The position numbers and the translations under genes are program-made. Of a stretch of 33,709 bases of DNA, positions 1 to 33,709 are shown piece after piece. The DNA lies in assembly GCA_015523125.1 (NCBI GenBank), contig WAKX01000017.1:1-33709 (forward strand), read 5' to 3'. The DNA comes from DHVE2 group archaeon. Its GTDB lineage: Archaea; Thermoplasmatota; Thermoplasmata; Thermoplasmatales; Aciduliprofundaceae. The notes beneath the pieces were generated by a model, which was given only the letters and a program-made list of their open reading frames with translations, searched no databases and was not told where the DNA came from. How positions within the stretch are numbered: the first letter of the stretch is position 1; each line of letters opens with the position of its first letter.

Positions 1-112
1 CATATTCTACATGGGCTCCCAGTTCCATCCGGAGTTCAAATCGAGGCCATTGAGACCTTCACCTCTGCATCTAATGTTGGTGAAAAAAGCGATAGAATAT
101 AAATCTCAGTGA
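1..112 (+). CDS. pyrG: CTP synthase, C-terminal end (partial)
   Basis: Only the last 36 codons are in the window (reading frame from base 2, stop TGA 110-112). The tail contains GSQFHPEFKSRPLRPSPL, the conserved end of the class I glutamine amidotransferase domain of CTP synthase. The His and Glu of the HPE motif belong to the Cys-His-Glu triad that releases ammonia from glutamine for UTP to CTP conversion. The 3' end overlaps the convergent radical SAM gene by 7 nt. The rest of the enzyme lies upstream of the window. Confidence 0.9.
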   Translation, partial: IFYMGSQFHPEFKSRPLRPSPLHLMLVKKAIEYKSQ

Positions 113-1059
113 TTCTCCCTTTTCATATATCCGGCCACGAACTCTCCCAAGAACCTGCCAAGCTTTCTAACATCGTGAAACTGGGAAGTTTCCGCATGGA
201 GATAGAGCATACATGCCCTGTCGCAGTTGTGCATTATTTCCCTCGCCTTTTTCGCCTTCTCCGATTGCAGGATTGTTTCCAAGTCTTCGTTCAATAAATT
301 ACCAACGCGATGCGCAATTACCGCGCAGGGATAAATTATATCGCCGTTGGCATCGATAGTTACCGAGAAAGACTGGCACTTGTAATCGTTCACCAGGGCG
401 TCTATGAACGACCAACTGGTCTCTATCGTGCTTCCGTATTCTTGCTTCAAATCCGCCAATATGTCGTGGAGCTGCTTTTTATCCGGAGAAACATTGGGTG
501 TGTTCGGAAGGTAAACTGCGCTCATTATGAGAATTCTTGCGCCCGCTTCGTGTGCCTTCTCGACCCTCCACCTTATGCTATCCACGTCGTTCTTCGTGAC
601 TACAGTTTGAACCGTTATCTTCATCAGCTTTGTGTATTTAGGAAGCTCGTCGAACATGTAGAGGTTGTTGTGCCCTTCATCTATCGATATATGCATGAAA
701 TCCAAATACTTGGCAAATTCCTCCACGGGCATCTTGTGGAGCAAGGTTCCATTGGTTGTCATAAAAAGGTAGAAAGAGTTGTCGTGGGCGTATTTAATTA
801 TATCGAGGATGTCTTTGCGTAGAGTGGGCTCTCCTCCCTCCAAACTAAGCACCGTTACCGTGCTCTCCGCCAACCTGTCGATAATCTTAAAAATGTCCTT
901 AGTGGGTAAATCCTTCATGGGTGAGCGCCACACATCACAGAAAGGACAGGTAAGATTGCATCTGTGGGTTAGCTTGAAAGTTCCGTAGACGGGTCTCTCA
1001 AAATCCAGATAACTCTTAAAGAACCACTTAATCGCCCTCAAATTTCTGTTGAGTTTCAT
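106..1059 (-). CDS. Radical SAM protein with SPASM-like C-terminal cysteines
   Basis: A 317-residue protein with the radical SAM CxxxCxxC signature at Cys34, Cys38 and Cys41 (THRCNLTCPFC) and the SAM-binding GGEPT motif near residue 75. These ligate a [4Fe-4S] cluster that cleaves S-adenosylmethionine. The C-terminal third has further cysteines (YKC, YPC, NCDRAC) next to an IDANGDIIYPC stretch typical of SPASM-like auxiliary-cluster regions. Such enzymes modify peptides or small molecules; the substrate cannot be read from sequence and no obvious precursor peptide lies beside it. A TATA-like element (CTTAAATAG, minus strand, about 1090) lies 30 nt before the ATG, so the mRNA is probably leaderless. 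It converges on pyrG with a short overlap. Assignment to the superfamily is firm; the function is open. Confidence 0.85.
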   Translation of the reverse strand: MKLNRNLRAIKWFFKSYLDFERPVYGTFKLTHRCNLTCPFCDVWRSPMKDLPTKDIFKIIDRLAESTVTVLSLEGGEPTLRKDILDIIKYAHDNSFYLFMTTNGTLLHKMPVEEFAKYLDFMHISIDEGHNNLYMFDELPKYTKLMKITVQTVVTKNDVDSIRWRVEKAHEAGARILIMSAVYLPNTPNVSPDKKQLHDILADLKQEYGSTIETSWSFIDALVNDYKCQSFSVTIDANGDIIYPCAVIAHRVGNLLNEDLETILQSEKAKKAREIMHNCDRACMLYLHAETSQFHDVRKLGRFLGEFVAGYMKRENH

Positions 1060-1268
1060 CAGAACGAGGATATTGAAATTCTATTTAAGGATATTGAATA
1101 TGTGTGTTTTATCAAAACCTTAGAAACGGACTTAAGTCGAGAACACCCCCCATAATAAATGTTTACACACTTAATTTCAATACCTAACATATATGCTATC
1201 CACCTCAAATTTCCAGTAGTTTGCAGATATATCAAAACCTTAAAATACATGTAATCAATATATCATCT
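1060..1268. promoter_or_regulatory. Divergent intergenic region with direct repeats and a palindrome
   Basis: This is the longest gene-free stretch (about 210 nt). It carries AGGATATTGAA twice (about 1067 and 1087), TATCAAAACCTTA twice (about 1109 and 1230) and a perfect 10-bp palindrome GACTTAAGTC at 1129-1138. The second TATCAAAACCTTA copy is the promoter of the membrane-protein gene. I see no ORF or recognisable RNA in it. Confidence 0.5.
1234..1248 (+). promoter_or_regulatory. BRE/TATA promoter of the 1279 gene
   Basis: AAAACCTTAAAATAC is identical over 15 bases to the SRP RNA promoter at 2346-2360. By analogy transcription would begin near 1268, giving a leader of about 10 nt that contains the Shine-Dalgarno sequence GGTGA (1269-1273) ahead of the ATG at 1279. 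Confidence 0.7.
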
Positions 1269-1278
1269 GGTGAAGGGT

Positions 1279-1734
1279 ATGGAGTTGGGTAAAGATGAAT
1301 TGGGAAATGAAGCACAGCAGCCCGTGCAACCGCAGCAGAGAGCTCCTCAGTACCAGCCACAGAGATATCCACCGCCGTACACACAGCCAAAGCAGAGTAC
1401 TCCCGCGGAAGCGATTTTGAAAAATCCTATGTACGTGGGATTGGCCATATTGGTTTCCATGTTTCTGATGTGGCTTGGCATACTGTTTGAGGCAATAGGT
1501 GTAGGATCCTCGGATAAGGGACAATTGAAAACTCTGATGCAACTCGCTATAATAACCTTCAGTCTCGGACTCACAGGGCTCACCACGACGTTATTCTTCG
1601 TAGGTCTTGGAAGAGGAGATTATCCTCAGTGGGTCAGGTTCGCACTGATTTTCGGCGCAGTGCTTATGGTGGTCTGGGGAATGATGACCATGCTCAGCGG
1701 AGCTTTCATCTCTAACGCGTTTTCCCACCTGTAA
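1279..1734 (+). CDS. Small membrane protein with Pro/Gln-rich N-terminus
   Basis: The protein has 151 residues from ATG 1279. A GTG at 1270 is in frame, but it lies inside the Shine-Dalgarno element GGTGA and is disfavoured. The first 40 residues are hydrophilic and rich in Pro, Gln and Tyr (PVQPQQRAPQYQPQ, RYPPPYTQP), like flexible cytoplasmic tails. Three hydrophobic segments follow (about residues 50-70, 83-108 and 117-140), separated by short loops. I recognise no family. The promoter core equals that of the SRP RNA, suggesting strong expression. It converges on the H-NOX-like gene with only 5 nt between stop codons. Confidence 0.75.
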   Translation: MELGKDELGNEAQQPVQPQQRAPQYQPQRYPPPYTQPKQSTPAEAILKNPMYVGLAILVSMFLMWLGILFEAIGVGSSDKGQLKTLMQLAIITFSLGLTGLTTTLFFVGLGRGDYPQWVRFALIFGAVLMVVWGMMTMLSGAFISNAFSHL

Positions 1735-1758
1735 TTTTTCTACCTTTTTTCTATTTTT
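1735..1758. terminator. T-rich convergent terminator
   Basis: Three T-runs (TTTTTC, CTTTTTTC, ATTTTTAC) directly follow the stop of the upstream gene. This is the usual archaeal oligo-T termination signal. It overlaps the last codons of the opposing gene. Confidence 0.5.
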
Positions 1759-2279
1759 ACAATTGCTACGGTTTTCTCGGCACCCTCGGTCATCTTCGAC
1801 TCATATTCTATCCGAACTTTCTCATTGAAATGCTTTGCAGTCTCCAGTATCATTTGTTCAAAGAAGGGATCCAATTTCGTTGGAGATTGATACACTATTT
1901 TCACCTCATTAGAATTTTCATCGGCCATGATAATTTTAACCCTTTCTTTGTGTTTCATTAGGTACACGGTCTTATGTATATCCTCCATGTGTGAGAGAAG
2001 AGAAAAGGTGTTAGGATACTTTTCAACAAATCCAGAAAACGCGGAGGTGAGAGCTTTGAATACTATCTTTGCAAACTCCCTCTGCGCAATATCCAAGTCG
2101 TTTATACCCATTATTTCCTGTGCACTAACAAAAAGCCTCAGGAAATCCTCATCGGGATAGGCCACAGAGTCCGTGAATTTCAACTCTTTTCCATAGCGAG
2201 ATTCAAGTTCTTTCACTCCCATGGTGCCCATCTTTCTTCTAACCCAATCCACAACCAAATTGAACAAAACACCTATCAT
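1740..2279 (-). CDS. H-NOX-like (heme NO/O2-binding family) protein
   Basis: The protein has 179 residues from the ATG at 2279. It follows the H-NOX pattern: an N-terminal start MIGVLFNLVVDWV, a YPDEDFLRLFVSAQEIMG helix region, a SHMEDIHKTV segment that aligns with the proximal heme-ligand His of H-NOX (MMDEVHLQ in the Thermoanaerobacter protein), and a VYQSPTK segment at the position of YxSxR. The ligand His is at residue 102 in this numbering. Tyr and Ser of YxSxR are present but Arg is replaced by Thr, so heme propionate contacts would differ. TTG 2294 and ATG 2288 are alternative starts, but the TATA element at 2301-2310 is about 30 nt from ATG 2279, pointing to a leaderless start there. 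No guanylate cyclase or kinase gene adjoins it. The alignment is by eye; family call moderately sure, heme binding unproven. Confidence 0.7.
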   Translation of the reverse strand: MIGVLFNLVVDWVRRKMGTMGVKELESRYGKELKFTDSVAYPDEDFLRLFVSAQEIMGINDLDIAQREFAKIVFKALTSAFSGFVEKYPNTFSLLSHMEDIHKTVYLMKHKERVKIIMADENSNEVKIVYQSPTKLDPFFEQMILETAKHFNEKVRIEYESKMTEGAEKTVAIVKIEKR

Positions 2280-2300
2280 GGAGGGCATAATCAAAGGGAG

Positions 2301-2310
2301 GTATTTAACT
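2301..2310 (-). promoter_or_regulatory. TATA element of the H-NOX-like gene
   Basis: On the minus strand AGTTAAATAC lies about 30 nt before ATG 2279. This is the same spacing seen at several leaderless genes in the window, and it selects the third of three in-frame starts. Confidence 0.6.
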
Positions 2311-2345
2311 TTTCCCGGATTTCTCTCATTTCTTTCCGAACGGAG

Positions 2346-2360
2346 AAAACCTTAAAATAC
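2346..2360 (+). promoter_or_regulatory. SRP RNA promoter (BRE/TATA)
   Basis: AAAACCTTAAAATAC sits about 29 nt upstream of the predicted RNA 5' end at about 2380. It matches the promoter at 1234-1248 base for base. Confidence 0.75.
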
Positions 2361-2379
2361 CCGTAGAGATTTCGTGGCA

Positions 2380-2700
2380 TGGTGCCGGGCTGGGCCGGGG
2401 GGTTAGGCGTCCCCTGTACCCGAAATCGCCTATACGCGGGGGCGACAGCCGGGGAAGGTGTATCCAGCTCTGGCTTTCAAGCCACGCGCTTGCCCATGAG
2501 GTTCTGTCCTCCGGGGCCACAGGTGCATCACAGGCTTTCGGAGGAAAGCGCTGCGGTGCTTTGCCACGGAAACCCCGCCAGGCCCGGAAGGGAGCAGCGG
2601 TACCGTGGACTGCTGGCGCTCGGGGGGTCGCGGGACCGAGGCGGCGCGTGGGCCCTTGGGTCAGGGTCTGGGCATCGACTCCGGTGCGCCCGGCACCGCT
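2380..2700 (+). ncRNA. ffs: Signal recognition particle RNA (archaeal 7S RNA)
   Basis: An RNA of about 320 nt, much more GC-rich than its surroundings. The 5' GGTGCCGGGC (2381-2390) pairs perfectly with the 3' GCCCGGCACC (2688-2697), closing the terminal helix. The S-domain signature CCAGGCCCGGAAGGGAGCAG begins at about 2578 and carries the SRP54-binding loop of helix 8. The RNA scaffolds SRP19 and SRP54 and targets ribosomes making membrane proteins. A strong BRE/TATA lies about 29 nt upstream. The 3' end abuts the stop of the convergent THUMP gene; CTCATTCTTC after it is only a weak T-rich terminator. Exact ends are estimated to within a few bases. Confidence 0.96.
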
Positions 2701-2701
2701 C

Positions 2702-3124
2702 TCATTCTTCAATTAGAAAATAATATCCTCCGCGATACTCTATCTTTATCTCACAGTCCGGAGCTTCTAAATCCACCTTAATTCTCTTCTTCTCGTACAA
2801 AATTTCGCCTATGTTCTGAGCCACATGCAGATGGTTTGAGCGAACTGCAAAGCTACTGCAATTATCCAAGTTAGGCAATATGTATGATATGAGGGAATCC
2901 ATGTCTTCGAAAATTCTAATGGGATGGCAATCCATAACCCTTTCCATATTTTTTACCTCTTCGCAAATTCTTTCCGATGAGAAGAGAACCAAACGGCCGG
3001 GGACATGATCAACAACGCAGTCCTCTCCTTTTTCAATGCATAGCTCGATTATTCTCTCTTTGAACACATGTATAAACCTCGAGGGGTTTTTAGGCATCTT
3101 CATGACGAGTAAGTACGCGGGCAT
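2702..3124 (-). CDS. Stand-alone THUMP-domain protein
   Basis: The protein has 140 residues. The C-terminal half (HLHVAQNIGEILYEKKRIKVDLEAPDCEI, then KIEYRGGYYFLIEE; about residues 97-140) follows the THUMP pattern: a helix, then V-DL-x-x-PD-x-x-I-x-I-E, then a final strand. This is the RNA-binding module found before catalytic domains in ThiI, TrmG10-type methyltransferases and pseudouridine synthase Pus10. No catalytic domain follows, so it may act as an adaptor, as Tan1 does in tRNA acetylation; that role is inferred. Its promoter overlaps that of ftsZ on the other strand, and its 3' end meets the SRP RNA. Confidence 0.65.
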   Translation of the reverse strand: MPAYLLVMKMPKNPSRFIHVFKERIIELCIEKGEDCVVDHVPGRLVLFSSERICEEVKNMERVMDCHPIRIFEDMDSLISYILPNLDNCSSFAVRSNHLHVAQNIGEILYEKKRIKVDLEAPDCEIKIEYRGGYYFLIEE

Positions 3125-3152
3125 ACCGCTACATTGCTAACTTGCATAAAAC

Positions 3153-3162
3153 TTTTTATATC
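3153..3162. promoter_or_regulatory. Bidirectional TATA between the THUMP gene and ftsZ
   Basis: TTTTTATATC on the plus strand reads GATATAAAAA on the minus strand. It sits about 30 nt from the expected ftsZ transcript start and at a fitting distance from the THUMP gene ATG, so the two genes may share one TATA region. Confidence 0.45.
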
Positions 3163-3194
3163 TTAAATGGCATACACTTTCAAAGGTGGTCAAG

Positions 3195-4310
3195 ATGAAG
3201 TCCTTAATTAAGGAAGTATTGGCAAATGCGGAAACCCGCATCGAGGAGGAAAAGAAGGCGCCGGTTATGATGACCGCGGAGGATAAAGAGCTGGAAGAAG
3301 TTTTAAAAAGCTTGAGGACAAACATAAAAATAGTTGGCTGCGGAGGCGGCGGGAGCAACACGATAAACAGGATCATGGAAGAGGGGATATACGGAGGCGT
3401 GCAGTTAATCGCCGCAAACACCGACGCGCAGCATCTTCTCACTATTAAGGCACAGCGCAAGATTCTATTAGGAAAGAGATTAACTAGAGGATTGGGAGCG
3501 GGAGCACTGCCTCAGATAGGCGCGGAAGCGGCGAGGGAGGCAGAGGAAAAAATCAAAGATGTGCTTCAAGGAGCGGACATGGTCTTCATCACCTGCGGAT
3601 TGGGTGGAGGAACAGGCACGGGGAGTGCTCACGTTATCGCGCAGATTGCAAAAGAAATGGGGGCGCTCACTATTGCGATATGCACACTGCCATTCAAAGC
3701 TGAGGGAAGGGCGAGGTTGGAGAACGCAATGTGGGGCCTTGAAAAATTGAGGGATTCCGCAGACACCGTTATAACGATTCCAAACGACAAGCTTTTAGAG
3801 CTAGTTCCCAGATTGCCCCTTAACCAAGCGTTCAAGTTCGCCGATGAAATTCTAATGCGCGCCATAAAAGGTCTCACGGAGATGATCACCAAACCCGGAC
3901 TTGTGAATTTAGATTTCAACGATCTCAAAACGATAATGAAGGGCGGCGGAGTGGCCATGATTGGCTTAGGCGAGAGCGAGGGCACCGGAGAGGATCGCGT
4001 GATGAAAGCGATAGAAGAAGCAATAAATTCTCCGTTATTGCAGGTAGACATCTCATCGGCCACTGGTATACTTGTGAACGTGGTTGGAGGCCCTGACATG
4101 ACCATAAGCGAGGCGGAGAAGGCCGTGGAAGAGCTGCATCAGAAGGTGGAGAAGAGCTCGAGAATCATATGGGGTTGCGCCGTAGAACCAACATACGACC
4201 GCAGGATTTCAGTTCTCGTAGTTGCAACGGGAGTGAAGAGCAAGCAGATAATGGGCAAAGTGACCGCGGAAGAGCTCAAGGAGCAGTACGGTGTAGATGT
4301 CATTCGATAA
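3195..4310 (+). CDS. ftsZ: Cell division GTPase FtsZ
   Basis: The protein has 371 residues from ATG 3195. GTG 3186 is in frame but forms part of the Shine-Dalgarno sequence AGGTGG. It has the tubulin/FtsZ nucleotide-binding elements: IVGCGGGGSNTINR near residue 50, the signature GGGTGTGSA at about residues 138-146, and the T7 loop NLDFNDLKTIM near 238-248 with the Asp that completes the GTPase site of the next subunit. FtsZ polymerises at mid-cell to form the division ring. The N-terminal extension (SLIKEVLANAETRIEEE, KELEEVLKSL) is like that of archaeal FtsZ1. No SepF membrane anchor gene is seen nearby. The 3' end overlaps the next gene by 14 nt, so the two are co-translated. Confidence 0.95.
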   Translation: MKSLIKEVLANAETRIEEEKKAPVMMTAEDKELEEVLKSLRTNIKIVGCGGGGSNTINRIMEEGIYGGVQLIAANTDAQHLLTIKAQRKILLGKRLTRGLGAGALPQIGAEAAREAEEKIKDVLQGADMVFITCGLGGGTGTGSAHVIAQIAKEMGALTIAICTLPFKAEGRARLENAMWGLEKLRDSADTVITIPNDKLLELVPRLPLNQAFKFADEILMRAIKGLTEMITKPGLVNLDFNDLKTIMKGGGVAMIGLGESEGTGEDRVMKAIEEAINSPLLQVDISSATGILVNVVGGPDMTISEAEKAVEELHQKVEKSSRIIWGCAVEPTYDRRISVLVVATGVKSKQIMGKVTAEELKEQYGVDVIR

Positions 4311-4932
4311 TTTTGAAGCGAGAAAGAAGGCGGAGCTGGAGGCGCTCAAACCCATAAAAAACTCATTTTTTTTGCTTGGATTAATTTACCTTGCAATGCT
4401 CATAGTTGTGGGCATTCAGGTGATATCCACAGTAGCTAGCACTTTGCTCTCAGAGGGGTTCACGGGTGAGAATTTCCCAATAATTGGAGTAATTTCATCC
4501 GCGGTCGTTTACTCCCTCGATGCCCTATTCCTATTCATTTTTCTTCTTACTCTGAATCGCGGAATTGAGGGCTTAGGGATTCATATACCCCAGGTTAAAA
4601 TTACGAGATTGGGTATAATCATAACTGCCATAGGAACAGTGGTAATTGTACCGTTTCAGGTGGCTTTATTGGCTTTTCCCATCGGTTTCAACATCCCCAT
4701 GATTATCGTATCAATATCCATTTCCCTGATAGTTCTCGTAGGGCTTATCTTAATTCTAATCGGAATATGGAGAATAGGGGAGCATTACAAAGTTTCCGAC
4801 GTGAAATTAGGAGTTATTCTCCTCATATTTCTTAGCTTCATCGGCGCTTTTTATCTCTATTCTTCATTCGACAAAGTCATGGAGAAGGTGAAAAAAAGGT
4901 TACCTCCTCCGCCTGTTCCTCCATGGATATGA
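4297..4932 (+). CDS. DUF973-like polytopic membrane protein
   Basis: The protein has 211 residues. Its start overlaps the end of ftsZ by 14 nt (ATG inside the GTAGATGTCATTCG segment, preceded by GGTG). It has about five hydrophobic segments (residues about 22-50, 63-86, 104-130, 133-158 and 172-190). The stretch IGIWRIGEHYKVSDVKLG followed by a last membrane helix resembles archaeal DUF973 proteins. The tail is basic, then Pro-rich (KKRLPPPPVPPWI), and probably cytoplasmic. Tight coupling to ftsZ makes a division-related or envelope role conceivable, but nothing in the sequence shows this directly. Confidence 0.75.
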   Translation: MSFDNFEARKKAELEALKPIKNSFFLLGLIYLAMLIVVGIQVISTVASTLLSEGFTGENFPIIGVISSAVVYSLDALFLFIFLLTLNRGIEGLGIHIPQVKITRLGIIITAIGTVVIVPFQVALLAFPIGFNIPMIIVSISISLIVLVGLILILIGIWRIGEHYKVSDVKLGVILLIFLSFIGAFYLYSSFDKVMEKVKKRLPPPPVPPWI

Positions 4933-4934
4933 GA

Positions 4935-4943
4935 AAATTTATA
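4935..4943 (+). promoter_or_regulatory. TATA element of cdc48
   Basis: AAATTTATA is centred 27 nt before the cdc48 ATG at 4966, and no Shine-Dalgarno sequence precedes that ATG, so the mRNA is probably leaderless. Confidence 0.55.
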
Positions 4944-4944
4944 A

Positions 4945-7176
<2,232 letters not shown>

Positions 7177-7187
7177 GGTGAGGCAGG

Positions 7188-7430
7188 ATGAAAAAATTTG
7201 TAACGGAATTGAGAGGTAAGACGGCCATGACGGATGATGGGGTTATTTTGGGAACCATAGATAACTTTGTGATAGACACAGATAGCGGAGAAATAAAGCA
7301 CGTTCTTGTGGTTCCGGCGGAAGACATAGAGACGAGAGAGTTTCAGAAGGATGCGCAGGGCAGGCTGATTCTGCCATTCGAGAGCATGCGCTCCGTCAGA
7401 GATGTCGTGGTAATGAAATTAAAAAAGTGA
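7188..7430 (+). CDS. PRC-barrel domain protein (possible CdpB-like division factor)
   Basis: The protein has 80 residues and consists of a single PRC barrel: LRGKTAMTDDGVILGTIDNF, then DTDSGEIKHVLVVP, then the closing PFESMRSVRDVVVMKLKK. It has no signal or membrane segment. A Shine-Dalgarno sequence (AGGTGAGGCAGG) precedes the ATG and the gap to cdc48 is 11 nt, so they form an operon. In haloarchaea, small PRC-barrel proteins (CdpB1/CdpB2) are needed for FtsZ-based division together with SepF. Proximity to ftsZ makes a similar role plausible but it is inferred. The stop directly abuts the stop of convergent aRF1, with no bases between. Confidence 0.85.
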   Translation: MKKFVTELRGKTAMTDDGVILGTIDNFVIDTDSGEIKHVLVVPAEDIETREFQKDAQGRLILPFESMRSVRDVVVMKLKK

Positions 7431-8642
7431 TTAGCGATACCGAAGAAGAGCGGCTATTCCACCGAAGGCAGTGCTGAAAATCTTCCCCTCTTCGCTTTCA
7501 TCGGATATTAGCTCCACTTTTGTTCCGTTTTCTTCAGCTATCTCATAGTATTCTTCAATGAGATCTTTTTTATCCACTATGTCCATGGGCGAGCCGCATT
7601 CCGGGCAGGTTTTTTCTGGAATTTCTCCTTTTATAGTCTCAACAACCTCTTTGCCGCACTGGGAGCATTTCCATCTAACCCTGTATTTTCTCAATCCATC
7701 TGATATTAAAAGAACATCCACCGCACCTCTTTCCAGAGCATCTCTCACCTCTTTCTCCCCGTAAACTGCAAGGCCCCCGTCCGGCTTCCTGATTTCTCGG
7801 AAAAATCTGTCTAACAACTTCCTTTCCTTGAACAATTCCAATTGTTGTAGAGTCTCCGATGCTTTATTCACTAGTTCGTGCAATCCGTATTCATCCGTGT
7901 AGCCAGTGTCGAAAAGGTCGATTATCTTCTTTTTCAGCTCGTGATGCAGATAATCCCCTTTTACAAAGAATTCCTTCGTGCTTCCGGGACCTCCCACGAG
8001 GATGCCCTCCAATTTTTCGTTAAGAAATACCTCGTTTGCCTTATCTCCCACTCTCTTAAAGAACTCGTGAACCGCCTGCTCTATTAACCTCTCAAATCTT
8101 CGCGATGATTGACCACCCTGGTGATGCTTGCTTGGAACCATGCTCTCGATGTGCTTAACCACGATAACCCTCGTTCCCTTGAGCAAACCTATTGTCGCCT
8201 CTTTTCTATCGATTACCAATAGGCCATAAACATCTTTTTCCCCTAGCATGTCTTTAAGAGGGTCCAAATAGAACTTAGAATCGCAGCGGTACAGGAAAGA
8301 TTGAACGGGCTCAGGAGGCTCCATGAGGTGCGAAACCATCTCCGTTTGATCTCCTCTCTTCTGCACATGCCCCACGAACACCACAAGGCCGTTAGGAGGG
8401 GGCATCTTGAAGTACTTTAATCGAGACATTATGCTCTCGATGGCACTCATCACATTTTTGCGTGTGGTTTTACTTTTTATATTTGAAGATGTGCCGTACT
8501 CATCTCTCAAATAGGCTATAACATCGGAAATTGGCCTCTTTGGAGGTATATAAACGGATATCAGCTCGGTTCCGCGACCTTGATACTTCTCAAGTTCCTC
8601 CAGCATTCGCCTGAACTCGTACCTCTTTCTGTCCTCATCCAT
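7431..8642 (-). CDS. prf1: Peptide chain release factor aRF1
   Basis: The protein has 403 residues, the usual aRF1 length. The N domain carries the stop-codon reading motifs NIKS (54-57) and YxCxxxF (Tyr118, Cys120, Phe124). The M domain has GGQ at 176-178, which enters the peptidyl-transferase centre and triggers hydrolysis of peptidyl-tRNA. The C domain includes a four-Cys zinc ribbon (CSQCGK, then CPECGS). It recognises all three stop codons. The start ATG at 8642 is preceded by AGGTG at a suitable distance. Confidence 0.97.
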
Positions 8643-8734
8643 TCTTCACACCTGCAGTGGTGAATTTGTTCTATTAAATAAAGATTTACCGCACACCTTG
8701 GGGGAAAAGTTAAATACAAATCCGCGATAGTGAC

Positions 8735-9559
8735 ATGCGGATTTACATGGAAATAAAGAGAAAGGTTGTCCTGCTTGGCGATACGGCCGTTGGAAAGACG
8801 TCCCTTGTGAGAAGATACGTCTACAACCAATTCTCGGATTCTTACATTCAAACGATAGGCACCAAGGTTAGCAAGAAGGAGATAAAACTAAATTTTGCGG
8901 GAGAAGATTATTCAATAACCCTCGTAATCTGGGACGTGCTTGGACAGCAGGGATACAGCAACGTGCAGCAAGCCGCTTTTCGAGGAAGCGACGGTGCTTT
9001 ATTCGTCTGCGATTTGAGGAGAAAGAGCACATTAAACAGCATACTGCATTACTGGATTCCAACGCTTCAGATAGTGGCCGGGGTTCCAGGATTGCTACTC
9101 GCAAACAAAAAAGACCTGGATGGATGGGAAATAACCGAGGATGAAGTGAAAGAGTTCAGCAAAGTAACAGGATTACCATATTATCTCACAAGCGCAAAAA
9201 CTGGGGAGAACGTGGAAGATGCATTCAGAGCACTTGCAAAACTCATGCTCATATTCAAGCCAGTGAGAGCGGGAAAGATGGAGAAAAAGGAAATAAAGAC
9301 ACCCAAGGATGTGTTGGATTATCTCATGAAAGATTTCTGCCGCCAGTACGGAAACTGGAACGACGGAATGGCCATAATGGAAGCTAATATTCGAGTTTTG
9401 GATATAGACCTTAGAAAACCAGAAATTTTACAACTTCGACTCTTAATTGAGAAATTGTACCGCATAGAGCTTTACAACTTAGGCGAGGAAAAAGCGCAGG
9501 AGAACAAGGTTCGCAGATTGGGAATGCTGAACAAGATAGAATCAGATGGTGCTCAATAA
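8735..9559 (+). CDS. Ras/Rab-like small GTPase with C-terminal helical extension
   Basis: The protein has 274 residues. All five G motifs are present: G1 GDTAVGKT (15-22), G2 Thr in YIQTIGT (about 40), G3 WDVLGQQ (66-72), G4 NKKD (124-127) and G5 TSAKTG (152-157). The G3 differs from the Rab consensus WDTAGQE: the DxxG Gly is kept, but Thr-Ala is Val-Leu, and Gln is followed by Gln. About 90 residues after the G domain are mostly helical and charged; there is no C-terminal prenylation Cys. The first ATG (8735) lies only about 26 nt from the TATA element GTTAAATAC (8709-8717), so ATG 8747 (MEIKRKVVLLG) is an alternative start. Its 3' end overlaps the convergent STAND ATPase by 18 nt, and that ATPase carries a Roadblock-like insert. 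Such domains are known partners of Ras-like GTPases (MglA/MglB, Rag/Ragulator). Confidence 0.9.
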   Translation: MRIYMEIKRKVVLLGDTAVGKTSLVRRYVYNQFSDSYIQTIGTKVSKKEIKLNFAGEDYSITLVIWDVLGQQGYSNVQQAAFRGSDGALFVCDLRRKSTLNSILHYWIPTLQIVAGVPGLLLANKKDLDGWEITEDEVKEFSKVTGLPYYLTSAKTGENVEDAFRALAKLMLIFKPVRAGKMEKKEIKTPKDVLDYLMKDFCRQYGNWNDGMAIMEANIRVLDIDLRKPEILQLRLLIEKLYRIELYNLGEEKAQENKVRRLGMLNKIESDGAQ

Positions 9560-12500
9560 CTCTTTACATTTTCTAACCCACAGGCGAACATCATAGTTTT
9601 CGTAAATTTTAAGGGCCTCTTTTATCTCCTCTTTGGCTTTCTCAGATTCCCTGCGAATCATCCACATTACCCCTGATTCGTAGTATGTTCTGGCCAGTTC
9701 CATCTCGTTATTGCTCATCGCAAAGAATCTCTTCGCCTTAGTGAACTCGATTATTGCCTGCCTGAAATTACCACGCTCTCTGTGAATCATACCCATAACC
9801 CTGCGGGTCACCATCTCTCCCTCCTTGCTTCCTATATCTATGGCCACACGAAGCGCCTCCTCCGAGTGCTCCATGGCCAAGGAATATTCTTTGACGGATA
9901 TCTCCGCCTCGGCCAAAATCCCCAGGGCTTCCACGTATCCGGCTTTGTCCACCTCTTTCACCATCTCCTTTGCCTTCTTGGCGAGCTTAAGGGCATAGAC
10001 ATTCTGCCCCTTCTGAATATAAACACGTGCCAGATTCATGAGAGCATAGGAGGATGTGTGCTTATCCCCTATCTCCTTGGCTAACTTTAGGCATCTTAAG
10101 TAGGTGTCCATAGCCTCGTCCAGCTTGTCCATAAGATATAGTATGCCCCCTATGTTGTTTAGGACGCCACTCATTATACCTTTTTGGTCTATCTTCTCGC
10201 TTATTTCCAAGCTTTGCTTGTAATACGTTAGAGCCTTCTTCAGCTCCCCTTTCTTGAAATGAACATTGCCTATGTTGCTGAGGAGGGTAGCGATTCCGTA
10301 TTTGAACCCGACGTTTTCCATCACATCCAAGCTAGAAGCGTATATCTTCAACGCCTTATCAAGGTCTCCGCGGGTAGTATAAACATTGCCTATATTGGAC
10401 AGAACCACGGCCATTTCCTTCATATCCTGCATTTCTTTGGCAATTTGAAGAGCGTTGGTATAATACTTCCTCGCCTTCTCGTAGTCACCGAATAGAAGAT
10501 GAATGTTACCAACGTATTTCAGAATGTCCGCTATATCTCTCTTGGTTTCTTTAGAAGGAGAAAAAAGCTTTAGAGCCTTTTTGAAGAGTTCCAAAGCTTC
10601 CTTGTAGTTGCCCATCATGAACTCCACATAGCCTATCTCTTTGTATATTCTCCCGCGCTCTATGGGAAAGCGATTTTTTATCTTCTCCTCTGCTTCCTTT
10701 AGGATTTTCAGAGCAATTTCATAATCGCCCTTCTTTGAATAGATGTCAGCTATTTTCCTCTCCAACCTTGCAGTTATGAGTTCGTCATCGGTGTTCCTCA
10801 TCGCATCTCTGTATTTTGACTCAGCAACGCCGTACTCCCCTATATCCACCATTATATCCCCGATATTTTCCAGAATTTCCTCCTTCACCTCGGGATTCTC
10901 AACGATTTCAAGCGCGCGGGAATAGAATCCTATTGCTTCTTCGTTCGCATAATTTCTCCGAGCGCGGTCTCCCAATTCCAGAAGGAACTTTATGGCCTTC
11001 TTATCCCTCGCTTCGTAATAGTGGTAAGCCAGCACATTTGTAACTTCCGATAAATTATCCCTGTTCAACTCGTATATTATGTCTCCAATCACTTTGTGAT
11101 ACTTTCTCCTCAATTCGTCCAGCAACTCGTTGTAGAGCACCTCTCGTATGGTAGAATGCTCGAATCGATACTTTCCATCCTTGGTATATATCAGCTTGTG
11201 CTTTCTGTAGATGTTGTTGAGCCTCTTCAGAATTTTGAGTTCATCCATTCCCGTGGCCAGGGAGAGCATCGCAGTGTCGAATTCTTCCCCGATTATCGAG
11301 GCCACGTCCAATATTTCACGCTCTTCATCGCTTAACCTCTCCAGCCGGCGCTTTATGAGTTCGTAAGCTTTTTGGGGAATCACTATCCTCTCCGCACCTG
11401 CCTTCATCTTCCACTTCTTACCATCGTTGTAAATTGCCTTCTCGGAAATCAGCAATTTTAGTATTTCTATAACGAACAGGGGATTTCCTCCGCTCTCGCG
11501 GTATATCTTATCCCCCAGCGCATTTTCGAAGTCCCCCAAAATCCTGCTGATAAGTATAGAGGTGTCTTCTTTGCTTAGGCGAGTAAGGCCAATAACTGAA
11601 ACCAACCGATCCCCAGCTAAGTCGTTAAGCGTTATTTCCAGAGGGTGCAGTTTTCCGCTGCTGGTTGGAATTATCTCCTCCGGACGATATGTGCCTACGA
11701 TCAAAATTCTATTTTTTCTGGTATTTCTGGAGAGATAATACAAAAAATTGAGGGAGGTCTGGTCCGCCCATTGCAGGTCATCTATGAAAACGAAAAGCGG
11801 GGATTTTTCCGATAATCTTTGCAATCCTAACAGGAGGTTGTCGAACATGTTCTCCTGAACGATGCTCGGCTCCCCCGCGAGATATTTTCCATCGTATTTT
11901 TTCGATTTGATGAACCATTCCACGTAGGGCTGCGCTTTCTTCGCGATTTCCATGTCTCCGTGCCAATTTTTGAACTCATTTTCCAATTTTTCAAGAGTGT
12001 GCTTCATGTCCCCTATCAAGAACTCGTTTGGCTCCCCCCTGATCACCGACGCAATAGACAACTCGCTTGAAGATTGAATCAGAATATTGTAGTCCCCGTA
12101 ACTTAAAGAATTAAGCGTGGCGTTCTCCTCAGAGTCTATTATTTTCATGGAATCTTTGACGAAGGCCTCTATGGCTTTAAGCATTCCAACGAATATGTCC
12201 GGATCCAAATTCGTCTCTTTCCTCTCGGCCTTTGCAATCACTAACCCTGAGCTGGTTATGAGGTACGTAGACAGAACCAAAGGAGGAGGCTTATTGGCCA
12301 GAAGATAATCCAGTTCGGCATGGGTCAGAGCGCTCTTGAATGGAAAAAGAGGTTCCAAATTCTCAGGAATACACTGACCACGAATTATCTTGAAGTTCAT
12401 CTCCTGCGCTTTTTTTATTAATTCTTCCACTATTCTCGTTTTACCGATGCCAGCTTCCCCAGATATGAAAATTGTAAGACCCTTGCCCTCGGCTACCTCG

Positions 12501-12577
12501 TTCAACTTATCCTGAAGTACCCCCAACTCATTCTTGCGGTCAACAAGTTCGATGTTTTTGAAATTGACTTCCGCCAC
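9542..12577 (-). CDS. STAND-type AAA ATPase with inserted Roadblock/longin-like domain and TPR array
   Basis: The protein has 1011 residues from GTG 12577; no better ATG exists. Walker A GEAGIGKT is at 40-47 and Walker B LFVFIDDLQWAD at 261-272, as in AAA_16/MalT-type signalling ATPases. Between them, at about 98-205, is an insert with two strands (STYLITSSGLVIAKAER), a helix (DIFVGMLKAIEAFVKD), three strands (LSYGDYNILIQSS, ELSIASVIRGEP) and a closing helix. This order and the LVIA turn resemble Roadblock/LC7-longin sensor domains. A winged-helix-like region near 400-520 is followed by about ten TPR repeats to the C-terminus (motifs such as GNVYTTRGDLDKALKIY). No output domain is visible, so TPR-mediated partner binding is the likely output. 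The promoter (TTATTTAAC) faces that of the MFS transporter; the 3' end overlaps the Ras-like GTPase. Confidence 0.85.
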   Translation of the reverse strand: MAEVNFKNIELVDRKNELGVLQDKLNEVAEGKGLTIFISGEAGIGKTRIVEELIKKAQEMNFKIIRGQCIPENLEPLFPFKSALTHAELDYLLANKPPPLVLSTYLITSSGLVIAKAERKETNLDPDIFVGMLKAIEAFVKDSMKIIDSEENATLNSLSYGDYNILIQSSSELSIASVIRGEPNEFLIGDMKHTLEKLENEFKNWHGDMEIAKKAQPYVEWFIKSKKYDGKYLAGEPSIVQENMFDNLLLGLQRLSEKSPLFVFIDDLQWADQTSLNFLYYLSRNTRKNRILIVGTYRPEEIIPTSSGKLHPLEITLNDLAGDRLVSVIGLTRLSKEDTSILISRILGDFENALGDKIYRESGGNPLFVIEILKLLISEKAIYNDGKKWKMKAGAERIVIPQKAYELIKRRLERLSDEEREILDVASIIGEEFDTAMLSLATGMDELKILKRLNNIYRKHKLIYTKDGKYRFEHSTIREVLYNELLDELRRKYHKVIGDIIYELNRDNLSEVTNVLAYHYYEARDKKAIKFLLELGDRARRNYANEEAIGFYSRALEIVENPEVKEEILENIGDIMVDIGEYGVAESKYRDAMRNTDDELITARLERKIADIYSKKGDYEIALKILKEAEEKIKNRFPIERGRIYKEIGYVEFMMGNYKEALELFKKALKLFSPSKETKRDIADILKYVGNIHLLFGDYEKARKYYTNALQIAKEMQDMKEMAVVLSNIGNVYTTRGDLDKALKIYASSLDVMENVGFKYGIATLLSNIGNVHFKKGELKKALTYYKQSLEISEKIDQKGIMSGVLNNIGGILYLMDKLDEAMDTYLRCLKLAKEIGDKHTSSYALMNLARVYIQKGQNVYALKLAKKAKEMVKEVDKAGYVEALGILAEAEISVKEYSLAMEHSEEALRVAIDIGSKEGEMVTRRVMGMIHRERGNFRQAIIEFTKAKRFFAMSNNEMELARTYYESGVMWMIRRESEKAKEEIKEALKIYENYDVRLWVRKCKELLSTI

Positions 12578-12631
12578 GGGGCATGATATGCGCGTTTTGG
12601 GTTAAATAATTTTCCAATGCCCCCACAATAA

Positions 12632-12640
12632 TCTATATAC
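12632..12640 (+). promoter_or_regulatory. TATA element of the MFS gene
   Basis: TCTATATAC starts 29 nt before the ATG at 12661, so the transcript is probably leaderless. The opposing promoter of the STAND ATPase (minus-strand TTATTTAAC) lies at about 12600-12610 in the same 83-nt gap. Confidence 0.6.
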
Positions 12641-12660
12641 CTCCGATTTATTCCCCTCCG

Positions 12661-13803
12661 ATGAAATACAAAAATCTCATCATCTCCGGGCTGCTCTGGG
12701 CCGCCGTTTCCTTTGACATGGGCGTGGTCACGTTCACCACCGGCAATATAATTTCCTCGTTTTCAATAGATAAAACCCTCACGGGATTGCTCGTATCCAT
12801 AACACTCATAGGCTGGTTTTTCGGTTCCCTCATATTCGGGTACATCTCTGACAAGCACGGAAAAAAGAAAATAGTGCTCTACGCGACCGCAATGCACATA
12901 ATTGCAACCGCCTTGATGAGCATCGGGCAATCCTACCTCATATTTCTCATTCTGAGATTCATCGCGGGCATGGGGTTCGGAATGGTTCTCCCGGTGCTCA
13001 GCGCGTGGGTGAGCGAGGAAGCGCCCGAAGAAAAGAGGGGAAGAATGGTGGTTTTGCTTGATTCTTTCTGGACTTACGGGTGGATAATCGCTTCCCTAGC
13101 CGCGTATCTCTATCTCCCAAAGTTGGGCGGTGATAACTGGAAATACTACTACCTGATTTCTTTGATATGGCTATTCGCTTTAATTCCAGCAATCAAACTT
13201 CCCGAGGTGCATATTCCTTCATCAAAAATGAGCATTTTAGAAGTTTTGAAAATCAAACACACGTATTTCCTATGGGTAATCTGGTTCGCCATGGCGTTCA
13301 GCTATTACGGAATCTTCGTGTGGCTTCCAAAGATATTCTCCGAATCGTTCCCGCTCCTGAAATCTTACGAGTTCATATTCCTCACGTACCTTATGCAGAT
13401 TCCCGGGTACTACACAGCCGCGTACCTCATTGAGAAAATCGGAAGAAGACCAGTGATTTTCTCGTTCATGCTCCTCACCGCTCTTTCCTCTTATTTCTTC
13501 CTCACCCCCTATTTCGGATTCTCGCTTGTGGCAGCTTTCATGTTATCATTCTTCGACCTAGGTGCATGGGGGGCGCTTTACGCCATAACCCCTGAACTAT
13601 ACCCAAAAGGGATGAGGGGGACCGGCGCCGGACTTGCGAGTTCTTTCGGAAGAATAGGCGGAATTCTCGGACCTTTAATTCCGGGAATGCTCGCATGGAT
13701 TCAGTCGTTTCTCATATTCACTTTGGTTCTTCTAATTTCGTCATTTCTGGTATTCCTGATGCCTGAAACTCGTGGTTCTAATTTGCGTACCTCTTCAGAA
13801 TAG
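12661..13803 (+). CDS. Major facilitator superfamily transporter
   Basis: The protein has 380 residues and about 12 hydrophobic segments. The MFS motif A is seen in the loop after the second helix (FGYISDKHGKKK), a second copy-like loop IEKIGRRP occurs in the C-terminal half, and the end has MPETRG, the PETRG signature typical of the sugar/organic-acid branch. The central loop between the two six-helix halves is short (PEVHIPSSKMS). The substrate is not readable. It is transcribed divergently from the STAND ATPase, and its last 26 nt overlap the convergent response regulator gene. Confidence 0.9.
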   Translation: MKYKNLIISGLLWAAVSFDMGVVTFTTGNIISSFSIDKTLTGLLVSITLIGWFFGSLIFGYISDKHGKKKIVLYATAMHIIATALMSIGQSYLIFLILRFIAGMGFGMVLPVLSAWVSEEAPEEKRGRMVVLLDSFWTYGWIIASLAAYLYLPKLGGDNWKYYYLISLIWLFALIPAIKLPEVHIPSSKMSILEVLKIKHTYFLWVIWFAMAFSYYGIFVWLPKIFSESFPLLKSYEFIFLTYLMQIPGYYTAAYLIEKIGRRPVIFSFMLLTALSSYFFLTPYFGFSLVAAFMLSFFDLGAWGALYAITPELYPKGMRGTGAGLASSFGRIGGILGPLIPGMLAWIQSFLIFTLVLLISSFLVFLMPETRGSNLRTSSE

Positions 13804-14110
13804 CGTCGAAATCGCTCCAGCTAAAAGGCTTTCGAACAACGGGAAATTCGTTGCAGTGAAATTCCCCATCAGATGTGATTATTATTATCTTCACATTCTT
13901 TTTCTCAGAGATTTCTCGGGCTATTTCGTAACCGTTGGAGTCCCCCAGCATGTAATCTATAATCAAAACATCGAAATCCAAATACTCCGCTTTCTCCAAC
14001 GCGGTTTTACCGTCGTACGCGTATCCAACCACCTTATAGCTCTTCCTTTCAAAATAATGGAAGAGAAGTCGTACCATTTCCTGAGAATCGTCCACTATGA
14101 ACACGCGCAT
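13778..14110 (-). CDS. Stand-alone response-regulator receiver domain (CheY-like)
   Basis: The protein has 110 residues and consists only of a receiver domain. The acidic pair Asp7-Asp8 binds Mg, Asp52 in LIIDYMLGDSNG is the expected phosphoacceptor, Thr79/Ser80 is the switch residue and Lys94 in VRKPF completes the site. No DNA-binding or enzymatic output is attached and no histidine kinase is in the window, so the partner kinase is elsewhere. The ATG at 14110 lies about 29 nt after TATA TTTATATAC and is leaderless. A perfect 16-bp palindrome sits immediately upstream of that TATA. An archaellum operon occurs about 12 kb away, but linkage is not shown. Confidence 0.9.
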   Translation of the reverse strand: MRVFIVDDSQEMVRLLFHYFERKSYKVVGYAYDGKTALEKAEYLDFDVLIIDYMLGDSNGYEIAREISEKKNVKIIIITSDGEFHCNEFPVVRKPFSWSDFDAILKRYAN

Positions 14111-14144
14111 AAATAGCCCTTGGGGTTTGAGTATATAAAGCTTT

Positions 14145-14160
14145 AATGAGCATGCTCATT
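14145..14160. promoter_or_regulatory. Perfect 16-bp palindrome, operator candidate
   Basis: AATGAGCATGCTCATT is its own reverse complement. It touches the TATA/BRE region of the receiver gene (minus-strand TATA at about 14131-14139). Nine-base half copies occur at 17060-17068 in the promoter of the winged-helix STAND gene and at 14266-14274 at the start of the exported peptide gene. Confidence 0.5.
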
Positions 14161-14212
14161 TCTTCTCAAGATTGTTTCTAAAATACGAGAATTTTTTGTG
14201 ATTACCACGGCG

Positions 14213-14222
14213 TGAGAATTCT
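14213..14222. repeat. Small inverted repeat GAGAATTCTC
   Basis: A perfect 10-bp palindrome in the 161-nt gap between the receiver gene and the exported peptide gene. Two more GAGAAT copies flank it (near 14188 and 14251). It lies just upstream of the T-rich TATA (TTTTTTATATTA, about 14230-14241) of the peptide gene, a place suited to a regulator. Confidence 0.35.
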
Positions 14223-14271
14223 CTAAGATATTTTTTATATTATTTCTGCGGAGAATATTTTGGTGATGAGC

Positions 14272-14499
14272 ATGAACTGGAAAATAACCCTCGGAATAGT
14301 GTTGGTTGCCGGACTTGTCGCCGGTGCTTTTTTGGCGATGCATGCCGGAGCCGTGAACATACACACAGTTCTGTTAGATGGAGGAAACAACGGAAATAAC
14401 CAGACGGATGGGCCACACCCCCCAATTGTAGATGATCCTTGGACCATGGTTAACCCCTACGACCCGCCGCACCCACCGATAATCGATGACCCGTGGTGA
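14272..14499 (+). CDS. Small exported or membrane-anchored peptide with duplicated HPPIxDDPW motif
   Basis: The peptide has 75 residues from ATG 14272, which follows the Shine-Dalgarno sequence GGTGAT (14262-14267). TTG 14260 and ATG 14266 are in frame but inside or before that site. An N-terminal hydrophobic segment (about residues 3-27, WKITLGIVLVAGLVAGAFLA) acts as a signal or anchor. The outside part has an Asn/Gly-rich linker (GGNNGNNQTDG) and then a near-perfect decapeptide duplication, PHPPIVDDPW and PHPPIIDDPW, ending exactly at the stop. The repeats differ at several silent positions, so they are not a recent DNA slip. I recognise no family. It lies between a receiver-only regulator and a winged-helix STAND regulator. 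Confidence 0.7.
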   Translation: MNWKITLGIVLVAGLVAGAFLAMHAGAVNIHTVLLDGGNNGNNQTDGPHPPIVDDPWTMVNPYDPPHPPIIDDPW

Positions 14500-14517
14500 T
14501 TCTTTTCTATTTTTCCT
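14500..14517. terminator. T-rich convergent terminator
   Basis: TTCTTTTCTATTTTTCC directly after the peptide stop codon has the oligo-T form of archaeal terminators. It overlaps the 3' end of the opposing STAND gene by about 10 bases. Confidence 0.4.
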
Positions 14518-17047
14518 CCAATGAGATTATCATCTCTTCTCCGGTCAATATCCTCTTGTACCTTTCCACGTCCGCATTCTCCAATCTGCTCAATGCATCC
14601 ACCGCCTCCTTTGCGATTATCATAACCCGGGATGCATCGCCTATCTCAGTCGCGAGCTCAAGGGCCATATTGAAGTATTTTTTAGCCTCCTCCGCACGAT
14701 TAGTATAGGCATAAACATCCCCCAATGCTGTGTATATATCTGGGAGATTGGAATACGCGTTCATTTCCTTCAAAATAGATGCCGCCTCTTTCAAACTCTT
14801 CTCCGCGAGACTCCATTTTTCTCGATAGGTGTAGTATGTTCCCAAAGAACCAAGTACGGAAGCTCGGATATACTTATCTGGCACCTTTTCGAGCATGGCC
14901 TTCGCCCTCAATAGGTATTTCTCCGTCCTGCTGTCGTAGAGGTCGTAGTAGACATGCGCTATGTTTATCATATTCTTTATTATTCCAATCTTATCATCTG
15001 CGATTTCGAAGTAGTTTTGAGCTTTTTGGAAGTATTCGATGGCAATTTTATAATCTTGTAGCTTGCGATGCAGAATTCCCAAGCCTGTGCTGGCATACCC
15101 CATCATCCTGTAATCTAGAAAAGTGTCTCCAAGATTGAATGCCTCCGAAAGATACTCCTCGGCATCATCGTAATTTCCCAGAAGAACGTTAACCATGCCG
15201 TAAACGTAATAGAATTTTGGCAGTGCTTTCCTATCGGAGACACGATCCACATGCCCGAAAACTTCCTCCAGAATTTCCTTCGCTTCTTGGTAATTGCCCT
15301 TCTTCGCAACTATCTCCGCAATCTTTACCCTGTTTTTAACCCGGTAATCCTCATCTTTGCCCTTGGAGAGTTCATCCCCTTTCCTGTAATAATCAAGGGC
15401 CGTGTCCCATTCACCGCTGACGAAGTATGTGTCCCCGATTATCCCATAAATTAACCATTCGTGGTCCTCAATTCCAATGGAGTAAGAGTTCAGAATATCC
15501 AGAGCGAGGCTCCTTATTAGGCCGGGCTTCTCGAATAAATACTTCTCGTAATAATCGTTGAGGAGCAAATTCGCTCTTAATATCTTTCCACCCTTAACAA
15601 AATGATAAATGGCCTCTAAAACATCTCCTTCTTCCATAAGGTACTTCGCAGCGGCCAGATGATACTCCTCTTTCTTGCTCTTGGTTAATCTCTCGTACAG
15701 AAAATTTCTGATTATACGATGAAGGGTAACCACTTCGAATTCCAATTCTTGAAGTATGTTCTTATTGATAAGGGAGTATATGGCCGTGTACTCGATATTG
15801 TTCAACAATAGCGCACCTATCTTCACGGGCTTCCGAAAAACACTCATGAACTCAACCGCATTTCTCTCCTCCTCGCTGAGATTCCCCAAAACTCCGTCAA
15901 TTATAAACCGCCGCAGCATCTTTGGATTTTGGTTTTTTGCTATGGACAGCAAAAGAGGATTTCCCCCGTATTTTTTTATTATGCTATAAGCTTCTCTCTC
16001 CCCGAAGCCCTCGTCCCTGAGCATTTCGTATGCCTCTTCCTCTTTCAGCTCAGTTAGATGCAACTCTTCGGCATTTTTCATTATTTGCAGTGGCATGAAT
16101 CCTTCGGTTACCCCCGTGCCGATGAACACCAACTTAAATCCTTTGGAATAATCGAGGGATTTTAAGAGAGATTCAAAGAACTTTTTCACTTCCTTTGAAG
16201 CGCTTTCAATATTGTCGAACACGTACAACCCTTCTCCGATACTTTCCTTTATCAAAAGATAAATTGTGCTCCAATTTATATCCTCTTCCAGAGAATTGAT
16301 CCTGCCCCTCAAATACTTCTCCAGCTTGGGATATCCAACTTTGGACAGAAATTGGGCTAACTTATGAACAATGTCCAGAGCGCCGGATGATTCATCGATT
16401 TTTATGAAAAATACGTCCTCTTCCCCTATGTATTCTTTCAAAAATCTGAGCATGAGCGTGGTCTTTCCAATTCCCGATAAACCGGTGATGAACATTATCC
16501 TCTTGTTGCTACGATACCAATCCCTCAGAGCATTAATTTCTTGCTTTCTCCCGTAGAATTTAGACAATACGTAATCCTCTTCTATAACGCGTATTTTCTT
16601 TCCCTTCTTTCTAACTATGGAAATCAAATCCACTTCCATATTCTTATCTAAATTCAACGCTATGCTTATGAAATCCACCCCGTATTTCGATGGAATCTCT
16701 TTGAGCAACAATTCTTCCTCGCCAGATGAGCTTTTAACTTTCACATACAGATCTTCCATTTCCTTGCGGATCTTGTGCACTTCCATGAGCCCTTTTGAAG
16801 TTAAATTATAAACCGTCCTCCTGTTCTTCAACCCTGCAACTCGCGCTTTTTTAGCTTCCACCAAGCCCTCGTTCAGAAGGGTCTTTAGTTCGCGAGGCAC
16901 ATTGTTTCTTCCGATTCCTATAGCATTGGCTATCCCGTCCTGAGTGAGAGTGAAGGGAGCATTATAATAATTCAACTCGCCTGAATAGGTGGAGAGATGA
17001 AGCAGAATTCTCTCCCTGTTGGACAGATATTTCCTAACCATGCGCAT
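14507..17047 (-). CDS. Winged-helix STAND ATPase with TPR repeats (MalT-like regulator)
   Basis: The protein has 846 residues from ATG 17047. An N-terminal winged helix-turn-helix (about 5-95: NRERILLHLSTY, TLTQDGIANAIGIGRNNVPRELKTLLNEGLV, then the wing RRTVYNLTSKG) suggests DNA binding. A nucleotide-binding domain follows, with Walker A GLSGIGKTT at about 189-197 and Walker B-like YVFDNIES. A second helical region precedes TPR repeats from about 510 to 830. This is the layout of inducer-sensing STAND transcription regulators. An in-frame ATG at 17068 would give 7 more residues, but it lies within the TATA element GTTAAATAT, whereas ATG 17047 sits about 28 nt downstream (leaderless). It is divergent from the LeuC-like gene, a possible target. 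The ligand is unknown. Confidence 0.85.
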   Translation of the reverse strand: MRMVRKYLSNRERILLHLSTYSGELNYYNAPFTLTQDGIANAIGIGRNNVPRELKTLLNEGLVEAKKARVAGLKNRRTVYNLTSKGLMEVHKIRKEMEDLYVKVKSSSGEEELLLKEIPSKYGVDFISIALNLDKNMEVDLISIVRKKGKKIRVIEEDYVLSKFYGRKQEINALRDWYRSNKRIMFITGLSGIGKTTLMLRFLKEYIGEEDVFFIKIDESSGALDIVHKLAQFLSKVGYPKLEKYLRGRINSLEEDINWSTIYLLIKESIGEGLYVFDNIESASKEVKKFFESLLKSLDYSKGFKLVFIGTGVTEGFMPLQIMKNAEELHLTELKEEEAYEMLRDEGFGEREAYSIIKKYGGNPLLLSIAKNQNPKMLRRFIIDGVLGNLSEEERNAVEFMSVFRKPVKIGALLLNNIEYTAIYSLINKNILQELEFEVVTLHRIIRNFLYERLTKSKKEEYHLAAAKYLMEEGDVLEAIYHFVKGGKILRANLLLNDYYEKYLFEKPGLIRSLALDILNSYSIGIEDHEWLIYGIIGDTYFVSGEWDTALDYYRKGDELSKGKDEDYRVKNRVKIAEIVAKKGNYQEAKEILEEVFGHVDRVSDRKALPKFYYVYGMVNVLLGNYDDAEEYLSEAFNLGDTFLDYRMMGYASTGLGILHRKLQDYKIAIEYFQKAQNYFEIADDKIGIIKNMINIAHVYYDLYDSRTEKYLLRAKAMLEKVPDKYIRASVLGSLGTYYTYREKWSLAEKSLKEAASILKEMNAYSNLPDIYTALGDVYAYTNRAEEAKKYFNMALELATEIGDASRVMIIAKEAVDALSRLENADVERYKRILTGEEMIISLEEK

Positions 17048-17142
17048 GTTAGTATTACACATGCTCATATTTAACCATTACGTACTCAAATCAATAATGA
17101 TTATCTCAAAAAGATTATTAATGAGATTTCCGATTTCCCTGT

Positions 17143-18369
17143 ATGAGCACAATAGTTGAAAAAATACTCCAAAATCATACGAAGGATAAAGTAGAAGCAG
17201 GAAAAATCGTGTGGATAGATCTCGACATAATAACCGCCAGAGAGTTCGGCGGGCCAAACGTGGTTAAGAACATAATGGAAGAGTTCGGAGAGGCTCGGGT
17301 AGCGAAGAAGGACTCAACGTTCTTCACATTCGACCTCAGCGTACCCGCAAAAACATTGAAATACGCCCTTGCGCAGGACAAATGCAGAAAATTCGCCAAA
17401 GAAGCGGGGATAAAGGTATTCGACGTGAACGGGGGAATAGGGACACATGTGCTTGTGGATCAGGGAATAATAAAGCCGGGAATGACCGCAGTGGGCACCG
17501 ATTCCCATTACAATATATTAGGCGCCGTAGGAGCCTTCGGGCAGGGCATGGGAGATAAGGACATTGCTTTCGCTTTCGTGACAGGAAAAACATGGTTTGA
17601 AGTCCCGGAAACGATGAAGGTCATAGTTGAAGGAAAATACGAATACCCTGCAACCGCCAGAGATGTTACATTTGCGGTCATGCGCAAGCTCGGTCCAGCA
17701 GGTGCGCTGGGAAAGGCCATAGAGTATGAGGGAGATGCAATACGGGGACTGAGCATCGACGGAAGAATAACCCTTGCGTCTCAAACCACAGAGATGGGTG
17801 GAATTGTAGGATTTCCGCCCATGGATTCAGTCTTAGAGAATTTCTATAAGGAGCGCGGGGTGAGCTTCAAACCGATTGAAGGTGATAAAGACGCAAATTA
17901 CGTGGAAGAAATAAACATAGACGTGAATAACCTCGAGCCATTAATAGCGGCCCCTCCAAATCCCTGCAACGTCAAGCCCGTGAGCGAGCTTGAAGGCATG
18001 GAAATCGACGGCGCTTTCATTGGATCCTGCACCAACGGGAGATACGAAGATATGCTAGCTGCTGCAAAAGTTTTGAAGGGAAAGAAAGTTAAAGTTCCAC
18101 TCACCATAACACCGACCACGAGGGAAGTTTGGAAAAGGGTGATAAAAGAAGGCCTTTGGGAAATTTTCGCCGAAGCTGGTGCGGTTCTCACGAATCCCGG
18201 GTGCGGCGGCTGCGCCGAGGGCATGCCCGGACTGATCGGAGAGGAAACTTATCTCAGCACGACCAACAGAAATTATCCGGGCAAGCAGGGCCCCGGCAAG
18301 CTCTATCTCGTTTCGCCCGCGGTGGCGGCGGCCAGCGCCGTTGAGGGTAAACTCACCATCCCCCATTGA
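17143..18369 (+). CDS. Aconitase-family dehydratase large subunit (LeuC/HacA-like)
   Basis: The protein has 408 residues, the size of archaeal 3-isopropylmalate dehydratase / homoaconitase large subunits. [4Fe-4S] ligands are Cys296 (IGSCTNGR), Cys354 and Cys357 (NPGCGGC). GTDSH at 118-122 and GKQGPG near 380 are also family motifs. Some positions differ from usual LeuC: DSHYNILGAVGAFG replaces DSHTxTxGAxGA, and FDLSVP stands where DHxxP is expected. No small (LeuD-like) subunit gene is beside it, so the partner must be elsewhere. Substrate could be isopropylmalate, homocitrate or another hydroxy-dicarboxylate; the sequence alone does not decide. The ATG is about 29 nt after TATA ATTATTAAT (leaderless). 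It is divergent from the STAND regulator. Confidence 0.8.
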   Translation: MSTIVEKILQNHTKDKVEAGKIVWIDLDIITAREFGGPNVVKNIMEEFGEARVAKKDSTFFTFDLSVPAKTLKYALAQDKCRKFAKEAGIKVFDVNGGIGTHVLVDQGIIKPGMTAVGTDSHYNILGAVGAFGQGMGDKDIAFAFVTGKTWFEVPETMKVIVEGKYEYPATARDVTFAVMRKLGPAGALGKAIEYEGDAIRGLSIDGRITLASQTTEMGGIVGFPPMDSVLENFYKERGVSFKPIEGDKDANYVEEINIDVNNLEPLIAAPPNPCNVKPVSELEGMEIDGAFIGSCTNGRYEDMLAAAKVLKGKKVKVPLTITPTTREVWKRVIKEGLWEIFAEAGAVLTNPGCGGCAEGMPGLIGEETYLSTTNRNYPGKQGPGKLYLVSPAVAAASAVEGKLTIPH

Positions 18370-18381
18370 TTTTTTCCTTTT
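18368..18381 (+). terminator. T-rich terminator after the LeuC-like gene
   Basis: GATTTTTTCCTTTT follows the stop codon directly. A new TATA (CTTTATAATC) for the next gene begins about 10 nt later. Confidence 0.5.
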
Positions 18382-18444
18382 CAGAAATCTTTATAATCTT
18401 TAAAGTTTTCTTGTAAAAAGTAAAGTAAATTTGAAGGTGATAAA

Positions 18445-20373
18445 ATGATGAAAAAAGTAGGGATTTATGGGATTGTTGGAGCGATGGTCATAGTGATTCT
18501 CCTTGGGGCTATGTCGCATGGAATGACCTCTACCAGAGGAGATGTGAGGGCAACCGTTGTGATACAATTCGGAAACGGAGACGTGATGAGCGCAATCGTG
18601 GAATTGCCACCGAGCAATACGACTGCTTTGAAGGCCACCGAGCTTGCATGCCAGAACCTCTCCATCGGATTTCATTACACATGGTACTCGAGCATGGGCG
18701 GTCTCGTGGACAGAATCGGTTGGGAGCAGAACCAGTGGCCCGGAGCGTACTGGCATTTCATGGTATGGGAAAATAACAGCGGTGATTGGAAAGTGAGTGA
18801 TAAAGGGGCATCTTCTGTTACCCTCAACGACGGGGACATCATAGCATGGATATACACCGTGGATAATTCTTCCTACGCGCCTTTGAATTATTTGACAAGC
18901 ATCCCTGGGCATTACACCGCCTGGAGCTCTTACCGCGGTGATTTGAATAACACCGCTTATGTGAAATACAACGTTTCCGGAACCGACATAATCTGGAAGT
19001 TCAAAGGTATTTCTCAATGGGGTTTCTCATCCACGCCAGCCGTGTACAGAGGTATGATTTTTATCGCAGATGACAAAGCCCTTTACGCCCTGAGTTCTTC
19101 AGGAGAGGAACTATGGAACAATTCGATGGGCCAGACCTATGTTTCATCTCCCGCCGTTTACAAGGACATGGTGTACATAGGGAATAAAACGGGGTATTTG
19201 AACGCATTCTACATAAATAACGGAACATTGGCATGGAGCCATAAGATAAGCAACTCCGCAATATCCTCATCGCCGAAGATAGATATAGTGAATGGAACTC
19301 CCGCGGTGATCATTGGAACTGAAGAGTACGCGGCCCCGTGGGGAAAATTGTTCTTAATCAACGCCCTCAACGGGGAAGAAATCTGGAATCTCACCCTAAA
19401 TTCATCGGTGCATTTCTCCGTTCCGGCGATTTCTGAGGGAAAAATAATAGTCCCTCTCGCCGGTAGATACAACTCATCATCGTGGAGCTACGACCCGCCT
19501 CACGAAATTATGTGTGTGAACGAGACCGATGGAAAAATAATTTGGAATATAACGCTGAGCGCAACACCCAAATACTCTCCCACCGCATACGAAAGCGAAG
19601 TTTACGTTCCGTACGGGAATTCCATCAGCGCTGTGGATTTGAATACCGGCCAATTTTTGTGGAATCTAACGCTCAATGGCACGGCCACGTCTCCAGCTGT
19701 GGTGAATGGAAAGATATACGTGGGCACGGGAATCGGTGGAAATCACGGAGAGGTATACGAAATAGAAAATGGAAACATCGCATGGAACACAACTTTGAAT
19801 GGCCCGGTGAACGGGGTTGTTGCTACCGACAGCGGTTTGATTCTTACTACGAATTCCCCCAACGGCACGTTCTATCGGATAAGCTACGGAGGTGCAATCG
19901 TGGAGAATTTCACACCTACTCCATCGAACTACATGCTCTCCCTGCCGGTGATTTCCGATTCAACAATTCTTGTGGCGTCCAATGATGGCTATATATTCGC
20001 CATAGGGAACAAGAGCGCAATTCCCGAGATTCCATCGCAGAGCGTCACGAATCCATACGTGGGAAAGAGCATAAAAATAGAGTTCCAGTCGCAGGAGGAA
20101 TATCAGGCGATTCTCTACTACAGGAACTCATCCATGTCCGAATTCTGCGGTATAAAGATGAATTACGAATCCGGGGAATACATCGGATACATACCACCTC
20201 AAAATGAGACTACGACTATTCAATACTACATAACCGTCGTGTCTCCAAGCGGAAACTCCAACAGCACTCTCGTACAGGAGGTTCAGGTGAATCAGGAAGT
20301 TCCAGAGTTCCCGAGCATGATTGCACCGCTAATCATTGTGGGAATAGCGTTGCTGATGAGAAGAAAATTATAA
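18445..20373 (+). CDS. Exported DUF4430 plus PQQ-like beta-propeller protein with PEF-CTERM-like tail
   Basis: The protein has 642 residues; Shine-Dalgarno AAGGTGAT precedes the ATG. Residues 1-30 are a signal peptide (KKVGIYGIVGAMVIVILLG). Residues about 35-150 match the DUF4430 pattern (beta-grasp, transcobalamin-like), notably YWHFMVWENNSGDW and LNDGDIIAWIY. From about 175 to 520 come blades of a PQQ-like propeller, each with motifs such as ALYALSSSGEELWNNS and SAVDLNTGQFLWNLT. A small beta domain (about 535-610) is followed by VPEFP, a hydrophobic helix and RRKL, like archaeal PEF-CTERM tails processed by archaeosortase. Dozens of N-x-S/T sequons suggest a glycosylated surface protein. 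No enzyme residues or cofactor site can be shown. Confidence 0.85.
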   Translation: MMKKVGIYGIVGAMVIVILLGAMSHGMTSTRGDVRATVVIQFGNGDVMSAIVELPPSNTTALKATELACQNLSIGFHYTWYSSMGGLVDRIGWEQNQWPGAYWHFMVWENNSGDWKVSDKGASSVTLNDGDIIAWIYTVDNSSYAPLNYLTSIPGHYTAWSSYRGDLNNTAYVKYNVSGTDIIWKFKGISQWGFSSTPAVYRGMIFIADDKALYALSSSGEELWNNSMGQTYVSSPAVYKDMVYIGNKTGYLNAFYINNGTLAWSHKISNSAISSSPKIDIVNGTPAVIIGTEEYAAPWGKLFLINALNGEEIWNLTLNSSVHFSVPAISEGKIIVPLAGRYNSSSWSYDPPHEIMCVNETDGKIIWNITLSATPKYSPTAYESEVYVPYGNSISAVDLNTGQFLWNLTLNGTATSPAVVNGKIYVGTGIGGNHGEVYEIENGNIAWNTTLNGPVNGVVATDSGLILTTNSPNGTFYRISYGGAIVENFTPTPSNYMLSLPVISDSTILVASNDGYIFAIGNKSAIPEIPSQSVTNPYVGKSIKIEFQSQEEYQAILYYRNSSMSEFCGIKMNYESGEYIGYIPPQNETTTIQYYITVVSPSGNSNSTLVQEVQVNQEVPEFPSMIAPLIIVGIALLMRRKL

Positions 20374-20397
20374 ATTCCTCCCTTCTTTTTTGGTACC

Positions 20398-22476
20398 ATG
20401 AAATTATTGCCCTTATTGCTGGGTGCGCTGCTCCTAATTTCGCCCGTGACGGCTCAAAATTCAGATTCAGAAATATCAATCGTGATTGAATTTCCAGACG
20501 GCAGGGTGCTCTGGTCTTCCGGCATAGGCGATTACGAAAATCTCACCAAAGAAATGTGCGAGGAAAACAATATCACTGCGGTGATAAATGGAACAACGGC
20601 GGAAATAGATGGTTACACGATGCATCTTTATTACTGGAACGACGGCTGGCTCATGGGAAACGCTGGAAATATTTTAGCATGGGCCGACGGCACGCCGAAG
20701 GCGACCCCGGAGAATCCGTACCCCCGATTCTCTCCATCTTCGGAAACAACATATTATTCCGGAGGAAATGAGGAGGTGTGGAACTACTCGGTGGGAAGTG
20801 GGCCCTTCGGGGCCATAGACTCCACCGTGGTTGGATTTCATCACATGATATTTTTCGAGTCGTGGAATGGATTTTACGCAATGAGCACCAACGGCACTCT
20901 GCTGTGGAAAAACGAGAGCATTAAGGGCTTATCCTCGCCTATAATTTACAACGGCACAATATACGTTGGTTCATCGGACGGATATCTTTACGCTTTAACT
21001 CCAAAAGGAAATGTGATTTTCAAAAAGAAACTCTCGGAGGAGCCGGGGTACACGGGATTATCCTCATCGCCCATTGCGGTGAATGATACAATATACATCG
21101 GGACGTTCGAGAGCAATAATAGAAGTGGAAAATTGCTCGCTTTAAGCGCGGAGGGAGAAGAGAAATGGAATGTGAGTTTGAATTCCACGGAATACTATTC
21201 TTCACCCGCTTATTACCACGGGGTAATTTACGTTCCTCTCGCGGGAAAGTTCAACTCATCCTCCGGCTCGTGGTACCCTGATTTCGGCATAATGGCTGTG
21301 AAAGATGGAAAAATCCTCTGGGTTTTCAAAACGGATTATAGTGTGAAGTGCACGCCGCTGATTTACAAAGATTCCATTTATTTCACCACCACTGGCGGAT
21401 TTCTCTACAAGATAAGTCTGAACGGAAATGAGGAGTGGAAGCTGAAAATAGGGTACAGCACCTCGTCCCCAAATGCATACGGGGGAATCATATTCGTTGG
21501 CTCCGGTTCTTTCAATTCCGGAGGAAAATTTTACGCAATTTACGAGAATTCCTCAATCGCATGGTCGAAGAACGTGAGCGGGGGAATTCAATCTTCAATA
21601 ACCATCGCGCCTCCATTCGTGCTCTTCTCTTCCAATTCCCAGAACGGCACCGTGTACTGCTTCGATTTCAACGGAAAAGAGATTTGGGAATTCAACACGG
21701 GAAATTACCTTCTTTCTTCTCCTTCAATCATCGATAGAAGCGTTTACTTTGGGGACGATGGAGGCTTGATTCACAAGCTCAGCGATTCTCAAGGCCCAAA
21801 AATTCAATTTCAAGGGGAACAATTCTACAAATTCGGAGAAAACGTGAATGTGACAATTAGCGCCACCGACAACATCGGCGTGAGGAATCTATGGGTAACC
21901 TACGAGAACGAAACATTGTACGGGAAAAGCTCGATAAATCTTAGATTCAATGCTAATTTTATAGGAAAGAAGAGCATAAGGGCGATTGCGGAAGATTACA
22001 ACGGAAATCTTCGGGAAGAAACTTTCGAAATCTCCGTTTACAACGAAACAATGAAACTCACCCTCACATGTCCGGAGAAAATAGAACCCAACAAAGTGGA
22101 AAATTGCACCGTGAAGGTAACCGATGAGAATGGAAATTTGATGGATAACGCAAGCATCGTGGTTTTAGTGGACGGAAACGAGACATCTCGGGGAAAGAGT
22201 GTAGGAGGATTTTACCATTTCACACTCAAACTCCCTCCGGGGAATCACACAATCGAAATAATCGCGGAAAAATACGGATACAAAGAGGAAAAAATTGAAA
22301 AGAGCGTAGAGGTGAAAAATGAAGAAAAAGAGGCGGTAAATTATTCTTTCCTCTGGCCCATCGCAGTTCTTGTGGCTCTTCTTCTAATTTTCAGCGTAAT
22401 AATCTCGTACCTGCTCAACAGAAAGCAGGAGAAATACGAGGAAATAAACAGGGAGAGAATGAAGAACAAGAAGTGA
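20398..22476 (+). CDS. Surface-anchored beta-propeller protein, paralogue of the upstream gene
   Basis: The protein has 692 residues. A signal peptide (1-19, KLLPLLLGALLLISPVTAQ) leads into a shortened DUF4430-like region (ISIVIEFPDGRVLW, YYWNDGWLMGNAGNILAWADG), then a PQQ-like propeller (about 115-470; repeats such as SSDGYLYALTPKGNVIFKK). Two Ig-like or Pqq-linked beta domains follow (about 475-635), including one with LTCPEKIEPNKVENCTV and a carboxypeptidase-regulatory-like DGNETSRGKSVGGFYHFTL. A transmembrane helix (about 645-670) ends in a charged cytoplasmic tail. Unlike its neighbour it keeps a real membrane anchor instead of a PEF-type tail. It starts leaderless, about 31 nt after TATA ATTATAAAT. 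The order of domains and the shared blades indicate tandem duplication and divergence. Confidence 0.85.
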   Translation: MKLLPLLLGALLLISPVTAQNSDSEISIVIEFPDGRVLWSSGIGDYENLTKEMCEENNITAVINGTTAEIDGYTMHLYYWNDGWLMGNAGNILAWADGTPKATPENPYPRFSPSSETTYYSGGNEEVWNYSVGSGPFGAIDSTVVGFHHMIFFESWNGFYAMSTNGTLLWKNESIKGLSSPIIYNGTIYVGSSDGYLYALTPKGNVIFKKKLSEEPGYTGLSSSPIAVNDTIYIGTFESNNRSGKLLALSAEGEEKWNVSLNSTEYYSSPAYYHGVIYVPLAGKFNSSSGSWYPDFGIMAVKDGKILWVFKTDYSVKCTPLIYKDSIYFTTTGGFLYKISLNGNEEWKLKIGYSTSSPNAYGGIIFVGSGSFNSGGKFYAIYENSSIAWSKNVSGGIQSSITIAPPFVLFSSNSQNGTVYCFDFNGKEIWEFNTGNYLLSSPSIIDRSVYFGDDGGLIHKLSDSQGPKIQFQGEQFYKFGENVNVTISATDNIGVRNLWVTYENETLYGKSSINLRFNANFIGKKSIRAIAEDYNGNLREETFEISVYNETMKLTLTCPEKIEPNKVENCTVKVTDENGNLMDNASIVVLVDGNETSRGKSVGGFYHFTLKLPPGNHTIEIIAEKYGYKEEKIEKSVEVKNEEKEAVNYSFLWPIAVLVALLLIFSVIISYLLNRKQEKYEEINRERMKNKK

Positions 22477-22526
22477 GCTGTGGGAAATAATTAAATACCC
22501 AATACAAATACCGAGTGGGGATTACC

Positions 22527-23450
22527 ATGGAAAAAGGTGACATCATCAAATGGGAATACGATGCGTGGATCGTGGAAGAAGGAAAGGAAGAGCTGTTCGA
22601 CACCACAAACGAAGAGCTGGCCAAGGAGAACGGCATTCATGATCCAAACGTAAAATACGGACCCATGTACTCAATAATAGGAGCCGAAAGGCTAATCAAA
22701 GGAATCGACGAGGAATTGCTCAAGGCGGAAGTTGGAAAGGAATATGTTGTGACAATACTTCCCGAGGACGCATACGGCGAGAGAGATCCTAAATTGGTGA
22801 AGATTCACTCCTATCGTGAAATCGCAAGAAAGATTGCGGAGAGAGATAAAAACGCCTATCCCGAGCCCGGAATGGAAGTGATTATTGACAACAAGAGGGG
22901 AAAGATAGTAACCGTTACTCCGGGGAGAGTTGTTGTGGACTTCAATCATCCCCTCGCCGGAAAGACCCTCAAATACCGCTTTAAAATACTTGAGAAAGTT
23001 GAGGGTGAAGTTGAGAAGGTAAAAGCCATAATTGAGATGGATTACGGAAAGGATGTGGACAACTTCAAGATAGAGGTAAAGGGAGATGACATTTCAATAG
23101 AGCTCGCAGACACGTGCAAATACGACTCATCTTGGAGCGTTGCAAAGTACATGATAGTCAGCGACATAAGGGATTACGTCGCCAATAAGAATGTGAAATT
23201 CATTGAGGTTTACAAGAAGAAAGAGGAAAAGAAAAAAGAAGAGAAAGAAGAAAAACCAAAGAAGAAGAGCACAAAGAAAGCAGCCAAGAAGGAAGAAGAA
23301 AAAGCCGAGGAAGAAGAGAAGACCGCAGAGAAAGAAGATAAGAGCGAAAAAAAGAAAACCGCCGCAAAGAAAACAACAAAGAAGAGCACCAAGAAGAGCG
23401 AAGAAAAGTCCAAAGAGGAAGAAACCAAAGAAGAAGAGAAAAAAGAGTGA
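22527..23450 (+). CDS. FKBP-type peptidyl-prolyl isomerase with long Lys/Glu tail
   Basis: The protein has 307 residues from ATG 22527; GTG 22515 is in frame but adds only four residues. It has the archaeal FKBP layout: an N-terminal half with MEKGDIIKWEYDAWI and GAERLIKGIDEELLKAEVGKE, the inserted flap region (PEDAYGERDPKLV to PGRVVVDFNHPLAGKTLKY) and a C-terminal beta/alpha domain (about 155-215) as in long SlyD/FKBP26-like proteins. These assist protein folding by turning prolyl bonds. The last 90 or so residues are almost only K, E, A, T and S (for example KKKSTKKAAKKEEEKAEEEE), a disordered polyampholyte like histone H1 tails. The coding strand there is nearly pure purine. Transcription likely starts from TATA ATTAAATAC (about 22490). 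Confidence 0.9.
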   Translation: MEKGDIIKWEYDAWIVEEGKEELFDTTNEELAKENGIHDPNVKYGPMYSIIGAERLIKGIDEELLKAEVGKEYVVTILPEDAYGERDPKLVKIHSYREIARKIAERDKNAYPEPGMEVIIDNKRGKIVTVTPGRVVVDFNHPLAGKTLKYRFKILEKVEGEVEKVKAIIEMDYGKDVDNFKIEVKGDDISIELADTCKYDSSWSVAKYMIVSDIRDYVANKNVKFIEVYKKKEEKKKEEKEEKPKKKSTKKAAKKEEEKAEEEEKTAEKEDKSEKKKTAAKKTTKKSTKKSEEKSKEEETKEEEKKE

Positions 23451-23453
23451 TTT

Positions 23454-24227
23454 TTAGAACCTGACTTTGTCCACAATTTTTTCTTCCATTTCTCCCAAAA
23501 CTTCCGCTTCTACTTCTATCATATCCTTTAGCCCGGACATCTCGATTTTGTTCTTCAGCAACTCGTCCACCTGAAATATCCCAGCGGAGTTCTTCATTTC
23601 TATTTTTATCTTCAATGGCGTGTCCGTTCCCTCCATCACGCTAACCCTTTTGATTGCAAGAGCGGACACGGAGTGAATATTTACCTTTCCTGCTTCGAAG
23701 GGTATCCGAGCGCGGCCCTCCTCCATGTCCAGCGCGTCCGCAATCTTCGCAACACCTGCCTCTACGGTTAATGGCATAATGGGTGCACGATGGGAGAATA
23801 TCGCGTGGAGAATCTCCGCCTTCATAATTGCGCAGTGCTCATCATCGTATATGCCTTGGAGAATGCGGTCTATTATGGGAATTGCCAAAGGTATGCTGTT
23901 GTTCTCGTGCTCCACACGATGAATCGCATGCCCGATATCATGAAGTGCAGCAGCCATAACCACAACGATTTCCGCATCCTCTTTGGTCATCCCATAATTT
24001 TTCACTATACTCGGAGTAACCCCCTTAGAAACTAAAATGCGGAGCATCTTGAGAGCAAGATTTGCCACAATTTTAACGTGCACGGGGCCGTGGTCGTTGT
24101 ACCCCAAGCGGTCTATAGCAATTATATTGGACGCTTTCCAAAGAGTTTGTAGTTCCACATCTTCGTTTATCCGCTTCACCACTTCCCTTAACTTATCGTT
24201 GTTTTCAACCGGTACCGAGAATTCCAT
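23454..24227 (-). CDS. HD-domain phosphohydrolase
   Basis: The protein has 257 residues. The HD metal site is seen as His50 (DHGPVHV), His96-Asp97 (ALHDIGH), His100 and later Asp164 or Asp167 (KIADALDMEEGR). His residues in the insert (HENN, HCAIMKAEILHAIFSH) may complete a two-metal centre. HD enzymes hydrolyse phosphate esters of nucleotides or related compounds; the substrate is unknown. A C-terminal domain of about 70 residues (VSALAIKRVSVMEG onward) has no call. The ATG is about 27 nt after TATA TTTAATACT. Its 3' end lies 3 nt from the FKBP stop. Its promoter shares an AT-rich region with the C/D box sRNA. Confidence 0.85.
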   Translation of the reverse strand: MEFSVPVENNDKLREVVKRINEDVELQTLWKASNIIAIDRLGYNDHGPVHVKIVANLALKMLRILVSKGVTPSIVKNYGMTKEDAEIVVVMAAALHDIGHAIHRVEHENNSIPLAIPIIDRILQGIYDDEHCAIMKAEILHAIFSHRAPIMPLTVEAGVAKIADALDMEEGRARIPFEAGKVNIHSVSALAIKRVSVMEGTDTPLKIKIEMKNSAGIFQVDELLKNKIEMSGLKDMIEVEAEVLGEMEEKIVDKVRF

Positions 24228-24248
24228 GAGGGATTATAGGGGATAAGT

Positions 24249-24257
24249 ATTAAATAT
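24249..24257 (+). promoter_or_regulatory. TATA element of the sRNA-gfcR transcript
   Basis: ATTAAATAT lies about 29 nt upstream of 24278, so transcription would begin at about the C box of the sRNA. On the other strand the same AT-rich stretch serves the HD gene. Confidence 0.5.
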
Positions 24258-24273
24258 TTTCAAATGATGTATG

Positions 24274-24326
24274 GTTGTGATGAAACAAGGGCGCTGATAG
24301 ATGATGAGCCCTATGAGTGCTGAGGT
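24274..24326 (+). ncRNA. C/D box guide sRNA in the leader of gfcR
   Basis: All four boxes fit the archaeal consensus in order and spacing: C box GTGATGA (24277-24283), 10-nt guide AACAAGGGCG, D' box CTGA (24294-24297), 3-nt spacer, C' box ATGATGA (24301-24307), 12-nt guide GCCCTATGAGTG, D box CTGA (24320-24323). Such RNAs direct fibrillarin (with L7Ae and Nop5) to 2'-O-methylate rRNA or tRNA at the base paired five nucleotides upstream of D or D'. Predicted targets contain CGCCCTTGTT and CACTCATAGGGC; I could not identify them. The RNA ends only a few bases before the Shine-Dalgarno sequence and ATG of gfcR. The guides share complementary AGGGC/GCCCT cores. Confidence 0.75.
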
Positions 24327-24332
24327 GATGTT

Positions 24333-24920
24333 ATGAAGAGCGTGAAAGAACTGGCAAGCAGAGCGCTTGAACTGAGAAAGAGGGGGCTTGACACAAAGGA
24401 AATCGCAACGGAGTTGCATCTATCGACAAACACGGTGGAATGGCTCCTGACGAAAGGGTACGAGGAAGAGGAGGCACCGAAGGATGTTAAGATAGGATGG
24501 AGAAGCATAGGCATATATCCCTATCGAATATCTAAGATAGCGGAAGTGATGAGCGACATAATTTTAGAAGAGATGGACAAGCGCGATTTCGTTATAGATT
24601 CAGTCGTAGGCATTTTGATAAACGGTATTCCTTACGCAACGTTCATCGCTGAAGAGTTAGGCGTGGAGATGATAGTGTATCGTCCGCATCCGCAGAGAGA
24701 AGAGGGCGCGTTTTCCAGCAATTACGCGCATATCGAGGGAAAGAAAGTTGTCATAGTGGACGATGTCCTCAGTACCGGAGAAACAATTAAAAAAGCCATC
24801 GAAGACATAAAAAATGCCGGTGGCGAGCCAAAGCTAGTGGTGGTTATGGTTAACAAGACCCCGCGGGACGAAGTCAATGGTGTGCCACTAAGGGCCCTCA
24901 TCAGAGCGCTTCCCCTTTGA
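24333..24920 (+). CDS. gfcR: GfcR-like regulator: HTH plus orotate phosphoribosyltransferase-like domain
   Basis: The protein has 195 residues. An N-terminal helix-turn-helix (about 1-45: VKELASRALELRKRGLDTKEIATELHLSTNTVEWLL) is fused to a type I phosphoribosyltransferase fold with the PRPP-binding loop VVIVDDVLSTGET at 139-151. This is the build of archaeal PyrE-like proteins, of which Haloferax GfcR activates sugar-catabolic genes; PRPP or a phosphosugar is a likely ligand. The Shine-Dalgarno sequence GAGGTGAT lies close before the ATG and partly borders the D box of the sRNA. Its last 33 nt overlap the convergent small membrane-protein gene. Local target genes are not obvious. Confidence 0.85.
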   Translation: MKSVKELASRALELRKRGLDTKEIATELHLSTNTVEWLLTKGYEEEEAPKDVKIGWRSIGIYPYRISKIAEVMSDIILEEMDKRDFVIDSVVGILINGIPYATFIAEELGVEMIVYRPHPQREEGAFSSNYAHIEGKKVVIVDDVLSTGETIKKAIEDIKNAGGEPKLVVVMVNKTPRDEVNGVPLRALIRALPL

Positions 24921-25133
24921 ACCTTTTTTTGCGTTCCATATTTCCTCGTAGAATTTTTTATCCTCCTCGCTGAGATCTTTTTTCTCTTCTCTGGGTTCTT
25001 TTTCCATCTCCATGTATTTTCTCATTATGCTGTTCTTCTTTGGATTTAAAATTCTCTGGAGAATCCATGCAAGAAACACCAACCCAACCACAACTACGAT
25101 TATTCGGCAAACCTCGTAGGCGAAATCGTTCAT
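24888..25133 (-). CDS. Small single-pass membrane protein, co-transcribed with aMBF1
   Basis: The protein has 81 residues. One transmembrane helix (about residues 9-28, CRIIVVVVGLVFLAWILQ) is followed by a charged cytoplasmic tail rich in Lys and Glu (MEKEPREEKKDLSEEDKKFYEEIW). Its ATG overlaps the aMBF1 stop in an ATGA, a sign of translational coupling. The 3' end runs 33 nt into gfcR on the other strand. I recognise no family. Coupling to a transcription coactivator gene is notable, but the function is unknown. Confidence 0.75.
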   Translation of the reverse strand: MNDFAYEVCRIIVVVVGLVFLAWILQRILNPKKNSIMRKYMEMEKEPREEKKDLSEEDKKFYEEIWNAKKGSKGKRSDEGP

Positions 25134-25615
25134 AGTGCACCACTGATAAGATCCCCCAAAGTGAGACCTTTTGCCTTCTTCTCATCCTTGCGGTAAGTGG
25201 TTGTGACCTTCTCTTTCAATTTGATTCCCAGCGTCTTTTCCAGCTTTTTTATCAATTTCTCATCCGGGTGCATCTCCCCGCGCTCTAACTTTGAAATCAC
25301 CGTCTTCTTCTCTAAAATCTTCTTTGCGAGTTCATCCTGTGTCAACCCCAGCCTCTCCCTCGCATTTCTTATTCTCTCAGGGTAATCTTCAACCAGCACT
25401 TCCTCCTCGTCTATGTCCTTGTATCTTCTCCTCTTCTGTCTCTCAACTCTTTCACGAACAACCTCTGGCGGCAGATATTTCACATCCTTTGGAATTTCAT
25501 TCTTTTTCAATTCTCTTCCAAATTTGGCGCAATCATCGCAAACGTTCATTATGACACCCTCGATAATAACCCTATGCAAGCGGGGAACATCCTTTCCACA
25601 TAACTCACAAATCAT
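25130..25615 (-). CDS. Archaeal multiprotein bridging factor aMBF1
   Basis: The protein has 161 residues from ATG 25615, chosen because AGGTGA lies 5 nt ahead; the frame stays open 18 codons further upstream but that part lacks a start signal. A zinc ribbon (Cys3, Cys6, Cys26, Cys29) opens the protein, followed by a basic linker (ERVERQKRRRYKD) and a Cro/C1-type helix-turn-helix at about 79-135 (RIRNARERLGLTQDELAKKI, VISKLERGEMHPDE). The C-terminus ends in LTLGDLISGAL. Archaeal MBF1 associates with the ribosome/transcription machinery. The promoter has AGATATATAC at about 25642-25651. Confidence 0.93.
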   Translation of the reverse strand: MICELCGKDVPRLHRVIIEGVIMNVCDDCAKFGRELKKNEIPKDVKYLPPEVVRERVERQKRRRYKDIDEEEVLVEDYPERIRNARERLGLTQDELAKKILEKKTVISKLERGEMHPDEKLIKKLEKTLGIKLKEKVTTTYRKDEKKAKGLTLGDLISGAL

Positions 25616-25702
25616 GGAGCTCACCTGTGCTTCGTATGCGCACAAAGTATATATCTTTAACCCACGCAAAGAGTTAAATATATCGTTGCGGTTATTCTAA
25701 TC

Positions 25703-26215
25703 ATGGCTGAAAAAAAACACGAGGATATCCAGTACGTGCTTAAACACTTCTATAAGGTTCCCATCGATGCAATAATGAAAAAGGATGTTTGGAACATGCC
25801 AATCGCGTACTTGGACACACCCATAGAAGACATTTTCTCAATTATGACCGCAAGGAGGCATGTCTGGATTGTGGAAAAAAAAGGATCTACGAAATTGAAG
25901 GGTGTAATTACGGAAAAGGACCTTCTGGAGATCATGGCACCTAAGAAGATTAAGCCCTACGCCATAGGGGGCATCGACATTCGCTCGCTTCTTTTCGGAA
26001 ATGTTCTCACCGCCAAAGACATAATGGTGAGGAAGGTTATAGCGGCGCACCCTAACGACACAATAGAGGAAGCTTTGGAGAAAATGAAAGCGTTCCGGAT
26101 AAGGAGATTGCCCGTTGTAGACAAAGATGGAAATCTTGTAGGCGAAATTACCATAAAAACAATAATAATCCAGTTCCGGAAAGTGCTGAAGTGGTACAGA
26201 ATCACTTCCCCCTGA
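25703..26215 (+). CDS. Two-CBS-domain protein
   Basis: The protein has 170 residues. Two CBS domains form a Bateman module: the first at about 18-80 (VPIDAIMKKDVWNMPIAYLDTPIED, KGVITEKDLLEIM) and the second at about 100-160 (LTAKDIMVRKVIAAHPNDTIEEALEKM, RRLPVVDKDGNLVGEITIKTII). Such modules bind adenine nucleotides or SAM and act as energy sensors for partner proteins. No catalytic domain is attached. The ATG lies about 30 nt after TATA GTTAAATAT (leaderless). The stop is 2 nt from the convergent flaJ stop. Confidence 0.9.
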   Translation: MAEKKHEDIQYVLKHFYKVPIDAIMKKDVWNMPIAYLDTPIEDIFSIMTARRHVWIVEKKGSTKLKGVITEKDLLEIMAPKKIKPYAIGGIDIRSLLFGNVLTAKDIMVRKVIAAHPNDTIEEALEKMKAFRIRRLPVVDKDGNLVGEITIKTIIIQFRKVLKWYRITSP

Positions 26216-26217
26216 GT

Positions 26218-27879
26218 TCAGAAGGATAAAACTTTGCCAACTATCCAATCGGTTAGGTAAGCCACTATTATACCAATCCACGAGAGCATAGCAAAATGAA
26301 GGTAGATGCTGTGCTTGTGTGACCCGCTCACCACTTTAATCATAATAGAAGATATTAACGCGTGGATTATCAAAAGAGAGAGAAATACCACATTTGCAGT
26401 TGCTATTGGGAATTTGGCCGTGAGAAGAGGGATTTTTATGTACTGCTGCAAATTCACCGGATAGTATTTAATCATGGTGGCCATCATTTTCATAAGATCC
26501 AAAGTTGTGTAAAGGGCAAATGCTATTCCAACCATGAGGCCGTAGAGAATCCCCGTGAGGTTGGTGGCCGATTGGTATCTCTTCTTCCTCAGGCCAATCA
26601 TCATGATATATGCATCGCTTATTATTCTCGATATCCTCGTGGGATTGCCACCCATTTCTATGCCAGTCACGTACATATCCGTGAATTTTGAAATCAGATT
26701 GCTCCCCGTTTCCCCCGCGAAGAAGTTCCATGCCTTTTTCTTGTCAATTCTAGTTAAAAGCCTCTTGTAAAGGGTATCAATGAACTTGGTTAATTTTCCG
26801 AAGTCATGCTTCCTCAATCGCTCCATGGCCATCACATCGCTTCCTTTAGCTTCCACGTAGCTTCCAACGGCGCGAATGAATGCATCGTAGTTCTCATCGC
26901 AATTTATCAAATCGCTCTCAGCGCTGTGAACGAGATATCCGGGATAAAACAGAGGAGTCAATGAGATGGCAACCGACAGGTAAAGGGATAAACCGAGGGA
27001 GAAAGCCAAGAGAAATATAAGAATAACCGAGATGTACACGAAAGGAAGAGTTTTCAGAAGCTTGATGTCCATGGGCGCACGAACATCTTTCCGATTGTGC
27101 CAAACCTCGTCTTGAGGTAATCTCACCTTTATTGCGTATAGCATTATACTCTCTGTGGCCAAGAACGCGAGGAGGGTGAGATAAAGCAAAATCTTCGCGT
27201 CTATGCTGGCAAACATGGGCAGTATGGCTACGAACACCGCAAAGAACAGCATGGAAATGAGAATTGCCACGAAAGCTTCTTTATAGACATCCAATTGAGC
27301 TAAAGAGGCTTCGTATTTAATCGCGTATGTCTCCAAAACAACCTTCCTCTCCTTGTCCAAAAACTTCTCGAAATCCTCGCCTGCCTCGGCGCTGTGGGCT
27401 AAACGATCTAAAAAATCCGCGAGCATAACGCTCGGGCATCTCTTTGCCACCACGCGGGCTGCGTCTGGCAGGCTCATGTTCCAGTATTCCACCAGATTGT
27501 ATATTTTCTCCACCTCATCGCTTAGAGCACCATACTCTTTCACCTCCGACAATATTCTGAATATCTCCTTTCTGGGAAGATGAGTAGATGCGAGAACTGC
27601 CATTCTCGTTATAAAAAGATGCATGTACCTCTCGATCTCGTTTTTCCTCTTCTCTCCTTTAACAAGAGGAAAGAGCATGGAAAATAGGATTCCGAAGGCA
27701 GGAATTAGGTAAATTACCAAATTCAGAGGAAAGAGGATGTGTGGATAAACGGCAAATATATATAAAGCGATTACAAATGTGGTTACCACCGCTGGGATGA
27801 CGTAAAATAGTATGTACTTGCGCCAAGGGACATCGAAAGACGCATACAGCCTGAATACCTTCTCCCTAACGGTGGGCAT
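26218..27879 (-). CDS. flaJ: Archaellum membrane platform protein FlaJ (ArlJ)
   Basis: The protein has 553 residues and about nine hydrophobic segments (roughly at 22-45, 50-68, 205-245, 275-315 and 440-545), with two large cytoplasmic T2SSF domains between them (KEIFRILSEVKEYGALSDEVEKI and the second with ETGSNLISKFTDMYVTGIEMGGNP). This is the TadC/GspF-like platform that couples the FlaI motor to archaellin insertion and rotation. It is the last gene of the operon, starting 6 nt after the flaI stop with GGTGTGAT as ribosome site. It converges with the CBS gene. Confidence 0.95.
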   Translation of the reverse strand: MPTVREKVFRLYASFDVPWRKYILFYVIPAVVTTFVIALYIFAVYPHILFPLNLVIYLIPAFGILFSMLFPLVKGEKRKNEIERYMHLFITRMAVLASTHLPRKEIFRILSEVKEYGALSDEVEKIYNLVEYWNMSLPDAARVVAKRCPSVMLADFLDRLAHSAEAGEDFEKFLDKERKVVLETYAIKYEASLAQLDVYKEAFVAILISMLFFAVFVAILPMFASIDAKILLYLTLLAFLATESIMLYAIKVRLPQDEVWHNRKDVRAPMDIKLLKTLPFVYISVILIFLLAFSLGLSLYLSVAISLTPLFYPGYLVHSAESDLINCDENYDAFIRAVGSYVEAKGSDVMAMERLRKHDFGKLTKFIDTLYKRLLTRIDKKKAWNFFAGETGSNLISKFTDMYVTGIEMGGNPTRISRIISDAYIMMIGLRKKRYQSATNLTGILYGLMVGIAFALYTTLDLMKMMATMIKYYPVNLQQYIKIPLLTAKFPIATANVVFLSLLIIHALISSIMIKVVSGSHKHSIYLHFAMLSWIGIIVAYLTDWIVGKVLSF

Positions 27880-27885
27880 GGGGCA

Positions 27886-29523
27886 TCACACCGTGAACGG
27901 CAATTTCTCCGTTCCGTATTTCTGGAAATCGAATATGATCTTCACCACATCGCGATACCGAAAGATATTGTGGGCGATCATCTTCTTGATTATCTTCGCT
28001 CTAAGGAACAGGTCATCGTATATTTTACGAGGATCAGAATAGCCGAGCAGAGGAGCGATTTTCTCCTCTAGAATGTACGAGTTGTTGAGACCCCTGAAAA
28101 CATGAACATCTCGAAGCGGGTCCCAGACGAACACTGATTTGGTCATCACTCCTCCCAGTTCCGAAGAATATCCTAAAATTTCCTCAACGGAAAGCACCCT
28201 TCTCAACGCTCTCCCCCTCAAATATACGGCCTGCTGGAAAACGCCGATGTTAAGGTTATCCATGAATGTGACGGGAACGCTTATGGGCGGAGAGCTCAAT
28301 CTTTGAATCATTCTTTTGATGGAAGCTGCGTGGAACGTCGCCATGACGGGGTGGCCAGTCTGCATCGCCTGAAACGCCACATTACCCTCTGCGCCTCTTA
28401 TTTCTCCGACAATTATGTAATTGGGCCTGCTTCTTAGAGCGGCCTTGAGCAGATCGAACATCTCTACACGGGATTCCTTTGGACCTGCTTCCCTCGTGAG
28501 CAATCTCTGCCAAATCTCGTGGGGCACATGCACCTCGGGTGTATCTTCCGCGGTGAACACCTTGTAATTGTATTTTATGAACGGAAGAATCGCGTTGAGC
28601 GTGGTTGTTTTTCCGCTTGCAGTCTCACCGGAGACGAATATGCTTTTTCCGTACTCGATGGCCATCCACAGATATGCGGCAATCTCAGGAGAAAATGTAC
28701 CCCATTTGACCAGTTGAGTAACACTGAGAGGCTCGGCGGCGAATTTTCTTATGGTGAATGATGCTCCTTTAATGCTCACATCGTCCGCGTAAATAATATT
28801 TATTCTCGAACCATCGGGAAGCGCGCCGTCCACAATTGGCCTTCCAGTACTAACGGGCCTGCCCATGCGCTCGCTCATTCCCCGGAGATAAGAATCTAAC
28901 TGGTCGTAGCTATCGAATTCCACGTTGGTTTCCATGGTCTCGAATATCTTATGAATAAGATGCACGGGCTCTATACCAATTGCGTGAATATCTTCGATGT
29001 ATGGATCACGAAGAAGCGGCTCCAGAGGCCCGCTCTCGATTATGTCCCTCTTGAGATAGTAGTCTATCTTGTCGTATTCAATTTGGGTCACGGGCACTTT
29101 TATCTTCTTGAACATGGCCAGATATCCCTTTGGCTCCTCGAATGGTGTGGGCTCGTTCACTATAACCACTGAATCTTTGAGCAACCTTTCTATCTGTTTT
29201 TCAAATTCTTCCTTCGTTTTGTGGGGCGGCTCGTAGCCAGCCTTTATAAATATCAATTCTTTGATTTTGTTGAATTTTTTCTTCTCCTCATCGGTGAGTT
29301 GGGGTTGAATCACATGGTACTTTCTCTCGGCCCTTCTTCCGTAGATGTGGATAAAAATCGGGTCTCCCACTGGGTAAATCAAATTCACCCAGTCCAAATC
29401 CTTCATATCCCTCGATAGCTGCTCGTAAAACTCCGGCTTCTCTTTGAGCTCCGCGGATATCTTCTTCACGTACTCCGCGAGGTGTGGATTTCGGCTCATT
29501 GCAACATCAAACTTGCTCGCCAT
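27886..29523 (-). CDS. flaI: Archaellum motor ATPase FlaI (ArlI)
   Basis: The protein has 545 residues from ATG 29523; GTG 29532 lies inside the ribosome site GAGGTGA and is disfavoured. It is a type II/IV secretion ATPase with Walker A GETASGKT (299-306), an Asp-box AEDTPEVHVP (about 325-334), Walker B-like YIIVGEIRG (369-377) and His-box TGHPVMATFHA (389-399). The N-terminal 150 residues match the FlaI N-domain, with the IYPVGDPIFIHI and KVPVTQIEYDKIDYYLKRD segments. The hexamer drives both assembly and rotation of the archaellum. It starts about 10 nt after flaH. Confidence 0.96.
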   Translation of the reverse strand: MASKFDVAMSRNPHLAEYVKKISAELKEKPEFYEQLSRDMKDLDWVNLIYPVGDPIFIHIYGRRAERKYHVIQPQLTDEEKKKFNKIKELIFIKAGYEPPHKTKEEFEKQIERLLKDSVVIVNEPTPFEEPKGYLAMFKKIKVPVTQIEYDKIDYYLKRDIIESGPLEPLLRDPYIEDIHAIGIEPVHLIHKIFETMETNVEFDSYDQLDSYLRGMSERMGRPVSTGRPIVDGALPDGSRINIIYADDVSIKGASFTIRKFAAEPLSVTQLVKWGTFSPEIAAYLWMAIEYGKSIFVSGETASGKTTTLNAILPFIKYNYKVFTAEDTPEVHVPHEIWQRLLTREAGPKESRVEMFDLLKAALRSRPNYIIVGEIRGAEGNVAFQAMQTGHPVMATFHAASIKRMIQRLSSPPISVPVTFMDNLNIGVFQQAVYLRGRALRRVLSVEEILGYSSELGGVMTKSVFVWDPLRDVHVFRGLNNSYILEEKIAPLLGYSDPRKIYDDLFLRAKIIKKMIAHNIFRYRDVVKIIFDFQKYGTEKLPFTV

Positions 29524-29533
29524 TTTCCTCACC

Positions 29534-30223
29534 TCATGATATGGCCATTATCTCCAGAATTATTCCAGTACCTGATTCCACACGGAACGCGATTGTATTC
29601 TCAACGCGAGAAGGTGCGTTTGTGTATCTCCTTACAAATGCGATTCTGTTCACTATCCCGCCAATTTGATTAATTCTAGTCTCCATGTAAAGATTGGACG
29701 CAGACTTGAAAGGCGCAAGTATGTTTTCTGGAATTATTCCCTTCTCAATTGTGAGTATTATCGTTCTATCCATTGCCATCAGCTTTTTGAAGAAAGAGAG
29801 AAGCTGAATTGCGCGAGTTTCAACCTTCAAACTTGCCTTCACAAGAGATGAGAGGGTATCGATGATTATTATATCCGTCCTGAATAACTGAGGAGATGCC
29901 ATAAGACGGCCCAAGAAATCCTTGCGATCTCGAAGGGTGCCGATTATTGGGTAAACGGGCACGAAAACCAACCGATTTCTCAGGAGAAAACTGGCGATGG
30001 GGTAATTCAAAGAGTACATCTGGTTGATGAAATCCCTCACGGTGAGCTCAGTGGAGATTATGGTGACTGTGTGCCCATTCAATAAGAAGCCGTAAGCGAG
30101 CCTCTGGGTTAAAGCGCTCTTTCCGCTTCCATCTTCTCCCTCGATTATCACCAGAGATCCCTCAGGAATCCCGCCGCCGAGCTTGCTGTGAAGTTCATCC
30201 CTCTCAATCTTTATGTGATACAT
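29534..30223 (-). CDS. flaH: Archaellum ATP-binding regulator FlaH (ArlH)
   Basis: The protein has 229 residues from ATG 30223; GTG 30229 would overlap the flaG stop and forms part of the ribosome site GAGGTG. It has a KaiC/RecA-like fold with Walker A GEDGSGKS (29-36) and a Walker B strand TDIIIIDTLSSL (Asp122). FlaH binds ATP, sits under the motor ring of FlaI/FlaJ and is thought to switch assembly and rotation. The Walker B Asp is followed by Thr and no catalytic Glu, as is usual in the family. Confidence 0.95.
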   Translation of the reverse strand: MYHIKIERDELHSKLGGGIPEGSLVIIEGEDGSGKSALTQRLAYGFLLNGHTVTIISTELTVRDFINQMYSLNYPIASFLLRNRLVFVPVYPIIGTLRDRKDFLGRLMASPQLFRTDIIIIDTLSSLVKASLKVETRAIQLLSFFKKLMAMDRTIILTIEKGIIPENILAPFKSASNLYMETRINQIGGIVNRIAFVRRYTNAPSRVENTIAFRVESGTGIILEIMAIS

Positions 30224-30225
30224 GC

Positions 30226-30651
30226 TCACACCTCGAAGGTAAAGCTCTTGGATAATCCGTCTTCAAGAATTACTTTCACAACATGCGTGCCCGGCTGAAG
30301 ATTCACATGCACGTACAGAGTGATTGTGATTCCCGGGTTCCAAGTTACGTTCTCATCGTCCAATGAGTAATTCGCGGAGAGTCCGTCCACAAGCACGGTG
30401 ATGTGCTGAACGCTTAGAGCAATCTTTCCCGTGTTCTTCAAGTAAAGAATCACAGGATTATTTGTCATTCTCTGCGGGTCGTTGATTATCTTGAAATCCT
30501 CGGAGAGTTGATGGGATATCATGTCCCCGCGGTCCTGTATCCCGTTGGATATGTTCAGTATCACACTTGCGGCGACGCCTATGAATCCCCCCGCGATGAC
30601 CACGGAGGCGATGAAGAATATTATGTGTGTTGCACTTGTGCTCAGACCCAT
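30226..30651 (-). CDS. flaG: Archaellum stator-complex protein FlaG (ArlG)
   Basis: The protein has 141 residues. An N-terminal hydrophobic helix (STSATHIIFFIASVVIAGGFIGVAASVILNI in part, residues about 5-32) anchors it, followed by an extracytoplasmic beta-sandwich with the line NNPVILYLKNTGKIALSVQHITVLVDG, the NTG turn typical of FlaF/FlaG domains. FlaG with FlaF links the motor to the cell envelope. GAGGTGA precedes the ATG. The FlaF/FlaG distinction rests on order (after FlaF, before FlaH) and length. Confidence 0.88.
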   Translation of the reverse strand: MGLSTSATHIIFFIASVVIAGGFIGVAASVILNISNGIQDRGDMISHQLSEDFKIINDPQRMTNNPVILYLKNTGKIALSVQHITVLVDGLSANYSLDDENVTWNPGITITLYVHVNLQPGTHVVKVILEDGLSKSFTFEV

Positions 30652-30660
30652 CTGCTCACC

Positions 30661-31719
30661 TCACAGAAACCCATATATTTCGTTCCCGTATTCGTCCACC
30701 ATCTTCACCCGATAGCCGGAGTCCAATGCAATCATTGTGGATCCGCAGATGTATATCTTCCCGTAGAGATCAACGTTTGTGGCTTCCACGCTCAACGGTA
30801 TGCTTCCCTTGTAGGTTCCATGGTCGTATACGAGAATGGAACCGTAGTTCGTCAACACCAATAGATAATCTCCCTGAGCATTGCTGTCGGCGGAGATTTT
30901 CACCCCGTAGTTCAATCGAGAATCCGCTATTGTCCCTTCGTAATTTCCGTAATAGTCGAAGAGTTTCACTTCTTCTCCGTCCAGCACATACACCTCCTTT
31001 CCTACGGCCACATCCTTACCATCAGTCAGGTTTACCTTTTTTATCACCTCCCCTGTGTTGTTCATAACTATGAAATTTGAGGAATTCACAGCGTAAATAT
31101 ATGGGCCGCGGGAACCGAGGGAGGTGAGGTTGGTGACCGATAAAAATCTCACCAGTTGTCCATTCTCATCTAATTCCAGGATGCCCGTCCCGTTCAAAAC
31201 ATACACCAGAGAGGAAGAGGACACGTCCCGCGGCCCGTCGATGCTCCTCTCCCACGCAAGCGTGCCGTTGTAATAATACGCAAATAGCGCAGTTCTGTTA
31301 ATCGAGTATATCTTATCGCTTTCGGAACTCGCAATTCCCTCAATGGGAATGGAGAATTGGACATCGTGCACGGAGCCGAGAGAGTAGGAAGAATTAATGA
31401 AGAACTCCATAACTTCTCCTGGGTACCAGTAGTTTTCAGAGGAGAAATTAACGGGTGTGCCGTTCAAAAGAATCGTCATCTTCTCCGTCTCAAGAGTTTT
31501 AGGTCCTTCATTTAGAGCGATTATTTCCACGTTTCCATCGTTGTAAACCACCCTTTTTATCGAAATTAAATTTTTCTCGTTTTCAATTATGTCAATCTTG
31601 TTGTTGAGCCCGTTCTGGAAATTATCATAAGCGTAAAGTAAGCTATTGAGCAAAACGCCGAATAGCAGGAGCGACGCGGTGAATATTATTCCGTAAGTTG
31701 CAGTAACGCTAAGACCCAT
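30661..31719 (-). CDS. flaF: FlaF (ArlF)-like protein fused to an extracellular beta-propeller
   Basis: The protein has 352 residues, more than twice the usual FlaF length. The first 130 are FlaF-like: an N-terminal helix (TATYGIIFTASLLLFGVLLNSLL) and a beta-sandwich (KRVVYNDGNVEIIALNEGPKTLE). Residues about 155-352 form short repeats, each a pair of strands with a turn such as GTGILELDENGQL, SNFIVMNNTGEVI, EEVKLFDYYGNYEG, YGSILVYDHGTYKG and STMIALDSGYRVK, typical of PQQ/WD-like propeller blades. About nine N-x-S/T sequons fit a glycosylated outside domain. It starts 1 nt after flaB stops. A frameshift or assembly fusion is unlikely since the frame is unbroken and flaG follows normally. Function of the added domain is unknown; it might contact the S-layer. 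Confidence 0.8.
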   Translation of the reverse strand: MGLSVTATYGIIFTASLLLFGVLLNSLLYAYDNFQNGLNNKIDIIENEKNLISIKRVVYNDGNVEIIALNEGPKTLETEKMTILLNGTPVNFSSENYWYPGEVMEFFINSSYSLGSVHDVQFSIPIEGIASSESDKIYSINRTALFAYYYNGTLAWERSIDGPRDVSSSSLVYVLNGTGILELDENGQLVRFLSVTNLTSLGSRGPYIYAVNSSNFIVMNNTGEVIKKVNLTDGKDVAVGKEVYVLDGEEVKLFDYYGNYEGTIADSRLNYGVKISADSNAQGDYLLVLTNYGSILVYDHGTYKGSIPLSVEATNVDLYGKIYICGSTMIALDSGYRVKMVDEYGNEIYGFL

Positions 31720-31720
31720 T

Positions 31721-32356
31721 TCACATCAACTCCACATACCTTGTTACATATGGGGATGGGGTCATGACGCTCTCGTCCGTGGGCACTCCATGCTTTGGAA
31801 TTATCTTGACCGTTAGCTGTGTTTGAGGTTCCAAATTCAAACCTATCTTGGTGGCGTTGAAAAAGAGCTCCTCGATATCCCCCTGCGTTATCACCCAAGA
31901 ACCCTTTGGGTCCATATCCCTGACTTTCTGCGCTCCGAACTGCTCAGCATCCAAAGTGTCTGGATGCGCCCCCGCGTTGAACGATGCGCCCGGAGCATAG
32001 CTCAATGTAGCCACTGTGTATCCGTCGGTCACCTCGATTATTATTGAACTTATGTTTATTGGAGGACTTCCAGCGATCAGGGATATCTTTATCGTAATCC
32101 AGTCGATTTTGCTGTGATAAGGCGGATTGAGCCCCCAAGATGAGTTGTACCTGAACCCGCCCATCGAAATTACCTTAATTCCTGTGGAAACGTCCTGAAT
32201 GGCCTGATTTGATGTCTCCTGCGCCTGCTGCTGCAATTGATAGGAGACGTTGATGAGCAGGGTTGCGGTGACGGCTGCCACAATCACCATTGCGATGAAT
32301 ATTATGAGCGAGCCGATTCCGAATTCTCCCTTCTCATCTCTAATTATTTTCTTCAT
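31721..32356 (-). CDS. flaB: Archaellin (FlaB)
   Basis: The protein has 211 residues from ATG 32356, with GAGGTGA 8 nt ahead; an alternative GTG at 32368 follows a perfect GGAGGTGAT by 9 nt. The class III signal peptide MKKIIRDEKG is cleaved before EFGIGSLIIFIAMVIVAAV by FlaK/PibD-type peptidase, leaving the hydrophobic helix that packs the filament core. The rest is the surface beta domain, with few sequons (NVS, NSS, NIS, NAT). Only one archaellin gene is in this operon. The frame stays open to 32455, but those 33 codons lie in a strongly folded leader and are probably untranslated. Confidence 0.93.
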   Translation of the reverse strand: MKKIIRDEKGEFGIGSLIIFIAMVIVAAVTATLLINVSYQLQQQAQETSNQAIQDVSTGIKVISMGGFRYNSSWGLNPPYHSKIDWITIKISLIAGSPPINISSIIIEVTDGYTVATLSYAPGASFNAGAHPDTLDAEQFGAQKVRDMDPKGSWVITQGDIEELFFNATKIGLNLEPQTQLTVKIIPKHGVPTDESVMTPSPYVTRYVELM

Positions 32357-32481
32357 TTTTTCGGTCACCTCTTGGACATCACCTCCCATTTTGGAGATGA
32401 GGAGAGCACGAGGCTCTCCCCGAGAGAGACCCCGAGGTGATTTTTCTACCATCACCTGCGGGCATCCAGGGTCTCTCCCAA
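32357..32481 (-). promoter_or_regulatory. Structured 5' leader RNA of the archaellin operon
   Basis: On the minus strand GAGAGACCC (32477-32469) pairs perfectly with GGGTCTCTC (32432-32424). Nested inside, AGGTGAT (32457-32451) pairs with ATCACCT (32441-32435) around a 9-nt loop. A second hairpin, GGAGAGC/GCTCTCC with a 5-nt loop, fills 32419-32401. ATCACCTC is also complementary to both ribosome sites further down: GGAGGTGAT (32386-32378) and GAGGTGA (32371-32365). The 3' arm CTCTC can instead pair with GAGAG of the second hairpin. Mutually exclusive pairings around a Shine-Dalgarno sequence are how riboswitches and RNA thermometers work; function here is inferred. Confidence 0.6.
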
Positions 32482-32500
32482 TAACTCACAACATCAACGG

Positions 32501-32509
32501 AATTTAAAA
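32501..32509 (-). promoter_or_regulatory. Probable TATA element of the archaellin operon
   Basis: Minus-strand TTTTAAATT would place transcription start at about 32480, at the very base of the leader hairpin. A second candidate, AATTATAAAT at 32524-32533, would start the RNA about 20 nt earlier. Either gives an unusually long leader (125-145 nt) for this window. Confidence 0.45.
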
Positions 32510-32565
32510 AATTTTTTACTGAGATTTATAATTTGTAAACCAAAAGAAAAACTAAGATGTGATTT

Positions 32566-33552
32566 TCAAATTTGAGTATCTATTGTGTATCCCTGCTCTG
32601 CAATCTCAACCTTGTACGCTTTGCCTCCAACTTCCTCTATCTCCTTTACAACTTCATCCTGCTCGTCTGTGAGGGCTATCATACACCCCCCTCCTCCAGC
32701 TCCGGTGATTTTTGCGCCGTAAGAATGCTTCAATGAAACATCAATCATCTTCTTGAGCATGGGATGGCTGACGCCCAGAATTGTTAGAAGCTTGTTGTTT
32801 TTGTTCATGTACTCCCCTATTTTCACATAATCCTCTTCCTCCAAGGGCTTGATGACCTCCATGGTTATTTTTCCTATCTCCTTTATCACGTCCCTTGCGA
32901 AGGAATTCCACATGTAGAACCTGCGAACCTTTTCCACCATCTCAGGGGTATGACCCTTTATACCAGAGAATCCAACCACAAGTTTCAATCGAGGCACCTC
33001 TATGTGATGAATGAACCATCGCGTTTCTCCTTTTTTCACATCCCAAAGATAATTGTCCATTTTTTTATTCGAAACTAAAATCCCTTTTCCATGTGTGACG
33101 GTGCTCGTGTCGATGGGACTCGCCCTTCCCTGAGTTTGATACTCCACCTCAAACCCAGTTTTTGCGATTTTCTCCTCATCCGCTTCATTCTTCATGCCCA
33201 ATAATCCAGCCACTACAGCTATTGTTATGGACGCGGACGAGCCCATGCCCGAGGCCGACGGCACCGCGCTCGCAGTTGTTATTTTCAAAGGTTCCCCATC
33301 CCAAACCAGATCTATGGCTTTTTTGATATAGCGGTGGTACTTATCAATTAGAGGTAATCCATTCACGGAGTAATCCACATCCTTTTCAAACATAACTGTG
33401 GTTCTCAAATTAATGGCTACCGCGATGGCGGGTTCGCCGTAAACAACCGCGTGTTCTCCGAATAGAATTACCTTCGACGGAGCTGATGAAATCACGCATG
33501 CAATATCTTCTTTACTTTCATAAACATTTCCCTGAGTCACGGTTATTACCAC
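32566..33552 (-). CDS. mvk: Mevalonate kinase
   Basis: The protein has 328 residues from GTG 33552; GTG 33540 is an equally possible, shorter start. It is a GHMP kinase with motif 1 APSKVILFGEHAVVYG (24-39), the ATP loop VPSASGMGSSAS (97-108), catalytic Asp148 (SPIDTSTVTHGKG) and motif 3 GAGGGGC near the C-terminus. It phosphorylates mevalonate in the archaeal route to isoprenoid membrane lipids. The EHAVVYG and TSTVTHG segments are typical of true mevalonate kinases rather than mevalonate 3-kinases. The TATA is palindromic and shared with the pilin-like gene on the other strand. Confidence 0.92.
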   Translation of the reverse strand: MVITVTQGNVYESKEDIACVISSAPSKVILFGEHAVVYGEPAIAVAINLRTTVMFEKDVDYSVNGLPLIDKYHRYIKKAIDLVWDGEPLKITTASAVPSASGMGSSASITIAVVAGLLGMKNEADEEKIAKTGFEVEYQTQGRASPIDTSTVTHGKGILVSNKKMDNYLWDVKKGETRWFIHHIEVPRLKLVVGFSGIKGHTPEMVEKVRRFYMWNSFARDVIKEIGKITMEVIKPLEEEDYVKIGEYMNKNNKLLTILGVSHPMLKKMIDVSLKHSYGAKITGAGGGGCMIALTDEQDEVVKEIEEVGGKAYKVEIAEQGYTIDTQI

Positions 33553-33556
33553 GAAA

Positions 33557-33567
33557 GCTTTAAATAC
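33557..33567. promoter_or_regulatory. Shared, near-palindromic TATA of mvk and the pilin-like gene
   Basis: GCTTTAAATAC reads GTATTTAAAGC on the other strand. On the plus strand it puts transcription start near 33586, before the GGTGGTGAT ribosome site of the pilin-like gene; on the minus strand it faces mvk. Confidence 0.45.
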
Positions 33568-33609
33568 CCATGCGAAGATGTGAGAGCAATATCAGGTGGT
33601 GATGGAGAG

Positions 33610-33709
33610 ATGAAAGTTCTAAAAGAGAAGGAGAAGGGAGTATCGGAAGTTTTGGGAAGCATATTGGTATTGCTTATCACAGTCACGCTGTTTTCCAGCG
33701 TGTTTTACT
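33610..33709 (+). CDS. Archaeal type IV pilin-like protein, N-terminus (partial)
   Basis: The first 33 residues are in the window: a basic leader (MKVLKEKEKG), then VSEVLGSILVLLITVTLFSSVFY, the hydrophobic helix of archaeal type IV pilins (compare the VSPVIGxILMVAITV pattern of PilA and DUF1628 proteins). Class III signal peptidase would cut after KG or just downstream. GGTGATGGAG precedes the ATG. The gene runs past the right edge, so its length and family are undetermined. Confidence 0.7.
   Translation, partial: MKVLKEKEKGVSEVLGSILVLLITVTLFSSVFY

Follow-up and report, generated by a model that had tools for sequence, protein, structure and literature searches.

The 5′ leader of a gfcR-like gene in the window, meaning the whole stretch of 33,709 nt that was analyzed, contains a series of boxes typical of archaeal C/D box guide RNAs. 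This raises the question whether the element is a genuine guide RNA, which nucleotide it would modify, and whether its position directly upstream of a protein-coding gene has consequences for that gene.

The element shows the order RTGATGA/CTGA/RTGATGA/CTGA, guides of about 10–12 nt and a short D′-C′ spacer, as known for archaeal box C/D guide RNAs. Reading of the sequence agreed with the first-pass annotation in the exact consensus boxes, the 10- and 12-nt guides, the spacer of 3 nt and the distance between the D box, which ends at 24323, and the ATG at 24333, 9 nt further on (Table 1). The extent of 24274–24332 given there does contain the element, but the RNA proper covers 24277–24323, and positions 24274–24276 and 24324–24332 are flanks. 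The full C-D′-C′-D motif occurs once in the window and in none of 300 dinucleotide shuffles (both strands). No Rfam family reached its gathering threshold at 24277–24323. RNAfold predictions of the leader were set aside, as k-turns are beyond its model. A short ORF starting from an ATG within the D guide was dropped, since its frame varies across relatives.

Table 1. Features of the gfcR leader region in the window and of the related guide RNA in the pre-tRNA-Trp intron
Feature	Position	Strand	Basis or remark
HD-domain gene, divergent neighbour	23454..24227	-	PF01966
TATA-like element ATTAAATAT	24249..24257	+	starts 28 nt before the C box; putative promoter of the sRNA, predicted to serve gfcR too
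C/D box guide RNA, C box to D box	24277..24323	+	exact boxes; shuffles; conserved leaders
C box GTGATGA	24277..24283	+	sequence read
D′ guide AACAAGGGCG, 10 nt	24284..24293	+	orphan in the window's genus; relatives have AAGAGGGTCAG, matching 23S helix 69 (C1920)
D′ box CTGA	24294..24297	+	sequence read
D′-C′ spacer TAG, 3 nt	24298–24300		sequence read
C′ box ATGATGA	24301..24307	+	sequence read
D guide GCCCTATGAGTG, 12 nt	24308..24319	+	complement of elongator pre-tRNA-Met around C34
D box CTGA	24320..24323	+	sequence read
Shine-Dalgarno sequence GAGGTGAT	24322..24329	+	first two bases common with the D box; (GA)GGTGAT
gfcR-like gene, HTH + phosphoribosyltransferase, PRK02277 subfamily	24333..24920	+	NF002620 219.5 bits (cut-off 115); Pribosyltran 53 bits
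C/D guide in pre-tRNA-Trp intron, D′ guide GAGGGTCAG	L220/L229 (G000:C32:37906-38042); also L230–L233, L245		

For the analysis of conservation, relatives were selected by homology of the gfcR protein alone and their leaders were read afterwards, which avoids the bias of a pattern scan towards the exact guide. In families f1 (12 genomes, including the window's own) and f3 (2 genomes), every genome whose leader could be read, 14 in total, contains the guide RNA directly before the gfcR-like gene. The D guide CCCTATGAGTG is invariant in these 14 leaders, with 100% identity over the last 11 nt of the guide. Pairwise identity amounts to about 95–100% in the boxes, compared to 31% in the 12 nt upstream and 44% in the linker. 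TGATGA-type words can double as Shine-Dalgarno or start codon material, which might speak for a leader that only resembles C/D boxes by chance. The shuffles argue against this, and the conservation in leaders picked by gfcR homology alone is the strongest proof; it already refutes such a resemblance, whose probability is negligible. By its sequence, the element at 24277–24323 is a genuine, conserved C/D box guide RNA. In the gfcR leaders of the relatives G015, G016, G017, G019, and G020, the guide RNA is absent.

The target of the D guide was searched in the 37 tRNA genes of the organism including their introns (3,071 nt). The best match is the elongator pre-tRNA-Met L043 (G000:C26:11267-11374), where GACTCATAGGG forms 10 contiguous Watson-Crick base pairs from position 2 on. 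C34 lies opposite the fifth nucleotide from the D box, which is the position expected for the methylated base. The pairing spans the 5′ splice site and comprises ACTCATA of the exon and GGG of the intron, which begins after A37. The runner-up among the tRNA matches has 9 bp including three G-U pairs at a non-anticodon site, and the two other CAU tRNAs, namely the initiator and L040, which contains an intron and is probably a tRNA-Ile, follow with 7 bp, one of them G-U. In an initial set of rRNA sequences that did not comprise the full 23S and 16S, no match was listed for the D guide. The D guide thus almost certainly directs, as judged from this pairing, the 2′-O-methylation of the wobble base C34 in elongator tRNA-Met.

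Among the pre-tRNA-Met sequences read from 17 relatives, 16 contain the unchanged target ACTCATAGGG. The exception is G020 of family f6, whose Met intron begins with AGTG. When 21 genomes were searched with a relaxed pattern for a compensating guide of this family, five scattered matches were obtained, none of which has a C′ box nearby; covariation of guide and target was thus not seen, with one Met intron read for family f6.

Guides for Cm34 of elongator tRNA-Met which use intron sequence without being intronic themselves have been described as 18 archaeal candidates, including Haloferax (PMC2584109), and sR-tMet is the Cm34 guide of elongator tRNA-Met in Haloferax (PMC4033218). Like sR49 of Pyrococcus and sR-tMet of Haloferax volcanii, the RNA described here targets C34 in an intron-containing precursor, pairs in part with the intron and is not encoded within the tRNA itself (PMC2584109; PMC4033218). 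It also seems to share their discrimination, as the elongator CAU tRNA (10 bp) is a better match than the initiator and Ile CAU tRNAs (7 bp with G-U) and the intronic GGG is paired. In contrast to sR49 and sR-tMet, in two lineages it forms part of the 5′ leader of a protein-coding gene, and the D′ guide of relatives additionally fits helix 69 (H69) of 23S rRNA. The likeness to the Haloferax and Pyrococcus guides is one of target and design, and a common target could itself impose an identical guide.

The target also bears on the idea that the element is a pure cis-acting leader structure, i.e., a k-turn riboregulator from which no free guide RNA is released. The fixed leader position in families f1 and f3 would fit this idea, but a structure alone would not keep the letters of a guide, and here the invariant D guide matches pre-tRNA-Met. 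Furthermore, the identical guide is present at about 90 further loci away from gfcR, which makes a purely cis-acting element very improbable.

The D′ guide behaves differently in different genomes. That of the window, AACAAGGGCG, gave runs of 7–8 bp inside the rRNA genes of relatives and 7 bp with G-U in the organism's own tRNAs, which is background level; in the window's genus it has no target comparable to that of the D guide in the rRNA of relatives and the own tRNAs. The search for complements suggested in the first-pass annotation was therefore successful for the D guide and not for the D′ guide. Likewise, the proposed link to rRNA modification is not supported in the form given: the D′ guide of close relatives fits 23S rRNA, but here the confident target is C34 of pre-tRNA-Met, and the D′ guide has no convincing match in the rRNA and tRNA compared.

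In relatives, the D′ guide AAGAGGGTCAG forms 10 bp with ATGACCCTCTT in H69 (only 7 bp in G014), and GGGTCA is contained in the D′ guide of 49 out of 113 loci with this guide RNA. By sequence reading, the cytidine predicted to be methylated corresponds to C1920 of E. coli, the site of 2′-O-methylation by TlyA in bacteria, located at the inter-subunit bridge B2a (PMC5778110). The 23S gene of the window's own genome ends at a contig edge before H69, which was read in relatives instead. In the window's genus and in G010 the D′ guide is changed and no longer matches H69, while H69 itself is unchanged in G002, G004, and G007 of this genus. A guide fitting H69, GAGGGTCAG, was found in the pre-tRNA-Trp intron of G000, G001 (two copies), G004, G006, and G007. 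The RNA in this intron (Cm34/Um39) is the other wobble-C34 guide of these genomes; compared to the leader RNA it is intronic, has a D guide directed to tRNA-Trp and carries the H69 D′ guide in the window's genus. The reverse is seen in G009, G011, and G012, where the leader RNA has the H69 guide and the Trp intron one of GCGGGTC type. G014 and G018 combine the H69 guide in the leader RNA with a GTGGGTC-type guide in the Trp intron, and G008 contains the H69 guide in both RNAs. The simplest reading of these sequences is that the H69 guide was handed between two wobble-C34 guide RNAs via a redundant intermediate, a comparison that covers few genera, with Trp introns not found for G002, G003, G005, and G010. 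Guide modules which move between sRNAs have been described for rRNA guides (PMC4644070).

The promoter region indicates how the guide RNA and the gfcR-like gene are transcribed. In all 23 sRNA-gfcR leaders a TATA-like element starts 28–32 nt before the C box. With archaeal promoter spacing, a TATA element at such a distance would place the transcription start at the C box or slightly upstream of it. The 9–18 nt between the D box and the ATG in the 23 leaders leave no space for a second promoter. Given this single conserved TATA-like element, whose spacing to the C box hardly varies, and the lack of room for another promoter, the guide RNA and the gfcR-like gene are likely to be located on one transcript, as had been suggested before. 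A possible operator is a short motif resembling TTTTCAnnnGAT, which most leaders of family f1 share between the TATA-like element and the C box (24258–24268 in the window).

The downstream gene belongs to the PRK02277 subfamily, and to this extent its earlier designation as a GfcR-type regulator holds. The haloarchaeal GfcR model NF045507, however, gave 133.5 bits against a cut-off of 300, and the gene can be called a metabolic regulator by analogy. Its Shine-Dalgarno sequence GAGGTGAT is the complement of GGATCACCTCC, the 3′ end of 16S rRNA in relatives. A minus-strand ORF of 81 amino acids (24888–25133) without a Pfam or NCBIfam match overlaps the 3′ end of the gene, and elsewhere in the window an archaeal SRP RNA is located at 2383–2695 (194.6 bits).

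An exact pattern scan of public genome contigs identified the D guide together with the boxes at 113 loci, which by record title belong mostly to Thermoplasmatota or unplaced euryarchaeal MAGs; four are titled as other groups (L095, L132, L176, and L191). The guide RNA is located 9–18 nt upstream of a gfcR start at 23 of them. This number was initially 24, until L170 was excluded, where the sRNA is at least 1.5 kb away on the other strand. In G019 (L213/L170, G019:C36), about 1.9 kb separate gfcR from the guide RNA, which is encoded on the opposite strand. The MAG A_EUR_01 (L107, L121) contains two gfcR genes with one leader guide RNA each, representing either paralogues or a mixed bin. A G-C-rich terminal stem (at least two G-C pairs) is present in 6 of 23 leader forms compared to 64 of 78 other forms, and this scarcity in the leader forms might mean a weaker terminal k-turn. 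In the gfcR tree, in which several forks are weakly supported, family f3 stands apart from f1, and G019 and G016, which lack the leader RNA, branch beside f1. The sRNA-gfcR arrangement therefore seems to have either arisen twice or been lost.

The same guide RNA also precedes other genes. In five Thermoplasmatota loci it lies directly before Sir2-family genes, with a gap of 18 nt in L101 and L128 and with an ATG overlapping the D box in L118, L175, and L197. In G013 (L215) it is followed by a gene for a protein with an OB-fold domain. At L186 (702-1574)/L216, the D guide CCCTATGAGTG contains an ATG from which an ORF of 291 amino acids without a Pfam match could begin. These other contexts weaken the case for a role specific to gfcR and favour a passenger gene or a shared promoter over a dedicated circuit.

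Taken together, we are rather confident that the element is a Cm34 guide of elongator tRNA-Met which is co-transcribed with the gfcR-like gene, the transcript probably having two fates. A single promoter would serve both, and the 5′ end of the RNA would coincide with the C box or lie slightly upstream of it. The D guide would bring a fibrillarin RNP to C34 for 2′-O-methylation while the tRNA-Met precursor retains its intron, and the pairing with both the exon ACTCATA and the intron GGG would disfavour the initiator Met and Ile CAU tRNAs. The RNP would assemble on the first approximately 47 nt of the transcript, with the ribosome site of gfcR at its 3′ edge, so that each transcript would probably either be assembled into an RNP and trimmed to yield the mature sRNA or serve as the gfcR mRNA in translation. 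Target and co-transcription are strongly inferred from the sequence. A competition between RNP assembly and gfcR translation is plausible by analogy, because in Sulfolobus translation is repressed when L7Ae binds a k-turn in the leader (PMC5539422) and C/D genes overlapping the 5′ ends of genes reduced the expression of a reporter (Tripp 2017, cited in PMC7994747); gfcR may also be a tolerant passenger.

What the arrangement means for gfcR can be read in two ways. It is somewhat probable that the guide RNA provides the promoter and gfcR is carried along, the sRNA being trimmed from some transcripts and the remaining ones being translated, with no sensing of C/D protein levels. In most Thermoplasmatota the sRNA is found apart from gfcR, and the genes that it precedes differ between lineages, the distance between Shine-Dalgarno sequence and D box varies, and the boxes rather than the flanks are required for sRNA maturation (PMC7994747). 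This is countered by the presence of the gfcR arrangement in 12 of 12 readable f1 leaders and both f3 genomes despite upstream turnover, a longer persistence than a neutral neighbour might show, though the sRNA promoter itself would be under selection. The first-pass annotation had instead proposed that C/D proteins could remove or mask the ribosome site. Spare L7Ae, Nop5, and fibrillarin would then lower GfcR, and the regulator would be tied to the state of the RNA-modification machinery. In all leaders the distance of the Shine-Dalgarno sequence from the D box is indeed no more than about 10 nt, with an overlap of the two in the window, and L7Ae autoregulation via a leader k-turn provides a precedent (PMC5539422). 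But the overlap is not kept in G008, G009, G012, G014, and G018, and there is no known reason why gfcR would be the regulated target, so this mechanism appears rather unlikely. That the tRNA-Met guide doubles as the 5′ regulatory leader of the regulator, with the level of free C/D proteins setting the GfcR-like output, is judged to be unlikely.

Comparable cases are known for both aspects. A 5′ overlap was reported for about 7% of the C/D genes in six model archaea (Tripp et al. 2017, reviewed in PMC7994747). As in these cases, the sRNA described here abuts or overlaps the start codon and appears to be part of a longer transcript; in contrast to the cases as presented in the review, one gene keeps the arrangement across many species. 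The L7Ae system of Sulfolobus likewise has a k-turn beside the Shine-Dalgarno sequence, but it consists of a single k-turn in the l7ae mRNA without a guide, whereas here a complete guide RNA precedes another gene and the likeness is one of geometry alone (PMC5539422).

The analysis assigns a named target, Cm34 of elongator tRNA-Met, to a guide RNA conserved through the Thermoplasmatota. The apparent shift of the H69 guide suggests that the RNA carrying a guide can be exchanged without loss of the modification site. A review states, on the basis of Pyrobaculum, that in sRNAs directed to tRNAs one guide lacks a target (PMC7994747); if confirmed, a guide RNA for both tRNA-Met and H69 would be an exception to this statement. 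Finally, guide RNA and protein gene apparently share one promoter across a long evolutionary span, which offers a natural test case for a competition between translation and RNP assembly on a leader.

Follow-up and report, generated by a model that had tools for sequence, protein, structure and literature searches.

A Conserved Archaellin mRNA Leader in Aciduliprofundaceae Is Predicted to Act as a Trans-Responsive Switch by Pairing with the Leader of Another Archaellin Gene

Architecture of the flaB1 Leader

The window (the whole 33,709-nucleotide stretch of DNA that was analyzed, from a DHVE2 group archaeon) carries an archaellin operon on its minus strand. The first gene is flaB1, and those downstream of it encode, among others, a T2SSE ATPase, a KaiC-type ATPase, and another PF01917 protein. 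A 352-aa open reading frame without a Pfam match (30661–31719, minus strand) separates flaB1 from the second archaellin-like gene. On the plus strand, an archaeal SRP RNA is located at 2383–2695 (Rfam RF01857, 194.6 bits). The features of flaB1 and its upstream region are:

31721–32356, minus strand: flaB1, archaellin, first gene of the operon (Pfam PF01917, E 8.8e-27)
32365–32372, minus strand: SD2 (AGAGGTGA), proximal ribosome site of flaB1, first base 16 nt from the ATG
32378–32399, minus strand: P4, a variable spacer pairing with SD1 (GGAGGTGAT, 32386–32378), from a spacer-shuffle test of folding energy
32401–32419, minus strand: P3, a hairpin with a conserved stem and a variable loop
32422–32479, minus strand: leader domain 1, with P1 (32479–32469 with 32432–32422) and P2 (32457–32451 with 32441–32435), from sequence, fold, an alignment of 14 orthologues, and a consensus fold with G-U-preserving changes
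32430–32441, minus strand: 3' strand of P2/P1 (ATCACCTCGGGG), proposed anti-Shine-Dalgarno (anti-SD) that displacement would release; antisense to the ribosome site of flaB2 as well
32447–32472, minus strand: 5' strand proposed to pair in trans with the flaB3 leader, consisting of ACCCTG (32472–32467), an NA bulge (32466–32465), and TGCCCGCAGGTGATGGTA (32464–32447)
32458–32468, minus strand: bulge TGGATGCCCGC, proposed toehold, mostly predicted to be unpaired in the flaB1 monomer
32501–32513, minus strand: putative TATA-like promoter element of the archaellin operon (AAAATTTTTTAAA), conserved in orthologues

A reading made from the sequence alone had described nested stems in this leader, and all are present exactly where it placed them. 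A perfect 9-bp outer stem (GAGAGACCC, 32477–32469, with GGGTCTCTC, 32432–32424) encloses an inner stem formed by AGGTGAT (32457–32451) and ATCACCT (32441–32435), and a further 7-bp hairpin, GGAGAGC/GCTCTCC, spans 32419–32401. The same reading had noted that a segment of the inner stem is antisense to both ribosome-site sequences of flaB1, and this too is borne out: GGAGGTGAT (32386–32378) and GAGGTGA (32371–32365) precede the archaellin ATG (32356–32354), and the anti-SD lies at 32441–32434. An 11-nt bulge confined to the 5' side connects P1 with P2, and an alternative CCCG/CGGG pairing that extends P2 is 0–3 kcal/mol from the best fold. The folding energy of the leader is −57.2 kcal/mol, compared with −42.1 (sd 4.1) in 200 dinucleotide shuffles, none of which was as stable (z −3.7). 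Across orthologues, the spacer before SD1 varies in sequence while its complementarity to SD1 is kept; the summed folding energy of P4 is −113 kcal/mol versus −74 (sd 7.6) with shuffled spacers (0 of 2000 as low), where related sequences are not independent. In each of the 14 orthologues, 28–31 nt separate the TATA-like box (here at about 32513–32501) from the foot of the outer stem, and the location of the box suggests that the flaB1 transcript starts near 32480, where this stem begins.

Distribution and Conservation

A DNA search of 41 relatives recovered the leader in 14 of 18 genomes of Aciduliprofundaceae, where it is single copy and always upstream of flaB1. With one mismatch allowed, the pattern CCTGNATGCCCGCAGGTG has a single match in each of these 14 genomes, which include all 10 that are at least 90% complete. 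Among 84,980 species, the exact pattern was found in members labeled DHVE2 group, Aciduliprofundum, or, in two cases, only Thermoplasmata or Euryarchaeota archaeon, along with scattered bacterial matches at about the rate expected by chance according to our own estimate. When the 99 remaining genomes of the order in the search set were scanned with a covariance model of the leader, none gave a convincing match. Archaellins are present in 6 of 21 scanned relatives in the order outside the family, and the motif is absent from the archaellin upstream regions inspected in such relatives.

Comparison of the region upstream of flaB in relatives, which the sequence-only reading had proposed as a check, upholds the structure. 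The leader is retained by 14 of the family's 18 genomes, and substitutions in the P1/P2 helix across these orthologues mostly preserve G-U pairs, with one pair compensated. Only a single base varies within the bulge and the 5' arm of P2. The invariant core (CCTGNATGCCCGCAGGTG) contains the asymmetric bulge, and cis folding does not account for the bulge. A coding explanation for the conserved block (an upstream open reading frame, MPAG...) was rejected, as neither its frame nor its length is conserved and its third positions do not vary. Within the core, the A of the NA dinucleotide (window position 32465) is invariant in 14 genomes though unpaired in both the cis and trans structures.

A Complementary Leader at flaB3

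A search for CCCG(N)AGGTGAT uncovered a reverse-strand copy that adjoins another archaellin gene in nearly every genome. This third archaellin gene, flaB3, is at another locus than flaB1. In all 15 genomes that have the locus, its leader contains ATCACCTGCGGGCACAGGG followed by AGGAG and the start codon; in one genome, G006, the sequence instead reads (T)CTCACC.... The exact 17-base core, CACCTGCGGGCACAGGG, occurs once per genome in 15 genomes and is always in the flaB3 leader just before AGGAG. Its reverse complement is the flaB1 5' strand together with the bulge. The two bases NA are the only flaB1 bases left unpaired within the core, and their N corresponds to the variable base in the block. 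The flaB3 complement is predicted to be partly structured. The flaB3 leader (loci L184–L198) also has a conserved 5' hairpin, GTTCTCA...TGAGAAC, whose variation is partly compensated, and close to the promoter a AGATAACCGTGAGAAAA stretch is conserved. In one genome (G000:C2, L184), FlaB3 is 289 aa, compared with 211 for FlaB1 and 209 for FlaB2, apparently owing to an insertion of ~80 residues after the N-terminal part.

Evidence for Pairing in trans

Pairing in trans was assessed in the 13 genomes in which both the flaB1 and flaB3 leaders were recovered. In every one, the leaders can form an ungapped helix of 16–19 contiguous standard pairs, with additional pairing of CCCTG/CAGGG and, in several genomes, the P1 arm. 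The duplex has a predicted energy between −56 and −64 kcal/mol, whereas shuffled partners give about −22 (sd 4), and sliding the register leaves only 29–46% of positions paired.

The complementarity covaries with the cognate flaB3. Six variable positions at the loop end are partly or wholly outside the cis stem; across nine lineages, 52 of 54 pair with the cognate flaB3, in comparison to 38.1 (sd 2.8) of 54 when flaB3 partners are permuted (p≈2e-5). Counts of double-change cells (18 versus 5.6, sd 2.2, in shuffles) and the covariation score (0.262 versus 0.111, sd 0.021) were each unmatched in 500 shuffles. On a tree of FlaB1 and FlaB3 proteins with equal branch weights, 10 changes occurred on the same branch in both genes, whereas 1.7 are expected (0 of 200,000 randomizations). 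Eight of these preserve the pair and two (in G001 and the G011 group) break it near the end of the helix. The clearest single cases are G006, with a flaB1 loop of GAGAGTA and TACTCTC in flaB3, and G013, in which the cis partner in P2 has decayed and the trans partner is retained. One P1 position (A or G) tracks a flaB3 base (C or U) while its cis partner remains U. In 4 of 13 genomes (G000, G004, G009, and their like), some noncognate flaB3 leaders score slightly above the cognate.

Complementarity between the two transcripts is thus conserved and covarying, and sequence comparisons strongly support pairing of the flaB1 and flaB3 leaders. Based on the positions of the promoters, we infer that both segments are transcribed as leaders, and pairing is likewise presumed to occur in cells. 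Two other possibilities were set aside. The 23S rRNA (L152) shares an 11-mer, TGCCCGCAGGT, with the flaB1 toehold, but mimicry of rRNA does not account for covariation with flaB3, and we treat the match as a coincidence. Kissing loops formed via CCUG...CAGG hairpins have a predicted probability of 0–0.37 and were not relied on. The 16S rRNA was not found in genome G000.

Predicted Consequences for Ribosome Sites

Simulated cofolding of the two leaders is favorable (ΔΔG of −20 to −33 kcal/mol) and changes access to their ribosome sites. The unpaired probability of the flaB3 SD increases from 0.19–0.47 to 0.83–1.0 in 13 of 13 genomes, and that of flaB1 SD2 drops to 0.12–0.37 in 12 of 13; in G013, SD2 is nearly unchanged at 37 °C (0.33 to 0.30). 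Cofolding describes an equilibrium without concentration or kinetics and is extrapolated to 70 °C. Margins over shuffled controls are modest. In the monomer, the flaB3 SD is more closed than the mean of its shuffled controls in nine of nine cases, by small margins that are individually not significant, and shuffling the flaB1 3' arm abolishes just part of SD2 closure, with essentially no difference in G013. Computationally, the flaB1 bulge is mostly unpaired and the trans duplex replaces P1/P2, as would be required of a toehold.

We suggest that the flaB1 leader is probably a trans-responsive mRNA leader that pairs with the flaB3 leader, turning flaB1 off and flaB3 on. In free flaB1 mRNA, P1 and P2 would lock the anti-Shine-Dalgarno strand (ATCACCTC), leaving the proximal site SD2 largely open so that flaB1 is translated, and the asymmetric bulge would be an exposed toehold. 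The flaB3 leader carries, immediately before its ribosome site, the complement of the entire flaB1 5' strand together with the bulge. With the two mRNAs in the same cell, pairing is predicted to begin at the toehold and proceed by branch migration through P2 and then P1. The freed anti-SD of flaB1 could then fold onto SD2, and the ribosome site of flaB3 would be released from its own local structure. The reciprocal outcome is a prediction of the folding models, and the direction of the effect on translation is deduced from it.

Alternative Explanations

The sequence-only reading had proposed a translational switch controlled by a riboswitch, thermometer, or protein-bound element. As architecture, an anti-SD with a competing anti-anti-SD arm is well supported, but competition in cis alone is unlikely to drive a switch. 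Forcing the anti-SD onto either SD costs 9.9–24.4 kcal/mol at 37 °C and 5–13 at 70 °C in all 14 orthologues, a cost that also speaks against a simple thermometer. From 37 to 80 °C, the predicted accessibility of SD1 and SD2 changes gradually with no consistent switch. Rfam covariance models have no match in the leader, with best scores far below gathering, and in the window match only the SRP RNA. An invariant asymmetric bulge, an anti-SD and SD within one leader, and an SD1 held in a hairpin are what a metabolite riboswitch, thermometer, or protein-binding leader acting in cis might look like. However, the anti-SD state is 5–24 kcal/mol uphill, and a cis aptamer does not explain why the bulge and P2 loop match and covary with another gene, so that we regard such a leader as highly improbable. 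The trigger named in that reading is probably wrong: the bulge is complementary to the flaB3 leader, strand displacement by which makes the anti-SD state favorable, and the trigger is probably another mRNA rather than ligand or temperature.

In the main rival explanation, the shared sequence is an operator in the DNA, bound by an archaellin transcription factor and lying just downstream of the start sites, with opposite orientations at flaB1 and flaB3. Complementarity between RNAs from two loci amounts to identity at the level of DNA, and exact complementarity is what an operator would produce; both promoters also bear other conserved elements. Against this, the flaB1 core has two extra bases (NA), flaB1 forms a cis hairpin in which changes preserve G-U pairs in the transcribed strand, and the sites are at different distances from the presumed starts, with that of flaB3 abutting its ribosome site. 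In a fixed 24-pair register, transition-type departures fall in five G-U versus one A-C cells, a difference in the direction predicted for RNA that is not significant alone. An operator is an improbable explanation, if less so than a switch acting in cis. Somewhat less doubtful, yet still unlikely, is that the leaders pair in trans with another outcome, in which ribosomes are kept from entering flaB3 by the flaB1 leader, which might act as a processed small RNA, or the stability of the mRNAs is changed by the duplex. A steric block is possible, since only a few bases lie between the end of the duplex and the flaB3 AGGAG. There are also precedents: archaeal sRNA154 and sRNA41 mask ribosome sites and sRNA154 stabilizes targets (PMC5867862), and the Listeria hly–prsA2 mRNA pair works on stability (PMC8079631). 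In the cofolding models, in contrast, the flaB3 SD opens in each of the 13 genomes and SD2 of flaB1 becomes closed in 12 of them, a coherent reciprocal outcome that favors the trans-responsive leader.

Relation to Known Systems

A search of the open-access literature found no report of the leader element or of pairing between archaellin mRNAs. In Salmonella, flagellin is controlled by FljA, which acts on fliC mRNA. Sigma28-dependent, UTR-derived sRNAs function in flagella biosynthesis (PMC10578931). Like these systems, the flaB1 and flaB3 leaders would represent posttranscriptional control among genes for filament proteins or motility, but FljA is a protein repressor and the sigma28-dependent regulators are UTR-derived sRNAs, both are bacterial, and neither is known to involve leader–leader pairing. 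The closest parallel between protein-coding mRNAs is in Listeria, in which the 3' UTR of hly pairs with the 5' UTR of prsA2 (PMC8079631, citing Ignatov et al. 2020). There, as predicted here, mRNAs pair in trans through UTRs to coordinate related proteins; in Listeria, a 3' UTR pairs with a 5' UTR, stability is affected, and SD access is unchanged, whereas flaB1 and flaB3 are predicted to pair through two 5' leaders with a reciprocal change in SD access. Methanosarcina sRNA154 and sRNA41 are trans-acting RNAs that mask ribosome sites (PMC5867862) and likewise control translation by base pairing in archaea, but they are separate small RNAs, whereas in the archaellin case two mRNA leaders are the partners and strand displacement is predicted to open the target. 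In synthetic toehold switches and riboregulators, SD access is altered when a trigger RNA attaches to an exposed toehold and a stem is displaced (e.g., PMC9071393). The same steps are predicted here, with the differences that synthetic switches are engineered and the flaB1–flaB3 pair is natural and conserved. In addition, its trigger and its target are both mRNAs, with predicted responses of opposite sign.

If correct, an archaeon would possess a toehold-type switch that is both natural and conserved and that lets two protein-coding mRNAs affect each other through their 5' leaders, which would be an example of mRNA–mRNA regulation in archaea. The predicted opposite effects on two filament proteins would provide a further way of setting archaellin composition. 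Species-specific compensatory changes supply ready-made cognate and noncognate pairs of leaders with which the model is directly testable.

Other Archaellin Genes

A second cluster of archaellin- or pilin-like genes (L201, G000:C13:46800–51000) is without the leader motifs. Another archaellin gene, flaB2, is preceded by a leader with a short hairpin of its own and by a ribosome site of invariant sequence, CCCGAGGTGAT, to which the flaB1 3' strand is antisense. Around this SD, 11–14 pairs can form with the flaB1 3' strand in most genomes (permutation p 0.004 over eight lineages). Since the SD itself fixes most of the match, we consider it a lead only, largely explained by the conserved SD and clade structure. 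As a tentative and rather doubtful extension, displacement of the flaB1 3' strand by flaB3 RNA could link three mRNAs in a strand-displacement circuit, with leader pairing setting the relative output of the three archaellins. Upstream of the flaB2 promoter (L104–L117) there is also a strongly conserved element, about TGAGAATTAAAAATTTTAATCATTTTTATAGAAT, that is likely a transcription factor site.
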